Position numbers and translations under genes: made by a program. A stretch of 64,000 nt of DNA, taken from positions 62,001 through 126,000 of the forward strand of contig JBDKTA010000004.1 in NCBI GenBank assembly GCA_039680605.1. Reading direction: 5' to 3'. This DNA comes from Planctomycetaceae bacterium. GTDB lineage: Bacteria; Planctomycetota; Phycisphaerae; SM23-33. Shown here one piece after another: positions 1-64,000 of this stretch (the first letter of the stretch is position 1; every line of letters starts with the position of its first letter). Under the pieces are notes generated by a model. That model was given only the letters and a program-made list of their open reading frames with translations, searched no databases and had not been told where the DNA came from.

Positions 1-3000
1 TCATGTCCAGCGGCGGGACGATCCCGTATCCGCTGAGGATGCCCAGGATGCGGGCGACGATCTGCCCCAGCAGGTACCCGCCCATGCCGCCGATGATGGC
101 GTACATGCTGGCCTCGGCGAAGAACAGGCTGGCCACGTGCGGCGGGGCCAGGCCCAGCGAGCTGAAGGTGTAGATCTCGCGCTCGCGGTCGCTGACGCTT
201 CCGAGCATGGTGGCGAAGATAATCAACCCGCCCAGGATCACCGGGATCAGCAGATCCTTGACGCCGCTGGCCTTGGTCAGCGAGGTGAAGATCAGGCGGT
301 ACACGCCGCCGCCCTCGCCGTAGTACACCGGAAGGGGCAGGACGTAAGCGGCCAGTTTCGCCGCCGCCTGCGTCTGCTCGGCTTTGTGGGGGTAAATGGC
401 CATCGAGCGGATCAGCCCGCCCATCTTGCGGGCGGTCTCGGGCGAGACGACCACCACGCGGTCGACGTTGAAATGGACGAACTGGGCGCTCTCGATGTCG
501 GGCGTTTCGGCCAGGGCGTCGTCAGTCTTGGTGCGGGTGAAGTCCTGGGTGTTGGCGCCGCCGGAGGCCTCGTAGTCCACCGGGAGCATGCTCGAGCCTT
601 CGAGCATGGTGAAGTTCTGCATGGCGTCGCGGACAACGCCGGCGTAGACCAACTCCACGCCGCGCAGCAGCACGATCGTCTTGCCGATGTCTTCGTTCTC
701 CAGGCGCAGTTCCTTGCGCACGGCGTCGGTCAGGAAGATCCCGTTGCCCTTGAGCAGTTCGAGCTTGGCCCCGGAAGCAAACATCTCCGCCAGCATCGGT
801 TGGCGGTCCAGGTCGGTCTTCTCCAGCCCGATCGCCGCGGCCACGGGAGTGAGCTTCTGGGTCGAGAGGTCGCTCAGGAGCATTTCGCTGCTGCTGGAGG
901 AACCCTGGGCGGCGGCGGCCTGGGCGCCGGCGGCAGTCGGGGCTACCCAATAGCGCGGGACGGTCAGGGCCTGGCCGGACAAGGCCCCGCGGACGCTGTC
1001 ATAGCTGCCCTGGTCGATGGGGCTCCAGAGCGGATGGTGGATCAGGATGCGCTCGGGCCCGCCGCTCATGGGTCCTTCGTACGTGCTGCGCAGGTCCCAG
1101 CTGTTGCCGAAGGACGCGAAGGTCAGGATGGTGAAGGTCAACAGCAGGACGGTGGTCGCCGTCAGGGCCGTTCGCAACGGGCGGCGCCGCATGGTGGAGA
1201 TGCCCATGTTGACTGCCGCCATCATCGTCGAGAGGCGCGACACGTCCGCGCTGTGGACGGTGCTGGCCAGACCCTGCATCTTCTTGATCTCGGTCTGCAG
1301 CTTGCGAACCATGATCACGATGACCAGCGTGCTCAGAATGATGATCGAGAACGCCAGGAAGATGATGATCGGCGTGCTGGCCAGCTTGAACGCCGGATTC
1401 ACCAGGTACAGCACCGCAAAGGTCGTGATAAAGAACACCGAGAACCAGGCGATCTGGCGGTAAATGTGCGGCGTGCCGATCAGCAGGCGCTCCAGGGCGA
1501 AGGCGAAAGGCATCGCCAGCAGCAGCAACAGCACCACGGCCGTCACCAGGTCGTTCATGACGTCCTTGAGCGGACCGTAGGGTCGCCGCGCCACGCCGGC
1601 GGCGGCGGCCATCAGGCCGTAGTACCGGTCGGTCGAGGCGGCGATACCGCCCTTGCGGGCCTGCTCTTCCAGGTCGAGGGCCTTTCCGTTGAGGACTTCC
1701 AGCGATTCCTGGGTGATGCGGTTGTCTCGCAGGAGTTTGAGGCGGTACTCATTGAGGATTCGCATGTCCTGAGCCGAACACAGGCTCGTCGGCGGGTGGG
1801 CGAACGGGTCGGACAGCGGGATGCCCCGCCCGTAGTACTCCTTGGCCGTGGGGGCATTGTTGAGCAGCACCACGCCGTAGGGGTTGAACAGCTTGATGCC
1901 CCGGGTGTCCAGGGGAGCGTAAAGCGTCAGGATGCTCCCGAACTCGGCGGTCAGGCTTCGCGTGGGATCAAACCCGGAGGTCGACAGCGCCCGCATGGCG
2001 GTAGTGGCGACGATCCCCCGCGCCGGTCCGTAGTTGACCATCGAAAAGTGGCGGCATTCGAAGAGGTCCACCGACACGGTGGCCGCGCCGCCGACGGTGG
2101 CCTGGTTGGTGATGGAGGTGATCAGCCCGCGCGGACCGGGCAGCATCGTCGCGTCCTCGCTGCTGCGGGTGGGTTTGAACATGGCGCCGATGCGGATCAT
2201 GTCGCCGTAGGCCGACGTCATGACCGGGCCGATCTCGTACATGCCCTGCGAGTCGGTCATGACTTGAATGGCGTGGTTGTATCCGGACGGAACCTCGCTG
2301 GGGTTGCGCCACTTGCCCTTGTCCAGCAGCGCCATCACGGCGCCGATGCACGGTTCGCGGCGCATGGCGCCGCCCATGGCGGCGGCGCCCACGTCGGAGC
2401 CGATGGTCTTGTTGTTGATCCAGCGGCACTCGGCGTATCCCACGTCAGGCTGCAGGGGCGACTGGTTGCCCAGGCGCGAGTCGTCGAGCAATTGGCCCAG
2501 GAACGGCGCCACCTGCGAGGCCTGGGCGTACATGTGCGGTACGTTCAGCGCCTCCAGCGTGTCGCCGGGCTGACCCTGGCGATTCATCGGGTCCAGCATC
2601 GTGGTGATCGTCACGTTGAGGATCCCGAAGCTCGATGCGACGGTTCCGCTGGCGGCGATTTTGGCCGGAACGAACAGGTTCTGGTTATACGTCTGGTCGA
2701 CGGAGCGGGGGTCGAAGTCCGGCGCCTTGACGCTGCGCGACTTGTCGATGGAGCGGATGGCCTTGTAGATCGCGCTGTAGTTGGCGATGTTGTCCTTGGG
2801 GTTGGGCTGGGAGTGCTCGCCCTGGTAGAACCCCCACAGCGTGCGGGCGTCGCCCAGGCTCAGGCTCAGGTGCAGCACGATGGTGTTGGTCCGCGGACCC
2901 ATCGCCTGGCGGAGCTGGCGGTCGGCCAGCGTGTCGACGTACATCTGGTCGAGCTCGCGGGTGCGCATCTCGAGGCTCTGCACCGCCGTGCTGACAAGCT

Positions 3001-5692
3001 GGCTGAAGCGCTGGGGAATGATCTCCATGACGCGTTGGCGCTGCTTGAGGTGTTCGATGCCCTTGAAGAGGCTGATCAGCGTGGCGGTGCCTTCCTCGGG
3101 CGTCTCGCGCTCGTGGATCAGCGCCTGAACGCCGTTCCACGACAGGTCGTCGCCCTCGAGCCGGTCGTTGGTTCCGAAGGGGTAATCCGCCGGGGGGATC
3201 GGGCCCTTGGGGTCCGGCGGTTGCAGCGCGATCATGCGCTGGTACTTGTCGGCGGGCTGGGTCGCCTGGCGGAGTTCCCCCGACAGGCGGTCGTATTCTT
3301 CCTTGATCAGCTTGTCTTCGGGCGTCAGCTCGTACAGTTGGCGATACAGGTCGGGCAGTTGTTTCTGCAGCGTCGCGATCTCGCCCTGGAGCGTCGTGGC
3401 CCATTCAGCCAGCACCTCGGGCGGCGAATCGAGTTCGAGCTTGCCTCTCAAGGGCGCCCATTCCATCTGCTCGCGGGCCTCTTCAACCTTCTGCCGCACG
3501 TCGACGAGGATCTGGGCGGCCTCGGGCAGGTTCTTCGAGGACATCGCCACGGTGGCGGCTTTGAGGCTCTCGGACCACACGGGCGTTTTATGGACCATGC
3601 GGATGCGGATGCCCAGTCGTTTGACCGTGACGCGCAGGGGGCGCAGTTCCTTGAGCTTTTCGCTGCTGCGCTGGCGGGCTTCTTCTCGCAGCATCTGGCG
3701 GAAGCGGTCCTGATGGCGGTTCGTCGCGTCGGCCAGGCTCCGGCAGCGATCCGGCAGCCACTTGAACCAGGAGATGGGCGTTTCGTCCAGGTTGGGACGG
3801 TACCGCAGGTAGTCCTCGTATTGCTTGCGCAAGGCGGGCAGGGACTTGATCTGCATCTCCAGGCTGTAGCATGCATCGCGAGCCTCGATGAGCTTGCGGA
3901 CGGAGTCCTTGCTCCTGGCATGGTCCTGTTGGCGGTTCCAGAAGATCCAACTGCCCGCGACGATGGCGGCCACTGCGATCAGCATGCCCGCGCCCACGGC
4001 TTTATGGGCGCGCAGCAGGTTCAGCACCCCGCCGCCGGTCAGCAGTGCCGCGACGATGCCCGCGACGACCAGGGCAACCTTGCCCACGGTGCCGAAGGGT
4101 TCGAAACTGACGGCCTCGGCACGGTTTTTCTTGATGGTCTTGCGTGCGGCGATGACGCTTTTTTCAGCCGCTTCCAGTTCCGCTTGCGAGGCCCCGACCT
4201 TGGCGCGCAGGGCCTGGAGGTTCTTCTCGAGCTTTTCGACGTCCTTGGCGCCCTGGGTCAGTTCATCGAGCAGGGTCTTGTTCTGGGCGATGGCGGTCTT
4301 GAGTCGCTGTCGCGCCTGGGCGAGGCATTCCTTGAAGGCCGCTTCAAGATCGACCTCGGCGCCGGAAGTTTTGATCTGCTTTCGCAGGGCGGCGGCCAGT
4401 TCTTTCTGGGCGTCGTTGAGGGCGCTGTCGTCGACCTTGTTGGCCTGGACGTTGACGCGCATGTCCAGGGCGGCGGCCAGGTTCGACAACCAGGCGGCGC
4501 GGGGGGCGCCGTCGAAGAGGTTGGGCAGGGGCAGGGCGGCGCCGATGAGGGCCAGATCGGGGTCAGCCGTCTGGTCCTGGACGAGGAACTCGGCGGCAGC
4601 CTCGATGAATTCCCGCTCGTTGCGGATCATGTCCAGGCGGTCTTCGAGGCTGGGTACGGAGCTCTTGGTGAAGTTTTCGCGGCTGATGGCCCCGTAGAAG
4701 GCTCGGGCGCCGGCGTGGCTTTGGGCTTGTCCGTCGAAGAAGCAGACGATGACGTCCCGCTTGGGGCGGTTGAAGGTCAGGTAGCGGGCGATCTCGAGCA
4801 GGGCGACGACGTTGCCGCCGTCGCGGGCGCCGGGCGTCACCTCGGGCACTTCGCCGTAAGTATCCAGGCCGGCGGCCAGGACGACGGTTTCGCCGGCGGA
4901 ACCGGCCTTGCGGCTTCGGATGGCGAAGGTGGGGTCGGTTCCGCGGATGACGGCGATGACGTTGCGCCCGCGCAGCGGTTGCCAGGTGGCGGCGGCCTTG
5001 ATCGTCACCTCGCGCCCCTGGGCGGTGCGGAGGAGTTTGGCCGCTTCACCGGTGGCATAGAAGCGGGGCATGTTGGCGGGCATGTTGATGTGGTGGTCAC
5101 AACCGTCGGCGAGCATGTCGCCGACGAAGATGACGGCGCGGGCGCCGAAGGAGAACGCCGTCAGCCAGTTGGCGCCGGCGTTGAAGTCCATGACGACGAT
5201 CTTGTCGGAGGGGTCGGCGTTCTTATAGTCGACCACGTCGCCGCGTCCGACGTAGATGGTCTTGGCGGTCAGGCCTTCCTCGACGGTAATCGAGGCCTGA
5301 AGCAGGTTGGGGCGCACCGCATGAAGAGGCAGCGTCTTGCCGTCGATGGTCAGTTGGCACTCGGTCATCAGCGGCTGGACGACGGGCACGTCCTGGGTGA
5401 AGATCTCCAGCGGTTTCTGCCCTTTTCGGGCCGCCTGACGGGAAATCTCGCCCAGTTGCTGATGAACATAGACCGCCGCTCGCAAGCTGCCGTCGACGCG
5501 TCCGGCCAGGCGGTTGACCGCTCCGACCTGACGGCCGGGCATCTCGCTCTTGACCAGCGGCGTGCCGACGATCGTTTCGAGGAAGTCCTTGAACTCGCCG
5601 GGGCTGCAGAAGTCGTCCGCGGCCGGGGCGGCGGCGGCCCAGAGCGTCGCGATCAGGGCGGCCAGGGCGATGGGCAGGCGTCGGTTACTCAT
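1..5692 (-). CDS. Giant FtsX-type ABC permease with N-terminal PA/M28 pseudopeptidase domain (3' end outside window)
   Basis: Membrane subunit of a MacB/Lol-like ABC system; the frame is open for 1897 codons and continues past base 1. Seen in order: signal peptide (residues 1-25), a PA-like segment (about 150-200), an M28-peptidase-like fold (about 260-340), coiled coil (about 440-525), two membrane helices (about 530-590), further coiled coil, a long extracytoplasmic region with a CarboxypepD_reg-like repeat near 1140, then FtsX membrane helices near 1370-1425, 1500, 1811 and 1865. The M28 part lacks catalytic residues: Gly275 replaces the metal-binding His, and Gln322-Ala323 replace the Glu-Glu pair, while Asp277 and Asp291 remain. 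Its ATG overlaps the 3' end of the ATPase gene by 8 bases, so the two are probably translationally coupled. Inference: a pseudoenzyme sensing or binding domain on a transporter; the substrate is unknown. Familiar FtsX permeases are 400-800 aa. Confidence 0.85.
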   Translation of the reverse strand, partial: MSNRRLPIALAALIATLWAAAAPAADDFCSPGEFKDFLETIVGTPLVKSEMPGRQVGAVNRLAGRVDGSLRAAVYVHQQLGEISRQAARKGQKPLEIFTQDVPVVQPLMTECQLTIDGKTLPLHAVRPNLLQASITVEEGLTAKTIYVGRGDVVDYKNADPSDKIVVMDFNAGANWLTAFSFGARAVIFVGDMLADGCDHHINMPANMPRFYATGEAAKLLRTAQGREVTIKAAATWQPLRGRNVIAVIRGTDPTFAIRSRKAGSAGETVVLAAGLDTYGEVPEVTPGARDGGNVVALLEIARYLTFNRPKRDVIVCFFDGQAQSHAGARAFYGAISRENFTKSSVPSLEDRLDMIRNEREFIEAAAEFLVQDQTADPDLALIGAALPLPNLFDGAPRAAWLSNLAAALDMRVNVQANKVDDSALNDAQKELAAALRKQIKTSGAEVDLEAAFKECLAQARQRLKTAIAQNKTLLDELTQGAKDVEKLEKNLQALRAKVGASQAELEAAEKSVIAARKTIKKNRAEAVSFEPFGTVGKVALVVAGIVAALLTGGGVLNLLRAHKAVGAGMLIAVAAIVAGSWIFWNRQQDHARSKDSVRKLIEARDACYSLEMQIKSLPALRKQYEDYLRYRPNLDETPISWFKWLPDRCRSLADATNRHQDRFRQMLREEARQRSSEKLKELRPLRVTVKRLGIRIRMVHKTPVWSESLKAATVAMSSKNLPEAAQILVDVRQKVEEAREQMEWAPLRGKLELDSPPEVLAEWATTLQGEIATLQKQLPDLYRQLYELTPEDKLIKEEYDRLSGELRQATQPADKYQRMIALQPPDPKGPIPPADYPFGTNDRLEGDDLSWNGVQALIHERETPEEGTATLISLFKGIEHLKQRQRVMEIIPQRFSQLVSTAVQSLEMRTRELDQMYVDTLADRQLRQAMGPRTNTIVLHLSLSLGDARTLWGFYQGEHSQPNPKDNIANYSAIYKAIRSIDKSRSVKAPDFDPRSVDQTYNQNLFVPAKIAASGTVASSFGILNVTITTMLDPMNRQGQPGDTLEALNVPHMYAQASQVAPFLGQLLDDSRLGNQSPLQPDVGYAECRWINNKTIGSDVGAAAMGGAMRREPCIGAVMALLDKGKWRNPSEVPSGYNHAIQVMTDSQGMYEIGPVMTSAYGDMIRIGAMFKPTRSSEDATMLPGPRGLITSITNQATVGGAATVSVDLFECRHFSMVNYGPARGIVATTAMRALSTSGFDPTRSLTAEFGSILTLYAPLDTRGIKLFNPYGVVLLNNAPTAKEYYGRGIPLSDPFAHPPTSLCSAQDMRILNEYRLKLLRDNRITQESLEVLNGKALDLEEQARKGGIAASTDRYYGLMAAAAGVARRPYGPLKDVMNDLVTAVVLLLLLAMPFAFALERLLIGTPHIYRQIAWFSVFFITTFAVLYLVNPAFKLASTPIIIFLAFSIIILSTLVIVIMVRKLQTEIKKMQGLASTVHSADVSRLSTMMAAVNMGISTMRRRPLRTALTATTVLLLTFTILTFASFGNSWDLRSTYEGPMSGGPERILIHHPLWSPIDQGSYDSVRGALSGQALTVPRYWVAPTAAGAQAAAAQGSSSSSEMLLSDLSTQKLTPVAAAIGLEKTDLDRQPMLAEMFASGAKLELLKGNGIFLTDAVRKELRLENEDIGKTIVLLRGVELVYAGVVRDAMQNFTMLEGSSMLPVDYEASGGANTQDFTRTKTDDALAETPDIESAQFVHFNVDRVVVVSPETARKMGGLIRSMAIYPHKAEQTQAAAKLAAYVLPLPVYYGEGGGVYRLIFTSLTKASGVKDLLIPVILGGLIIFATMLGSVSDREREIYTFSSLGLAPPHVASLFFAEASMYAIIGGMGGYLLGQIVARILGILSGYGIVPPLDM

Positions 5693-6467
5693 TTTCGTGC
5701 CCCCCGATAGCGCCGGTCTCGACGGTGACATCGCTGCGGTTGGCGATTCGCTCGACTTGGCCGTCGCGAACCCACATGATGCGGTCGGCCATGTTGATCA
5801 ATCGGTGGTCGTGGGTGGCGCAGATGATGGTCACACCGCGTTCCTTGTTGAGGCGTCTGAGGATATCGTGAATCTCCGAGCCGGTCCGCAGATCGAGGTT
5901 TCCGGTCGGTTCGTCGCAGAGCAGGATGGAGGGCTGGTTGGCCATTCCGCGGGCGATGGCGGTTCGCTGCTGCTGTCCGCCGGACATTTCGATGGGTTTG
6001 TGGAACCACCGATCGGCCAGCCCGACCATCGCCAGCAGTTCCATGCCGCGGTCCCGGGCGGTGTCGACGTCGGTTCCGGCGAAGGCCATCGGCACGGTGA
6101 CGTTTTCCAGGCAGGTCATGTACTGCACGAGGTTGTAGGTCTGGAAGATGTACCCGATTTTGCGGCAGCGCAGGAACGCCAGTTCGATGGCGTTGAGCTG
6201 GGCGACGTCCACCTCGTCGATGAACACGCGCCCGCTGGTGGGGCTGTCGAGCCCGCCGACCATGTTGAAGAACGTGCTCTTGCCCGATCCGGAAGGTCCC
6301 ATGACGCAGATGAACTCGCCGCGGTAGAGTTCGATGTCGATGCCCCGCAGCGCCTCGGTCACCACCTCGCCCATGCGGTAGTGCTTCTTGAGATTCCGCG
6401 TGCGGATCAGCACGCCGCGCGTCGCGACGTCCGGCGCGTGGGCCTTGGTTGTCGATGCTTCTGTCAT
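5685..6467 (-). CDS. ABC transporter ATP-binding protein, LolD/MacB type
   Basis: Cytoplasmic ATPase that powers the two FtsX permeases encoded on either side. 260 aa. Motifs seen: Walker [10 protein letters not shown]-loop in IFQTYN, signature MSGGQQQ (Met instead of the usual Leu), Walker [10 protein letters not shown], and H-loop ATHD. The spacing and the absence of membrane helices match LolD/MacB ATPases, which mostly drive mechanotransmission or outer-membrane lipoprotein and peptide export rather than classical import. It lies 24 bases after the upstream permease and overlaps the giant permease gene by 8 bases. Confidence 0.95.
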
Positions 6468-6491
6468 ACGCCTTCCAACCCTTGCTGTTAG

Positions 6492-9182
6492 CTATTCGAT
6501 CCGCATGGCTTCCATCGGGGCCAGCCGCGCCGCCGCCCACGCCGGGTACACCGCCGCCAGGGCGGAAATTCCCAGCCCCACCACCATCGAAACCCCCGCC
6601 ATCTGGAACATCTGTCCCCAGGGCAGATGCTCCAGCGCCATCATGCCGTAGCTGCCCGCCGCGCGAACCATCCCCAGCAGCAGACCCAGCGCCGCCCCGA
6701 TCAACCCGCCCACGACGCCCTGGAGGCACGACTCAAGCACAAAGTTCACCATGATGAACCCGTCGGTGGCGCCCAGGCACTTCATTGTGGCGATCTCGCG
6801 AAACCGCTCCGTCACGCTCATCAGCATGGCGTTGGCGATCCCGACGATGCACACGATGAAACTGACCACGATCAACCACAACGTCCGGGCACTGAAGCCG
6901 GCGAACAATTCGTCCGAGCTCGCGCTGGCCGCCTGACCCACCGTCGCCTCCAGCTCCGACAGGTGCGTCTGTTCCAGGCGGTCCTGCGACACCTCCGCCA
7001 CTCGCTGGACCGACAGACCCATCGGCGAGAGCCCGGCAATCTTGCCGATCTCCTCGTCAAACCACACCGCGCCCTGTTCGCTGCTGATCTCTTTGAACAA
7101 CTCGGTCTCGTTGACCATCCACCGCTCGTGGGGCTTGAGCCGCAACCGCAATGCCGCCTGCTGACGAACCAGCGGAACCGTCAGCAGCGAGGCGATCTCC
7201 TGTGCCGCCGCCGTCCTCTGCGCCAGAGCGTGAATGACCGCGGGCTTGAGATCCTTGTCCTCGTCGACGGCTTTGACCATCGCCGCCTCCAGCGTCCGGA
7301 GCCTGGCGGCCAGGTCGTCGGACTGCTGGTGCAACTGCCCGCGCAGGTCCTGGGGGCCGGCCTTGTCCAGGGCCTCGATGAGTCCCTGGCGGCTTCGGAT
7401 CATCATGTCGACCACGCCGGTCTGCGGCGTCGCAGCGCTGCCGAGGTTCGCCCGGTCCGCACGGAGCTGGGCGAGTTGGCTTTGCCACAGGGCCCGAAGC
7501 TCACCGGGCTCGGTGGTGTCGATCTCGAAAAGGGCGTAGATCGCCATCGCCAGACCGTGGCGGACCTGCGCGATCTCCTCGATGTGCAGTGCCTGGCGGA
7601 CCTTGTCCAAGGCGTTCTGGCGACCCTGGATAATGCGCATCCGCGGCGGTTTGGTGCGGCTGTACACGTCCATGAAATATCGGAAGACCGCCAGTTCGGT
7701 GACGGTGCCGCTTTGAACCTCTTTGAGCAGGGCCTGGTGCCGGGCTTTGGCCTGGGGGTCCTTGTCGTCGGCGATATCGTCGGCGAGTTCCTTCTTCATC
7801 CATTCCATCGCCGCGACGGTCTTTTCCATCACGCGTTTGTTGCGCTCGAGGATCTTGGCCATGCGGTCGAACCCCTCGGTCGTTTCGATGCTGGCATAGG
7901 GGTCATTGGGATTTTCCTCGCCGAGCAGTTCGAGGCGGTCCTTGGGATTGAGGTTGCCGAAGAAGGTGTCATACCCCTCCTGCCACCGCGCCACGTTGAC
8001 CAGGCGCCGCACGACGCTGTCGTCCATCTTGCCGCCCCACTCGGCCAGCGAGGTCCAACTGATCTCGCCCATGACGGCCGCGGCCAGATCCACCGTCAAC
8101 TGCGCCTGAGTCAGGGGCACCTGCGTCAAGGCCAGGTCGCGGATCTGGCGATCGGAGAGGTTCTGGGGTTTGTAGCCTCGGGCGGCGTCGGTCTGCTGAA
8201 CCAGCCACTGCGCCCCGTCGGCGGTGGCGGTCTGCTGATAGAGCATCTGGGCATTGACGGAGCCGGCTTTTTCTTCGCAGCGGCTGGCGAGCATGGCCTT
8301 GAGGTAGGATGAGCCGAGCTTCTGGGCGATGGTGTCGGCGTCGCGCGCCAGGGCGGCCTGCACGCGGACGGTCTGGAGTTCCTCGCCGGTCATCATGAAC
8401 CCCAGCGGGGCGAGCTTTGCGGGCAGGGAGTCGTCGGCCGTCGCCAGCGCCAGTCGCGGCGGGTTGTTGTTGAACAGCACCGCCGCCTGCAGGACGGCGT
8501 CGGCGTGTCCCTTGAGCACTTTCTGGCGCAGCGGGATGGTGCGATGCCAGTCGGCGACGAACTGCTTGAGGCCCTCGGGCAGCTTCTTTCCGATGCGTGT
8601 GGCCTCGACTTCACAATGCTTGTATTTTTCCGGATCGGCGAGGGTGACGATAATGTCGCTGCCTCGGACGCTGCCGACCAGCGGGCGGAGCAGCCCCTCG
8701 GTCAGGGTCTCGAAGTAGGTCATGACGCCGGTCCTGGGATCGATCTGGCGGCGTGCCACGTCGGTCAGTTGGTCCAGTTCGGCGTCGGAAAGTTTGCCCC
8801 AGGTTTTCAGTTCGTCCAGGCGGCGATGGGTCAGGGCCACCGTCGCCGCGTCCACGTGCGAGCCCTTGGCCTGGGAACGGCGCAGGGTGTCGTCAAGGCG
8901 GTAGAGTTCTTCGGTCAGGTCCTTTTCCTTCATGGGCGTGGCCAGGCGGCTGACCCACAGCAGGAATAACCGCCGCGGGGCGGTCTGGCGCTCGATGGCC
9001 ACCGAGACCTCGCGGGCGGTGGTGCCCTCGGCCAGGATGGTCATCAGGAACGCCACTGCCAGGGCGATGATGACGACCGTGATCGCCGCGCGGAAGAGGC
9101 GAAACCGCACGCCGGACAGGACCAGCTCCACGCACTTGGACAAAGGCAGGCGCACTTGTTGTCGGACGTCAAGGGCGTTCAT
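6492..9182 (-). CDS. FtsX-like ABC transporter permease with very large extracytoplasmic domain
   Basis: 896 aa membrane subunit. One N-terminal helix (about residues 28-50), an extracytoplasmic region of about 700 residues, then the FtsX core (about 763-896) with three helices and the MacB-like cytoplasmic segment containing SVTERFREIATMKCLGA. The C-terminus (PAWAAARLAPMEAMRIE) is typical of MacB/LolC/E permeases. The extracytoplasmic part is two to three times longer than the roughly 250 residues usual for MacB and is mainly charged and helical, suggesting a long coiled stalk. The start ATG overlaps the PqqD-like stop (ATGA), showing operon coupling. With the giant permease it would form a heterodimer over one ATPase type (inference). 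Confidence 0.92.
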   Translation of the reverse strand: MNALDVRQQVRLPLSKCVELVLSGVRFRLFRAAITVVIIALAVAFLMTILAEGTTAREVSVAIERQTAPRRLFLLWVSRLATPMKEKDLTEELYRLDDTLRRSQAKGSHVDAATVALTHRRLDELKTWGKLSDAELDQLTDVARRQIDPRTGVMTYFETLTEGLLRPLVGSVRGSDIIVTLADPEKYKHCEVEATRIGKKLPEGLKQFVADWHRTIPLRQKVLKGHADAVLQAAVLFNNNPPRLALATADDSLPAKLAPLGFMMTGEELQTVRVQAALARDADTIAQKLGSSYLKAMLASRCEEKAGSVNAQMLYQQTATADGAQWLVQQTDAARGYKPQNLSDRQIRDLALTQVPLTQAQLTVDLAAAVMGEISWTSLAEWGGKMDDSVVRRLVNVARWQEGYDTFFGNLNPKDRLELLGEENPNDPYASIETTEGFDRMAKILERNKRVMEKTVAAMEWMKKELADDIADDKDPQAKARHQALLKEVQSGTVTELAVFRYFMDVYSRTKPPRMRIIQGRQNALDKVRQALHIEEIAQVRHGLAMAIYALFEIDTTEPGELRALWQSQLAQLRADRANLGSAATPQTGVVDMMIRSRQGLIEALDKAGPQDLRGQLHQQSDDLAARLRTLEAAMVKAVDEDKDLKPAVIHALAQRTAAAQEIASLLTVPLVRQQAALRLRLKPHERWMVNETELFKEISSEQGAVWFDEEIGKIAGLSPMGLSVQRVAEVSQDRLEQTHLSELEATVGQAASASSDELFAGFSARTLWLIVVSFIVCIVGIANAMLMSVTERFREIATMKCLGATDGFIMVNFVLESCLQGVVGGLIGAALGLLLGMVRAAGSYGMMALEHLPWGQMFQMAGVSMVVGLGISALAAVYPAWAAARLAPMEAMRIE

Positions 9183-9583
9183 GGCTTATCGGTGTCCTCT
9201 TTGAGCCCGACCAAGACAACGATTCCGCGACGCGTGAGCTGCCGCAGGAACTGCGTCACCGAAAGCTGGGCTTCGCGAAACGTCAGTTTATGGCCGGAGG
9301 CAAATAATTCAATGATCTTTTCCACGCTGCGCCGCCCGTCGCAGAGGTCCAGCACGCCGGCGCCCAGGGCGTCGAGCTCGATCCGCCGCCCGTTGGGGAT
9401 CGGCAGAACCCACGTCACCGGAGGAACCATGTACCACGGTTTCTCCATCGGAACCTCCACCACGACCTTGCCGCTGGAGCGCCGCTCCACGTCCAGAGAC
9501 GCGTTCAACCGCGGCACCGTGCGCAGGAACGGCGCAGTCCCCGCGTGGCTGGGCAGCCGTTTGCTCTTGCTGGCGAATATCAT
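9179..9583 (-). CDS. PqqD-like (RRE-fold) protein
   Basis: 134 aa. The C-terminal 80 residues have the PqqD pattern: RRIELDALGAGVLDLCDGRRSVEKI followed by a helix-rich end (LTFREAQLSVTQFLRQL). PqqD-fold proteins are peptide-binding winged helices that present substrate peptides to modifying enzymes in RiPP pathways, although many planctomycete homologues lie outside known RiPP clusters. ATG at 9583 is chosen because an AGAGG ribosome site lies just before it; longer frames upstream have no such support. It overlaps the permease start by four bases. No radical-SAM enzyme or precursor peptide is seen nearby, so a peptide-binding role in transport is inference only. Confidence 0.8.
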   Translation of the reverse strand: MIFASKSKRLPSHAGTAPFLRTVPRLNASLDVERRSSGKVVVEVPMEKPWYMVPPVTWVLPIPNGRRIELDALGAGVLDLCDGRRSVEKIIELFASGHKLTFREAQLSVTQFLRQLTRRGIVVLVGLKEDTDKP

Positions 9584-9594
9584 GGGCAACCTCT

Positions 9595-10488
9595 TTAACC
9601 CTCGGCCGCGCCCACAAGGGGCGGACGATGACAACATCGCACCGCAACGTGAGCGGGAAACTCCAGTGTTTGCTCGCGGCTGGCCTGGCTGGCGGTCATG
9701 CGATAGACGCGGCTTTCGACCGGGCAGAGCCAGGCCTGGTCCACCCGCAGGCGGCGAATCCCCCGCAGCGTGTGGTGGAGGTACATCTTGGCCTGGCTGG
9801 TCACGCGCTCGATGCGATGGGGCGCCTCGGCCAGCGTCTCCTGACGCAGCGGCGTGAACTCCCGCGGAAGCTCCCGCGCCAGCCACTGCCGCAGCGGTTC
9901 GTCCAGCCATTGCTCCACCAGGGCGATGCGCTCGACGACCAGTTCGGCGGCGTCGCGGCCGGCGGTGAACGTCCAGCGCAGACGGCCGACCTTCAGGTCG
10001 GCCTCGGTCAGCTCGTATTGCTTGTCGATCTCCAGGCTCAAGCCCATCGCCTGCCAGGTGCGGCGCAAGGCGGCGGCATCCTGCGGCGCCATCCGCTCGG
10101 CCACGTCGCGCTCGAGATTGACGTCGCGTTTGCCCGCCCAGAAGAACGTCGCCTCGACCAGCACGCCCTGGGGCTGGAAGAACTTGCCCAGGTGCGCCAG
10201 GACGCCCTTGGGTTCCAGCGGCTGAAGCACGCCCAGCCATCCCTGCGGCAGGGAGTCGATCGCCTGATACTCGACGCTGCCGCCTTCATGCTGGCGGTAG
10301 CGGTCCATCACTCGCTCGAGTTGGGGGTCGTAGTCGAGATGTTTCCAGCGGATATCGAGCCGGTGATGGTATCGGTCGGCCAGCACCAGGCGGTGATCCT
10401 GCTTGAGACCGCTGGCCACAGCCACTTCCCAGTGCGCGGGGTGATGGACCTCCAGGCCTCGCCAGCAAGTTCTCTCGAAATCGGCCAT
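9595..10488 (-). CDS. Unrecognised protein, first gene of the PqqD/ABC operon
   Basis: 297 aa, no signal peptide or membrane helix, so presumably cytoplasmic. The N-terminal part (CWRGLEVHHPAHWEV, LADRYHHRLDIRWKHLDYD) alternates hydrophobic and aromatic residues like a beta-sandwich; the middle (about 150-240) is helical and acidic. No family was recognised. It is separated from the PqqD-like gene by 11 bases and is transcribed with it, so it probably acts in the same ABC system, perhaps as a binding or regulatory factor. Its start faces the divergent lipoprotein gene at 10757. Confidence 0.75.
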   Translation of the reverse strand: MADFERTCWRGLEVHHPAHWEVAVASGLKQDHRLVLADRYHHRLDIRWKHLDYDPQLERVMDRYRQHEGGSVEYQAIDSLPQGWLGVLQPLEPKGVLAHLGKFFQPQGVLVEATFFWAGKRDVNLERDVAERMAPQDAAALRRTWQAMGLSLEIDKQYELTEADLKVGRLRWTFTAGRDAAELVVERIALVEQWLDEPLRQWLARELPREFTPLRQETLAEAPHRIERVTSQAKMYLHHTLRGIRRLRVDQAWLCPVESRVYRMTASQASREQTLEFPAHVAVRCCHRPPLVGAAEG

Positions 10489-10756
10489 AGTCGTTGACTA
10501 ATATACGAGGTATCGCCGGACATTGAAAGCGATTCTGCAACCGGGACCGGTCCGGATTGCGGGGATAAGCCGCTTCACAGGGGCACTGGGCGTTCATCCG
10601 AGCCAGACGTGGCGTGGACAAGCCTTGCCTGCGGCGTCGGTATGAGTTCGGAAAAAATTTACACAATCGTCTGAAAATTTGCATAGAGGCGCGTTTTTCG
10701 TATAATGCCCCCGAGGCGTTTATGGACAAACGCTGCCCCTATGGAAAGGATTCCTC
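10489..10756. promoter_or_regulatory. Divergent promoter region between the ABC operon and lipoprotein gene
   Basis: Plus strand: TTGCAT at 10679-10684 and TATAAT at 10701-10706, 16 bases apart, a good sigma-70 promoter. It is followed by a GCGTTT/AAACGC hairpin (10717-10734) in the untranslated leader and an AAAGGA ribosome site before 10757. Minus strand: a TATATT box about 14 bases before the ATG at 10488. The left part holds no gene. Confidence 0.6.
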
Positions 10757-11356
10757 ATGATCCGCCAGAACCCTTCTTTGTCGCTGGCGGCGACGGTTCT
10801 TTTCTCGCCGTTGCTGCTGATGGTGTGCGGTTGCGGTTGCCCGGATATCTGCGCGCCCCAAGCCAAGGCGACCCCGCCGCCGGTCCCGCCGCGGGCCGAC
10901 ATGGCCCTGACGTTCCTCTCCGCCCGCGGTGAATACTGCCGCGGCGTGCGCAGCGTGCTGCTGCGCCTGGAGAACAAGGGGACCGCCTCCTACACCATCG
11001 ACCCGTACAACGGCTGGCCCGTCGGCCCGTCGGACGTGTTCTTCCTGATCCGCCCGCTCGTCGAGGGCAGGCACGGCGACTTCACGCCGCTGTTCGACCC
11101 GACGCGCAGCGACACGCCCAGGCCCTACCGCCAGATCGTCGACACCGGCGGAAAGATCGCCATCCCCGCCCGAGTCGTCCTGGATGTGCCCGCCGGCGAG
11201 TATGAAATGATGGCCGCCCTCAAGCAGGACCGCAACATCCACACCGAGGTCATTCGCATCACGGTCCTGCCCGACGACGAACCCGGCGGCCGATGCCCAT
11301 CGCCGCTGCCCAAGAAGACCCTGACCGAAATCTGCATCTGCGAAGACGGACAGTAA
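10757..11356 (+). CDS. Putative lipoprotein, cysteine-rich at both ends
   Basis: 199 aa. N-terminal hydrophobic segment (about 8-25) ends in VCGCGCPDIC, compatible with a lipobox or an exported cysteine-rich protein. The body (MALTFLSARGEYCRGVRSVL, RLENKGTASYTIDPYNG) looks like an Ig-like beta-sandwich with an N-terminal repeat-free strand pattern. The C-terminus carries three more cysteines (GGRCPSPL, ICICEDGQ). No named family was recognised. It is transcribed from its own strong promoter (10679-10706) and stands alone. Confidence 0.75.
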   Translation: MIRQNPSLSLAATVLFSPLLLMVCGCGCPDICAPQAKATPPPVPPRADMALTFLSARGEYCRGVRSVLLRLENKGTASYTIDPYNGWPVGPSDVFFLIRPLVEGRHGDFTPLFDPTRSDTPRPYRQIVDTGGKIAIPARVVLDVPAGEYEMMAALKQDRNIHTEVIRITVLPDDEPGGRCPSPLPKKTLTEICICEDGQ

Positions 11357-11585
11357 CAAGAACGTGAACCGAGCATTGGGAACCATCCGCGGGTTCTGAA
11401 AGAGAACTCTCCCCGTTCCCATCTTTGTTCCTAATCCACTCCCCGTCCAGCGGGACGGGATAGACGGCCATTTCTGCTTCTTTTGCATGGGCGTCATTCG
11501 ACCAAGGTACAATGGGCGCAGACAGTGGCACAGGCAGCGGATAAAATCTCCGCGGCAGTGGATCCACCAGGCAAAGGAGTCCAAC
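11357..11585. other. Intergenic region with hairpin and weak promoter
   Basis: Contains a 7-bp stem hairpin CCCGTCC/GGACGGG (11442-11459) without a T-tract, and TTGCAT (11483) / TACAAT (11508) spaced 19 bases apart, a plausible promoter for the reductase gene. Confidence 0.4.
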
Positions 11586-12257
11586 ATGAAAATTCTCGCG
11601 ATCCTCGGCAGCCCCCGCGGCGACAAGAGCAACACGGCCATGCTCCTCGATGCCGCCATCGCCTCGGCCCGAAACGCCGGCGCCGAAGTCACCCGCCTGT
11701 CCCTGGCGACGATGAAGGTGCAGCCCTGCTGCGGCTGCGAACGCTGCCACGAGATCGGGGCGTGCGGAATCCGCGACGATTTCGCCGCCGTGCGAACGGC
11801 CCTCGACGAGGCCAACGGCATCATTCTGGCCAGTCCCAACTACATGCGCGGCGTCACCGCGCAGCTCAAGGCCCTGATGGACCGCTGCAGCGCGGCCGTC
11901 CACTGCCAGACCATGACCGCCAAGTACGCCGCCGCCATCGTCACCAGCGGCGGGCCCCAGAGCAAGGAAGTCGAGGACTTTATCCTCAACTTCGCCCAGG
12001 CGGTGGGGTGCTGGACGGTCGGCAGCGCCTCGGCCGCCGCTTACGAGCTTCACGACGGCGCCCAGCGCCCCGCTCGCCTGCAGGCGGCGGCGGACCTGGG
12101 CAAGCGCCTCGTCGAGTGCGTGGCCAATCGCACGATTTTCCCCGAGCAGGCCGCCGGGCGCCGGGCCTTCGCCCAGCGCATGCGCGAGCTGGTGACCTCC
12201 CGCCGCGAAGACTGGGCCTACGAGTACAAGTACTGGCAGGCGATGGGTCCGGCGTAA
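11586..12257 (+). CDS. Flavodoxin-fold NAD(P)H-dependent oxidoreductase
   Basis: 223 aa cytoplasmic FMN-binding reductase. N-terminal MKILAILGSPRGDKSNTAML is the FMN phosphate-binding loop of the NADPH-dependent FMN reductase/flavodoxin-fold family. CCGCERCHEIGACGIRDDF is the cysteine-containing segment seen in iron-sulfur flavoproteins (Isf-like), although the spacing is not a complete cluster motif. SPNYMRGVTAQLKALMDR is the second FMN contact. The ATG at 11586 is chosen for its AAAGGAG ribosome site; the frame is open 99 bases further upstream. Likely electron transfer to small molecules; the substrate is unknown. Confidence 0.88.
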   Translation: MKILAILGSPRGDKSNTAMLLDAAIASARNAGAEVTRLSLATMKVQPCCGCERCHEIGACGIRDDFAAVRTALDEANGIILASPNYMRGVTAQLKALMDRCSAAVHCQTMTAKYAAAIVTSGGPQSKEVEDFILNFAQAVGCWTVGSASAAAYELHDGAQRPARLQAAADLGKRLVECVANRTIFPEQAAGRRAFAQRMRELVTSRREDWAYEYKYWQAMGPA

Positions 12258-12281
12258 AGGACGCCTCTCGCTGCAGCGGTG

Positions 12282-12423
12282 TAGAGGCACCAAGTATTTA
12301 TCAAAGCAGTGGTTTGGCTTTGATGAATACTTGCGCCGACAGGTGGAAACGGCCTTAAATGAAGAAGTAATTCAAGAAAACGAATTACTTCTTCATTTAG
12401 TGCCTCCGCCGCGACTTCCCCCC
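12282..12423 (+). repeat. Cloverleaf-forming structured repeat, copy 1
   Basis: Shares its architecture with 61469-61626. Hairpin 1 pairs 12292-12307 with 12317-12332 (16 bp with one G-T pair), a short stem pairs 12341-12344 with 12352-12355, and hairpin 2 pairs 12357-12373 with 12382-12398 (17 bp, perfect). The outer right arm (from 12400) matches copy 2 almost exactly, but the left arm is degenerate here except for GAGGCAC. It lies just after the reductase gene and just before the leaderless promoter of the next gene. It could be a non-autonomous mobile element or a transcribed RNA. Confidence 0.85.
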
Positions 12424-12436
12424 ATAACTGAGGCGA

Positions 12437-12442
12437 TATAAT
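12437..12442 (+). promoter_or_regulatory. TATAAT box 8 bases before ATG (leaderless promoter)
   Basis: Perfect -10 hexamer followed by 8 bases and the ATG at 12451, with no ribosome-binding site. Transcription would start at or next to the start codon. The end of the structured repeat covers the -35 position. Confidence 0.6.
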
Positions 12443-12450
12443 CCTTCACG

Positions 12451-13248
12451 ATGATCATGCGATGGGCGCTCATATTGGCCGCGGCTGCAGCCTGGGGCTG
12501 CAACTCCCAACCGTACATGACGGCGGCGCGGCAGGAACTGGGCCTGGTGATCGTGCTGTCGGGCATCGAGGGGCGCAGCGTCCTGACTGACGACATCGCC
12601 CGCGGGCTCAACAAGGGCGGCGTCGAGTACGCCATCACCGTCCACCCCTGGACCAGCGACTGGGGCGGACCGCTCTATAACCTCCGCGCCCAGGAACGCA
12701 ACCGCCGCCAGGCGGAAAAACTCGCCGCCCGCATCGAAGAATATCAAATGGACCATCCCGACCGCCCGGTCTTTCTCGTCGGGCACAGCGGCGGTTCGGC
12801 CATCGCCGTCTGGACGGCGGAGTCGCTCAGCCCCAGCCGCCAGGTCGAGGGCATCGTGCTGATCGCCCCGGCCCTGTCGCCGGCATATCCGCTGGACATG
12901 GCCCTGGTGCATAGCCGCCGCGGCATCGTCAACTTCTATAGTGAACTGGACATGCTGCTGGGCGTCGGGACGGCGGTGGCGGGCACCATGGACGGCCGCT
13001 ACACATCCTCGGCCGGGGCGGTGGGCTTCAGGTCAAGCCCGGGCGAAGAAGGGATGGCATACGAGAACCTCTTCGAGATCGGCTGGCGGCGGGAGATGGC
13101 CTTGACGGGCAACATCGGCGGGCACTTGTCCAGCACCACCACGTACTTCGTCAGCACGTATGTGGCCCCGCTGATCACCGCCCCAGGGTGGAACCAGACC
13201 TTGATGGACGACCTGGTTCGCCGCCGCCTGCCCCAGCCTCCCCCGTAG
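12451..13248 (+). CDS. Alpha/beta-hydrolase-fold lipoprotein
   Basis: 265 aa. Short signal sequence ending at a Cys near residue 17 (AAAAWGC), a probable lipoprotein. The core (VFLVGHSGGSAIAVW) is the nucleophile elbow GxSxG of alpha/beta hydrolases, with Ser as nucleophile. A HGxGG-like oxyanion region is replaced by VLSGIEGRS. The C-terminal His is probably in GGHLSS near residue 225. Serine hydrolase with unknown substrate, exported and membrane-anchored (inference). The alternative start at 12457 is in the same frame. Confidence 0.85.
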   Translation: MIMRWALILAAAAAWGCNSQPYMTAARQELGLVIVLSGIEGRSVLTDDIARGLNKGGVEYAITVHPWTSDWGGPLYNLRAQERNRRQAEKLAARIEEYQMDHPDRPVFLVGHSGGSAIAVWTAESLSPSRQVEGIVLIAPALSPAYPLDMALVHSRRGIVNFYSELDMLLGVGTAVAGTMDGRYTSSAGAVGFRSSPGEEGMAYENLFEIGWRREMALTGNIGGHLSSTTTYFVSTYVAPLITAPGWNQTLMDDLVRRRLPQPPP

Positions 13249-13483
13249 CGCGGTGGCATGGCGCTCCCGTCCTTGCTCCCCGCCCAGCCACATCAGTTGC
13301 CGGTTTTGAGGATCTGGAGAGCACCATCGCCCGTCCAGTACTTTGTCCATTCGTTGTCTATTCTTGTCTGTTTCGACCGATTACCAATTTGGTAGCATCT
13401 ATAAGTACTTGTCTATCAATCTCTTATACAAATCTGCCGCTTCGGCCGACGTCCAAGCAGACAATCATATGCCCGCGCCCAAA
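13249..13483. other. Intergenic, AT-richer, no gene seen
   Basis: Begins with a degraded copy of the GTGGCATGG-type repeat seen at 22757. The rest is visibly poorer in GC than its surroundings, with the palindrome ACCAATTTGGT near 13383; no convincing gene, RNA or terminator. Confidence 0.4.
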
Positions 13484-13674
13484 CTAGCCCGGGTATTTCA
13501 CCGCGGAGATCTTGGCGCGGCCTCCCTTCGCTCGGCCGCAACCAAAGCGGGCTCTTCGCCGCCCAAAGCGTTGAGCAATTTTGCCGGCCGCCGTCCGTAG
13601 ATGGTTTTTGTCTTAAGCCATTTGCTTCTCTGCGTACTCTGCGATCTCTGCGGTTCACACCCTTTTCAGGCTAG
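13484..13674. repeat. CTAGCCCG-bounded repeat element, copy 1
   Basis: 191 bp element starting CTAGCCCG and ending in the imperfect complement CAGGCTAG. Inside the ends are opposing runs of a 9-base unit (CGCAGAGAN on one side, CTCTGCG on the other). The right half is closely similar over about 70 bases to the element at 42400-42604. Confidence 0.75.
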
Positions 13675-13718
13675 CGATCAAACATCCTCAGTAACGTGAT
13701 CTCTGCCTCTGCCGGGGT

Positions 13719-13724
13719 TATAAT
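13719..13724 (+). promoter_or_regulatory. TATAAT box 8 bases before ATG
   Basis: Perfect -10 hexamer 8 bases before the ATG at 13733, without a ribosome-binding site, so a leaderless transcript is likely. Confidence 0.55.
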
Positions 13725-13732
13725 CTGCGGCC

Positions 13733-15364
13733 ATGAACAGGCGCTGGATTTCATTTGGGGTTTGGATCGCCTTGACGGCGTGGGGTGGCCTGTTGGCAGG
13801 CGGATGCGGGTGGAAGGTGTGGATCTGGAACTGGGATTGGCCGCGGCCTCAACCGGCCTCGGCGCCGGCCAGTGCCCCCGCCGGCGCACCGGCGATGGAG
13901 CCGCTGCCGCTTCAGCAGTCGCGAGTGTATAGCGAGACCGTTACCGGGCGTTTTGTCTCGCTGTGCGATTTTGAAGACTCGCCGGCCTTGCCCGGTCATC
14001 GTCAGGTCGACTGGTTCACGATTTCCGCCAAGGGCGGCCCCGACGCGGCGCCGGCGGGCAAGGGCAAGTTCGTCGTCAATGTCACTCGCACCGGGGCCGG
14101 GGCGATGGAGGTTTCGCTGCCCCCGCAGGGGCGGCTGGTGTTCTCGCCGCAGGAGGTGCATGACTTCAGCGGCTACACCCTGCTGTCGATGGCCCTGTAC
14201 AGCGAGGCCCTGCGCGACGACCTGCGCGTGACGCTGCGGACCGACAAGACCGCCTGGACCTCGCCGCACACGATCGTCCAGATCGGTTGGAACACCGTCC
14301 TGATCGACATCCAGCGCCTGTCGCGCGCCGCCGGGTTCGACACCAAGGCCGTCCGCGCCATCGAGATCGCCTTCGTCGACGCCGCCGGTCATGTCATGTT
14401 CAACCTCGACGACATCATGCTCATCGACAATCGCCGCGCGATCGAGCCGACGCCGCCGGGAATCAAGCTGCTCAAGAGCGGACTCGATTACACTCTCGAA
14501 CTGCCCGGGCGCGGACCCATGCGCCTGAGCCAGAGCCCCGACGGACTGTGGCGCCTGGGAGAGGACCAGCCCGTCGTGTCGATCGCCGCGGCAGGTCAGC
14601 CCGCGGCGGGATGGGAAGACCTCGAGCCGATGGGCCCCCGACGCGTCGGGGCCGTCGAGTTGCTCGAGCACAACGCCTCGCGCATCCGCATCGCCAACAC
14701 CTGGTACTTCCCCACGCAGGCCGGCGAGTGGGTCTCGCTGGCGGTCCGGCAGATCCGCTGGGACTACACCTTCTATGCCGACGGGCGAACCGTCACCGGG
14801 ATCGAGGTCAACAACGCCGGCGGGCGGGCGATCAGCTCGCTGCGAATCCGCCTGCTCGCACCGGCCGCCTGGAGCCTGGGGCGGCGCGGCAGCGAACTGC
14901 TGGCCGCCGAGTTCCCCGGCCCCGTCGCCCGCTGGAGCTATCTGCAATCCGCACCCGGGCCCAGACAGCAGGCGCTGCTGGAGTCTTTCATGGTCCCCGG
15001 ACGCGTGCAGACCACGATGGGACAGGTCGAGCACGCCGCCGGAGACATCCGCCGCGACGGGTTCGACGAATCGCAAGGCTGTTACTGTCTCAAGGCCGAC
15101 GCCGCCGGGCACTGCCGCTTCACGATCTCGCCGCCGCCCGCCCCGGCCAGCCAACCCGCCTCGGCTGCGACCCGCCCCGCCGGCGTGGCCGCCCCGGTCT
15201 TCCTTGTCGCCGGAGACTGGAAAGGCGCCGTCCGCGCCCAGGCGATGGGCCGTCCGATCGAACCGGTCACCCGCGTCGACGAAGGACACGTGCTCTTCGT
15301 CCTGCCCGAAACCGTGCGCTATCCCGTGGCGATTGAAGTGACGCCGGAGGATAGCAGTCCGTGA
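13733..15364 (+). CDS. Large exported lipoprotein with predicted carbohydrate-binding-like domain
   Basis: 543 aa. Signal peptide with lipobox LLAGGC (Cys about 25), then an Ala/Pro-rich linker (about 38-60) and a beta-rich domain (about 70-220: CDFEDSPALPGHRQVDWF, VFNLDDIMLID) resembling CBM11/galactose-binding jelly rolls. A second beta-rich part (about 230-450) follows, then another Ala/Pro/Ser linker (PPPAPASQPASAATRP) and a C-terminal strand region. No catalytic motif was found. Probably a surface-anchored glycan-binding or structural protein; the fold assignment is by pattern only. Confidence 0.75.
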   Translation: MNRRWISFGVWIALTAWGGLLAGGCGWKVWIWNWDWPRPQPASAPASAPAGAPAMEPLPLQQSRVYSETVTGRFVSLCDFEDSPALPGHRQVDWFTISAKGGPDAAPAGKGKFVVNVTRTGAGAMEVSLPPQGRLVFSPQEVHDFSGYTLLSMALYSEALRDDLRVTLRTDKTAWTSPHTIVQIGWNTVLIDIQRLSRAAGFDTKAVRAIEIAFVDAAGHVMFNLDDIMLIDNRRAIEPTPPGIKLLKSGLDYTLELPGRGPMRLSQSPDGLWRLGEDQPVVSIAAAGQPAAGWEDLEPMGPRRVGAVELLEHNASRIRIANTWYFPTQAGEWVSLAVRQIRWDYTFYADGRTVTGIEVNNAGGRAISSLRIRLLAPAAWSLGRRGSELLAAEFPGPVARWSYLQSAPGPRQQALLESFMVPGRVQTTMGQVEHAAGDIRRDGFDESQGCYCLKADAAGHCRFTISPPPAPASQPASAATRPAGVAAPVFLVAGDWKGAVRAQAMGRPIEPVTRVDEGHVLFVLPETVRYPVAIEVTPEDSSP

Positions 15365-15437
15365 CGGGCATGCAGCAATCCGTCGAGGCTTGCCCCGCGT
15401 GCGTCGCAGCATCTATCGCACATGCAAAAACCGCCGC

Positions 15438-15443
15438 TATAAT
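15438..15443 (+). promoter_or_regulatory. TATAAT box of rubrerythrin gene
   Basis: -10 hexamer with a 32-base leader and AAGGAG ribosome site before the ATG at 15476; no clear -35. Confidence 0.5.
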
Positions 15444-15475
15444 GACCACAGCTTAATTGCAACAAGGAGCACCTA

Positions 15476-15976
15476 ATGCTGACAGACAAGAACCTCAAAG
15501 ACGCCTTCGCCGGCGAGAGCCAGGCCAGCCGCCGCTACATCGCTTTCGCCCGCAAGGCCGATATCGAAGGGCTGCCCAACGTCGCCCGCCTGTTCCGGGC
15601 GGCCGCCGAGGCCGAAAGCGTCCACGCCCTGGCCCATCTCGACGCCGCCGGCGAGGTCGGCTCGACCGCGGCGAACCTCAAAGCCGCCATCAAGGGCGAA
15701 GGGTTCGAGTTCGAGGAGATGTACCCCAAGTTCGTCGGACAGGCGAAAGATGAAGAAAACGCCGCCGCCGCCCGTTCGTTCGAGAACGCGCTGCTGGCCG
15801 AGGAAATCCACCACGGTCTCTACAGCGAAGCCCTCCGGGCCGTCGAACAGGGCAAAGATCTTCCGACCCAGGACACCTTCGTCTGCCGCACCTGCGGAAA
15901 CACCGGCTGGGGTCAGGCGCCCGACAAGTGCCCCGTGTGCGGGTCCAAGAGCGAACGGTTCTTCAAGGTCCTGTGA
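15476..15976 (+). CDS. Rubrerythrin
   Basis: 166 aa non-haem di-iron peroxidase that reduces H2O2 in anaerobes, cytoplasmic. An N-terminal four-helix ferritin-like domain (about 1-130) carries the di-iron ligands (GESQASRRY, AEAESVHALAH, AEEIHHGLY). A C-terminal rubredoxin-like domain has two pairs, CRTCGNTGWG and CPVCGS, which bind the Fe(Cys)4 site. Length and domain order match the classical enzyme. It has its own promoter and ribosome site. It suggests an anaerobic or microaerobic life with oxidative-stress defence. Confidence 0.95.
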   Translation: MLTDKNLKDAFAGESQASRRYIAFARKADIEGLPNVARLFRAAAEAESVHALAHLDAAGEVGSTAANLKAAIKGEGFEFEEMYPKFVGQAKDEENAAAARSFENALLAEEIHHGLYSEALRAVEQGKDLPTQDTFVCRTCGNTGWGQAPDKCPVCGSKSERFFKVL

Positions 15977-16080
15977 CTGTTTGGCTGGTTTACCTGGTTG
16001 ACTGGGATCGGAGCCCGTATCAGCCATTACCGCATTGACCAGTTAACGAGTCAACCAGTTAACCAATTAACGAGCCAACC
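15977..16080. repeat. Short-unit repeat CCAGTTAAC/CAGGTTGACTGG between rubrerythrin and truD
   Basis: Runs of 9-10-base units around GGTTNACTGG on the left face their complement (ACCAGTTAACGAGTCAACC) on the right, forming a loose inverted pair that ends exactly at the truD start codon. Confidence 0.55.
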
Positions 16081-17295
16081 ATGATCCTTCCATACCTCAC
16101 CCCGGACCTTGCTGGAATCGGCGGGCGCATTCGCTCGCGGATCGAAGATTTTCGCGTTGACGAGATTCCCCTCTACGCCGCCAGCGGCGAGGGAACGCAC
16201 CTCTACTTCCGCATCGAAAAACGCGGCATCCCGACGCCGGCGGCCGTCGAACGCCTCGCCCGCTACATGAAGGTCAAGCCTCACGACATCGGTCTGGCCG
16301 GTCTCAAAGACGCCCAGGCGGTGGCCACGCAGTGGCTCAGCCTCGAACACGCCGACGCGGCAAAGCTGGCGGCGTTTGCCGACGCGAACATTCGCGTGCT
16401 GGAGGTGTCGCGGCACGGCAACAAGCTGCGCCCCGGCCACCTGCGGGGCAACCGCTTCGCCATCCGCATCCGCGGCGCCGCCACTGAGGCGCCGGGCGCC
16501 GCCGAGGCTGTTCTGGACGTACTGCAGCGCCGCGGGGCGCCGAACTACTTCGGGCCTCAGCGATTCGGCGCACGCGCGGATACCGCCTTGCTCGGCAGGG
16601 CGCTGGTGGCGGGTGATCTCGACGCATTCGTGAAGCTGCTGCTGGGAGCGCCGGCCGACGACGACCCGCCCGACTGCCGCGCCGCCCGGGCTGAGTTCGA
16701 CGCCGGGAACTATGACAAGGCGCTGTCGCACTGGCCGCGGCATTACAGCGAGCAGCGCCGGGCGCTGTCGGCGTTCATGAAGAAGCGCCGCCCCGCCGAC
16801 GCTCTGCGCAGCGTGGACAAGCGCATGAAACGGCTGTACGTCTCGGCCCTGCAGAGCGAACTGTTCAACGCCGTCCTGGCGCGGCGCATCGACAGCCTCG
16901 ACCGCCTCTGGACCGGCGACATGGCCCAGAAGACCGCTTCGGGCGCGGTTTTCTATGTCGAGGACGCCGCGGCAGAACAGCCGCGGGCCGATGCCTTCGA
17001 GATCAGCCCCACCGGCCCTATCGTCGGTTATCGCGGCAGCATGGCTACGGGTTCCGCCGGCGAGATCGAGCAGGCCGTGCTGACCGAGTCCGGTCTGGCC
17101 GGGCAGGATTTCCGCGCCCTGGGACCGCTCAAGGCCAAGGGCGGCCGCCGCCCGCTGCGGTTCCCGCTGGGCGAGCCCTCGCTGTCGGCCGGCACCGACG
17201 ACGCGGGCGAGTTTGTCGAGCTGCGCTTCACCGCCCCCAGCGGCTGCTACGCCACCGTCGTCCTGCGGGAGATCATGAAGCAGGACTGCCGATGA
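16081..17295 (+). CDS. truD: tRNA pseudouridine(13) synthase TruD
   Basis: 404 aa. Isomerises U13 of tRNA to pseudouridine. The catalytic Asp77 lies in GLAGLKDAQAVATQ, the TruD signature. HLRGNRFAIRIRG and PNYFGPQRFG are further family motifs around the active site. The insertion domain is about residues 160-330, as usual. The N-terminal ITPDLAGIGGRIRSRIEDFRV is the standard opening of bacterial TruD. The intergenic repeat runs right up to the ATG and leaves no clear ribosome site. Confidence 0.94.
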   Translation: MILPYLTPDLAGIGGRIRSRIEDFRVDEIPLYAASGEGTHLYFRIEKRGIPTPAAVERLARYMKVKPHDIGLAGLKDAQAVATQWLSLEHADAAKLAAFADANIRVLEVSRHGNKLRPGHLRGNRFAIRIRGAATEAPGAAEAVLDVLQRRGAPNYFGPQRFGARADTALLGRALVAGDLDAFVKLLLGAPADDDPPDCRAARAEFDAGNYDKALSHWPRHYSEQRRALSAFMKKRRPADALRSVDKRMKRLYVSALQSELFNAVLARRIDSLDRLWTGDMAQKTASGAVFYVEDAAAEQPRADAFEISPTGPIVGYRGSMATGSAGEIEQAVLTESGLAGQDFRALGPLKAKGGRRPLRFPLGEPSLSAGTDDAGEFVELRFTAPSGCYATVVLREIMKQDCR

Positions 17296-17332
17296 AAGGG
17301 CGCCGGGGCTGGTCCTGGCGCCGGCGGCGCTC

Positions 17333-17338
17333 TACAAT
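17333..17338 (+). promoter_or_regulatory. TACAAT box before the MNT gene
   Basis: -10-like hexamer 29 bases before the nucleotidyltransferase ATG; no clear -35. Confidence 0.35.
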
Positions 17339-17367
17339 TGTTCTGATGTCAAAAAAACGGTGAAGAC

Positions 17368-17682
17368 ATGATCGCCCCGGAAACGCTTAACCAGATCAAG
17401 AAAGCCCTCGAATCTGCTTTTGCCGGCAGATTGAAGGGAGTAATCCTGTACGGTTCCGAAGCCCGTGGGCAAGCCGGCCCCGACAGCGATCTTGACGTCC
17501 TGGCTCTTTTGAGAGAATCCAGTGATTACGGGGAAGACCTGCAGAAATGTATTAATGCACTATATGATTTGTCCATTCGTCTCGGGCGCCGCATCAGCGC
17601 CAAGCCCGTCGATATAAAAGAATACGAAACGCTCGACTGCCCCCTGTATCGCGCGGCTCATAGAGATGGAGTGGCGGCATGA
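17368..17682 (+). CDS. MNT-type nucleotidyltransferase (toxin-antitoxin component)
   Basis: 104 aa minimal nucleotidyltransferase. The core motif VILYGSEARGQAGPDSDLDV contains the GS...DxD site (two Asp, binding Mg-NTP). In MNT/HEPN modules this protein neutralises the HEPN toxin, often by adding AMP to it. It is followed by the start of a HEPN protein with ATGA overlap, but that partner is cut after 23 residues. Confidence 0.88.
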   Translation: MIAPETLNQIKKALESAFAGRLKGVILYGSEARGQAGPDSDLDVLALLRESSDYGEDLQKCINALYDLSIRLGRRISAKPVDIKEYETLDCPLYRAAHRDGVAA

Positions 17683-17750
17683 GGGAATATGCGCAAGCCC
17701 AATGGCAGCGGGCATGCCAGAGCCTCGAATCGGCGCGGATCCTTCTGTAA
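17679..17750 (+). pseudogene. Truncated HEPN-domain protein (partner of MNT)
   Basis: A 23-codon frame overlapping the MNT stop by four bases. Its sequence (EYAQAQWQRACQSLESARILL) is the usual first helix of HEPN proteins, which normally run 110-140 aa and carry an RX4-6H nuclease motif. Here TAA follows at once and nothing recognisable continues downstream before the next gene at 17801. Seen: truncation. Inference: deletion remnant of the toxin. Confidence 0.7.
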
Positions 17751-17800
17751 AGGCGGATTGTCCCGACCTGGCCTGAAACGTTGCTGCCATCGAGAGAAGA

Positions 17801-18646
17801 ATGAAACTGGCGCCAATAGGGTGTGTGGCTTTTCTGCTGGCGGCGGGATGCGGCAGCCCGGCGGCGCCGACGCCGACAAAAGTCCCCCTGACCTTGCCGC
17901 CAGTTGCAGCCGCAGCGCCGACACTGAGCTACGCGCCGTTGGCGAAAGTGCTCAAGGACGCCGTCGATGGAGATGGCGTGCTGAAGGCATCCGAGTACCA
18001 GTGGGTCAAAGACGACCTCGACAAGCAACTGGCTCTGCTGGCCGCGAACGGACCGACCGCCACGCCGGGGCAGTTCGCCGCCGAAGGCGGCGCCTCGGCG
18101 GCGGACAAGGCGCTGGCTTACTGGTACAACGCGCGGGCGGCGTGGGCGATCAAGCTGGCGATGCTCGCTCGCGAGGGCGAGACGATCACCCGCCCCCTGC
18201 TGGAGCAGCGCCCCTTCGACATCGACGGACGCACGATGACCCTGGCGGATATCGACGCGCTGCTGGCGGCCGACGACGATTGGCGCACCCTGCCGGCAGC
18301 GCCGGGGGTGTTGTGGCAGCGGGCGGCGCTGCCCCGCCAGCCGCTGCAGGGACGGGATATCCGCTCGCAGATCGCCAGCCGCTTCGAGCAGTTCGTGCAT
18401 GACGATAAGCGCCTGGTTGCCGACGACCGCTCGCGCGAGATCCTCGTGCCGCTGGCGCTCTGGGCCGTCAAAGACCGCGCGATCAACCGATACCAAACCG
18501 CCTACGGCGCCTCCGGCGCCACGCTGACTACCGCCATGCTGCCGGTCGTCAGCGGACCGGCGCTGCACCGCCTGCAGGACCTGGTGGGCTACCGACCCGT
18601 CGAGGCGCCCTGGAGCGGCAAGCTGGCAATTCTCGAACGCAAGTGA
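17801..18646 (+). CDS. DUF547-like lipoprotein
   Basis: 281 aa. Lipobox LLAAGC (Cys about 17). The central region ALAYWYNARAAWAIKLAMLA matches the pattern YWxNxYNA..IK of DUF547 proteins, a family of exported proteins of unknown activity. The rest (RFEQFVHDDKRLVAD, ILVPLALWAVKDRAI) is helical and consistent with the family. It follows the degraded HEPN remnant by 50 bases. Confidence 0.75.
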   Translation: MKLAPIGCVAFLLAAGCGSPAAPTPTKVPLTLPPVAAAAPTLSYAPLAKVLKDAVDGDGVLKASEYQWVKDDLDKQLALLAANGPTATPGQFAAEGGASAADKALAYWYNARAAWAIKLAMLAREGETITRPLLEQRPFDIDGRTMTLADIDALLAADDDWRTLPAAPGVLWQRAALPRQPLQGRDIRSQIASRFEQFVHDDKRLVADDRSREILVPLALWAVKDRAINRYQTAYGASGATLTTAMLPVVSGPALHRLQDLVGYRPVEAPWSGKLAILERK

Positions 18647-18788
18647 TTCGTCGCGCCATGTTGCCCCTCGGGCGCCGCGCGGCGATAATACCTGCGGCCC
18701 CATCTGCATCGGCCACGCGGCGCATAAATCGCCGTGCCGCACGGCCGCGTGACGGGTTTCACGTGAGGCCCCCGGCAAGGAAGCACCC

Positions 18789-20132
18789 ATGAGCAAACGC
18801 AAGCGTCCGAACATTCTCTTTCTATTCACCGACGACCAGCGGGCCGACACCATCGCCGCCCTGGGCAACCGCCACATCTTCACGCCCAACATCGACCGCC
18901 TCGTCAAGGAAGGCACCGCCTGCACAAGCAACTACATCTTCGGCGGAACCAGCGGCGCCGTCTGCATGCCCAGCCGCGCCATGCTCCACAGCGGCCGCAC
19001 CCTCTTCCACATCCAGGACCAGGGCCAGGAGATCCCCCCCGAGCATGTCACGCTGGGCCAGTGCCTCCAGGCCGGCGGCTACCGGACCTTCGGCACGGGC
19101 AAGTGGCACAACGGTCCGGCCTCGTACGCGCGGAGCTTCTCTGCCGGTGAGCGGATCTTTTTCGGCGGCATGAGCGACCACTTCCAGGTCCCGCTCAACC
19201 CGTTCGACCCCTCCGGCCGCTACCCTGCCGAGGCGATGTACCACGAAGACAAGAAGCATTCGAGCGACCTGTTCAGCGAGTCGGCGGTAAACTTCATCCG
19301 CGGTCACGACAAGCGGCAGCCGTTTTTCGCGTACGTGTCATACACGGCCCCGCACGACCCGCGCGACACGCACCCGCGGTTCCACGACATGTATGACGCC
19401 GACCGCCTTCCGACGCCGGAAAACTTCATGCCGCTGCACCCTTTCGACAACGGCGACATGAAAGTGCGCGACGAGATGCTGGCGGGCTTCCCGCGCAGCG
19501 AGCAGGAGATTCACCGTCATCTGGCCGAATACTACGCGATGATCACGCATATCGATGACCGCATCGGGCAGATCTTCAAGGCCCTGGAAGAGACCGGCCA
19601 GTGGGATAACACGATCATCGTCTTCGCCGGCGACAACGGGTTGGCGCTGGGTCGCCACGGGCTGATGGGCAAGCAGAACCTTTACGAGCACTCGGTGACG
19701 GTGCCGCTGATCTTTTCGGGCCCGGGCATTCCCCGCGGGCAGCGGCGAACTGCGCTGACCAACCTGATCGACATTTATCCCACGCTGTGCGATCTGGCGG
19801 GGATCGAACCGCCCGAAACGGTTGAAGGCTCGAGCCTCGTCAAGGTGCTCCATGACGACGAGGCCTCCGTGCGCGACGGGGCCATGCTGGCGTACCGCCA
19901 CCTGCATCGCGGCGTGCGCCACCAGCGATGGAAACTCATCGAATACGTCGTCGAGGGCGTGCGCACCACGCAGCTCTTCGACCTCGAGAGCGACCCCTTC
20001 GAGCTGAACAACCTCGCCGGCCAAAGCGCCTGCGCCGCTCACCTCAAACGCCTGCGCAAGCGCCTCGTGGCCTGGCGCGACGACATGGGCGACACCTGCA
20101 GCGAATTCTGGAGCCACTACAACGATGCATAA
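18789..20132 (+). CDS. Sulfatase (formylglycine-dependent)
   Basis: 447 aa arylsulfatase-family hydrolase. Metal-binding Asp pair in FLFTDDQRAD (15, 16). The formylglycine site is Cys59 in CMPSRAML (C-x-P-S-R), which requires an anaerobic or aerobic sulfatase-maturating enzyme encoded elsewhere. FAGDNGLALGRHGLMGKQN is the second metal site. No signal peptide is visible, so it would act in the cytoplasm or start further upstream; no such start is apparent. First gene of a sulfatase-sulfatase-GH29 operon for sulfated fucose-containing glycans (inference). Confidence 0.93.
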   Translation: MSKRKRPNILFLFTDDQRADTIAALGNRHIFTPNIDRLVKEGTACTSNYIFGGTSGAVCMPSRAMLHSGRTLFHIQDQGQEIPPEHVTLGQCLQAGGYRTFGTGKWHNGPASYARSFSAGERIFFGGMSDHFQVPLNPFDPSGRYPAEAMYHEDKKHSSDLFSESAVNFIRGHDKRQPFFAYVSYTAPHDPRDTHPRFHDMYDADRLPTPENFMPLHPFDNGDMKVRDEMLAGFPRSEQEIHRHLAEYYAMITHIDDRIGQIFKALEETGQWDNTIIVFAGDNGLALGRHGLMGKQNLYEHSVTVPLIFSGPGIPRGQRRTALTNLIDIYPTLCDLAGIEPPETVEGSSLVKVLHDDEASVRDGAMLAYRHLHRGVRHQRWKLIEYVVEGVRTTQLFDLESDPFELNNLAGQSACAAHLKRLRKRLVAWRDDMGDTCSEFWSHYNDA

Positions 20133-21651
20133 AGCAACAGGCACGGTCGCGCCCAGTAGCATGGGCATCTTGCCCATGAGTAGCACGGGCGTCTCGCCCG
20201 TGCAGGGTTGTGTGGCACGGGCGTCTCGCCCGTGCAGAAACCAAGAGCATGGGCGGGACGCCCGTGCTACGGCTGACGCCCACGCCACATTAAATCGCCG
20301 CGCGTTCTTGAAGACTCTCGGCGCAGGCGCGGCGGCGCTGGCGTTGCCGCGGCTGCTGCTGGGCCAGGGCGAGACCGATCGCCCGCCCAACGTCATCGTC
20401 ATCTTCACCGACGACCAGGGCTATCAGGACCTGGGCTGTTTCGGCAGCAAGAACATCCGCACGCCCAACATCGACCGCATGGCGGCCGAGGGCATGAAGT
20501 TTACCGACTTCTACTGCGCCGCCCCGGTCTGCTCGCCCTCGCGCGCGGCGTTGCTGACGGGGTGCTATCCGCCGCGGGTGAACATCAACGCGGTGCTCTT
20601 TCCCGCCAGCGACACCGGTCTGAGCGAGAAAGAAATCACCATCGCCGACATCCTCAAGAAACGCGGCTACGCCACGGCGTGCATCGGCAAGTGGCACCTG
20701 GGGCACCACGCGCCGTTCCTGCCGACGCGCCACGGGTTCGACGAGTACTTCGGCCTGCCCTACAGCAACGACATGAAGCCGCTGCCGCTGATGGACGGCG
20801 AAAAGACCATCGAGCACGGCCCCGACCAGAGCCAGCTCACCCGCCGCTACACCGAGCGGGCCATGGAGTTCATCAAGAAGAATAAGGACCGCCCGTTCTT
20901 CATCTACCTGCCCCACACCATGCCGCACGTGCCGCTGGCGGTGTCGGAAAAGTTCAAGGGCAAGAGCAAGCGAGGGCTCTACGGCGACGTGATTGAAGAG
21001 ATCGACTGGTCAACCGGCGAGATCCTCAAGACGCTCAAGGAGCAGGGCCTCGACGAGCGGACGCTGGTGATCTTCACCAGCGACAACGGCCCGTGGCTGA
21101 TCAAGAAAGACAAGGGCGGCTCGGCCGACCCGCTCTTCCAGGGCAAGACCACCACCTACGAAGGCGGCATGCGCGAACCGTGCGTGATGCGCTGGCCGGG
21201 GCGCATCCCCGCCGGGGCGGTCTGCTCGGAGGTCGCCGCCACCATCGACCTGCTGCCGACGATCGCCGCGCTGGCCGGCGGCGCCGCCCCGGCAGACCGC
21301 GTCATCGACGGCAAGAACATCGCCCCGCTCATGCTGGGCAAAGCCGGCGCCGCCTCGCCGCACGAGGCCTTCTACTACTATAATCAGGGCAAGCTCGAAG
21401 CCGTGCGGGCGGGCAAATGGAAGCTCCGCATCGGCCCGGCGTGGCGAAAGGAACGCGACTCGCGCATCATCACGCAGCTCTTCGATCTGGAAAAGGACGT
21501 CGGCGAACTGCACGATGTCTCGGCGGATCATCCGGACATCGTCGCCAGGCTCAAGGGCGTAATGCAGGCATTCGACGAAAAGATGCGCCGCGAGGCGCGA
21601 CCTTGCGGGCGGGTGCCCGCCTCTGCCGCGCAACCCGCGAGCAAACACTAA
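20125..21651 (+). CDS. Sulfatase with Tat signal and repeat-derived N-terminus
   Basis: 508 aa. True sulfatase begins at the Tat-like signal LNRRAFLKTLGAG (about 56-85). Cys136 in CSPSRAALL is the formylglycine site, TDDQGYQDLG a metal site, and FTSDNGPW the second. The first 55 residues are the translation of an inserted dispersed repeat (ILPMSSTGVSPVQ, GHGRDARAT-type strings). No ATG, GTG or TTG lies between the repeat and the Tat signal, so the repeat supplies the start codon (20125, or 20161) or translation begins non-canonically. It overlaps the previous sulfatase by 8 bases. The C-terminal tail (RPCGRVPASAAQPASKH) is also repeat-like. Confidence 0.88.
   Translation: MHKATGTVAPSSMGILPMSSTGVSPVQGCVARASRPCRNQEHGRDARATADAHATLNRRAFLKTLGAGAAALALPRLLLGQGETDRPPNVIVIFTDDQGYQDLGCFGSKNIRTPNIDRMAAEGMKFTDFYCAAPVCSPSRAALLTGCYPPRVNINAVLFPASDTGLSEKEITIADILKKRGYATACIGKWHLGHHAPFLPTRHGFDEYFGLPYSNDMKPLPLMDGEKTIEHGPDQSQLTRRYTERAMEFIKKNKDRPFFIYLPHTMPHVPLAVSEKFKGKSKRGLYGDVIEEIDWSTGEILKTLKEQGLDERTLVIFTSDNGPWLIKKDKGGSADPLFQGKTTTYEGGMREPCVMRWPGRIPAGAVCSEVAATIDLLPTIAALAGGAAPADRVIDGKNIAPLMLGKAGAASPHEAFYYYNQGKLEAVRAGKWKLRIGPAWRKERDSRIITQLFDLEKDVGELHDVSADHPDIVARLKGVMQAFDEKMRREARPCGRVPASAAQPASKH
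20155..20283. repeat. CATGGGC/GCACGGGCGTC palindromic repeat cluster inside sulfatase N-terminus
   Basis: Several close copies of the palindrome GCACGGGCGTCTCGCCCGTGC and relatives. The same unit, less well kept, appears at 22757-22785. Translated in one frame it gives the MGILPMSSTGVSPV and HGRDARAT strings that occur in many planctomycete gene models. Confidence 0.8.
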
Positions 21652-22757
21652 TGAGCAAACACGCCCCGAGAAGCAGCAAGGGTGCCACGCACAACTCCGT
21701 TGTGCGTGTCCCCGACCGCTCACAGCCGCCGTCTTACCTGAAGGACTACGCCGCCCTCTATGCGCGCAGCCCGCACAAGGCGGCGATCGAGTGGTTCCGC
21801 CACGCCAAACGCGGGCTGTTCATGCACTACGGGCTCTACTCGCTGCTGGGCCGCCACGAGTGGGTGCAGCATCGCGAGAAGATCCGCCCGGCCGACTACG
21901 CCAAACTCAAAGACCGCTTCTTCGCCCGCGCCTTCGACGCCGACTTCATCACCGACCTGGCTTTGGAAGCGGGTATGAAGTATGTCAACCTCACCACGCG
22001 CCATCACGACAGCTTCTGCCTGTTCGAGACCCGCCAGACCGACTTCAACTCCGTCAACTCCCCCGCCCGGCGGGACCTGGTAGCCGAACTGGCGCAGCAG
22101 TGCGCCGACAAGGGGCTGGGCCTGTTCCTGTACTACTCGCACGGCCGCGACTGGAAGCACCCGCACGCTCCGAACAACGACGAGTGGGGCAGCCACGCCC
22201 GGCCCGAGTTCGATCCGCCGGAGCGCTCGTACGCCACCGGCAAGCACCACGACCTGAACAAGTACGTCGATTTCATGTCCGCACAGATCACCGAGCTGTT
22301 GACGCAGTACGGGCCCGTCGCGGGCATCTGGCTCGACGGCTACGGCGTACCGAAGAACCCGCGCGGGGCGATGGTTGCCCGCCACGACCCCGACAACGGC
22401 AAGGACCTCTTCCGCGTGCAGGAACTCTACGACATGATCCACTCCCTGCAGCCGCAGGCCCTGGTCTCGTACAAGTGGGGCTACCTGGGCACCGAAGACT
22501 TCTTCGCCCCCGAGCACTCGGGCAAGATCCACAAACCGCGCCAGGGCAAGCCGCTGGAGATCTGCACCACGCTGCAGGGCGGCGGATGGGGCTACGTCAA
22601 GAAGTCGCAGCACCACACGATCATCGGCGTGCGGGACATGCTCGCCGCCGCGCGCAAGGCCCGCGCCAATCTCCTGCTCAACACCGGTCCGCTGCCGGGC
22701 GGCTCCATCCACAAGCAGGACGTAAGAGTCCTGCGCGAGCTGGGCAAAGTTATATAG
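21651..22757 (+). CDS. GH29-like alpha-L-fucosidase
   Basis: 368 aa. GH29-type (beta/alpha)8 hydrolase: RGLFMHYGLYSL (N-terminal family motif), TTRHHDSFCLF (catalytic pocket His pair) and GIWLDGYG, in which Asp229 is the expected nucleophile. The acid/base is not positioned reliably from sequence. The C-terminal beta-sandwich is absent, so it is shorter than many GH29 enzymes. The first 25 residues include a translated hairpin repeat (21686-21708, same as at 24470-24492). It overlaps the sulfatase stop (TAATG). No signal peptide. Probable product: cytoplasmic fucosidase acting with the two sulfatases. Confidence 0.88.
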   Translation: MSKHAPRSSKGATHNSVVRVPDRSQPPSYLKDYAALYARSPHKAAIEWFRHAKRGLFMHYGLYSLLGRHEWVQHREKIRPADYAKLKDRFFARAFDADFITDLALEAGMKYVNLTTRHHDSFCLFETRQTDFNSVNSPARRDLVAELAQQCADKGLGLFLYYSHGRDWKHPHAPNNDEWGSHARPEFDPPERSYATGKHHDLNKYVDFMSAQITELLTQYGPVAGIWLDGYGVPKNPRGAMVARHDPDNGKDLFRVQELYDMIHSLQPQALVSYKWGYLGTEDFFAPEHSGKIHKPRQGKPLEICTTLQGGGWGYVKKSQHHTIIGVRDMLAAARKARANLLLNTGPLPGGSIHKQDVRVLRELGKVI

Positions 22758-22817
22758 TGGCATGGGCGTCCCGCCCCTGCTCCCCGACCGCCCAACGTCA
22801 CAAACGCCATCGCCCCG

Positions 22818-22846
22818 TTGACCATTTAAAGCGGCGATGGTATGAT
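22818..22846 (+). promoter_or_regulatory. Promoter of tRNA-His
   Basis: TTGACC (22818-22823) and TATGAT (22841-22846) with ideal 17-base spacing, about 27 bases before the tRNA. Confidence 0.7.
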
Positions 22847-22872
22847 TCCCTGTCGCCCTTTTGCGGGCACAT

Positions 22873-22947
22873 GGTGGCTGTAGCTCAGTTGGTTAGAGCA
22901 TCTGGTTGTGGTCCAGAGGGTCGAGGGTTCGAATCCCTTCAGCCACC
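22873..22947 (+). tRNA. tRNA-His (GTG)
   Basis: Full cloverleaf: acceptor stem GTGGCTG/CAGCCAC, D arm GCTC/GAGC, anticodon stem TCTGG/CCAGA around a TTGTGGT loop with GTG anticodon, T arm with TTCGAAT. The extra 5' G (22873) opposite C at 22947 is the identity mark of tRNA-His. CCA is not encoded. Confidence 0.97.
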
Positions 22948-22949
22948 CG

Positions 22950-23015
22950 TTCGATTACGGATTTTTGATTTCGGATTGCGGATTGAAAAGAGGCCCGCCG
23001 ATGAGCTCGGCGGGC
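22950..23015. repeat. ATCCGAAATC-type repeat and GCCCGCCG/CGGCGGGC hairpin after the tRNA
   Basis: CGGATTTTTGATTTCGGATT units like those at 53870-54060, then a perfect 8-bp stem with 7-base loop (22993-23015). It has no T-tract but may end the tRNA transcript. Confidence 0.5.
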
Positions 23016-23034
23016 TGTGTTATTATGGGGCTTT

Positions 23035-24411
23035 GTGAAGATTTACCTGGAAACCATGGGCTGCCAGATGAACCGGCTCGATAGCGAGCTGGTGCTGGGG
23101 CTGCTGCGCGCGGCGGGGCATGAGGCGGTGGACGGGCCGGCCGGGGCCGACGTGGTGCTGTACAACACCTGCTCGGTGCGCGATCACGCCGAGGGCAAGG
23201 TGCTCTCGCGCGTGGGTGAGGACCTGCTCAAGCGGCGCGACGGGCGGCCGATCGTCGGCGTGCTGGGCTGCATGGCGCAGCGCTGGGGGCGGCGGCTTCA
23301 GAAGCGATTCGCCGCGCTGGACATTGTCTGTGCGCCGGGGCAGCTCGCGCACCTGCCCGCGATGATAGACGCAGCCGCCGCGGGCAAGCCCGCCTGCCGG
23401 CTGGACCCCGCGCGCATCGGCAAGGACGACCAGAGCGAACCGGCCGATTACGACGCATTGGATCTCTCGCGCGGCGCTGGCGCTGTGCCGGCGGGGCCTT
23501 CGGCCATGGTGCGCGTCATGCACGGGTGCGACCGGTTCTGCACGTACTGCATCGTGCCGTACGTGCGCGGGCCTCAGCAGAGCCGCAACTGGCGCGACAT
23601 CGTGGCCGAGACGCAAAAGCTCGTCGACGGCGGCGTCAGCGAGGTTACGCTGCTGGGCCAGACGGTCAACTCGTATCGCTGGAGCGAAGGCGGCGCGAGC
23701 GTGGCGTTCAGCGACCTGCTGGCCAAGGTGTCGGCCGTGGGCGGGGTCAAGCGGCTGCGGTTCGTCACCAGCCACCCTGTCGAGTTCGGCGACGACATCC
23801 TGCAGGCCATGCGCGACCTGCCGAATCTCTGCCCATACATTCACTGCCCCGCCCAGAGCGGCTCGGACGCGATGCTGGCGGCCATGAACCGCCACTACAC
23901 GCGGGCGCAGTACGACGACCTGATCGACCGGGCACGGGCCATCGTGCCTGAGGTGGTGCTGGCGGGCGATTTCATCGTGGGCTTCCCCGGCGAGAGCGAG
24001 GCCGACCACGAGGCCTCGGCCGACCTGATCCGCCGCTGCCGGTATAAGAACTGCTTTGTCTTCAAATACTCCCCCCGTCCCGGCACGGCCGCCGCCAAGC
24101 GTCTGACCGACGACGTGCCCGAGGCCGTCAAACGCCGCCGCAACAACGAGCTGCTAGCCGTGCAGGAGCAGATCGGCCAGGCGCATCATCAGGCCTACGT
24201 CGGCAAAACCGTTGAGGTGCTCGTGACCGCCCAGGCCCCCCGCGCCGACAAGCAGCCCACCCCGCCTCCGCCCGGCCAGACGCAACTGACCGCCCGCACA
24301 ACCGGCGACCACATCGTAGTCTTCTTCGGCCGCAGCGACTTGATCGGCACCTATCAGCAAGCCCGCGTGGTCCGGGCCGACAATCTGACGCTCTTCGCTG
24401 AGTTGGCGTAG
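23035..24411 (+). CDS. miaB: tRNA-2-methylthio-N6-dimethylallyladenosine synthase
   Basis: 458 aa radical-SAM methylthiotransferase that adds the methylthio group at C2 of i6A37 in tRNAs reading UNN codons. Order: N-terminal UPF0004 domain with cysteines in ETMGCQMNRLD, NTCSVRDHAEG and LGCMAQR (auxiliary Fe-S cluster); radical-SAM motif CDRFCTYC (CxxxCxxC); and a C-terminal TRAM domain (VGKTVEVLVTAQAP). GTG at 23035 is chosen because homologues begin at KIYLETMGCQMN; a GTG at 23017 is also possible. The C-terminal region has a low-complexity linker (ADKQPTPPPPGQTQ) that splits the TRAM domain. Confidence 0.92.
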   Translation: MKIYLETMGCQMNRLDSELVLGLLRAAGHEAVDGPAGADVVLYNTCSVRDHAEGKVLSRVGEDLLKRRDGRPIVGVLGCMAQRWGRRLQKRFAALDIVCAPGQLAHLPAMIDAAAAGKPACRLDPARIGKDDQSEPADYDALDLSRGAGAVPAGPSAMVRVMHGCDRFCTYCIVPYVRGPQQSRNWRDIVAETQKLVDGGVSEVTLLGQTVNSYRWSEGGASVAFSDLLAKVSAVGGVKRLRFVTSHPVEFGDDILQAMRDLPNLCPYIHCPAQSGSDAMLAAMNRHYTRAQYDDLIDRARAIVPEVVLAGDFIVGFPGESEADHEASADLIRRCRYKNCFVFKYSPRPGTAAAKRLTDDVPEAVKRRRNNELLAVQEQIGQAHHQAYVGKTVEVLVTAQAPRADKQPTPPPPGQTQLTARTTGDHIVVFFGRSDLIGTYQQARVVRADNLTLFAELA

Positions 24412-24509
24412 GCCTGCTCACCGCAGAGATCGCAAAGAACGCAGAGGGGGAGTAAGGAAAGACTGGTGCCACGCACAACCCCGTTGTGCGTGCCGGCCAT
24501 CCAGACAAC
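24412..24509. repeat. GCAGAG run and GCACAAC-hairpin between convergent genes
   Basis: Three GCAGAG-type units (24420-24447), then the hairpin 24470-24479/24483-24492 with three-base loop, the same as inside the GH29 gene. It sits between convergent stops and may serve as a terminator. Confidence 0.6.
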
Positions 24510-26165
24510 TCACTCTACTCGCAGGACGATGTCGTAACCATCGAAGCCCGATTGTTTGGGATCCTTCTCCTTGCCGCCGTCATCTTTCATATCCGGCCCG
24601 ACGCTGTAGAGTATGAAGCCTTTGCCACTGCGCGCGTAGTGCAGCGGCTTGTCGGAGAACGGATCGACTGGGACCTTCTTTAGGATGGAAGGGACGAGAA
24701 CATTCAGAATCTCGGGATACCTCCCCGTTTCCCAATTGTACAGTCGCAAAGCCAAGGCAACCCTGGCCAGTTCCTGTTTGACCTGGACCTGTTCTGTCAC
24801 GCCTTTCAGCGTCCTGGAAAGGTCAATTCCGATAGGCATCACTTGTTGCCAGACTGCGGCCCCAACTTCCTGAGGATTCCTATCCTTCATCTTCTCCAGC
24901 AGAGTCTTCATCTCCAGACAGGTAGCTGTGAACCCAAAAGTGTTTTCGGAATCCTCGGGGATCGGCTTGATGGGTTTGGCCTGAGAGTTTCCCAAACACA
25001 GCTTTTCGAGCGCTTTTACCCTGGCGCTGTACAAGGGAAGGCGGGCCGCCCAGACGAGATCGTCGAAGTATTTGTTCTCGAGTTTGAGAACAACGTTCCA
25101 GTCGATTGCAACCTCAGGAATATTGATGTGGCATGCCGGCTGTCCCATCTTGTGCAGCAGTTCGTGCTTGAAGCGGTTGAATCCAACCAAGCCTTCTCTT
25201 GATGACATTACTAGAATATCGAGTGCAACGAGCCGCTCTCCTTGGTCAAGCACCTCTGCCAGCCGTTCGTTGGCCGAAAGCACTTCGATCCTCGAAAGGC
25301 ATTCCTTTAACTGAACCGTCGAAAGATCAGGCGTCCTGGCGAAGGCTTCATCAACTGATGCAGCCTGGCTCAAGTGGCTTGCCAGCACCAGGAACCCCAT
25401 CAGGTTTTGAGGCTTCATTCGTCCCAGACGGCCAAGAGTAACGGCATCTTCGAAAGCACCAGCCGTGTCTCCACTCTTGAGGCGCAGTCTGGCGCGATAA
25501 CCCAAGGCCCGTATCGGAGCCACGTGGGGCAGACAGATGCCGATCTTAAAAGTGTCACACATGGTCGGCGGATCGCTGCTGCTGATCAGCGGGACAAAAT
25601 ATCGATCGCGACGTGCCGCCCGGGCCAGGAGGGTGAAATGTCCATCATTGAATTTCAGCCAACTGGCGATAGCCGGGTCATCTGACAGTGGAAGATCGCC
25701 CTCGTCCAGACCATCACGCAGGATCGGGGGAAACAGTTTCCTGATCCGCACGAGCGCATCCCGGTCATGATTCTTGAGGTAGTCCCTGAGCGCAACATAC
25801 CGCCTGTCGCCCGTGGGTATAGTCATGCCGACAGTCTTGTAGAAATTGTCCTTCAGCGGTGTCATCTCGGGTTCCAGGATGATGTCGCCTTTGGATTGGA
25901 TTAAAGGTATCGCCGCATTGTCCTCAGGCGTGACGCCTTTGGAGGCCATCTCATTGATGGCCGCGACGTAGTTGACCGTCCCGTCTGCGTTGAGGGGGCC
26001 GGTGAGGTAGGTTGTCTCGCGCGAGACGATGATGGGAATCTTCGGGCGGCTCTGCGCCGGTTGGGTGGAGGGGGAGCTTTTCTGTGGCCGCAGGTCTTGC
26101 GCCGCCGAAAGAGAAATCAGAAGCAAGATGACCCATAGCCCCATGTAGAATAGTCGCCCGTTCAT
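24510..26165 (-). CDS. Exported hypothetical protein with pseudopilin-like C-terminus
   Basis: 551 aa. Signal peptide (about 1-22) ending at AAQ, a Pro/Ser linker, a helical middle with no known motif (about 100-400), and a C-terminal 80 residues (VALALRLYNWETGRYPE..., VPVDPFSDKPLHYARSGKGF, YSVGPDMKDDGG) of the kind shared with type II secretion G-type pseudopilin C-terminal domains and common in planctomycete hypotheticals. GC and codon choice are visibly lower than in the neighbours, suggesting transfer. The ATG at 26165 is the first followed by a signal peptide; the open frame extends to 26897 on antisense bases. Function unknown. Confidence 0.85.
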   Translation of the reverse strand: MNGRLFYMGLWVILLLISLSAAQDLRPQKSSPSTQPAQSRPKIPIIVSRETTYLTGPLNADGTVNYVAAINEMASKGVTPEDNAAIPLIQSKGDIILEPEMTPLKDNFYKTVGMTIPTGDRRYVALRDYLKNHDRDALVRIRKLFPPILRDGLDEGDLPLSDDPAIASWLKFNDGHFTLLARAARRDRYFVPLISSSDPPTMCDTFKIGICLPHVAPIRALGYRARLRLKSGDTAGAFEDAVTLGRLGRMKPQNLMGFLVLASHLSQAASVDEAFARTPDLSTVQLKECLSRIEVLSANERLAEVLDQGERLVALDILVMSSREGLVGFNRFKHELLHKMGQPACHINIPEVAIDWNVVLKLENKYFDDLVWAARLPLYSARVKALEKLCLGNSQAKPIKPIPEDSENTFGFTATCLEMKTLLEKMKDRNPQEVGAAVWQQVMPIGIDLSRTLKGVTEQVQVKQELARVALALRLYNWETGRYPEILNVLVPSILKKVPVDPFSDKPLHYARSGKGFILYSVGPDMKDDGGKEKDPKQSGFDGYDIVLRVE

Positions 26166-26264
26166 GCAGAATATTATCGTGAGAGCACGGCGGCAAGGCA
26201 AGAGGGCGCCGCGGCAATGGAGCCGCTGCCGGCTGTGCTTCCATGGACGGACAGGAGACTCGCG

Positions 26265-27212
26265 ATGCTCTATCGCCGGTTGGGACGGACGAACCTGCAG
26301 GTTTCGGAACTCAGCTACGGCGCCGCGCGTGGGGCGACGGAGAACCCTCGGCAATTCATCGCGATCACCCGCGCCTGCATCGAGGCGGGGGTCAACTTTA
26401 TCGACACGGCCGGCGGCTACGGCGGCGGCGACTGCGAGCGGGTGCTGGGCGAGGCGCTGACCGGTCACGACGACGTACTCGTCGAGACCAAGTACTGCCC
26501 CTACGACAGCTATGCCGTCGGGGCCAAATACGTCGGGACGCCGGCGGCGCTTGTCGCCTCGGCCGAGCAGAGCCTGCGCCGCCTGCGCCGCGACCGGCTG
26601 GACGTTCTGCTCGGCCATGGCATGCGGACGGTCGAGAGCTTCGAGCGGTTCATGGCCGACGGCTGCTATGACGCCATGCTCAAGCTGCACGACCAGGGCA
26701 AGGTGCGTTTCATCGGCATCAGCGAACTGTCCGAAGGCGACGGCACGCACGAAGTGCTCAAGCGGGCGGTGCCCACCGGGGCCTTCGACGTGGTGATGCT
26801 GACGATCAACTTCCTGCTCCAGACTGCCGCCGAGTCTGTCATCCCGCTGTGCCTCAAGCACGACGTGGGCATGGTGGTGATGATGCCGCTGAATCAAGCC
26901 TCAAAAGAATCCGGCCTGGTGAGCGTGCCAGCCGCCCTGGAATGCGTGCGCCGCCACATCGCCGAAGGCAACCTCCCCGCCCGCCCGCCGTACACCGACG
27001 CTTCCCTCTTCGATTTCCTCAAGCCCTACTCGATCCCCGAGGCCGCCCTGCGATACGTCCTGGCGCACGAGATCAGCACCTGCTGCGTCGGCATGCAGAC
27101 GCAGGCCCGCCTGCAAGAGAACCTGCAAGCCATAGCTCCGCCCTATCTGGACAGCCCCCGGATGCAGCGGCTGGTGCAACTCTTCGGCGGCATCCAAAAG
27201 CAGATGCGATAG
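26265..27212 (+). CDS. Aldo/keto reductase
   Basis: 315 aa NAD(P)H-dependent carbonyl reductase, cytoplasmic. Catalytic tetrad visible: Asp in NFIDTAGGYGGG, Tyr in the same loop, Lys in VLVETKY and His in DVLLGHGM. The (beta/alpha)8 barrel covers the whole protein, ending with a C-terminal tail LQLFGGIQKQMR. ATG 26265 has an AGGAG ribosome site. Family length is usual (about 310-330). A broken copy of its C-terminus lies at 28718-28860. Confidence 0.93.
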   Translation: MLYRRLGRTNLQVSELSYGAARGATENPRQFIAITRACIEAGVNFIDTAGGYGGGDCERVLGEALTGHDDVLVETKYCPYDSYAVGAKYVGTPAALVASAEQSLRRLRRDRLDVLLGHGMRTVESFERFMADGCYDAMLKLHDQGKVRFIGISELSEGDGTHEVLKRAVPTGAFDVVMLTINFLLQTAAESVIPLCLKHDVGMVVMMPLNQASKESGLVSVPAALECVRRHIAEGNLPARPPYTDASLFDFLKPYSIPEAALRYVLAHEISTCCVGMQTQARLQENLQAIAPPYLDSPRMQRLVQLFGGIQKQMR

Positions 27213-27213
27213 C

Positions 27214-27288
27214 TATGGAGTGCGGCAGCCTTAGCTGCCGCTTTGGATGTTGTTGGACGCCGAGAAACTACCAAAGCGGCGGCACCGG
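27214..27288. repeat. GGAGTGCGGC palindromic repeat, copy 1
   Basis: Starts one base after the reductase stop. Its first 56 bases (27214-27269) are identical to 28511-28566. The unit is a hairpin of GGAGTGCGGCAGCC type; the right arm is shorter than in copy 2. Confidence 0.85.
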
Positions 27289-27315
27289 CCATCGCTTTAG
27301 GAGGTTGTAAGGTTA

Positions 27316-27360
27316 CCGTGAAAATCCACCATTGACTGACGGATTTTCACGGTCTATAAT
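27316..27360 (+). promoter_or_regulatory. Strong promoter with embedded 12-bp inverted-repeat operator
   Basis: TTGACT (27332-27337), 17 bases, TATAAT (27355-27360). A perfect 12-bp inverted repeat (CCGTGAAAATCC, 27316-27327 and complement 27341-27352) spans the -35 and spacer, as expected of a repressor operator. The ATG lies only six bases after the -10, so the mRNA would be leaderless. Confidence 0.75.
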
Positions 27361-27366
27361 ACCGCC

Positions 27367-28503
27367 ATGATCTCGCGTCAGGCCGATATCGATCTGGTGC
27401 GCTCGGCGCTAAAGCGCAGCCGCATTGTGGCGCTGCTAGGTCCGCGCCAATGCGGCAAGACCACTATGGCCCGTCAGTTCGTGCCGTCAAGTTCCCTTAA
27501 CTACTTCGATCTTGAGGACCCGCAAGGGTTGGCACGCTTGTCGGAGCCGAACATAGCCTTGCGGCCGCTTAAGGGCTTGGTCGTCATTGATGAGGTACAG
27601 CGCCGGGCGGATTTGTTTCCGCTGCTGCGGGTGCTGGCGGATCGCAAACCTCTCCCGGCGCGGTTCCTGATTCTCGGTAGTGCCTCGCCGGAACTGTTGA
27701 AACAGTCTTCAGAAACGCTGGCTGGACGTCTGGAGACGGTGCCGCTGGAAGGTTTTCGCCTGGCCGACCTGGGAAAGGCGGCACAGGGGCGCCATTGGCT
27801 ACGCGGGGGTATGCCGTTGTCTTTCACGGCCCGTACGGAAGAAAGTTCGCTTGTATGGCGTCGGCAGTTCTTGCAGACGTTTCTCGAGCGCGACGTGCCG
27901 CAGTTGGGCATCACCATCCCGTCCGTCGCACTGCGACGGTTCTGGAATATGATCGCTCATTACCACGGCCAAACCTGGAACGGGGCCGAACTGGCCCGCG
28001 CGCTGGCCGTCGGCGAGTCGACGGTGCGCCGCTACCTCGACCTGATGACGGGAGTCTTCATGGTCCGCCAACTGCCGCCATGGGTCGAGAATTTGGGAAA
28101 GCGGCAAGTCAAAGCTCCAAAGGTCTACATCCGCGACAGCGGCCTGCTGCACGCGCTGCTGGGGATCGGCAACCGGCGAGACCTGGAGCTTCATCCAAAG
28201 GTTGGCGCTTCGTGGGAAGGTTACGCTGTCGAGGAGCTCCTCAAGGCCCTGCGGCCCGATGAAGCTTACTACTGGGCCACATACGGCGGGGCGGAACTCG
28301 ACCTCCTTCTATTCAAGCGAGGCCGCCGCATCGGTATCGAGTGCAAACGCATCGACGCCCCCGTGCTGACGCCTTCCATGCGCATCGCCATGACCGACCT
28401 CAACCTCGACCAACTCATCGTGGCGTACCCGGGCGAGAAACGCTACGTCCTGGCGAAGAACGTGGAGGTCGTGCCATTGGCGGAACTGGTGGATGCAGGC
28501 TAG
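27367..28503 (+). CDS. AAA ATPase with DUF4143 C-terminus
   Basis: 378 aa. AAA_14-type ATPase: Walker A GPRQCGKTT, Walker B LVVIDEVQRR, sensor-like ILGSASPELL and Arg finger region; then the DUF4143 segment (about 190-370), ending in a PD-(D/E)xK-like strand pattern (AELDLLLFKRGRRIGIECK) typical of the family. Cellular role unsettled; these proteins are common horizontally carried orphans. It lies in an inserted block between 56-bp direct repeats and has its own operator-promoter. Confidence 0.93.
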   Translation: MISRQADIDLVRSALKRSRIVALLGPRQCGKTTMARQFVPSSSLNYFDLEDPQGLARLSEPNIALRPLKGLVVIDEVQRRADLFPLLRVLADRKPLPARFLILGSASPELLKQSSETLAGRLETVPLEGFRLADLGKAAQGRHWLRGGMPLSFTARTEESSLVWRRQFLQTFLERDVPQLGITIPSVALRRFWNMIAHYHGQTWNGAELARALAVGESTVRRYLDLMTGVFMVRQLPPWVENLGKRQVKAPKVYIRDSGLLHALLGIGNRRDLELHPKVGASWEGYAVEELLKALRPDEAYYWATYGGAELDLLLFKRGRRIGIECKRIDAPVLTPSMRIAMTDLNLDQLIVAYPGEKRYVLAKNVEVVPLAELVDAG

Positions 28504-28510
28504 AAGGCGA

Positions 28511-28600
28511 TATGGAGTGCGGCAGCCTTAGCTGCCGCTTTGGATGTTGTTGGACGCCGAGAAACTTCCAAAGCGGCAGCTCTGGCTGCCGCACTCCACA
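28511..28600. repeat. GGAGTGCGGC palindromic repeat, copy 2
   Basis: Near-complete palindrome: the left arm GGAGTGCGGCAGCC pairs with the right arm ending GCCGCACTCCACA, with the two arms also carrying an inner GCTGCCGCTTTGG/CCAAAGCGGCAGC stem. The first 56 bases are identical to copy 1; together they bracket the ATPase gene. Confidence 0.88.
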
Positions 28601-28603
28601 GGT

Positions 28604-28717
28604 CACTTCTCCAGCGGGATGGTTGTGCCTTGGGCGGTCACGTTTACGTCGCGGCCGTAGACTTCGACCTGTGCCTCGGGGCCTTCGATGAGCTTGAACG
28701 TGGCAGTCCGGCCGGTC
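28604..28717 (-). pseudogene. Fragment: C-terminus of a second GH65 gene
   Basis: Read on the minus strand it encodes ATFKLIEGPEAQVEVYGRDV and a stop at 28604-28606, matching the last 37 residues of the intact GH65 (29583-31934) with few changes. It breaks off at about 28717 and joins the reductase fragment directly. Confidence 0.9.
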
Positions 28718-28860
28718 ATCGCCGAAGGCAACCTCCCCGCCCAGCCGCCGTACACCGACGCTTCCCTCTTCGATTTTCTCCGAATTGCGCCTTGCGGAGA
28801 ACCTGAGGAGCATTGCGCCGCCCTATCTAGACGTGACGCGTCTTCAGAGACTAGACAATT
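28718..28860 (+). pseudogene. Fragment: C-terminus of a second aldo/keto reductase gene
   Basis: Encodes IAEGNLPAQPPYTDASLFDF, then after an internal deletion and frame change RLAENLRSIAPPYLD. Both correspond to the C-terminal part of the intact reductase (26265-27212). About 30 residues between are missing. Confidence 0.88.
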
Positions 28861-28930
28861 ATTTGGTACAATTGCTAAACAAGTTCGTTAACCTTATGAG
28901 AAAAGAGGCTTTTGAACGGGATGCGGGTCC

Positions 28931-29558
28931 ATGGGATTGACGCTTATTTTCTTCGCTGGGAATGAAGATCGAATCGAAGAAGCGATCCGCAGTCTTAATC
29001 TCGATATCTTGAACGCTCCCGATATCACTTCGCAACAAGCTGACTTTTCTCTGCACCTGGTGCCAAATGACTTGAATATGCTTTCCCGAGCCATCGGACT
29101 ACATTCGGACCAAGTCCCCAATGGCCCTAAGTTAAGGCGTTTCCGCCGGATTGTCCTTTGGGGGTGAAAAGTCCACCTGTGCTCGATGGCCATGTTTCCC
29201 AACGATTGCCGCTCTCTCGATGCTTGTCCGGATGGGGAAGAGGCCATTCAGAACCCTTAACTTAGGGCCATTCGACCAAGTCCCTCTTGACCTACGGCCT
29301 TTTTTGACTGTCGTAGTAGACGAACAATGTTATGGGCTGCTTCGGGTAGATCCTAGATGGGTCGAATATGTCGCCAAGCTTGATCCGTCTCATATCGAGG
29401 CTGCCTGTGAAACTTGGTTTCAGACGATGCAGCAAACGTACAAGGATGAAGTATTTGGTCTTACTCCTGAAGCCAGAGAGGCTGTGGAGGCTCTTGTGCG
29501 CGTATGTAAGTACGCAGCAGCGAGATCCATCGCAGTCTCACATCACTGGATGATGTAG
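28931..29558 (+). pseudogene. Unrecognised low-GC gene interrupted by a small element
   Basis: Two open pieces, 28931-29118 and 29285-29558, read in the same frame when the 166 bases between are removed and one copy of an 11-base target duplication is kept. The join passes through GLHSDQVPLDLRPFLTV without a break, giving about 153 aa. The reconstructed protein is acidic, soluble, with helical C-terminus (AREAVEALVRVCKYAAARS). No family recognised; its size and GC are like those of small immunity or accessory proteins (inference). GC is clearly lower than in neighbouring genes, implying recent acquisition. Confidence 0.8.
29119..29273. mobile_element. MITE-like element with 18-bp terminal inverted repeats and 11-bp target duplication
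   Basis: Perfect 18-bp terminal inverted repeats (29120-29137 and 29255-29272, starting AATGGCCC). Outside them GACCAAGTCCC is repeated at 29108-29118 and 29274-29284. The element is about 155 bp and has no transposase, so it is non-autonomous. Removing it restores an open reading frame. Confidence 0.93.
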
Positions 29559-29582
29559 CAGAACAGCTACTGCTGTATTTCT

Positions 29583-31934
29583 CTAAAGAGTCATTTCAAG
29601 CTGGATCGTTGTACCCTGGGGTGTCACGGTCACGTCGCGGCCGTAGACTTCGACCTGCGCCTCGGTGCCTTCGATCAGTTTGAAGGTGGCGGCTTGGCTC
29701 GTCAGGGCGACTTCGATCGTCGAGCCGTGGTGGACGATGCGGAAGCGCAGGCCCTTGAGGTCGCCCGGCAGGGCGGGGCGGAAGGAGAGTTTGGCCCCGT
29801 CGGTGCGCATGCCGCCCAGGCCGTAGACGGCGCTCATCCACGCGCCGCTCATCGCGGTGGTGTGCAGGCCCTGCTCGCTGTTGCGATTGTAATTGTCCAG
29901 GTCCAGCCGCGCCATGTAACGCAGGAACTCGACGGCCTGATCCATCTTGCCCAGCTCGGTCGCCAGGATCGAATGCACGCCCGGCGAGAGGCTGCTCTCG
30001 TGGATCGTGCGGCTCTCGTAGTACTCGTAGTTGGCGAGCTTCTCGGCCGGCGTGTAGTCGCGGCTGAAAAACAGCGGCAGCATCAGGAAATCCGGCTGCT
30101 TGACCATGTTGTAGCGGAAGATCTTGATGTACGGCCAATTCTTGTAGATCGGGATCTGCTCGACGGGCAGGTGCTTGACGTCGACCTCCGGCAAATCGAA
30201 GTAGCCGTCGTGCTGCTCGTAGATGCCGGTGGCCTCGTCTTTGCAGATGCGCATGTTGGCGGCCATCTGCGCCCAGCGGTCGGCTTCGTGCTCGCGCAGG
30301 CCGAACTTTTTCGTAGCGGCGGCGAGCTTGTCGGGGGCGGCCGTTTTCATCTCGTCCATCACGTCCAGCGTGTACTCGAAGAGCTTTTTGGCCATCACGT
30401 TGGTGTACGTGTTGTGATTGACCATCATGTGATATTCGTCGGGGCCCATGACGCCGTAGAAGCCGAAGTCGCCCTTCTTGGGACTGAACTCGCCGCGGCT
30501 GGCGTAGTAGCGCGACAGCTCCAGCAGCATCTCGATGCCTTCGCGGTAGAGGAACTCCTTGTCGCCGCTGTGTCGCACGTAGAGCCAGAGCGCGTAGAAG
30601 ACGGCCTCGCCGACGTGGATCTCCAGGTCGCCGTGCTGCCAGGTGTGGCAGCTCTCGTTGCCGTCGAGCGTGCAGAACGGATAGCGGGCGCCCTCACAGC
30701 CGAGCTCCTTCGCCCGGCGCTTCGCGCCGGCGAGGTGATTGTAGCGATAGACCAGCAGCTTGCGCGCGGCCGCGGGGTCGGTGAAAATGTAGAACGGCAG
30801 ACAGTACGTCTCGGTGTCCCAGAAGATCCAGCCGTAATACACTTCGGCGGTCAGGCCCTTGCAGGGGATGTTGAACCGCTCGCTGCCGCCGTGGTAGGTC
30901 TGGTAAAGCTGGTAGATGCTGAACCGCATGCCCTGCTGGATCTCCGGCTCGCCGTCGATCTGCACATCGAGGGTCTTCCACTTGTCAGCCCAGTGGGCGG
31001 TCTGCTGGGCCAGGGCGGCGTCGAAGGTCAGCGTCGGCCGGGCCGAGGCGAGCTTCACGCCGGCGGCCCAGGCCTTGGCCTCGGGCATCGGCTTTGTGCC
31101 GAACCAGCGGTTGACGACGATCTTGTCGATGGTGGCGGCCTGGCCTTTCTTGAGCGGCACGGTCAGCGCCTGGCCGATGCACTTCTCGCCCTTGACCATC
31201 TTGGCCTTGATGCCGCTGGTGCAGTCCAGGCGGAAGCTCGAGAAGACGTACTGGCCGGTGCTGGTGGTCTTGCCCAGCACGGCCAGGCCCTTGCCCGCCT
31301 TGCCCATTTTCGGGCAGGTCCAGAAGTTGATGCCTTTGGCGGCGTCGGCCGATCCGGTGCTCTCGGTCTGCGTCCAGCCCGAGGCGATCTCGTGAACGGT
31401 GTTGAAGTCCAGGCCGACAGTGACAGCCGCACTGCCGGAGAAGTTCAACGGATCGAGCACGATGCGCTGGAAACCGCGGTCGCCGTCGACCATGCTCAGG
31501 AACCGCTGGAACGTCAGGCGCAGCTTTTTGCCGCCCTTGATGTTCCAGACGAAGCTGCGCGTCATGAGACCGTTCTTGAGATCCAGCGTGCGGACGAAGT
31601 CGGAGAACTTCGAGCGGGCCAGGTCCAGCGTCTCGCCGGCGACCTTGATGCGCGTGTGCAGCCAGTCCACCGCGTTGACCGAGAAGTTCGTGCGCGTCAG
31701 GAAGCCCTTGAAGACCTGCGGGTGGATGACGTCCATTTCTTCAAAGAGGCCGTTGAAGTAGCTGCCCAGCAGCGTCGCGCCGCTGTAGCCTTCCTCGAAA
31801 TACCCGCGCACGCCCATGGCCTCGTTGGCCAGGCAGAACATCGACTCGCTGATGCGGCTGTGCGAAGGATCGAACCCGCGCTCGACAACCTGCCAGGGAT
31901 GAACTTCGAAATGCCTCTGCGGAATCTTGGCCAT
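29583..31934 (-). CDS. GH65 glycoside phosphorylase
   Basis: 783 aa. GH65 (alpha/alpha)6 phosphorylase: N-terminal beta-sandwich (about 1-280), catalytic barrel (about 320-690), C-terminal small beta domain. The general acid is Glu in VMGPDEYH (near residue 500). The phosphate-binding stretch is HESSLSPGVHS. WIFWDTETYCLPF and KQPDFLMLPLF are other family motifs. The family splits alpha-linked disaccharides (maltose, trehalose, kojibiose, nigerose) with inorganic phosphate, giving beta-glucose-1-phosphate; the exact substrate cannot be told. No signal peptide, cytoplasmic. A second broken copy of its 3' end is at 28604. Confidence 0.93.
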   Translation of the reverse strand: MAKIPQRHFEVHPWQVVERGFDPSHSRISESMFCLANEAMGVRGYFEEGYSGATLLGSYFNGLFEEMDVIHPQVFKGFLTRTNFSVNAVDWLHTRIKVAGETLDLARSKFSDFVRTLDLKNGLMTRSFVWNIKGGKKLRLTFQRFLSMVDGDRGFQRIVLDPLNFSGSAAVTVGLDFNTVHEIASGWTQTESTGSADAAKGINFWTCPKMGKAGKGLAVLGKTTSTGQYVFSSFRLDCTSGIKAKMVKGEKCIGQALTVPLKKGQAATIDKIVVNRWFGTKPMPEAKAWAAGVKLASARPTLTFDAALAQQTAHWADKWKTLDVQIDGEPEIQQGMRFSIYQLYQTYHGGSERFNIPCKGLTAEVYYGWIFWDTETYCLPFYIFTDPAAARKLLVYRYNHLAGAKRRAKELGCEGARYPFCTLDGNESCHTWQHGDLEIHVGEAVFYALWLYVRHSGDKEFLYREGIEMLLELSRYYASRGEFSPKKGDFGFYGVMGPDEYHMMVNHNTYTNVMAKKLFEYTLDVMDEMKTAAPDKLAAATKKFGLREHEADRWAQMAANMRICKDEATGIYEQHDGYFDLPEVDVKHLPVEQIPIYKNWPYIKIFRYNMVKQPDFLMLPLFFSRDYTPAEKLANYEYYESRTIHESSLSPGVHSILATELGKMDQAVEFLRYMARLDLDNYNRNSEQGLHTTAMSGAWMSAVYGLGGMRTDGAKLSFRPALPGDLKGLRFRIVHHGSTIEVALTSQAATFKLIEGTEAQVEVYGRDVTVTPQGTTIQLEMTL

Positions 31935-32305
31935 GACCGTTCTCCGAAAGAGTTACGTCCACGAACCTGCCCGCCGAAGCCTCGGCGAAGGCGGGTGTCA
32001 CGAATGAATATAAACAAAAGAGGAAGGATGGAATAGTGGAATGCTGGAATGATGTCCATGCTTTCGAAGAAACAACCGACGACGAGGACGAGGACGACGA
32101 CGCGAACGAAAAACAGAGTTACGTCCACGAATGTCACGAATGACACCAATGGGGAGCAACAACGGGAGGAAGGATGGAATGATGGACGTGTGGAAGGATG
32201 AACGCTACCGCATCAGGCTTCGCTTACCCGCCCGATCTTCGAGTGTTCCAATCTTCCATTCTTTCGCTTTTTCCCCATTCGTGTCATTCGTGACATTCGT
32301 GGACG
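31935..32305. repeat. Repeat-filled intergenic region with 26-bp perfect inverted repeat
   Basis: Contains a 26-bp perfect inverted repeat, 32121-32146 with 32281-32306, extending with one mismatch to about 36 bp; the right arm runs into the stop codon of the UroD-like gene. Also a partial third copy (31956-31967) holding a CCGCCGAAG-type hairpin, GACGAGGACG runs (32080-32100) and TGGAATG runs. No gene seen. Confidence 0.85.
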
Positions 32306-33238
32306 TCAGTTTTTGGATTCGCGAGCCACTTCCAGCAGCGCTTCGACGTTAGCCATCGGGACATCTTCCTGGATGCCCTGCGACGGGGAGAAGATGTATC
32401 CCCCGCCGGCGCTCAACAGGTCGCGCACGCGGCGGGCCTCGACTCGCACTTCGTCCGGCGTGCCGAAGGGCAAAACCGTCTGCGTGCTGATGCCGCCCCA
32501 GAACGTGAGCTTGTGGCCGTGATCTCTCTTCAGCGCGGCGATGTCCATGCACTCGGGCTGGACCGGGTTGAGCACGTCGACGCCCATCTCGACCAGGCGC
32601 GGGATGATCTTGTCGATCTTTCCGCAGGAATGAATCCACACGTCCTTGCCGTAGGCGTGGATCAGGTCGTATTCCTTCTGCTCGCCGGGGCGGATCATGT
32701 CGTCCCAGACGGCTGGGCTGATCAGCAGGTCGATCTGCGTGCCCCAGTCGCTGCCCAGCAGGATTCCATCGATCTCCTTGCAGGCGACGATGTTGTCGAG
32801 CATGACCATGTTCTTTTCGATGATCGTGTTGAGCAGCTTTTTCGCGAACGCCGGCTCGCCGGCCATGTCGGCCAGAAAATTCTCGATCCCGCGGGCGAAG
32901 TGGGCCTTCTCGAAATGGCTGCCGTAGACGATGGCCAGGTGATACTTGTCGCACTTGTCGCGGGAGGCCTTGAGGGCGTCAAAAAAGCCCTCGTAGCTGC
33001 CGCCGCCGCAGACGGTCGCCGGCGTGGTCGGCAGGTCGGGCCTGTACCAATCGGGTTGCAGTTGCCAGCCCCACCACGGCGGGGCGATGCTGACGACGTC
33101 GCCGTCGACGAACTCTTCCCATCCCACCCCACGTGCGGCCAGGGCATCGCGCACCTGCCGGCACAAGGCGATATGAAACGGCACGCGCGGCGTTTCCTGG
33201 TGGGCGATGGCGGCTTTGACGAGCTCTCTGCTGGTCAT
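32306..33238 (-). CDS. Uroporphyrinogen-decarboxylase-fold protein A
   Basis: 310 aa (beta/alpha)8 protein. HSCGKIDKIIPRLVEMG and DVLNPVQPECMDIAALK are the conserved C-terminal motifs shared by URO-D and methyltransferases such as MtaA and CmuA; the Cys in HSCG fits zinc or corrinoid methyltransferases rather than HemE. Probable methyl transfer or another small-molecule reaction; planctomycetes carry many such paralogues near glycan genes. ATG at 33238 starts the family-standard MTSRELVKAAIAHQETPRVP. Paralogue of the next gene. Confidence 0.88.
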   Translation of the reverse strand: MTSRELVKAAIAHQETPRVPFHIALCRQVRDALAARGVGWEEFVDGDVVSIAPPWWGWQLQPDWYRPDLPTTPATVCGGGSYEGFFDALKASRDKCDKYHLAIVYGSHFEKAHFARGIENFLADMAGEPAFAKKLLNTIIEKNMVMLDNIVACKEIDGILLGSDWGTQIDLLISPAVWDDMIRPGEQKEYDLIHAYGKDVWIHSCGKIDKIIPRLVEMGVDVLNPVQPECMDIAALKRDHGHKLTFWGGISTQTVLPFGTPDEVRVEARRVRDLLSAGGGYIFSPSQGIQEDVPMANVEALLEVARESKN

Positions 33239-33240
33239 AA

Positions 33241-33434
33241 TGATTGATCCCGAAGAAACAACTACGTCCACGAATTACACGAATGTCACGAATAGAGAAG
33301 AAACAGGATGGGCCACAGAGACACAGAGGACTCAGAGCAGGATTATGACTGAGAATAGAACAACCAAACTTCTTCCTCTGTGTTCTCTGTGTCTCTGTGG
33401 CCCAACACTATATTCATTCAAACCATCCGCCGAC
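33241..33434. repeat. CCACAGAGACACAGAG inverted pair between UroD-like genes
   Basis: GGGCCACAGAGACACAGAG on the left (about 33309) faces its complement near 33380-33404, plus a partial GTCCACGAAT.. unit at 33266. Confidence 0.75.
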
Positions 33435-34376
33435 TTAATTCTTGCCTTCGCGCGCCACTTCCAGCAGCGCCATGATGTTGTCCGGCGGCACGTCGTTCTG
33501 CAGGTCCTGGCTGGGGGCGAAGATGTAACCGCCGTCTTTGCTCAGCAGGTCGCGCACGCGGCGGGCCTCGACGCGCACGTCGTCGGGCGTGCCGAAGGGC
33601 AGCACCGTCTGAGTGCTGATGGCGCCCCACCACGTGAGCTTGTGGCCGTAGTTCTTCTTGAGCATGGCGATGTCCATGCACTCGGGCTGGACGGGGTTGA
33701 GCACGTCCAGTCCCATGTCGACCAGGCGCGGGATGAGCTTGTCGATCTTGCCGCAGGAGTGCACCCACACGTCCTTGCCGTAGGAGTGTACCAGGTCGTA
33801 TTCCTTCTGCTCGCCGGGGCGGATCATCTCGTCCCAGACGGCCGGGCTCATCAGCAGGTCGATCTGCGTGCCCCAGTCGCTGCCCAGCAGCACGCCGTCG
33901 ATGCCTTCGCCGGCCAGCACGCAGTCCAGGAACGCCATGTTCATGTCGATGATCTTGTTGAGCAGCTTGCGGGCGAACTCCGGCTCGCCGGCCATGTCGG
34001 CCAGGAAGTTCTCGATCCCGCGGGCGAAGTTGGCCTTCTCGAAATGGCTGCCGTAGATCAGGACGCAGTTGTACTTGTCGCCCTTGTCGTTGGCGGCCTT
34101 GAGTCCGTCATAGAACTGCTGCCAGTTGCCCCAGGCCATGACCTTGGCCGGCGTGGTGGGCAGGTCGGCGCGGACCCAGTCCTTGCCGTCGATGGCCCAG
34201 CCCCACCACGGCGCCCAGATCTCGCGGACGTCGTTGTCGAAGAACTCGTCCTGGCTCTTGCCGCCGGCGCGAGGCTTGAGGGCCTCCCACGCGTCGCCGC
34301 AGATGCGGATGAAATACGGAACGCGCGGGCCGGTCTGGTGCTTGATGGCCATCTTGACGATTTCGCGGCTGGTCAT
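33435..34376 (-). CDS. Uroporphyrinogen-decarboxylase-fold protein B
   Basis: 313 aa, close paralogue of the preceding gene: same order of HSCGKIDKLIPRLVDMG, DVLNPVQPECMDIAMLK and WGAISTQTVLPFGTPDDV, in which the ISTQTVLPFGTP stretch is nearly identical. ATG 34376 starts MTSREIVKMAIKHQTGPRVP. Same orientation, 194 bases apart, so a tandem duplication. Same uncertainty of reaction; the HSCG motif again favours a methyltransferase-like role. Confidence 0.88.
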   Translation of the reverse strand: MTSREIVKMAIKHQTGPRVPYFIRICGDAWEALKPRAGGKSQDEFFDNDVREIWAPWWGWAIDGKDWVRADLPTTPAKVMAWGNWQQFYDGLKAANDKGDKYNCVLIYGSHFEKANFARGIENFLADMAGEPEFARKLLNKIIDMNMAFLDCVLAGEGIDGVLLGSDWGTQIDLLMSPAVWDEMIRPGEQKEYDLVHSYGKDVWVHSCGKIDKLIPRLVDMGLDVLNPVQPECMDIAMLKKNYGHKLTWWGAISTQTVLPFGTPDDVRVEARRVRDLLSKDGGYIFAPSQDLQNDVPPDNIMALLEVAREGKN

Positions 34377-34662
34377 GATTTTCCTCTCGGTTACGGTTGG
34401 GGAAAGCTCCATCCTATAGCCGCTGCGGCCATGCGAGTCAATAGAACCCGCACGGGGAAACAACTCACCACAGAGGCACAGAGGGCTCGGAGGCAGCGGA
34501 GAGAAAGCGGCTGACATGAGAGCCCGCGAAGCGGGTGCCTGATAGTAGCCCCGGGCGAAGCGCAGCGCAGCCCGGGGTGAACGTCCCTTCAATGATTAGA
34601 GCCCCCGAAGGGGGCGATTGAACCTCGTCCATCCTGAACACGTCACCTGAAGTAGTAAAACA
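34377..34662. repeat. Intergenic repeats: CACAGAGGCACAGAG, CGAAGCGCAGCGCAGCCCGGGG, CCCGAAGGGGGC
   Basis: Three kinds of short palindromic repeats in series (34464, about 34549-34577, about 34600-34617). No gene seen; convergent-side tail of the PIN gene lies at 34663. Confidence 0.6.
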
Positions 34663-35064
34663 TCATATCCGTATCTTCAGAAACTCGGCCGGTGACAGCA
34701 CACGAACGCTACCGCGAACACGTGCAGGGAAGTGCCGCAGATTGCCCGTGATCAGACACATTGCATCGGCGGCGGCTGCCACTTCCAGGAACATCGCGTC
34801 GTCGGGATCGGGCAGGGCCAGCGGCCAGGGAGGCGAGATGATCGATTCGCCGGATTGCTCCAGAAAATCAATCACAGCGGCCACAAGGTCGGCGTGAAAA
34901 CCGAACCTTGGACGCGCCAGGACGTCGCGGTATTCCGCCAGGATTCGTTCGTCGTGACAGAGCTGCACCCGCTCGGACAGGATCAGTTGGAGCACCTTTG
35001 AACAAGGACCCTGCGGCGAGAGCAGGCCAGCCACCAAAACATTGGTGTCCAGGACGATCTTCAT
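34663..35064 (-). CDS. PIN-domain toxin (VapC-like)
   Basis: 133 aa RNase of the PIN family. N-terminal MKIVLDTNVLVAGLL has the first acidic residue (Asp6). ERILAEYRDVLARPRF, PDPDDAMFLEVAAAA (acidic pair) and the following TGNLRHF supply the rest of the Mg-binding site. It overlaps the antitoxin by four bases. Such toxins cleave tRNA or rRNA; the target is unknown here. Motifs are complete, so it should be active. Confidence 0.9.
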   Translation of the reverse strand: MKIVLDTNVLVAGLLSPQGPCSKVLQLILSERVQLCHDERILAEYRDVLARPRFGFHADLVAAVIDFLEQSGESIISPPWPLALPDPDDAMFLEVAAAADAMCLITGNLRHFPARVRGSVRVLSPAEFLKIRI

Positions 35065-35345
35065 CGCCGGCGGGCCTTGCGTGTCGCTTGTATCTCCGCC
35101 TCTATCTGCTTGGGCGACAGTCGGCGCTGGGCCTTGAGGGACTGCTGCTGCAACTGGCTGACGGCCGAGGCGGCGCGGGCCTGCCGGTGGCGGCGCAGCG
35201 TCTGTTCAAGGTGTGCTTCGTCGGTCGCGCTGACGACGGCAATGGGCCTGCCCTTGCTGGTGATGACCAGGTCGCCTTCTTCGCTAAGCTTTCGCCAGAC
35301 CTGGGCGGACTTGCTTCTCAAGTCTCGAACCGTGACAAACCTCAT
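35061..35345 (-). CDS. Phd/YefM-type antitoxin
   Basis: 94 aa. The N-terminal MRFVTVRDLRSKSAQVWRKL and DLVITSKGRPIAVV form the Phd/YefM DNA-binding fold; the basic C-terminal tail (LKAQRRLSPKQIEAEIQATR) should wrap the PIN toxin. The start at 35345 has an AGGAGA ribosome site and matches the family opening. Autoregulation is likely through the palindrome at 35376. Confidence 0.88.
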   Translation of the reverse strand: MRFVTVRDLRSKSAQVWRKLSEEGDLVITSKGRPIAVVSATDEAHLEQTLRRHRQARAASAVSQLQQQSLKAQRRLSPKQIEAEIQATRKARRR

Positions 35346-35375
35346 GGCAGCGTCTCCTGCGGCTGTTGTGACTAC

Positions 35376-35388
35376 TACACAAAGTGTA
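35376..35388. promoter_or_regulatory. Operator-like palindrome TACAC-AAA-GTGTA
   Basis: Perfect 5-bp inverted repeat with three-base centre 31 bases upstream of the antitoxin ATG, placed where an autoregulatory antitoxin would bind. Confidence 0.5.
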
Positions 35389-35522
35389 CACGACAGTCGC
35401 CCGTTTTGCAACACGCCGCTGGCAACTTCAAGTCTGTAGAGGTGGGCTTTCTGCCCGACGCGTCGTTGTCAGCCTGGCCGGGGGCGGGTAAAGTCATCGG
35501 GTGGCGACGCTCAGGAGATCCG

Positions 35523-37322
35523 ATGGCTGACAGTGTGAGCAATATTCAAGCTCCGTCAGGGCAGCCTTTCATCGATCATGCGGTTGATGTCTGCGTGGTC
35601 GGCGGAGGAATGGCCGGCGTGTCGGCTGCGCTGGCAGCCGCCCGCCACGGCGCAAAGGTCGTCCTGATGCAGGACCGCCCGGTGCTGGGTGGCAACAGTT
35701 CCGGCGAGACGCGCATTCACGTCTGCGGGGCCGACCGCCACAACTCCATCAAGCACATGCGCGAGACAGGCATCCTCGAAGAGCTCCGCCTGGAGAACCT
35801 CCGCCGAAACCCGCAGCGCAGCTACTCGCTCTGGGAACTGGTGCTGTACGAGAAAGTCCACTGCCAGCCTAACATCACGCTGCTGCTGAACTGCTCGTGC
35901 CTGGCCGCCGAGATGGACGGCCCGTCCGTGCGCCGCGTCACCGGCTGGCAGCTGACTACGCAGTCATACCACCGTGTATCGGCGGCCGTCTTCATCGACT
36001 GCTCGGGGGACGGGATTCTCGCCCCGCTGACGGGCGCGCCGGCGCGCCGCGGGCGCGAGGGGCGCGACGAGTTCGGGGAAAGCATCGCGCCGGCGGCCGC
36101 TGACGAGCGGACGATGGGGATGACCTGCCTGTTCCACGCCCGCCGGCACGCGACGGGCCAGCCTTTCGAGCCGCCTCTCTGGGCTCACCGCTATGACCGC
36201 TGCGAGGATCTTCCCTACGGGCGCGGCGGGCACCAGTGGATCGAGATGGGCTACTGGTGGATCGAGCTGGGCGGCGAATACGACTCCATCGCCGACACGG
36301 AAGTCCTGCGCGACGAACTGCTCAAGATCACCCTGGGCGTGTGGGACCACATCAAGAATCGCTGCCCGGACCGTGCCCGCGCGGATTGCTGGGCGCTGGA
36401 CTGGCTGGGGTATCTGCCGGCGAAGCGCGAAAGCCGCCGCTATGTCGGCGAGCACGTGCTCTGCCAGAAAGACCTGGAGTCCGGGGGCAAGTTCGAGGAC
36501 GTGGTCGCCTATGGCGGCTGGTCGATGGACGATCATCACCCGGCCGGTTTTCGCGCGGCCGGCAGGGGCGAGCCGGCAACCGTCTTCCACCCCTGCCCCT
36601 CGCCGTACGGAATCCCATACCGGGCACTATATTCGCGGGCGATCGACAACCTCATGTTCGCCGGGCGATGCGCAAGCTGCACCCACGCGGCCATGAGCTC
36701 GACGCGGGTCATGGGCACCGGCGCAAGCATGGGGCAGGCGGCCGGAACGGCCGCGGCGATGGCGGCTGCCCGCGGCGTTCGCCCGCTCGCCATCGGGGCC
36801 TGCATCAGGGATCTCCAGCAGACCCTCCTGCGGGACGACGCCTACCTGCCTTGGGTCCGGCAGGAATTGAGTGCTGCGGTGATGGGCGCGCGACTGACAA
36901 CTTCGCAAGGCGACGGCGAGGGCGTTCGCGACGGGATCAACCGCCAGGTTGGCGAAGATTTGCACTGCTGGACCAGCCGACCGGGCGACTGGATTGCCTA
37001 CGAGTTCGCCGCCTGTGCGGTCAGCGAGACAACACTGATCCTTGATAGCGATCTTGCCAGAGACCCGCAGATGACGCACCACCACCCCAGCGTCGAGTAC
37101 CTCTCGATGCCGCCCGTGCTGCCGCGGCGGTTTCGCCTTGAGATGAAGGTGGAAGGGCAATGGCACCCGCTGGCGGCCGTCAGCGATAATGCCGACCGAT
37201 TGGTGCGCATCGCCGTCGCGCGCACGGTGGAGGGGCTCCGCTATACGCTCGATGAAACCTGGGGCCAAGCCCCCGGCGGCTCGCGCCTGTACGCGTTTTA
37301 CTTTGACTGCCTGCGCCACTGA
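35523..37322 (+). CDS. FAD-dependent oxidoreductase (FAD_oxidored family)
   Basis: 599 aa. VCVVGGGMAGVSAALAAAR is the FAD-binding Rossmann motif near residue 20; VLMQDRPVLGGNSSGE is the second part typical of this family (PF12831). Near the C-terminal half of the catalytic domain MFAGRCASCTHAAMSSTRV and GTGASMGQAAGTAAAMA is the third FAD contact. The C-terminal 120 residues form a beta-rich extra domain. Family members are found near glycan genes in planctomycetes and act on unknown sugars or ring compounds. ATG 35523 has an AGGAG ribosome site. No signal peptide. Confidence 0.9.
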   Translation: MADSVSNIQAPSGQPFIDHAVDVCVVGGGMAGVSAALAAARHGAKVVLMQDRPVLGGNSSGETRIHVCGADRHNSIKHMRETGILEELRLENLRRNPQRSYSLWELVLYEKVHCQPNITLLLNCSCLAAEMDGPSVRRVTGWQLTTQSYHRVSAAVFIDCSGDGILAPLTGAPARRGREGRDEFGESIAPAAADERTMGMTCLFHARRHATGQPFEPPLWAHRYDRCEDLPYGRGGHQWIEMGYWWIELGGEYDSIADTEVLRDELLKITLGVWDHIKNRCPDRARADCWALDWLGYLPAKRESRRYVGEHVLCQKDLESGGKFEDVVAYGGWSMDDHHPAGFRAAGRGEPATVFHPCPSPYGIPYRALYSRAIDNLMFAGRCASCTHAAMSSTRVMGTGASMGQAAGTAAAMAAARGVRPLAIGACIRDLQQTLLRDDAYLPWVRQELSAAVMGARLTTSQGDGEGVRDGINRQVGEDLHCWTSRPGDWIAYEFAACAVSETTLILDSDLARDPQMTHHHPSVEYLSMPPVLPRRFRLEMKVEGQWHPLAAVSDNADRLVRIAVARTVEGLRYTLDETWGQAPGGSRLYAFYFDCLRH

Positions 37323-37334
37323 AAAGGATTGGCC

Positions 37335-38195
37335 ATGAAGATCTCGACTTTTCTCGTACTGGCCCTGCTGGGGGCAAGCGTCTGGGGGGCGGCTGCGGAT
37401 TCTCAGGGGGCCCCCCGAGCGCCCGCGACACGGGCTGCCGCCGCGCCGGCAGCGAGCGGGCCACTGGAGGGGATGCTCGCGATGGCCGGATGGAATGAGA
37501 AGCCGTTTGTCGTCGTCGGCAACGATGGCGACGAAAAGGGGCAGGGCGTGCTTATCCGCCCGGACGGCTATGTGCTGACGGCCGCCCATGTCACGTATGA
37601 CGCCAAGACCAAGACCCATCGCGGCCGTATCAGCGTTTCGTTCCGCAAGAAGGCGCTGTCGCCGTGGCCGGGCGTGTTTCACCGGCACACCAATACCAAG
37701 GTCGACGCTGGGCCGACGGACTTCTTCGAGGAGGATTATCACTCGCGTCTGATCAAGCAGGGCGGCCGCGCGCAGATCGACCGGGCCGACGTGGCGCTGC
37801 TGAAATTGGAGACGACGGCAGAGGCCCTGCCGTGCGTGGACTTCTACTCGCAGGACAAGCCCACCCTGCGTCTGGGCGACCGCGTGTATCTGTGCCATTA
37901 CATGTTTCCGCTGCAGAAGGGCGACCCGACGTTCCTGATCAGCCCCGCCGAGATCATCGGCGCCGCCGAGACCACCATGGGCGTGCAGTATCTGGCCAAG
38001 GGCCTGGCGCGGTTCGGCTCGAGCGGGGCGGCCATTCTGAAGGACGGCAAGCTGATCGGCATTCAGTCCAACGCCTACACGGCCAACTGCGACCTGGGCG
38101 AGGTGCCTTTGGGTCACTTTTCATTCGCCCCCGTCTGGCGCGGGATGGCAGAGACACGCATCGCCGCCGACAAGCAGGCCGACCGCAAAAAATGA
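37335..38195 (+). CDS. Exported trypsin-like serine protease (Do/Deg-like)
   Basis: 286 aa. Signal peptide (about 1-21), Ala/Pro linker, then a chymotrypsin-fold domain: His85 in GYVLTAAHVT, Asp152 in ADVALLKL, Ser230 in FGSSGAAIL. The triad is complete. No PDZ domain follows, unlike DegP. Likely periplasmic protease for protein quality control or signalling. The annotated start at 37335 is the ATG; a TTG six bases earlier is less likely. Confidence 0.9.
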   Translation: MKISTFLVLALLGASVWGAAADSQGAPRAPATRAAAAPAASGPLEGMLAMAGWNEKPFVVVGNDGDEKGQGVLIRPDGYVLTAAHVTYDAKTKTHRGRISVSFRKKALSPWPGVFHRHTNTKVDAGPTDFFEEDYHSRLIKQGGRAQIDRADVALLKLETTAEALPCVDFYSQDKPTLRLGDRVYLCHYMFPLQKGDPTFLISPAEIIGAAETTMGVQYLAKGLARFGSSGAAILKDGKLIGIQSNAYTANCDLGEVPLGHFSFAPVWRGMAETRIAADKQADRKK

Positions 38196-38367
38196 TGAAC
38201 TCTCACAGGCCAAAAGACCACCCGATCCAGGTTTGGGTGCTTTTACGGTGCTTTTGCGGTGCATTTTGAAGCGGTTTTTAGGAATCCTGCAAACACGCTG
38301 CACTTTTGCTAAACAGGCTAATGTGGTGCGGCCTTTATGAGGCAGGCGCCACAAGCCGCAACGGCGG
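38196..38367. repeat. Intergenic with GGTGCTTTTRC tandem repeats
   Basis: Three tandem copies of GGTGCTTTT(A/G)C (about 38236-38268). The rest is unremarkable; convergent stops on both sides. Confidence 0.55.
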
Positions 38368-38922
38368 TCAGCGATGTGCCAGCAGAAACAGTCCCACAGC
38401 CGCCAGGGGGGCCAGGACCAGCACGACGGCCAGGCGCAGATCGCGCCGGTAGGCGCGGGTGCGGGTGGCGGGGTCGGCTGCGGCGGCGCGGGCGGCCTGG
38501 AGGGCGAACCACGGCACCAGCAGCACCAGCGGGGGAAAGATGATCCACAGCACCGAGCAAACCAGCGCCCGCCGCGCCTGCAACTCGGACAAGAGCGTCT
38601 CGGCCGAGACCTCTTGCCGGTCCTGATCCTCTTGAGCCTCCTGGCCCACAAACTCCGCGGCGGCGGCCTCGAGCTCGGCAGGGTCATATTTCTGAGCGAG
38701 GACTTCCCGCGCCGCTTCGAGGTCCTTCTCCAGCACGAGCACAGGGTAGCCCTTGGGCTTTCGCTTGATAAGCATGTGCGTCATCGTCGTGCTGGTCAAC
38801 GAATCGGGCACCAGCGCGTCGATGCCGTTGCCCTCGAGCACGCTCTTGATGATGTCGGCCTGTTGGAGCGAGGCCACTCGGGCGACGATTACGGTGTTGG
38901 TTGTTGTGCGATCCTCAGCCAT
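38368..38922 (-). CDS. DUF2007-like membrane protein A
   Basis: 184 aa. N-terminal 75 residues resemble DUF2007: VARVASLQQADIIKSVLEGNGIDA with KPKGYPVLVLEKDLEAAREVL, the predicted signal-transducing fold. The C-terminal third has two membrane helices (about 125-145 and 162-180) separated by a short charged loop. ATG 38922 is preferred; the open frame begins at a GTG nine bases earlier. Paralogue of the following gene. Confidence 0.8.
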   Translation of the reverse strand: MAEDRTTTNTVIVARVASLQQADIIKSVLEGNGIDALVPDSLTSTTMTHMLIKRKPKGYPVLVLEKDLEAAREVLAQKYDPAELEAAAAEFVGQEAQEDQDRQEVSAETLLSELQARRALVCSVLWIIFPPLVLLVPWFALQAARAAAADPATRTRAYRRDLRLAVVLVLAPLAAVGLFLLAHR

Positions 38923-38930
38923 GCATATCA

Positions 38931-39437
38931 CTATAGGCCACGAAGGAAGTACACGAGCAGGACGAACGGAACAAGCCCCAGCACTGAGGCCAGGATGATG
39001 TGGCGTTGGAAGCGGGAAGAGTTCTCTGCTTCCCGGCGGCTGTCGGCGATGATGGCGCGAGCGATGAACCAGGGAATCATCACGGCCAGTGGTGCAAACA
39101 GCATCCAGCAGACCGAGCAGTAAAAGGCTTTCCTGGCGTAGTCATTGGCCGCGGAGACGTCTTGATCCGTATCGGCGGGTGAGACCTCATCGGCGTCAAT
39201 CGCCTGAGGGTGATTGAGAATCTCCAGGGCGTCGTTCAGATCCTTCTTGCGCACGAGAAGGCGGACGCCTTTGGGATTAAGGCCGATCTCCATGTGCGGC
39301 ATGCAATTGCTGGCCAGCGCGCCGGGAATAAACGTAGGAATACCGTTGGCCTCAAGAACGGCCTTGAGAACATCCGCCTGCCGCAGCGTTGCAGCGCTGG
39401 CGGCAACGACAAGATTCTGATCCATTTCGTCAGGCAT
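38931..39437 (-). CDS. DUF2007-like membrane protein B
   Basis: 168 aa, same domain order as the neighbour and nine bases upstream of its start: VAASAATLRQADVLKAVLEANGI, NPKGVRLLVRKKDLNDALEIL, then two membrane helices. The two are likely a tandem duplication and co-transcribed, perhaps as two subunits of one membrane-anchored sensor (inference). Confidence 0.8.
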   Translation of the reverse strand: MPDEMDQNLVVAASAATLRQADVLKAVLEANGIPTFIPGALASNCMPHMEIGLNPKGVRLLVRKKDLNDALEILNHPQAIDADEVSPADTDQDVSAANDYARKAFYCSVCWMLFAPLAVMIPWFIARAIIADSRREAENSSRFQRHIILASVLGLVPFVLLVYFLRGL

Positions 39438-39509
39438 TGAATGGTCATCCCATGCAGCAAGTCCGTCCGCAAAACGCGCGGAGCAAGCTCCGCCGCTAAC
39501 TTTCCAATT
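39438..39509. repeat. CGCGCGGAGCAAGCTCCGCCGCTAAC repeat, half copy
   Basis: One arm (about 39474-39500) of the hairpin seen complete at 41203-41283. Confidence 0.7.
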
Positions 39510-40763
39510 CTAAACGCCGTACTGCTCGATCACCTCGCGGGCGATCTGGCTCCAGCGGTCGAAGCGCTCGGGGTGGTTGTCGCAGGTGTGCGTGTCTTTG
39601 AGGATCATCTCGACGCAGCAGTCTTTCGTCGCCTCGACCGTGTGGGCGATGTACTTGCGGATCGCCTGCTCGTCGAAGTGCCCGCACAGGTGCGCCGGGT
39701 GCGGCTTCCAGGAGAAGATGGCCTTGCGGCCGATCTTCTGGGCGCAGACGTCCACATCCGCCCACGGCGAAATGCTGATGCGGCGGATGTTCGGGATCGT
39801 CAGCACATCGTCCATCTTGCGCGTCAGGTCCTCGCAGCAACCGTAGCCGTTGAGCCCGAACGGCGCCAGCAGGCGCTTCTCGTATTGCAGCGAGAACTCG
39901 GTGTGCATCTCCGGAGAAACCTGGGCCAGTTCCTGAGCTTCGGCCGAGGCCCAGACGTCGATGGGGCGCACGCGACCGGACGTGAAGCCCTTGGCGGGCA
40001 GTTCGTCCGTCCAGCCGTTGCCGCCGCTGGAGTGGTAGGAGTTATCGTTGTTGAGGTCCAACAGGTTCTGCTCGACCATCTGCCGTACGACGCCGTGATG
40101 GGCCTGCTCGAGAATGCTCATGGCCTCGTGCAGCATTCCGGGGTTGAGCACCATGTCCATCATCACTTCTTCCAGCCCGCGAAGGGAGGTGTACTGGCTC
40201 ATCAGGTGGAAGCTGAAGTGTTTGGACCCGCAGAGACGCACGTTGAGGATGTCGCCGAAAAGGTCCTGGTGGAACGCCAGCGAGTCCAGGGTGGCCTTTT
40301 CGTCGTAGCTGAGCACCGGGGCGGTGATCTTCTTGAGGTCCGCGCTCTCGTGGATCACCGGCTTGAACGTGCGGGCGCCGCGGGGGTCCTTGCTGAAGGT
40401 CCATTCGGGCTTGATCCCCCAGCCGGTGGAGTTGACGGCCTTGCCGACGCCGAAGTCCGCCGTCACCACGTTGTCGACGTCGAAGTGCTCGTGCTGGTAG
40501 ATCGTCATGCGCAAGGTGTACTCGATGCCCTTGAGGCGATCGTCGGTGACCTTGATGTTGCTCCAGGGCATCAGTTCGCCCCACGAGCCCTCGGGGAAGA
40601 ACAGGATCATCGGCCGCGGGCGGTCGAGGCTGTTGTGCCGCTTCCACTCCTTGATGCGCTGGGCCTGGATGGGCATCGCGGCGATCTCGGCGACTCGCTT
40701 GGCCAGATCGCGAACGAGCGCGCGGTCGGCGGACGGAACGGGTTGGGTCAATATGTCGGCCAT
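39510..40763 (-). CDS. Uroporphyrinogen-decarboxylase-like family protein, long form
   Basis: 417 aa. Shares the barrel organisation of the URO-D superfamily but is longer and lacks the HSCG motif. HLCGHFDEQAIRKYIAHTVEA is the corresponding place. The conserved YGCCEDLTRKMDDVLTIPNI suggests a Cys-pair metal site, unlike HemE. Annotated in planctomycetes as a UroD-family or hypothetical protein; reaction unknown. ATG 40763 is preferred by AGGAGA; the reading frame begins 21 bases upstream. Confidence 0.8.
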   Translation of the reverse strand: MADILTQPVPSADRALVRDLAKRVAEIAAMPIQAQRIKEWKRHNSLDRPRPMILFFPEGSWGELMPWSNIKVTDDRLKGIEYTLRMTIYQHEHFDVDNVVTADFGVGKAVNSTGWGIKPEWTFSKDPRGARTFKPVIHESADLKKITAPVLSYDEKATLDSLAFHQDLFGDILNVRLCGSKHFSFHLMSQYTSLRGLEEVMMDMVLNPGMLHEAMSILEQAHHGVVRQMVEQNLLDLNNDNSYHSSGGNGWTDELPAKGFTSGRVRPIDVWASAEAQELAQVSPEMHTEFSLQYEKRLLAPFGLNGYGCCEDLTRKMDDVLTIPNIRRISISPWADVDVCAQKIGRKAIFSWKPHPAHLCGHFDEQAIRKYIAHTVEATKDCCVEMILKDTHTCDNHPERFDRWSQIAREVIEQYGV

Positions 40764-40778
40764 GAGTTCTCCTGCAGG

Positions 40779-40832
40779 TGGCACAGGCTTTCCAGCCTGT
40801 GTCCATCACAGCCTGGAAAGGCTGTGCCACCA
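40779..40832. repeat. GTGGCACAGGCTTTCCAGCCTGTG palindromic repeat
   Basis: A nearly perfect 24-bp stem (with an inner palindrome CAGGCTTTCCAGCCTG) between the UroD-like gene and the small membrane gene, typical of intergenic repeats in this lineage. Confidence 0.85.
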
Positions 40833-40841
40833 ATTTCGACG

Positions 40842-40847
40842 TATAAT
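40842..40847 (+). promoter_or_regulatory. TATAAT box of small membrane protein gene
   Basis: -10 hexamer 31 bases before the ATG at 40879, which has an AAAGGGA ribosome site; -35 not clear. Confidence 0.45.
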
Positions 40848-40878
40848 TTAACGGAAGCCTGGCGTAAAGGGACAAGAA

Positions 40879-41178
40879 ATGGAACTTCCGCATGACATTC
40901 TGACCGGCCGGGTCAAGGCGGCCGCCGGCGCGGCGTGGTGGACGCTGCTGATCATGGTGATCCTGCTGACGCTGTCGTGGCTGGGGGTGCTGTTCATCAC
41001 CAGCCATCGCCCGGAGTGGGCCAGCCAGCTCTGGGGCGGCGGCAAGATCGACTGGGACCAGGTACACGTGATGTACCTGTGGTTCTTCGGGGCGATGAAG
41101 ATGATCCTGTGGATCGTTTTCATCCTGGCGGTCTGGCTGAGCATCTGGGGCTGCAAGCTTCGCCGCCTCGGTCGCTGA
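40879..41178 (+). CDS. Small two-helix membrane protein
   Basis: 99 aa. Hydrophobic helices at about 18-42 and 68-90, the segment between is polar (SHRPEWASQLWGGGKIDWDQ). Tryptophan-rich. No family recognised; function unknown. Confidence 0.7.
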   Translation: MELPHDILTGRVKAAAGAAWWTLLIMVILLTLSWLGVLFITSHRPEWASQLWGGGKIDWDQVHVMYLWFFGAMKMILWIVFILAVWLSIWGCKLRRLGR

Positions 41179-41202
41179 GCCTATGGATCAGGGAAAGAAC
41201 CG

Positions 41203-41283
41203 CGCGGAGCAAGCTCCGCCGCTAACGTTTCGGGTATCCTCGGAGGATCCAGAGCGTTAGCGGCGGGGCTTGCCCCGCGCGTT
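41203..41283. repeat. CGCGCGGAGCAAGCTCCGCCGCTAAC hairpin
   Basis: Two arms of about 26 bases facing each other (41205-41230 and about 41254-41282), with the arm repeated at 39474. A REP-like intergenic palindrome. Confidence 0.8.
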
Positions 41284-41354
41284 TTGCCGCGGGGTCCGCC
41301 TTACGCACACGCCTGCGGGTGCAGCAGATTGTTGCCACCCATCTCTCGACGCGC

Positions 41355-41360
41355 TACGAT
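41355..41360 (+). promoter_or_regulatory. TACGAT box six bases before ATG
   Basis: -10-like hexamer 6 bases before the ATG at 41367; no ribosome site, so a leaderless transcript is possible. Confidence 0.4.
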
Positions 41361-41366
41361 ACTGGC

Positions 41367-42365
41367 ATGAAGACCATCCAATCTATCGTATGGGTTCTGG
41401 CGGCGGCGTTGGCGGGGTGCGGTCCTTCGACCGGCTACATCATCAAACCCGTGCCGCTGGATGACGAACTGGAAGAAACCACCATCGCCAGCGACGGCGT
41501 ATGGGCCGGCGACAAGCTGGCGATCATCGACATCGACGGGCTGCTGCTTAACGCCCGCAGCTCGGGACTTCTGGGCACGGGCGAGAACCCCGTCTCGATG
41601 TTCGTCGAGAAGATGGACAAGGCCCAGGCCGACTCGCGGGTCAAGAGCGTTCTGCTGCGGATCAACTCCCCCGGCGGCGGCGTCACCGCCAGCGACATCA
41701 TGCACCAGCGCGTCAAACGCTTCCGACAGGAGCGGCCCGACGTGGTTGTCTATGCCGTCATCGAAGACATCGGCGCCAGCGGAGCGTACTACATTGCCTG
41801 TGCGGCCGACAAGATCCTCGCCCATCCCACCAGCACCGTCGGCTCGATCGGCGTGATCGTGCAGTTGATCAGCTTCTCCGGCTCGCTGGACAAGCTCGGA
41901 ATCGACGCCCACGCCATTACCTCCGGAAAGTTCAAGGACATGGCCAGTCCGCTCAAGCCCCTGAACAAGGAAGATCAGGCCGTCATCCAGAAGCTCGTCA
42001 ACGACTACTACGCCCGGTTCGTCAACGTCGTCATCGCCGGCCGAAAGGGGCGCCTCACGCCCGAGCAGGTCCGGGCGCTGGCCGACGGGCGGGTGTTCTC
42101 CGCCGACGAGGCCTGCAAGAACGGGCTGGTCGATTCGCTGAACTACATGGACGACGCCATCGTTCAGGTCAAGACCGCCGCCTGCACGCCGCGCGTGAAG
42201 GTGGTGATGTATCACCGCCCCTGGGGCTACCGGCGCAACGCCTACTCTTCCCAAGCGCCCGCCGGTGGCGGCGCCGGAGCGTTGGGCCTGATGAACATCT
42301 CGCTCGAAGCCGTCGCCGATTTCGGACGGCCGCGATTCTGCTATCTCTGGACCGGCCGCCAGTAG
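41367..42365 (+). CDS. Signal peptide peptidase SppA-like serine protease (S49)
   Basis: 332 aa. Lipobox LAGC near Cys17, so anchored as a lipoprotein. S49 core: Ser138 in GASGAYYIA is the nucleophile and Lys188 in ITSGKFKDM the general base (Ser-Lys dyad). INSPGGGVTASDIM is the ClpP-like crotonase-fold oxyanion region. The length fits short SppA (about 300 aa), which digests leftover signal peptides in the membrane. The C-terminal tail (about 280-332) is extra and has no known motif. The N-terminal 16 codons of the longer frame (from 41319) are rejected. Confidence 0.9.
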   Translation: MKTIQSIVWVLAAALAGCGPSTGYIIKPVPLDDELEETTIASDGVWAGDKLAIIDIDGLLLNARSSGLLGTGENPVSMFVEKMDKAQADSRVKSVLLRINSPGGGVTASDIMHQRVKRFRQERPDVVVYAVIEDIGASGAYYIACAADKILAHPTSTVGSIGVIVQLISFSGSLDKLGIDAHAITSGKFKDMASPLKPLNKEDQAVIQKLVNDYYARFVNVVIAGRKGRLTPEQVRALADGRVFSADEACKNGLVDSLNYMDDAIVQVKTAACTPRVKVVMYHRPWGYRRNAYSSQAPAGGGAGALGLMNISLEAVADFGRPRFCYLWTGRQ

Positions 42366-42717
42366 CGCGGGGTGCCACCAGTGGCGTCGGGTGCCGCCCC
42401 TAGCCCGGATATTTCACCGCAGAGATCGCAGAGACCGCAGAGCTGTTTTGAATGAAAAGACTTACAGAACATTACGGAATTGGCCGCATGGACGGTCTGT
42501 TTTTTTGGGACTAACGCCGACCGGACGATAGATGGTCTTGTTTTGAGCCACTTGCTTCTCTGCGTACTCTGCGGTCTCTGCGGTTCATGCAGTTTTCGGG
42601 CTAGCCGTCTCCGGATGTTCCCGTTTTTCCGATCAGTCCAGTTAAAGTCGCCCCTCATATGAACCGACCTTAACAGCGGGTCGGGTATTATTACTGTCGG
42701 AACCTCCTGGTCGGAGA
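42366..42717. other. Intergenic region occupied by CTAGCCCG element
   Basis: No gene seen. About 200 bases are the repeat element 42400-42604; the rest holds TATTAT (42686), a weak -10 for the HD-GYP gene. Confidence 0.5.
42400..42604. repeat. CTAGCCCG-bounded repeat element, copy 2
   Basis: 205 bp with perfect 8-bp ends (CTAGCCCG/CGGGCTAG), then opposing runs of CGCAGAGAN and CTCTGCGNN units (about 28 bp imperfect inverted repeat). The interior 70 bases (to about 42590) are similar to copy 1 at 13484-13674. Single arms of it also appear at 50344-50364 (right) and 62403-62417 (left). Confidence 0.8.
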
Positions 42718-43767
42718 ATGGTGGGTACAATGCTGACAGACCCGGCGCGGATTCTTATCGTGACGTCTGGAACCTTTCTGGCCCGTTTCACACCCGGGCT
42801 GATGCCCAGCCTCAGGAGCGACCTGGTGGTCACCCGCGGGCTCGAGCAGGGCCTGGCCGCCCTGGACGGCGAACCATTCGACGTGCTGGCGCTGGACCTG
42901 TCGCTGCCGGTCCGCTCGCGGATGCGCCTGATGAAACGCTGCAGCCTTCTGGCGCAGCGCCCCAAAGTGATCGTCATCGGCGGCACCGACACCGGGCAGG
43001 ATCTCGCCGGCGCCTTTGCCATGGGCGCCTGCGGCTATGTGGAAGCTCCACTCAAGCTGGGCGACCTGATGGCCGCTATCGCCCGGGCCGTCGGCGTCGA
43101 GGCGGCGCCGCAATGGCCCTGCGCCACCTGCCGCCATCACGCCGACAACGACCAGCGAAAGATCTCGCTGGAAGCCATCGAGGCGCTGGTCTCTGCCGTG
43201 GAAGCCAAAGACCGCTACACGACGATGCACAGCCGCCAGGTCTCGCTGTACGCCACGGCGCTGGGCGCTGAACTCAAGCTGCCGGCCAAGATGATCGACT
43301 CGCTGGCTGTGGCGGCGTTGATTCACGACGTGGGCAAGATCGGCGTCAGCGACCGCGTGCTGACCAAGCCCGGCCCGCTCAACAGCGAAGAACTCGCCCA
43401 CATCCGCCGTCATCCCGTGCTGGGCGAGACGATCGTGCGCAATCTCTCGTCGTTCCACGCCGAGGCGCGCATCCTGCGCCATCATCATGAGAACTGGGAC
43501 GGCTCGGGATATCCCGACGCCCTCAAAGGGCGGCAGATCCCCCAGGCGTCGCGCATCATCCGGTTGGCCGACGCGCTGGATGCCATGCTGATGGCCCGCA
43601 GCTACCGCGCCGCCCTGCCCCTGGGCGAGATCCTCCAGGAAATCTCGCGCGGCAGCGGCAAGGCGTTCGAGCCGGATCTGGCGGCCTTGGCTGTGGCCTG
43701 GTGCATGAGGAATCGCCGCCAACTGGAGCAGAGCCAGCAGCAACTCCGTGTTACCGCGGCGGGTTGA
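42718..43767 (+). CDS. HD-GYP phosphodiesterase with degenerate receiver
   Basis: 349 aa. N-terminal receiver-like domain (about 1-125) with Asp in LALDLSLP but without the N-terminal acidic pair (ILIVTSG) and without the C-terminal Lys (VEAPLKLGD). It then has a Cys-pair linker (CATCRHH) and an HD-GYP domain (about 145-345): HSRQVSLYATALG, LIHDVGKIG, HIRRHPVLGE, HHHENWDGSGYP, all the metal and GYP residues. It should hydrolyse cyclic di-GMP; input through the receiver cannot be classical phosphorylation. Alternative start 42730. Confidence 0.9.
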   Translation: MVGTMLTDPARILIVTSGTFLARFTPGLMPSLRSDLVVTRGLEQGLAALDGEPFDVLALDLSLPVRSRMRLMKRCSLLAQRPKVIVIGGTDTGQDLAGAFAMGACGYVEAPLKLGDLMAAIARAVGVEAAPQWPCATCRHHADNDQRKISLEAIEALVSAVEAKDRYTTMHSRQVSLYATALGAELKLPAKMIDSLAVAALIHDVGKIGVSDRVLTKPGPLNSEELAHIRRHPVLGETIVRNLSSFHAEARILRHHHENWDGSGYPDALKGRQIPQASRIIRLADALDAMLMARSYRAALPLGEILQEISRGSGKAFEPDLAALAVAWCMRNRRQLEQSQQQLRVTAAG

Positions 43768-43849
43768 GAGAACAGGGGACGGACCCAAAGGACTGCAAGG
43801 ACCGCAGCGACGAATCGGGTTCACGTATTCCATTATCCCAATCTTCCAT

Positions 43850-43855
43850 TATCAT
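43850..43855 (+). promoter_or_regulatory. TATCAT box 8 bases before ATG
   Basis: -10-like hexamer at the end of a repeat (CCATTATCAT), with the ATG at 43864 following 8 bases later; leaderless transcript possible. Confidence 0.4.
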
Positions 43856-43863
43856 GGGCGGCC

Positions 43864-45870
43864 ATGAACACTCAACCGATTCGCCTCTACGTGTCGCCCC
43901 AGGGCGACGACGCCTGGACGGGACTGCTGAGCCAACGCGATGCCGCCGGTACGGACGGTCCGCTGGCCACCCTGACGGCAGCGCGCGACGCGGTGCGCCG
44001 CCTCCGCGCCGCCGGCAAGAGCGGGCCTGTTCAGGTGCAGATCGCCCCCGGGCTCTACCCGCTCAATGAACCGCTGAACCTGGGTCCGCAAGACGGTGGG
44101 CGCGATGAAGCCTCCGCCGTCACGTATCGCGGCGCGCCGGGAGCGCGGCCGATCCTCAGCGGCGGGCGGCGAATCAGCGGGTGGAAGAAGACCCCCGCCG
44201 GCGCCTGGACCGTCGAGCTGCCCCAGGTCAAGAGCGGCGCGTGGTACTTCACGCAGCTCTTCGTCAACGGCCGCCGGGCCGACCGCACGCGCTGGCCGGC
44301 GCAGGGCCTGCTGCCGGTGGAACCCTTCAACGCCGCCGAGGCCAAGAACATCGACTGCGCAGAAAACCGCGACGCCTTCCGCTTCCGCAGCGGCGACATC
44401 CGCGGCGACTGGAAGAACCTCGCCGATGCAGAAGTCGTCGTGCTGCAGTACTGGACCGACTCGCGGCTGCACATCAAGAGCATCGACGCCAAAGAAGGCG
44501 TGGTGCGCTTCACCGGCCCGGGCTGGCGGGCACTGAACTGGACGACCGGCTTTTACGTCGAGAACGTCGCCGAGGCCCTGACGCAGAGCGGCTCGTGGTA
44601 CCTCGACCGCTCCAGCGGCGTGCTGACGTATTTGCCGCTGAACGGCGAAGACCCCGCCACGGCCGAGGTCGTCGCGCCGGTAGCTGAAACGATGCTGCGC
44701 ATCGAGGGCGACTGGTCCGCGGGAAACTGCGTACGGCACCTGCACTTTGAAAACCTGTCGTTCCAGCACGCCGCCTGGACCATGCCCCCGCAGGGCTTCG
44801 GCGTACCCCAGGCGGAGATCCAGGCCTCGGCGGCTGTGGTGGCCGAAGGCATCGAGCACTGCAGCTTCCGCAACTGCGAGCTGGCGCACCTGGGCGGCTG
44901 GGGCATCGAGCTGGCCGCCGGATGCAAAGACAACGCGATCGCCGGCAACTCGCTCTACGACCTGGGCAGCGGCGCCATCCGCGCGGGCAGGCCGACCAAC
45001 CCCGCATCGCCGGCCGAACTCACCTGCCGCACGACCATCACCGACAACACCGTCGGCCAGGGCTCGCTGGTGTACCTGGGCGCGGCGGCGATCTGGATCG
45101 GCCACTCCAGCGAGAACCTGGTGGCCCACAACAACGTGTCGGGCGATTACCACTGGGCGGTGTCGGTGGGTTGGGCGTGGTCGTACTGGACGGAGACCGC
45201 CGCCCGCGACAATATCGTCGAGTTCAACCACTGTCACCACATCGGGAGTAAACTGCTGGGCAGCCACGCGGCAATCTACGCGCTGGGAATTCAGCCGGGC
45301 ACGAGCTTCCGCAACAATCTGATCCACGACGTGGCGGGCTGGCCGGACATCCCCCACGTGCCCAACGGCTGCGCGATCATCCTGGACAACTCGTGCGCGG
45401 GCATCACCGTCGAGAACAACATCGCCTACGACTGCGACGGCGGCGGCATCTGCGTGAACTTCAACGTCTTCGGCGACATCATCCAGAACAACATCTTCGC
45501 CTTCGGCCGCCGCGGGCAGCTCAGCCGCTACGGCGACCCGACGCCGGCCGGCGAGTGGATGCCCAACCCCATCCTCTTCCGCCGCAACATCATCGTCTGG
45601 GACCAGGGCAAGCTGTTCTTCGATCCGGACTGGCCGAACTTCGGCCTGCTGTGGGACTCGAACCTCTACTGGCACGGCGGCAAGGACATCGAGTTCATGA
45701 AGTACGACCTGGCCCAGTGGCGGCAGCGCCACATGGACGGCCGCAGCATCGTGGCCGATCCCAAGTTCGCCAACGCCGCCGCGCGCGACTTCACCCTGCC
45801 CGCCGACTCGCCGGCGCTGAAGATCGGCTTCGAGCCCTTCGACCTGTCGGCGGCAGGTCCGCGGAAATAA
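43864..45870 (+). CDS. Right-handed parallel beta-helix protein
   Basis: 668 aa. N-terminal YVSPQGDDAWTG and GPLATLTAARDAVRRLRAAG is the opening common to large family beta-helix enzymes acting on polysaccharides. The rest is repetitive with ENNIAYD, NNIFAFG, NNLIHDV and similar turns, all asparagine ladders of a beta-helix (about 250-600). No signal peptide. Polysaccharide lyase or hydrolase activity is inference; no catalytic residue is identified. Confidence 0.88.
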   Translation: MNTQPIRLYVSPQGDDAWTGLLSQRDAAGTDGPLATLTAARDAVRRLRAAGKSGPVQVQIAPGLYPLNEPLNLGPQDGGRDEASAVTYRGAPGARPILSGGRRISGWKKTPAGAWTVELPQVKSGAWYFTQLFVNGRRADRTRWPAQGLLPVEPFNAAEAKNIDCAENRDAFRFRSGDIRGDWKNLADAEVVVLQYWTDSRLHIKSIDAKEGVVRFTGPGWRALNWTTGFYVENVAEALTQSGSWYLDRSSGVLTYLPLNGEDPATAEVVAPVAETMLRIEGDWSAGNCVRHLHFENLSFQHAAWTMPPQGFGVPQAEIQASAAVVAEGIEHCSFRNCELAHLGGWGIELAAGCKDNAIAGNSLYDLGSGAIRAGRPTNPASPAELTCRTTITDNTVGQGSLVYLGAAAIWIGHSSENLVAHNNVSGDYHWAVSVGWAWSYWTETAARDNIVEFNHCHHIGSKLLGSHAAIYALGIQPGTSFRNNLIHDVAGWPDIPHVPNGCAIILDNSCAGITVENNIAYDCDGGGICVNFNVFGDIIQNNIFAFGRRGQLSRYGDPTPAGEWMPNPILFRRNIIVWDQGKLFFDPDWPNFGLLWDSNLYWHGGKDIEFMKYDLAQWRQRHMDGRSIVADPKFANAAARDFTLPADSPALKIGFEPFDLSAAGPRK

Positions 45871-46111
45871 TTCACCGCAGAGGTCGCAGAGATCGCAGAG
45901 GCCTGGATATAGAAACGAAGAAATTGCGAGGACGCCCTATGGAGTGCGGCGGCAGCAGCCGCCGCTTTGGAAGTTTTTGGATGCCTGTGCGTTGCCGGTC
46001 GTGAAAAACTCTGAAAGCGGCGGCTAAGGCCGCCGCACTCCACATGCGGCCAGAGTCCCTCGTTTCTGTTTCAAGGTCTTCTCTGCGCCCTCTGCGATCT
46101 CGGCGGTGAAG
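45871..46111. repeat. Composite repeat: GCAGAG arms around a GGAGTGCGGC palindrome
   Basis: Outer arms (TTCACCGCAGAGGTCGCAGAG at 45873 and the complement near 46080-46110) enclose copy 3 of the palindrome (45938-46044, GGAGTGCGGCGGC to GCCGCCGCACTCC), so one repeat family sits inside another. Confidence 0.8.
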
Positions 46112-47329
46112 CTAGAACGCCAGTTCGATCAGCGTGATTTCCGGGGGTGCCAGCAGGCGCAGGGGCGGGCCCCAGGTTCCGGCGCCGTTGTTGACGTACA
46201 CTTCGCTGCCGCCGGGCAGGCTGTAGCGCCCGCTGATGTTGGGGTTGACCAGCTTGGACAGGAAATAGAAGGGGAAGATCTGCCCGCCGTGCGTGTGGCC
46301 GCTAAGCTGCAGGCGGAACTTGCCGGCCGATTCGGCCCGCACCGTTGGGCGATGTTTGAGCAGCAGCACAGGGCGCCCTTGGCCGGCGGCGAGCACTGCG
46401 GCCTCGCCGGCTTGCACGTCCGCGCCGTCGCGGGAGAAGGTCGGGTCGTCCACGCCGGCGATGTGCAGGCCGCCCGCGCGCACCCACTCTTGGCGCAGCA
46501 GCTTGAAGCCCGCGTCGCGGTGAAACTGTACCGCCTCGCGCGGACCGACGTAATATTCGTGATTGCCCATGACGGCCAGTTTGCCCAGCGGCGGATTCAT
46601 CCCCGCCAGCATCGCCGAGAGGTCCGTCAACTCCGCGGCGGGAGCGTCGATCATGTCGCCGGTAGCCACGATGAGATCGGGCTTGAGGTCTTGAATGCGG
46701 CGGACCAGATCGGCGAAATGCTCGCGCCCCGTATAGCCGGTCAGGTGCAGGTCGGACATCTGCACGATGCGCACGCGGCGCGGCGGCTGTGCAGGGTCGG
46801 CCGGGTCGGTTGCAGCGACGGCTGCCCCGGCAAGAACGGGTTGGTCGGCGTTGCCTGCCACCGTTCCGGGGCGCTCATTGGCGATGGCGCCTGGGGCAAA
46901 GACCTGATGCACCAGGCGCACGTATCTGGCCTCGATGATCGCCCAGACCAGGCACACCGCCACCAGCGCCAGCACGGCGGCGGTCAGAGCCGGCGGGGCG
47001 ATGACAAGCTTCCTTGCCGCGGGAAGCCAGATACCGCCGAACTTGAAAACGCCGTTCCACAAGTCGCCGATCAGACCGGCGACCAGAAACCAGAACAGCA
47101 CGACCATCCAGCAGTACGCGACATTGGCCAGCGGCCCCAGCTTCGTCGACCACGGCCGCGAGCGGTAGGCGGCCTCGGTCCAGATCACCGCCAGCATCAG
47201 CAGCGCCCAGACCACCAGCGTCCAGCGCCACGCGCCCAACTGCGGAAACGCCCGCCAGACGCGCACGAGCATGTACGACTGCATTGCCAGATATACCAGC
47301 GAAAAGATGGCGAAGAATATCGAAAACAT
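46112..47329 (-). CDS. Membrane-bound metallophosphoesterase (YkuE-like)
   Basis: 405 aa. Four N-terminal membrane helices (about 1-150), then the calcineurin-like domain: MSDLHLTG (D-x-H), ATGDMIDA (GD), MGNHEYY (GNHE), LKHRP and SGHTHGGQ, all motifs of the two-metal site. YkuE-type enzymes are membrane phosphodiesterases or UDP-diacylglucosamine hydrolases. The start at 47329 has AGGAG five bases before; a possible ATG at 47344 overlaps the upstream oxidoreductase stop. Confidence 0.9.
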   Translation of the reverse strand: MFSIFFAIFSLVYLAMQSYMLVRVWRAFPQLGAWRWTLVVWALLMLAVIWTEAAYRSRPWSTKLGPLANVAYCWMVVLFWFLVAGLIGDLWNGVFKFGGIWLPAARKLVIAPPALTAAVLALVAVCLVWAIIEARYVRLVHQVFAPGAIANERPGTVAGNADQPVLAGAAVAATDPADPAQPPRRVRIVQMSDLHLTGYTGREHFADLVRRIQDLKPDLIVATGDMIDAPAAELTDLSAMLAGMNPPLGKLAVMGNHEYYVGPREAVQFHRDAGFKLLRQEWVRAGGLHIAGVDDPTFSRDGADVQAGEAAVLAAGQGRPVLLLKHRPTVRAESAGKFRLQLSGHTHGGQIFPFYFLSKLVNPNISGRYSLPGGSEVYVNNGAGTWGPPLRLLAPPEITLIELAF

Positions 47330-47337
47330 CATCGCTC

Positions 47338-48441
47338 CTACCATGTCCGCGAGTCAGGGACGTCGATCCAGCGGCCGTCTTCGGCGATCGAGAGCTGGCT
47401 GACCAGGCCCGGCAGCGTCAGGTCCATGCTCTCGTGCACGCCCAGCGGGTTTGGAGCCTTGCCCTGGATCGCCGCGCGGAAGTCCATGACCATGAAGTGG
47501 TCGTTGTGGAAACCGTCCGCGTCAGCGATGGACTTCTTCCAGTACTCGGGCAGGAACTCGCCCTCGATAGCGTTGTAGTCCAGCCACTGCGCGTCGGGCT
47601 TTCGGCTCTTGAGCCAGATTCGCGGGGCTCCGCAGCGCGTCTCAAAGGCCCCGTCGGTACCTTGCAGGTCGTTGTAGACGCCGATGCCGGGCCGGTTGGA
47701 AAGAAAGTCGCAGCGGATGACGATCTGCCCGCCGTCGTCGAGCTTGCCCAGCATGGTGCAGTTGTCCTCGGCTTCGTACGCCACGCCGCGCGGGTCGGCG
47801 TAGTGGTGACCCGAGCCGCTGCAGCAGACCGCCGCCACGCGCCGCCCGGGCAGCCACTGCAGCATCGGGCCCAGGTTGTGCGTGATGTACGAGATGCCGT
47901 TGATGCCCACCTGCCAGCGCCGCCGCCACGGGGTCAGCTCGGCCAGGCCCTTGCAGTCGGCCACGTACCCTCCCTCGGCGTAATAGGTCTGCCCGAACAA
48001 CCCCGCCAGCGCCATCTGTCGCACCGCCGAGACGTGCTTGTGATAGTTGTAGTTCGACGCCAGCATGTACTGGGCCTTGGTGTTCTTGGCCGCGGCTACA
48101 AGCTGCTTGCACTGGTCGATGCTGACGGCGGCGGTCACCTCGCACAGGACGTGCAGGTTCTTCTTCAGAGCGGCGACGGCCTGGGGCACGTGCAGGTCCA
48201 TGGGCGTGGCGATGAAGACCGCGTCGATGTCAGACTGCTCGAGCATCTGCTGGTAGTCGTAGTACAGCTCCGCGACGCCGAGCTTCTTATTAGCCTCGTC
48301 CAGGCGCGGGCGGTCGACGTCGCACAGGGCCTGCACGTGAAACGGCGGCAGGGCGTTGAAGACGCCCACCAGATGGCCGCCCCGCCCATACCCGCCGCAC
48401 ACGCCCACGATGCCGACGTTGATCCGGTCCAAAACGCTCAT
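47338..48441 (-). CDS. Gfo/Idh/MocA family oxidoreductase
   Basis: 367 aa NAD(P)-dependent sugar or inositol dehydrogenase. N-terminal Rossmann segment NVGIVGVCGGYGRGGHL binds NAD; DAVFIATPMDLHVP and HVLCEVTAAVSIDQCKQL are the family motifs, where the usual EKP is CEV (loss of the catalytic Lys). SNYNYHKHV follows. So a variant member with uncertain activity. ATG 48441 has AAAGGAG. Next to a ThuA-type gene and a phosphoesterase, a usual planctomycete setting. Confidence 0.88.
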   Translation of the reverse strand: MSVLDRINVGIVGVCGGYGRGGHLVGVFNALPPFHVQALCDVDRPRLDEANKKLGVAELYYDYQQMLEQSDIDAVFIATPMDLHVPQAVAALKKNLHVLCEVTAAVSIDQCKQLVAAAKNTKAQYMLASNYNYHKHVSAVRQMALAGLFGQTYYAEGGYVADCKGLAELTPWRRRWQVGINGISYITHNLGPMLQWLPGRRVAAVCCSGSGHHYADPRGVAYEAEDNCTMLGKLDDGGQIVIRCDFLSNRPGIGVYNDLQGTDGAFETRCGAPRIWLKSRKPDAQWLDYNAIEGEFLPEYWKKSIADADGFHNDHFMVMDFRAAIQGKAPNPLGVHESMDLTLPGLVSQLSIAEDGRWIDVPDSRTW

Positions 48442-48592
48442 CGGGAACTCCTTTAGAAACTTACCACAGAGGCACAGAGAGAACCGAGTAAGAATGGAAT
48501 ATTGGAATGTCGGAATATTGGAATGCGGGAATGATGGAATGATGCGTCTTGCGTTATTCCATTCTTCCATTCTTCCATCATTCCAGTTTCTC
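48442..48592. repeat. CACAGAGGCACAG and TGGAAT/ATTCCA inverted array
   Basis: TGGAATATTGGAATG units on the left (about 48493-48543) and the complement (TTCCATTCTTCCATC) on the right (about 48555-48588) form a loose hairpin, next to a CCACAGAGGCACAGAG unit. Similar TGGAAT arrays occur at 32025-32055, 32170-32260 and 43828-43853. Confidence 0.75.
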
Positions 48593-49393
48593 CTACCGCG
48601 GGGCGGCTGGGGCTTCCAGGTCGCCCAAGGCGAACTGGATGCCCGCCAGGTAATGCTCGAGTATCCGCCCGTCCCAGTACAGTTCCTTGTAATGACCCAG
48701 GGCCGAGAAGAACGAGCGGCCCTTGCCGAAGTTCTGCACCCAGATCAGTCCGAAGTCGCCGTCGGTGCGCTTGATCTCGGGCTTGGTCATGTCGGTCCGG
48801 GACGTGTCGATGCTGGCCAGAACGCGCAGGCGCCGGCGCGAGTACGGCTCGGGCGCGAACTCATAGATCTCATCCACCAGGGCGATGCTGTCGCCCAGCA
48901 TCGAAACCACCGGGTGAACGGGCTCCTCGATCCTGATCGTCACCGTCTCGGTCATCCACGGGTGGCTGACCGAGAACGCGCCGTTGAGCAATCCGTAGGG
49001 TTCCCAGCCGACAAACGTGTGCGCCGAGCAGTGAATGCCGACGAACCCCTTGCCGGCGGCCACGAAGTCGATCAGGTTCTGCTTGAGTTTTGCATCTTCG
49101 AACAAATGCCCGCAGGTGTTGTTGAAGCAGATGGCGTCGTACGCCGCGAGATTGTCCTTCTCGAAGGCCGAAGGCTCATTGTCGAGGGTCATCGCGTACG
49201 CCCCGGTCTGCTCGCCCAGGATCCGCAACGCCTCGGTACCCCAGGGGATCACGTCGTGGTAGTACATCGGGGCCGATGTTACCGCCAGCAGCTTTCGCGG
49301 ACGCTTGGGCTTGGCCGGGGCTTGGGATGGAGCGGCGGCCAGGATCTTCTGAATGTCTTCTGCCGGAACTGCGGCGGCCTCGGGAACGCTCAT
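48593..49393 (-). CDS. ThuA-like (trehalose utilisation) domain protein
   Basis: 266 aa. Flavodoxin/GATase-1-like ThuA fold: KLLAVTSAPMYYHDVIPWG, AYDAICFNNTCGHLF, FVAAGKGFVGIHCSAH with the nucleophile-like Cys, then GLIWVQNFGKGRSFFSALGH. Family members are linked to sugar utilisation in Gfo/Idh/MocA operons. An Ala/Pro N-terminal extension (about 1-30) but no clear signal peptide. Confidence 0.88.
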   Translation of the reverse strand: MSVPEAAAVPAEDIQKILAAAPSQAPAKPKRPRKLLAVTSAPMYYHDVIPWGTEALRILGEQTGAYAMTLDNEPSAFEKDNLAAYDAICFNNTCGHLFEDAKLKQNLIDFVAAGKGFVGIHCSAHTFVGWEPYGLLNGAFSVSHPWMTETVTIRIEEPVHPVVSMLGDSIALVDEIYEFAPEPYSRRRLRVLASIDTSRTDMTKPEIKRTDGDFGLIWVQNFGKGRSFFSALGHYKELYWDGRILEHYLAGIQFALGDLEAPAAPR

Positions 49394-49558
49394 GTGATTG
49401 TCCTTCCTGTTGGGCGAATGAGAATTATGCCCGTGCGGCCACGGCGACGCCAGCCCAATTGCAGCAGGGTGGATGTGTCACGGGGGTGGGATCTCGGATC
49501 TCGCGCGCAGCGGAGAGCGGGATCGGGCCCGGCGCCCGATCCCGCCGGTCCCCGCCGG

Positions 49559-50035
49559 TTATTCCTTGGCCTTGACGGTGATGGTCAGCGGCTGGGTTGC
49601 GGCAGTGTCGCCCGGGCCGCTGGCGGTGACCTGGGCGTTGTAGCCCGAAACGATCTCGGCGTCGGCGGCGGCCTTGAGGGCGAAGGTCGCTTCTTCGGCA
49701 GTGATCTTCTTATCGGTATCGACCACGCTGACGCCTGAAGGCAGCTTGTCGAAGCTGACTGAAACGGGCCCTTCCAGGTTTTCCCTCTTGATGCTGATTT
49801 TGACTTGGGCCACTTCGCCCCGCGTGATGGTGACGTCAGAGGGCTTGTCGAGAGTGAGCCTGGCGAGGGCCTTTTCCGGCGCAGGAGTTTCAGGGGCGGC
49901 TTTGGGAGCAGCTTCCGGAGTGGTTTCCGGAGCGGTTCTCGGAGCCGTCGGGCTGCGCGCCGGTTCCTTGTCCTTGCAGCCGGTCCCCAGCAACGCAACA
50001 GCCCCGATGGTCACAGCAGCGATCAGCAGTTTCAT
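49559..50035 (-). CDS. Small lipoprotein with Ala/Pro linker and Ig-like domain
   Basis: 158 aa. Lipobox ALLGTGC near residue 20, followed by a PAP/PET-rich linker (about 25-60, APRTAPETTPEAAPKAAPE) and a beta-rich domain of about 95 residues (RLTLDKPSDVTITRGEVAQV... TITVKAKE) with Ig-like strand pattern. ATG 50035 has an AGGA site eight bases before; upstream frames are rejected. Function unknown; probably a cell-surface spacer or binding protein. Confidence 0.82.
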   Translation of the reverse strand: MKLLIAAVTIGAVALLGTGCKDKEPARSPTAPRTAPETTPEAAPKAAPETPAPEKALARLTLDKPSDVTITRGEVAQVKISIKRENLEGPVSVSFDKLPSGVSVVDTDKKITAEEATFALKAAADAEIVSGYNAQVTASGPGDTAATQPLTITVKAKE

Positions 50036-50372
50036 AATGCCACATCCTTTCATAAGAACTCGGTCTCGAAAGGCGACGACCGTCGGCGCCCCCATGGCAA
50101 TTTTATTCACCACCTCTGGACAGACAGGAGCTTCGGGCAAAGAAGTTGGGCCATAGGGACACAGGATTTTGCGCTAATTCATCTTCATGAGTTTTGGCCC
50201 CAGAGGGGCCTTCGTGCTTAGCCCAGGGCGCGGGACGAGCGAAGCAGGGGCGGCCGTGACGATGGCGGGCAATTACGTCCGCCCCGCCGGGGCTCGATGC
50301 GCAGGGGACCTGAACCAGATGCCGCCGTCGCCGTGGGAGGCGGTGCATGCAGTTTTCGGGCTAGAATATTCC
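50036..50372. other. Intergenic with right arm of CTAGCCCG element
   Basis: No gene seen. Right arm of the repeat at about 50344-50364, followed by TAGAAT (50362-50367) five bases before the ATG of the next gene. Confidence 0.5.
50362..50367 (+). promoter_or_regulatory. TAGAAT box formed at the edge of a repeat
   Basis: The CTAG end of the repeat plus the bases that follow give TAGAAT, five bases before the ATG at 50373; the repeat may have supplied the gene's -10. Confidence 0.35.
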
Positions 50373-51104
50373 ATGAGCCAAGGCAAAGGGGAATTCCGCG
50401 TCGGCACGTCGGGGTGGCAGTACGATCACTGGGCGGAGATCTTTTATCCCAGGGGCCTGCCCAAGAGCCGATGGTTCGAGCATTACGCCCAGCACTTCGA
50501 CACCGTCGAGGTCAACAACACGTTCTACCATCTGCCCCAGGAAAGCACGTTCGACCACTGGCACGACAAGGCGCCGCGCGACTTCCTCTACACGCTCAAG
50601 TTCAGCCGCTACGGCAGCCACATCAAGCGGCTCAAGGACCCCGCCGACACGATCGGCCTGTTCATGGAGCGGGCGCAGCGCCTCGAAGAGTTCCTGGGGC
50701 CGATCCTGGTGCAGCTTGCCCCGCAGTTTGCCGTCGACGCCGAACGCCTGGAGGCATTCCTGTCAGCCGCCCCGCGGGCGCAGCGGTGGGCGCTGGAGTT
50801 TCGCAATCCTTCGTGGTTGTGCGACGAAGTGTACGCGGTGCTGAGGCGGCACGGGGCGGCGCTGTGCATTCACGACCAGATCGATCGCCACCCGCGGATG
50901 GTCACGGCCGACTGGGTGTACCTGCGGTACCACAGACCGTCCGGGGGCAAATACACGCCCGCGCATCTTCGCCGCCAGGGGCAATACGTGCGCGAGTACC
51001 TTGCCCAGGGGCTTGACGTGTTTGCGTATTTCAATAACGACGCACACGGCTATGCCGTGGGTAACGCGGCCGACCTGCGCCGCCTCGTCGCGAAGAAGGA
51101 CTGA
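50373..51104 (+). CDS. DUF72 (YecE-like) protein
   Basis: 243 aa. FRVGTSGWQYDHWAEIFYPR is the DUF72 opening; VEVNNTFYHLPQESTFDHW is the standard second motif (conserved N and Y). ALEFRNPSWL and ADWVYLRYH match the barrel end. A TIM-barrel family linked to RNA or nuclease function but not characterised. Length normal. Complete and cytoplasmic. Confidence 0.93.
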   Translation: MSQGKGEFRVGTSGWQYDHWAEIFYPRGLPKSRWFEHYAQHFDTVEVNNTFYHLPQESTFDHWHDKAPRDFLYTLKFSRYGSHIKRLKDPADTIGLFMERAQRLEEFLGPILVQLAPQFAVDAERLEAFLSAAPRAQRWALEFRNPSWLCDEVYAVLRRHGAALCIHDQIDRHPRMVTADWVYLRYHRPSGGKYTPAHLRRQGQYVREYLAQGLDVFAYFNNDAHGYAVGNAADLRRLVAKKD

Positions 51105-51605
51105 TCACAGTCCCAGCGAGCTGAGGTAGTCCCGCACGGCCTGCGGATCGCCGCTAGCGGGCGCCCAGGCGGGAAAGCGATTGGCCGTCTCGCGGAGGAA
51201 CGGTCCGGCCAGCGTTTCATAGAACACTGTCATCGGCGAGCGGGGGAGGTTCATGTGCCAGCAGCCCTTGGACAGCCGGAGGCAGAACTCGCCGCCCTGC
51301 CCGTGCGGCTGGAGGTCGTGGCGTTCGATCACGCTGCCGTTGTCGTCGAAGATGATCACGGTGAGGCGGCCTTGGAGCACCTGGACGGAGACGGAGGTGT
51401 CGTCGTGGCAGTGCGGCGGGTAGAACACCCCCTGGCGCTGGGCGATGATCATTTCCTGGACAGCATCCTGTATGCTCTGGTGGAGGCACAGACGGAACTG
51501 CCCGCGCGGTGAGGCCAACGCGCGGACTTTGATCCGCTCGATGAGCGCCTGATCGACAGGCAACACCCGCTGGGTATTGAAAAAAGCTTCATCCTGTTCT
51601 CGCAT
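51105..51605 (-). CDS. WbuC-type cupin-fold protein
   Basis: 166 aa. Cupin of the WbuC family: metal-binding HCHDDTSVSVQVLQGRLTVII, with the second His in KGCWHMN. WbuC-type proteins occur in lipopolysaccharide and capsule clusters with unknown reaction. The start at 51605 begins MREQDEAFFNTQ; an upstream ATG at 51623 overlaps the neighbouring gene. Confidence 0.82.
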   Translation of the reverse strand: MREQDEAFFNTQRVLPVDQALIERIKVRALASPRGQFRLCLHQSIQDAVQEMIIAQRQGVFYPPHCHDDTSVSVQVLQGRLTVIIFDDNGSVIERHDLQPHGQGGEFCLRLSKGCWHMNLPRSPMTVFYETLAGPFLRETANRFPAWAPASGDPQAVRDYLSSLGL

Positions 51606-51607
51606 GG

Positions 51608-51859
51608 TCAGTCCCACTTCCATTCCAGAAGGCCGAAAACGACCAGCATGGCCCCGAAAAGCAGCGGGCCCAGAATGGTGGCGAAGAAATGCAGCATGGG
51701 GTACTTCGGATCGCTGGAACTCTGGCGGGCGGTCGAATCGTACCAGTCCGATTCGCCGCAGGAATCGTCACCGGAGCCGCCTTGCCAGCCCACCAGTCGC
51801 AACCCGCCCATGCACATCAGCACAAGCCCCGCCACAATTAAGATGCTGCCAAAAATCAT
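51608..51859 (-). CDS. Small membrane protein with two helices
   Basis: 83 aa from ATG 51859 (AAAGG nearby); the open frame extends to a TTG at 51892. Helices at about 3-25 and 57-78, polar linker with Cys and Gly (GGSGDDSCGESDWYD). Unknown. Confidence 0.6.
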   Translation of the reverse strand: MIFGSILIVAGLVLMCMGGLRLVGWQGGSGDDSCGESDWYDSTARQSSSDPKYPMLHFFATILGPLLFGAMLVVFGLLEWKWD

Positions 51860-51955
51860 CCAGCTAAACCTTTCACGCTCTCGCCCAGACAAACTCTAAC
51901 ACAGCCCCCGCGTGCCGTACAGAACGGATTGGCCCCGACGACGCAGAAGGGTTAA

Positions 51956-51982
51956 AGAAAAGCCCGTCCGAGGACGGGCTTG
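51956..51982 (-). terminator. Rho-independent terminator of the receiver gene
   Basis: On the minus strand: AAGCCCGTCC, two-base loop TC, GGACGGGCTT, then TTTTCTTT. Stem of ten pairs 50 bases after the stop at 52007. Confidence 0.9.
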
Positions 51983-52006
51983 TCAAGAGGTCCCGGTTTG
52001 TGTGCG

Positions 52007-52405
52007 TTACGCAGTGGCGGTTGTCGGTAGTTGGCTGCCTCGTGTTCCGGCTGTGGCATTTTCCATCGCGGTGATGATGGCCCCGTGCAATTCTTCGGCC
52101 CGGAATACCGGTTTCATCAGCAGTTCATCGCCGCCCCTCTGCCAGGCGCGCCAGGCGACATCATAGCGGTCCATCCATCCCGTCAGCAGAACCGCAGGCT
52201 TGTCGGGCACGTCCGCCAGCGACTCCAGCAGTCCGTCTTCAGCGAACACGTCCGCCGCGATCACCAGGTCCGGCTGCCAGTGCGAGGCCTTGGCCAGCCC
52301 GCCCTCCGCAGTGGTCTCATGAACCGTCAGGTGAGCATGCGATTCCAGAAACGCCGTCGCCTGCTGTGCAAACCGCCAATCGGGCTCGATGATCAGAACT
52401 TTCAT
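52007..52405 (-). CDS. Single-domain receiver with shifted or lost phosphorylation site
   Basis: 132 aa. CheY-like: VLIIEPDWRF replaces the usual acidic pair, the phospho-Asp position reads PDLVIAADV (Asp one residue late), VLLTGWMD keeps the Thr, and LLMKPVFRAEEL keeps the Lys. Possibly a pseudoreceiver, or the Asp still serves. It has its own terminator. Confidence 0.82.
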   Translation of the reverse strand: MKVLIIEPDWRFAQQATAFLESHAHLTVHETTAEGGLAKASHWQPDLVIAADVFAEDGLLESLADVPDKPAVLLTGWMDRYDVAWRAWQRGGDELLMKPVFRAEELHGAIITAMENATAGTRGSQLPTTATA

Positions 52406-52575
52406 GATCGCGACTCCTTTTAGTCAGCCCGCCACCGCGGCCGGCCACTATCGATATCGACCGCCCGGCGGAACGAACTGAAGAAAATTTGGCAATTCAC
52501 GTTGGCATTCTGATTATTCCGATTTCATTGTGTCGGCAACCTGTCGCGGTTCTTGATGACAATGGTGATGAATTG

Positions 52576-52660
52576 AGCCGCTGAGGTCGTCGAGGTCGCT
52601 GAGGAAAGAGTTGTTTTGTCTTTTCACATCCTCAGCGCCCTCAGCGACCTCAGCGGCTAA
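52576..52660. repeat. GCTGAGG inverted-repeat pair
   Basis: AGCCGCTGAGGTCGTCGAGG and its near complement (CCTCAGCGACCTCAGCGGCT) face each other around 23 bases; the AGCC/GGCT ends pair exactly. It follows an AT-rich gap 52406-52575 where no gene was seen. Confidence 0.8.
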
Positions 52661-52678
52661 TTTGATTAGCGAGTCGAA

Positions 52679-53845
52679 TCAGCTTCTCAGGAAGCGGTCG
52701 GTCAGCCGTTGATGCCAGCGGACGTCTTTCCAGTTCTCGAACTGCGGCTGCACGTAGTTGTGCGGGGTCCAGCCCCACATGCGGTAATCGATGGCGTCTT
52801 CGACGGACCACTCGGCCCACTCCAGCAGCCACGACCAGTCCATCTGCGGGCTGTCGATGCAGTACCACGCGGCCCAGCTTTCGGTCGTCAGCAGGGGGAT
52901 TCCGCGGGCGTCGGACATCGCGGCGAACTCGCCGACCTTGGCTCTCTGGCGGGCGCGGTACATGGCGGCGGCGGCCTTGTTGCTCTTGCGGGTTCGGTCG
53001 CTGTACTCGGCGTGCCAGTCGGTGCTGGTGAACATGTTGGGGCAGAAGGCGTAGAACTGCGTGCGCTGGTGCCAGCGCGGGTCGGCGTCGGAGTAGAAGT
53101 GGATGTCCATGCAGTCCAGCTCCAGCTCGAGCTGCGTGTAACGCACGTCGCCGTGCAGCGAGACCATGAACTTCAGCTCGGGGAACTCCTTGCGCATGAT
53201 CCCCATCGAGTCGTTGATCTGCTGCGTGACCACCTGCTGCCACTTGGGGCTCCACGACGCCCCGCCTTCTTTCTCCAGGTAGCCCATCATGCCCGGCAGG
53301 AAGCACGGGAACTCGTTGTTGAGGTCCACGTACGCGCAGCCGTCGAAGCCGAAGCGGCTCTTCCACTGCGTCAGGAAGTCGATCCAGCACTCGGTGGCCT
53401 CGACCAGCGTGTGCGGGTCGTGGCGCGTCGGCTTGATGCCGCCACCCCACCAGGAACTCAGGGCGTAATACAACTTGCGGTCGATGACCTTCTCCATGAA
53501 CTCGATGAGCCACTCGCCGGCGCGGCCTTGGAAGCCGGTGGGGCGGGTCCAGGGCAGGTAGGGGATGTTCATCGTCTGCGTGAAATCGATCTCGGGCTTG
53601 GACAGATCGATCGACTGCGGGACCGGGTCGATGCGCAGCGTGTTGTAGCCGCGCTCGATGGCCTCGTCGAGCACGCGGTCGTAGTCCTCGAACGAGTCGC
53701 CCTTGACGTGGCGGGTCAGGAAAGCGTGGTCCCACATGACGGCTGTCATGCGGCGCGGCTGCAGCCAGTCCCGCATGTCAAAGCGGCGCAGGGGTTCGTA
53801 CTTGTTGCCAAAGACGGTCGAGGGCGGCATCGGGGGGAAGTCCAT
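52679..53845 (-). CDS. GH5-like (clan GH-A) cellulase-family protein
   Basis: 388 aa (beta/alpha)8. VDLNNEFPC supplies the N-E acid/base pair of clan GH-A and LLTTESWAAW the Glu at the nucleophile strand. YNTLRIDPVPQSIDL at the N-terminus is the strand-2 motif. Resembles the cellulase-like PF12876 group, common in planctomycetes; substrate unknown. No signal peptide, so intracellular or secreted by another route. Divergent from standard GH5, hence moderate functional confidence. Confidence 0.85.
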   Translation of the reverse strand: MDFPPMPPSTVFGNKYEPLRRFDMRDWLQPRRMTAVMWDHAFLTRHVKGDSFEDYDRVLDEAIERGYNTLRIDPVPQSIDLSKPEIDFTQTMNIPYLPWTRPTGFQGRAGEWLIEFMEKVIDRKLYYALSSWWGGGIKPTRHDPHTLVEATECWIDFLTQWKSRFGFDGCAYVDLNNEFPCFLPGMMGYLEKEGGASWSPKWQQVVTQQINDSMGIMRKEFPELKFMVSLHGDVRYTQLELELDCMDIHFYSDADPRWHQRTQFYAFCPNMFTSTDWHAEYSDRTRKSNKAAAAMYRARQRAKVGEFAAMSDARGIPLLTTESWAAWYCIDSPQMDWSWLLEWAEWSVEDAIDYRMWGWTPHNYVQPQFENWKDVRWHQRLTDRFLRS

Positions 53846-54060
53846 TTTGAAATCCTTTTAGAAACAAATCCGAATATCGAATATCGAAATCCGAAGCAAA
53901 CAGCAACGAGAAACAAACTCGAAATTCAAAACCCGAAATCCGAAGCAAACGACAAAGAGCAAACAACAAGAAACAACAAAGGACGCTGACAAGAGGTTCT
54001 TATTGTTTCTTGCGGTTTGTCTTCTTGTTTCGGATTTCGGTTTTGTTTTTTCGGATTTCC
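53846..54060. repeat. ATCCGAAAT/CGAAATCCGAA repeat region (low GC)
   Basis: Many units of CGAATATCGAAATCCGAA and complements (TTCGGATTTCGG) from 53870 to 54056. The right part is translated as the end of the GH127 gene. GC is much lower than in the flanks. Confidence 0.8.
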
Positions 54061-55883
54061 CCTTCTTTGAAGGGGAAGTACACCGTGTATTTCTCGTCCA
54101 CGACTTCGTGCAGCGGTTTGAAGCGGAAGTTGCAGCACTGGTTGACCGTGCGGTAGCCGGTCGTCCATGAGCCCCAAAGGCGCTCGACGTCGGGCTTGAG
54201 GATCTCTTCCGGATGGGCCTGCTCGCCGTGGATCGTACACTGCTTGTCGCACAGTCCGGCCAGGACGGTCGGGCCATCCATGAACGCCGCCGTGCCGGGT
54301 TCGTCCGGGATCGGCTCGGTCCAGAGGCTCTTGGGGAGCTTGACGGTCAGGGTGTCGTCCTTCCACGCGCGGCGGATCTCAGTGAAACTGCCCTTGGCCG
54401 ACGCCTTGACCGCTTTGCCGTTGACGGTGATCTCGGCCTTGCCCGCCAGCCACCAGGGCATGCGCAGTTTGAGGGTGAAGTCGGCGGTCTTGTCGGCCTT
54501 GACGGACATGTTATACAGCCAATGCTGCGGCCGATGGTCCCGTCCGCCGCGATAGACCACTCGCTCCTTGCCTTGGCCGTAGTTTTCGTGGATGGGCCAC
54601 TGGTGCAGTTCCACGGCGGCGCCCTTGATCTGGGCCTTGGCGGTTGAGTCGCCGTACTGGGCGACGGTCAGGCTGTCTTTGGCGGCGTAGTACATCCAGT
54701 CGCCATAGAGATTGTGCGCCTGCACCAGTGTGCCGTGACAGCACCAGAAGTCGTGCGTCGGGTGTCCCCAGTGCTTGTGGCCGCCGGGCTCGAACGGCAG
54801 GAAGTACGCCACCATGCCCGTGCCGGGGTGCTGCTGGGCGAGGAAGCCGTTGTACAGGTTGCGCTCGATGTAGTCGGCGTACTGCGCCTCGCCGGTCCAT
54901 CGCAGCAGGTAGTCGGCCAGTCGCACCATGTTGTAGACGGTGCAGAACTCCTGGTTCTTGTCGCCCATGCGGTCGGCGAACTCGAACGGCGGCGTCCAGA
55001 CTTCGCCGAGGTTCTGCCCGCCGGTGCAGAAGGTCCCGCGACGCGTGACGGCCTGGTCCCAGTACGCCTCGACCATCTTGCGGTAGCGCGCCTCGCCGGT
55101 GACCTCGTACACGCGGGCGCAGCCGGCGGCTTCGGGGATCGTCGTGTTGGCATGCATGTTGGTGAGGTTGTCGACGCCGTCCATCAGCGGGCCGAACAAC
55201 CGCATGCGCGTGTAGCGCTCGATCAGGTCGCGGTGCTCGTCGGCGCCGGTGATGGCGAAGAGGTTGGCCCAGCTTTCGAGCATGCCGCCGGTTTCGACAT
55301 CCAGGATGTTGTCCATCTGCTCGCGGCTGAACTGCCTGGTCCAGCGGTGGAACCACTTGGCCCAGTTGACCAGCACGGTCAGGGCCTGCTCATTGGCGCC
55401 CCAGACGTACGCGTCGACCAGGCCCATGAGCATCTTGTGCAGCGTGTAGTGCGGCGCCCAGACGCCCTGGCCGCGGGCGATCAGGTGCAGATATTTTTCA
55501 GGAATCGAGCCGGCCCATTCGCCGCCGTTGCGCTCCTGGCAGGCGGCCAGCCCCGAGACGAACTGGTCGATGCGCAGCTTGACCAGCGGGTCTTTGCTGT
55601 TGGCGTAGATGCGCGACGCGCCGGAGAGCCAGTGCCCGGGGAAGTGCCCGCGAAGCTGGCACGTTGGCGTCTCCCAGCCCCAGTGCCAATCCTCGCCCGT
55701 GGCGCCCTGGCCGGCCATGGTGCCCTGAAGAATGCCTCCGCCCCAGCCAGCTTCGCCCTGGAAGTTCCGCAGCAGGTTGTCGTTGGTCAGGCTCAGGATG
55801 TAATTGCGGTTGAGGTTGGCACGATGGCCAAACGCGCCGCCGACGGAAACCTTGTCGGGGGCAAGAGATTGAAGAGCCGGCAT
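54000..55883 (-). CDS. GH127 beta-L-arabinofuranosidase-like protein with repeat-derived tail
   Basis: 627 aa. (alpha/alpha)6 barrel: WAPHYTLHKMLMGLVDAYV, ETGGMLESWANLFAITG, EFCTVYNMVRLADYLL and WGHPTHDFWCCHGTLVQ, in which the Cys pair near 381 includes the catalytic Cys and Zn ligands of GH127 (with Glu and Cys earlier). The C-terminal beta domain follows (about 450-600). The last 20 residues (RKNKTEIRNKKTNRKKQ) are the translation of the repeat at 53990-54060, so the original end is lost. No signal peptide. Confidence 0.92.
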   Translation of the reverse strand: MPALQSLAPDKVSVGGAFGHRANLNRNYILSLTNDNLLRNFQGEAGWGGGILQGTMAGQGATGEDWHWGWETPTCQLRGHFPGHWLSGASRIYANSKDPLVKLRIDQFVSGLAACQERNGGEWAGSIPEKYLHLIARGQGVWAPHYTLHKMLMGLVDAYVWGANEQALTVLVNWAKWFHRWTRQFSREQMDNILDVETGGMLESWANLFAITGADEHRDLIERYTRMRLFGPLMDGVDNLTNMHANTTIPEAAGCARVYEVTGEARYRKMVEAYWDQAVTRRGTFCTGGQNLGEVWTPPFEFADRMGDKNQEFCTVYNMVRLADYLLRWTGEAQYADYIERNLYNGFLAQQHPGTGMVAYFLPFEPGGHKHWGHPTHDFWCCHGTLVQAHNLYGDWMYYAAKDSLTVAQYGDSTAKAQIKGAAVELHQWPIHENYGQGKERVVYRGGRDHRPQHWLYNMSVKADKTADFTLKLRMPWWLAGKAEITVNGKAVKASAKGSFTEIRRAWKDDTLTVKLPKSLWTEPIPDEPGTAAFMDGPTVLAGLCDKQCTIHGEQAHPEEILKPDVERLWGSWTTGYRTVNQCCNFRFKPLHEVVDEKYTVYFPFKEGEIRKNKTEIRNKKTNRKKQ

Positions 55884-56068
55884 GTTCTTCCTTTCAATCT
55901 TGTCATACAGGACGTCGCGAAGCGGGAATTACACCGCCGCCGACCTGCGCAGGCAAGGGAAACTTGATCCGCTTCGAGAACGTCGGGCGGCCTCTGCGTT
56001 ATACTGATGTGGATTGGGCGTCAGGGGCGGCGGCAAAACGGCCGCCATGGCACCGAAAGGACTGCACC

Positions 56069-57694
56069 ATGAACATACGGTCAGTTGCGATAGTCATCGC
56101 TGCGGCGCTGTCGTTGCCGGCGCTGGCCCCAGCGGCGCCCCTCGTTGTCGGCGGGCGCGTGTTTCTCGACGCCAATGGCAACGGCGTGCAGGATACCGGC
56201 GAAACGCCACCGGCCGGGGCGGCGGTCACCGACGGCGTGACCATCGTCGCGCCGGACAAGGAAGGCAAGTACTCCATCAGCGTCGGGCTCGACCCGCAGA
56301 TTCCCCAGCCGTCGCAGGTGATCTCGGTGATCTGGCCCAGCGGCACGTGGCCGTCCGGGACCTGGTGGCACCGCGTGGACGCGATCAAGGCCGGCCAAAG
56401 CGTCGACTTTGCCCTGCGCCAGGACACGCAGGCCGTGCCGTTCGTGTTCGCCTTCGCCAGCGACCCTCACGACGGCGGCAAGAGCGAGCACTCGGAAGCC
56501 TTTCGCAAGGACCTGGCCGAGATCGGCGGCGTCAAGTTGGGCGTCTTCGCCGGCGACTACGGCTACAGCGACACCACCGGCGACTACGCGGCCATCGAGG
56601 GCTCATACCAGTCGTGGGTGAAGTACGTCGCTTCGCTGCCGGCGCCGTTCTTCTGCACGCAGGGCAACCATGACTTGGCCGCCACGCTGGCCGAAGGCGC
56701 CGCCAAGGCCGCCGCCGACGCCGCCCGCGCCAAGGCCCGCGCAAACCGCCAGAGCGAGCCGATGATCAAGCTGCCCCCGCCGCCGGACAAGACCAACCCG
56801 CTCTATGCCTACGGAGCCTATACCAAGTACCTGGGCCCGCCGCGGTGGTCGTTCTCCTATGCGAACGTACACTTCGTCGGGCTCGACTGGTGTACCCGAA
56901 AGGGCGACGTCTATGACGAAGGCGTCCCCCCCGTTGCCGTCAAGTGGCTCGCCCAGGACCTCGCCCGCGTGCCCGCCGGCCAGCGGATTCTTATCTTCAC
57001 GCATTTTCCCCTCGGCGACGAGGGGCTCTGGCCGCTGCTGATCAAACATAAAGTGACGCAGGTCTTCTCCGGCCACACGCACCGCGGTTCCTCGCTAATC
57101 AAGTCGGGCGTGCCGGTGCTGACGGTGGTCAACCGCAACGGGCCGTACAAGGTGGTGCGCGTCGGCGAGAAGGACCTCGGAATCGCCGATCGCTGCAGCG
57201 GTTGTCGCAGTGACCAAGCGGGCTTTCATCAGACCTGGTGCCCGCTGCGCGAGCCCGATGACAAGACGATGAAGCGCCTGCGCACGGTGTATGGAAAGTT
57301 CGCCAACGAAAAAGTCTCCGACACCGCTCTAAGCAAACTGGCCGGCTTCAAGACCGGCAGCGCCGAGATCCAGACCGAGATCGTTCCCGGCCAGGCCACG
57401 CGGTACGGTCTGCAACTGACCACGCCCAACGCCCTCAAAGAAGGCCAGGGGCTCGAGGCCCTGGTCGACGGCGGCGACCTGGTGCTCGGCGACGTGCGAA
57501 CGCCCTTCAAACTCGCCGCCGACGGCAGCGTGAAGATGCGCCTGATCGCCCACGCCGGAACCGCCAGGCTCTGGGTGGACGGCCGCATCGCCCTGACGAC
57601 TAAATACAAACCCACCGCCCCGGTGATCGTCGTGCTGCGCGCCAAAGGTGGACAGGCCACGTTCCGAAAGCTGGAGTTCTGGGAGCTGCGTTGA
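56069..57694 (+). CDS. Exported metallophosphoesterase with SdrD-B-like N-terminal domain
   Basis: 541 aa. Signal peptide (about 1-22). A Cna/SdrD-B-like beta domain follows (GGRVFLDANGNGVQDTGE... about 25-120, with Ca-binding DxNxNG). The calcineurin-like phosphatase domain (about 130-370) has FASDPHDGG, GDYG, QGNHD, TPHF-like HFPLGDEG and FSGHTHRGS. The C-terminal third (about 400-541) is a jelly-roll or LamG-like region. CSGCRSDQAGFHQTWC may bind metal. Cell-surface phosphatase, substrate unknown. ATG 56069 has AAAGGA; upstream frame rejected. Confidence 0.9.
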   Translation: MNIRSVAIVIAAALSLPALAPAAPLVVGGRVFLDANGNGVQDTGETPPAGAAVTDGVTIVAPDKEGKYSISVGLDPQIPQPSQVISVIWPSGTWPSGTWWHRVDAIKAGQSVDFALRQDTQAVPFVFAFASDPHDGGKSEHSEAFRKDLAEIGGVKLGVFAGDYGYSDTTGDYAAIEGSYQSWVKYVASLPAPFFCTQGNHDLAATLAEGAAKAAADAARAKARANRQSEPMIKLPPPPDKTNPLYAYGAYTKYLGPPRWSFSYANVHFVGLDWCTRKGDVYDEGVPPVAVKWLAQDLARVPAGQRILIFTHFPLGDEGLWPLLIKHKVTQVFSGHTHRGSSLIKSGVPVLTVVNRNGPYKVVRVGEKDLGIADRCSGCRSDQAGFHQTWCPLREPDDKTMKRLRTVYGKFANEKVSDTALSKLAGFKTGSAEIQTEIVPGQATRYGLQLTTPNALKEGQGLEALVDGGDLVLGDVRTPFKLAADGSVKMRLIAHAGTARLWVDGRIALTTKYKPTAPVIVVLRAKGGQATFRKLEFWELR

Positions 57695-57705
57695 AGGAGC
57701 CTGGA

Positions 57706-59433
57706 TCAGGCGCGCACTAACCGCACCAGCACTGTCCCTGCAGCGATCACACGCGAGCTAACGTTCCGGTTCAGCGGGCGGTATCCTTCCGCCGTGATCC
57801 GCACCCGCGCGCCAAAAGGCGGAAACCGTCCAATGCAATACGCTCCGTCGGATCCCGTGGCACGCCTATCGCAGATGTTCCACTGCATTGCCAGAGGCCT
57901 CGTCTCCACCCATGCATTGGTGACCGGCTTACCGCTGCGCCGATCGAGCACCTGGATAAGAAGTTTCTGTGCCGGCTTCACCCGCACGACAATCGGGCGG
58001 CTCTTCCGCCGTCCGCTCATTGTCACGCGGGTGCGGCCGAAGAAATGGGAATTGTAGAAGTCGCGGGCTTCGCTCAAGGCGATGGTAAAGACGCCGTGCG
58101 GCGGCAAGGTCAGGCGGATGCGGCCATCATCCTGGCCTCCATAGAAGCCTCCAAGTGGAACAATTGCCGGAGGCATTACTCCACAGCGACAGAGGGCTTT
58201 CTGCCGTACTGGCCTACCCGTTGACCCATGCACTGCCTGACACTCCAGCGGGATCATCTCCTTCTCGTTGAAATCGACGGTTTGACTGCGCGCGGGTGCG
58301 GTGCAGTAGCCATATATTCTGTCTTGATCTGGGCCGCGGCCGTACGAATGGATGTGCAGGCGCCCGCGGGCGGCGCGCATCGCCAGGAGATACTCGCCCT
58401 TTTCGTTGGCGGCAAGGCGGTTGAACCCGCCCGGATTGATCGGCTCATACGATGCCTCGACCATTGCCCCAGGGACCGGATTGCCCGCGGCATCGGTCAC
58501 GCGGCCGCTGATCACGGGACCGCACCTGAGCTTCATGTCTCCCGGCGGCGCCCCAGGTCCAACCTTCTTCTTGCTGTAATGCATCGGATAGCGTGGGTGA
58601 TAGACGCTGATGTGGTGCAGCCCCGGAGACAGTCCGCTGATGACGTATCGACCTGCCGCGTCGGTCGTGGTTCTCTTGCCCTCGCTGCCGCAGCACACGA
58701 GCCGCACCGCGCCGCTGACCGCACTGAGCTCCACGCAAGCGCCGGCGACCGCACGCCCGGTCTTTGCATCGGTGATGCGCCCCCGCAGGGTCTGCCCCGG
58801 GCGAAGCGTCACCGTTAAGGCCGCGCGATGGTCCCGGCGGGGCAGAAGCTGAAGATGGTCCTGAATGTGATCGAGATACCGTGCGTGGCGCACGCGCAGC
58901 GTGGAGTGAAACTCGTCGCTGATCCAGGCGTTCAAACCCCGAAGGACGATCTGTCCGTGGACATCGGTGACGGCACAGGCATCGCCCCCGGGCAAGCGGC
59001 TTGTGCCGGTGGTCAGAGGGATGTCGTCATAGCCCTTATAGAAGTCCCCCGCCGCGACAGGGCAGCCGCTCAGCGGCCGCCCCCGCGGGTCACGCACTGT
59101 TACGACAAGATCGAAGCCTTCGGTCAACTGGGACGATAGTTCGTGACGTTCCTTGTCCTTAAGGATCTTTTGTGCGGTTTGTGGTTTGCCACGAACAGCG
59201 CCGCCGATATAGGCGAAACCCTCGGCCCAAATCTCCTGCATCAGCACCGCGCGCGAACCGGCCGCCCAACTCATCGTGTGGCGATACCGTCCTGTGCCGT
59301 TGGTTCTGGTGGTGACGTCGCAGAGGATTTCACCGTTGTAGAGAAGTGTTCGCACGGTCGCTCGTGCGACGGGCTTTCCGGTAAGACGGTCCGCAACGCG
59401 TCCATAGACCACCGCCCGGCAATTGGCGCCCAT
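57706..59433 (-). CDS. Multidomain protein with CarboxypepD_reg-like repeats
   Basis: 575 aa. At least four beta-sandwich repeats of the carboxypeptidase regulatory type: VYGRVADRLTGKPVARATV, RGRITDAKTGRAVAGACVEL, ISGRVTDAAGNPVPGAMVEA and VLDRRSGKPVTNAWVETR. Unusually there is no signal peptide, although such domains are normally extracytoplasmic; AAGGAG lies before the ATG at 59433, so the start is well supported. No enzyme domain is visible. Convergent with the phosphoesterase gene, 11 bases apart. Confidence 0.88.
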   Translation of the reverse strand: MGANCRAVVYGRVADRLTGKPVARATVRTLLYNGEILCDVTTRTNGTGRYRHTMSWAAGSRAVLMQEIWAEGFAYIGGAVRGKPQTAQKILKDKERHELSSQLTEGFDLVVTVRDPRGRPLSGCPVAAGDFYKGYDDIPLTTGTSRLPGGDACAVTDVHGQIVLRGLNAWISDEFHSTLRVRHARYLDHIQDHLQLLPRRDHRAALTVTLRPGQTLRGRITDAKTGRAVAGACVELSAVSGAVRLVCCGSEGKRTTTDAAGRYVISGLSPGLHHISVYHPRYPMHYSKKKVGPGAPPGDMKLRCGPVISGRVTDAAGNPVPGAMVEASYEPINPGGFNRLAANEKGEYLLAMRAARGRLHIHSYGRGPDQDRIYGYCTAPARSQTVDFNEKEMIPLECQAVHGSTGRPVRQKALCRCGVMPPAIVPLGGFYGGQDDGRIRLTLPPHGVFTIALSEARDFYNSHFFGRTRVTMSGRRKSRPIVVRVKPAQKLLIQVLDRRSGKPVTNAWVETRPLAMQWNICDRRATGSDGAYCIGRFPPFGARVRITAEGYRPLNRNVSSRVIAAGTVLVRLVRA

Positions 59434-59587
59434 GATTCACTCCTTGCAGGCATATGCTGCCGCTGGGACCGCGTGGTCCTCGACGACGATGAACCGCATT
59501 CCATTTTGGAGTCGAAAAGAACTGTCACCCATGCCCAAAACTGTACCCGGTGGCTGGGCGGTCAGGCAATGACCGGCTTGAGGGAAG

Positions 59588-60031
59588 TTATTTCTCCGCC
59601 GGTTTGGGCACCAGCAGGACGCGGCAGCAGTGGGACTCGATGACGGCCTGGGAGACGCAGCCCAGCAGGAGGTGGTGCAAGGGCCCGTGGCCTCGGGTGC
59701 CCATCACCAGCAGGTCGATGTTCTGACGGATGGCCTCGTCGATGATCGTGTCGTAGACCTGCCCCTGCACCAGCAGGGCGGTGGCGGGCAGGCCGCGGGC
59801 TTTCAGGGTGTTTTCGATCTGCTCGAGGCGCTGGCGCAGTCGCTCGAGATCGCGGCCGCTCCACTGCCTCTGCGATGGCGGGCCGATCTGGTGGGTGACG
59901 AGGTCGCGTTCGTCTGCGGCCACGTGCAGGATCACCATCGATCCGCCCAGGGCGGCGGCCAATTCCGCTGCTGTCTCGATGACCGCGTCGGTGACGGGCG
60001 AGAAGTCCACCGCTGCCATGACGTTCTTCAT
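59588..60031 (-). CDS. Universal stress protein (UspA family)
   Basis: 147 aa. AVDFSPVTDAVIETAAELAA at the N-terminus and MGTRGHGPLHHLLLGCVSQAVI at the C-terminus. The ATP-binding pattern G-2x-G-9x-G(S/T) is present except that Cys replaces Ser/Thr after the last Gly. Survival under stress is the usual role. Divergent from the CBS protein gene. Confidence 0.93.
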   Translation of the reverse strand: MKNVMAAVDFSPVTDAVIETAAELAAALGGSMVILHVAADERDLVTHQIGPPSQRQWSGRDLERLRQRLEQIENTLKARGLPATALLVQGQVYDTIIDEAIRQNIDLLVMGTRGHGPLHHLLLGCVSQAVIESHCCRVLLVPKPAEK

Positions 60032-60159
60032 GGTCTATTGTATTGCGCAAGACGCTTGTGCCTCTTGTTGGGGCGGATATCATGTCTCTTGCGAGGCAAG
60101 CCCCCTCGCGGTGCGTCCTGAGGGACGGTACGAACCGATCCGGCGTTGGCGGAGCGTTG

Positions 60160-61446
60160 ATGAACATCGGACATCCTGCTTTCTGGGCCGCGACCGTCGC
60201 GGCGATCATCTCCGGTTATTTTGCGCTGATCAGCTACACGCTGGGTTGGCAGCGGCGGCTTCAGCTTGAGGAGAGTTTTTCGTCGCCGGGGGGGCGCCGC
60301 CGCCTGGACTGGGTCGAGTCAAACCTGCGCCCGCTGCGCCTGATGGTCTCGCTGGTGCGCAACCTGGGCAACCTGGTGCTGATGGTGGCGATCGTGCAGT
60401 TGATCGTCCCGGCGGGCAATTACACGCTGTGGCGGCTGATCGGCGCGATCGTCGCCGCGGCCGGCATCATCGCCATCTTCGGCGTGGCGATCCCCCACGC
60501 CTGGGCGACCTACTCCGGCGAGCGGGTGCTGGCCGGCACCATGCCGGTCCTGATCGCGTGCCGGTACGCCTTCTATCCGGTGACGGCAGTCATGTCGGCC
60601 TTCGACAAACCGATCCGCCGCCTGACTGGATCGGTCGAGGCGACGGCGGCGGAGAACGGCGAGGCGGCCAAGCAGGAGATTCTGCAGGCCGCCAGCGAAG
60701 GGCGTCTCGAGGGCGCGGTCGGGGCGGCGGAAGTGGAGATGATCGAGTCGGTGATGGAGTTCGCCGAGACCCGTGCCGGTCAGATCATGACCCCGCGCAC
60801 CGACATCTTCGCCGCGGCGATCGACATGCCCTGGGCGCAGCTCGTCCAGGCGATCATCGAGTCCGGGCACACGCGCGTGCCCGTCTACCAGGGCAACCTC
60901 GACAACATCGTCGGCATCCTCTACGCCAAGGACCTGCTGCGCTACGTCGTCGAGCACGAGCCCGGCGATCTGCGGTCCATCCTGCGAAAACCCTACTTCG
61001 TGCCCGAAACCAAACCGCTCGACGACCTCCTGCGCGACTTCAAGGTCCGAAAAATCCACTTCGCCGTCGTTCTGGACGAATACGGCGGCACGGCCGGCAT
61101 CGTCACCATCGAGGACGTCGTCGAGGAGATCATCGGCGAGATCACCGACGAGTACGACCAGCCCGAGCCGGCGATGATGCACCGCATCGACGCCAACAAC
61201 GCCGAGGTCGACGGGCGCATGCGCGTGGACGAACTCAACGACGAACTGGACCTGGACCTGCCCCAGGACGAAGACTACGACACCATCGCGGGCATGGTCT
61301 TCGCCGAACTGGGATACATCCCCAGCGCCGGCGAAAAACTCGAAGCCCATGGCGTGCGCGTGACGGTGCTGGCCGCCGACGAGCGCAAGATCACCCGCCT
61401 GAAAGTCGAAGCCCTTCGGGAAAGCTCGCAGATCGAATCGGCCTGA
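60160..61446 (+). CDS. CorC/HlyC-type membrane protein with CBS pair
   Basis: 428 aa. N-terminal membrane part (about 1-145, three to four helices, DUF21/CNNM-like) , CBS pair (about 195-320: AGQIMTPRTDIFAAAIDM, VGILYAKDLLRYV, GGTAGIVTIEDVVEEIIGEI), and a CorC_HlyC C-terminal domain (about 335-420: VDGRMRVDELNDELDLDLP, TIAGMVFAELGYIP). Such proteins act as Mg/Co efflux or transport regulators. Start 60160 has GGAG; the open frame reaches 60043. Followed by the structured repeat. Confidence 0.92.
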   Translation: MNIGHPAFWAATVAAIISGYFALISYTLGWQRRLQLEESFSSPGGRRRLDWVESNLRPLRLMVSLVRNLGNLVLMVAIVQLIVPAGNYTLWRLIGAIVAAAGIIAIFGVAIPHAWATYSGERVLAGTMPVLIACRYAFYPVTAVMSAFDKPIRRLTGSVEATAAENGEAAKQEILQAASEGRLEGAVGAAEVEMIESVMEFAETRAGQIMTPRTDIFAAAIDMPWAQLVQAIIESGHTRVPVYQGNLDNIVGILYAKDLLRYVVEHEPGDLRSILRKPYFVPETKPLDDLLRDFKVRKIHFAVVLDEYGGTAGIVTIEDVVEEIIGEITDEYDQPEPAMMHRIDANNAEVDGRMRVDELNDELDLDLPQDEDYDTIAGMVFAELGYIPSAGEKLEAHGVRVTVLAADERKITRLKVEALRESSQIESA

Positions 61447-61468
61447 CGCCTAAACGCTCCTCAGCCAC

Positions 61469-61626
61469 GGGGGAAAAGTCGCGGCGGAGGCACCAAGTAT
61501 TTATCAAAGCCGTTGTGTGGCTTTGATGAATACTTGCGCTGGTCAGGGGTACGCGGCCCCAATGAAGAAGTAATTCACACAACGAATTACTTCTTCATTT
61601 AGTGCCTCCGCCGCGACTTTTCCCCC
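61469..61626 (+). repeat. Cloverleaf-forming structured repeat, copy 2 (intact)
   Basis: 158 bp. Outer stem of 25 perfect pairs (61469-61493 with 61602-61626). Inside, hairpin 1 (61495-61510/61520-61535, 16 pairs with one G-T), a small stem (61546-61550/61556-61560) and hairpin 2 (61561-61576/61584-61599, 16 pairs). The whole would fold as a closed cloverleaf. Same orientation as copy 1 and also just after a plus-strand gene. Confidence 0.9.
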
Positions 61627-61735
61627 TGCAACTGAGCAGATACCAATAAACGCGCCTAGAATTTTTCGTGTGGGTTCCACGGTTGTGGAGCCCGGCTGCT
61701 CGAACAACAGGGGATCAAGCTCAGGAGGGGAACAC

Positions 61736-62344
61736 ATGGCTACCATGGAACATAGAGATCCGGTATACGCTCCGGGGGACTATCGTAGTCTTCCCCGGCG
61801 CAGCGCATGGGGCGCGATCTTCGCCGGCGCCGTGATCGCGATTTCCGTTCAGTTACTGTTGGCGGTGCTGGGGGCCGCAATCGGCATTTCGGTCTTCGGC
61901 ACAACGGAGGGCGAGGTCGCCCGCACCATCGGGATCGGCGCCATCATCTGGTGGGTGATCGCCACGTTGGCCAGTCTCTTCTGCGGCGGGCTGGTGGCAG
62001 CCAAACTGGCTGGCACGCGCCGTCCGTTCGAAGGGACGCTGCACGGAGCGGTGACCTGGGGCGTGGCGACCCTGGCCAGCGCCCTGCTGCTGGGAACGCT
62101 GGTCGGCGGCGCCTGGACGATGCTGGCTACGACGGAAGAGCCCGCTCTGCAGCGCGACGCCATGCCCGGAGTGACGGCTTCGCCTAATCTGCAGCAGTAT
62201 CTTGGCCCCACCGCCGGGGCGGCATGGGGTCTGTTCTTTATGCTGCTTCTGGGCCTGGCTGCGGCCATCGTCGGCGGGATTGTCGGCTCGCGCCTGATAC
62301 CCTACGACGCACCCGAGCCCACAACGAGGATGGGCCCAAGCTAA
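61736..62344 (+). CDS. YrzE/TIGR04086-like membrane protein
   Basis: 202 aa. Four membrane helices (about 26-48, 65-87, 100-125, 160-185) with Gly/Ala-rich packing (LLAVLGAAIGISVFG, FCGGLVAAKLAG), PTTRM tail. Such proteins are small integral membrane proteins of unknown role. Start 61736 has AGGAGGGG. TAGAAT near 61655 could be its promoter. Confidence 0.82.
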   Translation: MATMEHRDPVYAPGDYRSLPRRSAWGAIFAGAVIAISVQLLLAVLGAAIGISVFGTTEGEVARTIGIGAIIWWVIATLASLFCGGLVAAKLAGTRRPFEGTLHGAVTWGVATLASALLLGTLVGGAWTMLATTEEPALQRDAMPGVTASPNLQQYLGPTAGAAWGLFFMLLLGLAAAIVGGIVGSRLIPYDAPEPTTRMGPS

Positions 62345-62402
62345 CGCCTTCTACGAACAGGCTGAACGAACGGGGGCGGCAGGATGATCCTGTCGCCCCT
62401 TT

Positions 62403-62417
62403 CGCTTATCCGGATAT
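62403..62417. repeat. Left arm of the CTAGCCCG element
   Basis: ATCCGGATATTTCACCGC matches the left end of the element seen at 42405-42420; the rest is absent. Confidence 0.5.
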
Positions 62418-62568
62418 TTCACCGCTGCCGATAGATCAACCCGCGGAGGTCGCCGCGGCGGATTTGAATTCCGAACCCAGGACCCATACCGCGCAGAAAA
62501 GATTTACGCCGCCGTGCAAAAAAGGGACAATGGCGATCAGCGGCCCTTGGGCCGGTGGAGTTACAGAC

Positions 62569-63867
62569 ATGCGTAGAAATATCGTACATGGCGGCGCGGG
62601 GTCCCTGGCGTATGCGATTCGCGAGATCGTCCAGATCGGCAACCGCTTCCAGAACCTGGGCGTGGATCTGACCTGGGAGAACATCGGCGACCCGGTGCAT
62701 AAGGGCGAGAAGATCGAGCCCTGGATCCGCCAGATCCTGCACGACATCGTCGACCAGGACGCCTCGTGGGCGTACTGCGACACCGCCGGCGTCCCGGCGA
62801 CGCGCGAGTTCCTGGCCGCCGAGGTCAACCTCCGCGGCGGCGCCAGGGTCACGCCCGACGACATCATCTTCTTCAACGGCATCGGCGACGCGGTGGCCAA
62901 AGTCTACGGTTTCCTGCGCCGCGAGGCCCGCGTCATCGGGCCTACGCCGGCTTACAGCACGCACTCCTCCGCCGAGGGCGCCCACAGCGGCTACGAGCAC
63001 CTGACGTACGAGCTGGACCCCTACAACGGCTGGATGCCCGACCTGGACGACCTGCGCCTCAAGTGCAAGTACAACGACTCGATCGCGGCGATTCTGCTGA
63101 TCAACCCCGACAATCCCACCGGGGCCGTCTACCCCCGCGAGATGCTCGAGGGGATGGTCGCCATCGCCCGCGAGTTCGACCTGTTCCTGATCTGCGACGA
63201 GATCTACACGCACATCGTCTACAACGGGCACAGGACCCTGCACCTGTCCGAGGTCATCGGCGATGTCTGCGGGATCGTCATGCGGGGCATCAGCAAGGAA
63301 TATCCCTGGCCGGGCTCGCGCTGCGGGTGGATCGAGGTGCTCAACGGGTCGCGCGACCCGATGTTCCGCACGTATGTCAACTCGCTGCTGGCCAGCAAAC
63401 GCCTGGAGGTCTGCTCGACGACCGCCCCGCAGCTTTCGATTCCGCCGGTGATGGGCAACGGCCGCTACAAGGCCCACCTGGCCCGGCGGGCGGGCATCTT
63501 CGAGGCCCGCGCCCGCGAGGCGGCGGCGATCTTTCGAGACACCCCAGGCGTGCATGTGAACATGCCCAGCGGGGCGTTCTACATGACGGTGCTCTTCGAG
63601 AAGGGTGCGCTCAACAACCGCCAGAGGCTGGCGATCGAGAACCCGCAGATCCGCCAGATGGTCGAGCAGCAGGTCGCCGGGGCCGCCAACGACGCCCGCT
63701 TCGTCTACTACCTGCTGGGCGCCACGGGCATCTGCGTGGTGCCCCTGACGGGCTTCTACTGCAAGCGCGACGGGTTCCGCGTGACGCTGCTGGAATGCGA
63801 CGACGCCAAACGCGCCTGGACCTTCAAGACCATCGCCAACGCGATTGGCGAATATCTGGGTAGCTGA
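62569..63867 (+). CDS. PLP-dependent aminotransferase, class I/II
   Basis: 432 aa. Fold type I: LLINPDNPTGAVYP is the N-x-N-P-T-G region that contacts PLP, DLFLICDEIYTHIVY binds the cofactor ring, and Lys243 in GISKEYPWPGSRCGW forms the Schiff base with the Arg that follows binding phosphate. Glutamate or aspartate-type amino-group transfer; substrate not inferable. ATG 62569 is supported by GGTGGAG; an in-frame ATG lies at 62530. Followed by a terminator. Confidence 0.93.
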   Translation: MRRNIVHGGAGSLAYAIREIVQIGNRFQNLGVDLTWENIGDPVHKGEKIEPWIRQILHDIVDQDASWAYCDTAGVPATREFLAAEVNLRGGARVTPDDIIFFNGIGDAVAKVYGFLRREARVIGPTPAYSTHSSAEGAHSGYEHLTYELDPYNGWMPDLDDLRLKCKYNDSIAAILLINPDNPTGAVYPREMLEGMVAIAREFDLFLICDEIYTHIVYNGHRTLHLSEVIGDVCGIVMRGISKEYPWPGSRCGWIEVLNGSRDPMFRTYVNSLLASKRLEVCSTTAPQLSIPPVMGNGRYKAHLARRAGIFEARAREAAAIFRDTPGVHVNMPSGAFYMTVLFEKGALNNRQRLAIENPQIRQMVEQQVAGAANDARFVYYLLGATGICVVPLTGFYCKRDGFRVTLLECDDAKRAWTFKTIANAIGEYLGS

Positions 63868-63886
63868 GAATCGCGTTCCATCATGA

Positions 63887-63949
63887 AGACGCCAACCAGC
63901 AAGCTGGAATGATCGCCTGTCTTCCCGCTTGCGGGTTGGCGTCTTTTTC
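63887..63949 (+). terminator. Rho-independent terminator of the aminotransferase
   Basis: Stem AGACGCCAACC... (63887-63904) with 63927-63944, 18 bases with one mismatch and a 22-base loop, followed by TTTTT. Unusually long stem. Confidence 0.9.
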
Positions 63950-64000
63950 TATGTAATCCGCGCATGGTCATCGCCTCGCACATCATCATGACCGGGTACG

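What the first reader, a model, noticed from the sequence alone, without database searches (positions are those of the whole stretch)
12282..12423. A repeated intergenic element that folds as a closed cloverleaf
Two copies (here and 61469-61626) share a 25-bp outer stem (intact in copy 2), two 16-17-bp hairpins and a small third stem, with nearly identical hairpin sequences but different loops and a differing third stem (GGGGT/GCCCC versus AGGT/GCCT). The stem keeps pairing while its sequence changes, which is a sign of selection on structure. It looks like neither a known RNA family nor a plain REP palindrome.
Basis: partly seen in the sequence, partly recalled or inferred. Interest (0 to 1): 0.78.

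Follow-up and report, generated by a model that had tools for sequence, protein, structure and literature searches.

The report
Mobile DNA that folds like cloverleaf
The repeated cloverleaf is a short, gene-less jumping DNA element, scattered in about 40 complete or partial copies through this bacterium's genome and probably moved by the transposase (the enzyme that moves such DNA) of a larger relative, rather than a new RNA gene; its unusual feature is an internal set of hairpins whose two arms change together.

Summary
The window holds two copies, the genome about 34 full-length copies plus partial ones, and two other genera of the same bacterial family about 20 each. It is absent from the other 32 sampled genomes of the family and from 394 of 397 genomes of the class. 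The fold is far beyond chance (z = -9.6 and -13.5), and matched changes on both arms occur in all three genomes. It is not an RNA gene but a miniature transposable element (MITE). Intact copies begin GTAA or GTAT and are flanked by exact 8-bp target duplications: 8 copies, against 0 of 1,502 swapped-flank controls. The ends nearly match the terminal repeats of full-length IS66-family elements found in two other genera of the same family (22 of 24 bases for the best pair). Non-standard pairs show no clear strand bias, and copies have no preferred orientation to genes, so selection on an RNA is not supported. Arms look homogenised at DNA level, by matched run lengths and in one copy a matched 19-nt insertion. 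The third genus keeps only the outer stem and one hairpin, with no duplication found. What keeps the inner hairpins is unknown.

The parts
61469..61493 (+). copy 2, left arm of the outer stem (inner part of the terminal inverted repeat), GGGGGAAAAGTCGCGGCGGAGGCAC
   Evidence: perfectly complementary to 61602-61626
61494..61536 (+). copy 2, hairpin 1: CAAGTATTTATCAAAGCC / GGCTTTGATGAATACTTG, loop GTTGTGT
   Evidence: inverted repeat of 18 nt, 94% complementary, 7 nt apart; sequence largely kept in genus g24
61546..61560 (+). copy 2, third, variable stem GGGGT / GCCCC
   Evidence: fold; differs between subfamilies and carries long nested hairpins in G023
61561..61599 (+). copy 2, hairpin 2: AATGAAGAAGTAATTC / GAATTACTTCTTCATT, loop ACACAAC
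   Evidence: inverted repeat of 16 nt, 100% complementary; matched changes in other copies
61602..61626 (+). copy 2, right arm of the outer stem
61455..61468 (+). copy 2, outer left end region (...CTCCTCAGCCAC), decayed relative to GTAATGCCTCAGTCAY of intact copies
   Evidence: comparison of flanks of all copies
61627..61643 (+). copy 2, outer right end; read inward GTATCTGCTCAGTTGCA
   Evidence: comparison of flanks of all copies; a canonical 8-bp duplication is not present at this copy
12273..12290 (+). copy 1, decayed left arm of the outer stem (GCAGCGGTGTAGAGGCAC)
12291..12333 (+). copy 1, hairpin 1: CAAGTATTTATCAAAGC ... GCTTTGATGAATACTTG
12357..12398 (+). copy 1, hairpin 2: AAATGAAGAAGTAATTC / GAATTACTTCTTCATTT
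12400..12423 (+). copy 1, right arm of the outer stem (GTGCCTCCGCCGCGACTTCCCCCC)
12424..12439 (+). copy 1, outer right end ATAACTGAGGCGATAT (read inward ATATCGCCTCAGTTAT)
   Evidence: matches the GTATCCCCTCAGTTAY end of other copies

Best explanation
The element is a non-autonomous transposon (MITE) with IS66/ISBst12-type ends. An IS66-family transposase supplied in trans recognises ends of the type GTAAnnnYTCAGYC at both sides of a ~180-bp (up to ~350-bp) palindromic body and inserts it with an 8-bp target duplication. Shown: ends, duplications, copy numbers, lack of a gene inside, near-identity of the ends to those of full-length IS66 elements in related genera. Inferred: that such a transposase moved it in this lineage, because neither this genome nor G023 now has a detectable one. 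The body folds on itself, and the two arms of each stem are repeatedly made identical, most simply by template switching or mismatch repair across the hairpin during replication (inferred); this would produce the matched changes. Why the two inner hairpins keep their sequence between genera is not shown. My best guess is that they are part of what keeps a copy active, for instance a fold that brings the two ends together or a protein-binding site.
For: About 34 full-length copies and several halves in one genome. Exact 8-bp direct repeats adjoining ends that start GTA on both sides: 3 copies in G000 and 5 in G023, against 0 of 1,122 and 0 of 380 swapped-flank controls; further near-perfect cases, and L010 whose left end is mutated, and a 261-bp copy with TGAAGAAA on both sides. 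IS66-transposase loci in two other genera of the family have ends GTAACTCTTCAGCCGTCTGCAACG, 1.6 kb apart (L204, L206); the G023 element end is GTAACACTTCAGCCGTTTGCAACG. L206 has a single 526-aa ORF that passes NCBIfam's IS66 cut-off. Published ISDge4, ISBst12 group: ends GTGACTACTCAGCA / GTAACTGCTCAGCA, 8-bp duplication (PMC12898284). Patchy range: 3 of 35 family genomes, no others among 397 of the class. Homogenised arms: matched A/T runs of 4 and 4 in 18 copies, 3 and 3 in 6, unequal in 7; alternative outer blocks TGCAGAAG or GCTTCAAG mostly matched, and one 19-nt insertion on both sides of hairpin 2 (L170).
Against: No IS66 transposase was found in G000 (95% complete) or G023 (86% complete), so the mobiliser is not seen beside its substrate. 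Most copies in G000 have one or both ends decayed; only 6 of 34 keep GTA on both sides. The two window copies have no canonical duplication. G005 copies share the inner core but no IS66-type ends or duplications were found there. L204 and L206 themselves show no 8-bp duplication. No empty site in a close relative could be compared, since no other genome of the same genus was found among the relatives.
Confidence: 0.85

Rival explanations
1. A structured RNA (regulatory or non-coding) that happens to be carried on, or to have been multiplied as, a mobile element; the stems are selected as RNA.
For: Stem columns vary six times less than unpaired columns (0.030 against 0.183 mean minor fraction in G000). 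Pairs with changes on both sides: 5, 9 and 12 in the three genomes. A G-T pair at one place in hairpin 1 recurs in two genera. By cells, G-T breaks exceed A-C (57 against 36, p = 0.04).
Against: Counted by column events the strand bias vanishes (32 against 25, p = 0.43). Copies sit in all four gene orientations (10, 9, 8, 7). G005 lacks the first hairpin. No Rfam match. Target duplications show the unit is a transposon.
Confidence: 0.1
2. A REP/BIME-type repeat moved by a REP-associated Y1 transposase (RAYT), with the two hairpins as inverted REPs.
For: Two inverted hairpins with GGAG-like sequence at their feet; 15 Y1 transposase matches in the genome.
Against: None of the Y1 loci held carries the element's stems or terminal repeat at close identity. 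REPs are 20-40 bp palindromes (PMC3733652 abstract); this element is ~180 bp with long inverted repeats and 8-bp duplications.
Confidence: 0.03
3. A MITE of another DDE transposase family that also makes 8-bp duplications (not IS66).
For: No IS66 transposase in G000 or G023; ends in G000 fit IS66 less closely than those in G023.
Against: 22 of 24 terminal bases in a G023 copy equal those of IS66-family elements in the same bacterial family, and ISDge4 has the same end motif and duplication length.
Confidence: 0.08
4. Assembly artefact of hairpins.
For: Two G023 copies at contig tips are perfect palindromes that include flanking sequence (L144, L146).
Against: These two were left out. The window copies and nearly all others lie inside contigs with different sequence on each side.
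Confidence: 0.01

Closest known systems
ISDge4 / ISBst12 group of the IS66 family (Deinococcus geothermalis; PMC12898284)
   Same: End motif GTAACTGCTCAGCA / GTGACTACTCAGCA and 8-bp target duplication
   Different: ISDge4 is autonomous, with a 449-aa transposase; the element here carries no gene and has an inner palindromic body
IS66-family elements in the same bacterial family (L204 in G021, L206 in G001)
   Same: Terminal repeat GTAACTCTTCAGCCGTYTGCAACG differs from the G023 element end GTAACACTTCAGCCGTTTGCAACG in one or two of 24 bases
   Different: 1.6 kb with an IS66 transposase gene; those two genomes have no copies of the miniature element by model R1
QMITE2 of Coxiella burnetii and other prokaryotic MITEs (review PMC10969869)
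   Same: Short, gene-less, 23-29-bp inverted repeats, 7-9-bp duplications, transcripts that would fold strongly
   Different: Here the body has two extra sequence-conserved hairpins shared by two genera, matched arm evolution in three, and nested palindromes in the loops
REP/BIME repeats with RAYT transposases (PMC3733652, PMC2817692)
   Same: Intergenic, palindromic, high copy
   Different: Longer, long inverted repeats, 8-bp duplications, no linked RAYT

Membership tests
[quoted passage not shown]
   ~150-bp core, ~180 bp with ends; about 34 full copies in G000, about 20 or more in G023 and in G005
[quoted passage not shown]
   25-bp inner arms plus outer ends GTAATGCCTCAGT / GTATCCCCTCAGT
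[quoted passage not shown]
   8 bp; 8 exact cases against 0 of 1,502 controls. Not met for G005 copies
[quoted passage not shown]
   IS66 elements L204 and L206 in sister genera match the G023 ends closely, the G000 ends loosely; none in the same genome
IS66 family, ISBst12-type ends | 5'-GTAA-type ends and 8-bp duplication | tested here: met
IS66 family, ISBst12-type ends | Moved by an IS66 transposase | not testable with these tools
   needs a transposition assay
Structured RNA family | Match to a curated RNA family | tested here: not met
   no Rfam match at gathering score
Structured RNA family | Strand-specific pairing (G-U tolerated, A-C not) | tested here: inconclusive
   32 against 25 column events, p = 0.43; 57 against 36 cells, p = 0.04
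REP/BIME with RAYT | Linked Y1 (RAYT) transposase gene flanked by the repeat | tested here: not met
   15 Y1 matches in G000, none with the element's sequences at close identity in the DNA held around them

The most novel reading that the evidence does not exclude
The inner cloverleaf is a functional module in its own right, recognised as folded single-stranded DNA or as RNA, which has been captured by IS66-type ends in two genera and kept with other ends in a third; small palindromes insert by preference into its loops.
Probability: 0.17. Interest if true: 0.65.

Novelty: new variant of a known kind. Interest (0 to 1): 0.4.

Why it matters
It shows how matched changes in the arms of stems, usually taken as a mark of a functional RNA, can arise in a transposon whose arms seem to be copied from one another. 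The three genera give a natural data set to separate the two: matched run lengths, a matched 19-nt insertion, and no clear strand bias. It also adds an undescribed MITE family with IS66-type ends in an uncultured bacterial family; I found no report of a MITE with ISBst12-type ends in the library searched, though that library is incomplete.

Tried and rejected
Rfam, gathering and permissive: nothing convincing. RAYT linkage: none. Kissing loops: the loops of hairpins 1 and 2 are complementary over 9 nt in 7 copies (GTTGTGT / ACACAAC with closing bases) but over only 2-7 nt in the other 25, so a kept loop-loop contact is not supported. Plasmid and phage collections: no match. Viral contigs with a hairpin-1-like palindrome: two hits with unrelated surroundings; taken as chance. 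Public genome contigs with an exact hairpin-1 pattern: none. Autonomous element in G023 between two distant ends: ordinary genes lie there, no transposase. Autonomous element in G000: the terminal patterns lie at copies or decayed halves only. Crude gene calls in these G+C-rich genomes flag some copies as inside ORFs, probably often spurious antisense frames, so the intergenic counts (23 of 34 in G000, 18 of 22 in G023, 3 of 20 in G005) are only rough. The protein search with the L206 transposase found nothing in the three genomes, but had no positive control among them; the family search with PF03050 did.

Full report
What is there. Copy 2 in the window (61469-61626) has a perfect 25-bp outer stem that encloses an 18-bp hairpin (h1), a short third stem and a 16-bp hairpin (h2); copy 1 (12282-12423) has the same inner hairpins but a decayed left arm. 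The folds are 10-13 standard deviations better than shuffles. Rfam does not know it.

How common it is. A DNA search of the whole genome (G000, 5.23 Mb) gave 73 alignments, which reduce to about 34 full copies, several halves and a few solitary ends. Sixty relatives gave one weak DNA match. A covariance model built from 33 copies found about 20 or more copies each in G023 and G005, two other genera of the family, and nothing in the other 32 family genomes or in the rest of 397 genomes of the class (stricter filters there).

The ends. Aligned flanks show that the repeat runs about 16 nt further out than the 25-bp stem: GTAATGCCTCAGTCAYGGGGG on one side and, read inward, GTATCCCCTCAGTTAYGGGGG on the other. 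In G023 the ends are GTAAGAGTTCAGCC and GTAACTATTCACCC or GTAACACTTCAGCC. Exact 8-bp direct repeats sit right outside these ends in 3 G000 and 5 G023 copies; pairing the left flank of one copy with the right flank of another never gives 8 of 8 (0 of 1,122 and 0 of 380). Other copies give 7 of 8, or 8 of 8 with one mutated end. This is the signature of transposition.

Which transposase. ISDge4, of the ISBst12 group of the IS66 family, has ends GTGACTACTCAGCA and GTAACTGCTCAGCA and the 8-bp duplication CCTCGATG (PMC12898284). A search of the bacterial family for DDE_Tnp_IS66 found loci in 13 of 35 genomes. Two of them, L204 and L206, have terminal repeats GTAACTCTTCAGCCGTYTGCAACR on both sides, 1.6 kb apart, though without an 8-bp duplication; L206 has one 526-aa ORF that passes NCBIfam's IS66 cut-off, and the L204 ORF is 80% identical to it over its length. 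The G023 element end GTAACACTTCAGCCGTTTGCAACG differs from these repeats in one or two bases of 24. The G000 ends fit less closely. Neither G000 nor G023 has a detectable IS66 transposase, so the link to the mobiliser is by sequence of the ends, not by linkage.

Matched changes. In all three genomes some stem pairs change on both sides (5, 9 and 12 pairs). Examples: h2 G-C to A-T in four G000 copies; outer-stem T-A to C-G in three; alternative outer blocks TGCAGAAG or GCTTCAAG in G023; and in L170 (G005) a 19-nt insertion on both sides of h2. Run lengths match too: A4 with T4 in 18 copies, A3 with T3 in 6, unequal in 7. Stem columns vary about six times less than unpaired columns in G000.

RNA or DNA? 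If one strand were selected as RNA, G-U should be tolerated and A-C avoided. By column events the two are about equal (32 and 25, p = 0.43); by cells G-T is more frequent (57 and 36, p = 0.04), but related copies are not independent. Neighbouring genes show no preferred orientation. Matched insertions and run lengths are easier to explain by copying from arm to arm in a DNA hairpin than by separate compensating mutations. I therefore read the covariation as arm homogenisation, with some constraint on the source copies. That last step is inference.

Variation of the body. G023 keeps h1 (AGTATTTATCA) and h2 (AAATGAAAAA-CAATTC) in sequence, although the outer stem has changed. In G023 the third arm often holds a long nested hairpin (GGGTGGCACGGTCAAG ... 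CTTGACCGTGCCACCC), and the h2 loop holds ACCTGCCTGCCGGCAGGCAGGT or a longer hairpin. G005 keeps the outer stem and a diverged h2, but its h1 region does not pair consistently and no duplications were found. So 'cloverleaf' describes two of the three genera.

Verdict. A new MITE family with IS66/ISBst12-type ends and an unusually structured body. Interest is moderate: the kind of element is known, the arm-to-arm covariation and the conserved inner hairpins are the unusual part.

Noticed in passing
L183, L185, L186-L188, L191, L192, L196-L199 (G023): The third arm often carries a long nested hairpin GGGTGGCACGGTCAAG...CTTGACCGTGCCACCC, itself with further hairpins in its loops; the small palindrome CCTGCCTGCCGGCAGGCAGG sits in at least two different loops, as if palindromes insert into hairpin loops.
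   Followed up: partly
L170:1282-1466 (G005): Hairpin 2 has a 19-nt insertion on each side of the stem, complementary to each other but for one base: an insertion in one arm seemingly copied to the other.
   Followed up: partly
L155, L157, L159, L162, L164, L165, L168-L170 (G005), about 40-60 nt left of the core: A shared hairpin GTTTAGCSGGCGACGGAACGTCGCC (or a G+C-rich variant) lies upstream of many G005 copies; whether it is the element's own end or a separate repeat is unclear.
   Followed up: no
L184:932-1091, L181:1033-1106, L190 from 220 (G023): Other small palindromic units with ends GTACGYGTTTAGCC, 73-160 bp or more, without the cloverleaf core: probably further MITE families.
   Followed up: no
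L144 and L146 (G023 contig tips): Copies at contig tips are perfect palindromes including flanking sequence, most likely assembly fold-backs at the hairpin.
   Followed up: partly
window 61512-61518 and 61577-61583: The loops of hairpins 1 and 2 are exactly complementary (GTTGTGT / ACACAAC); 7 of 32 G000 copies keep 9 nt of complementarity with the closing bases, the others do not.
   Followed up: yes
window 12430-12451: The right end of copy 1 (...CTGAGGCGATATAATCC) creates a TATAAT just upstream of an ATG at 12451; a possible promoter effect, untested.
   Followed up: no
window 22874-22947 (+): A tRNA gene, the only Rfam match in the window at gathering score.
   Followed up: no
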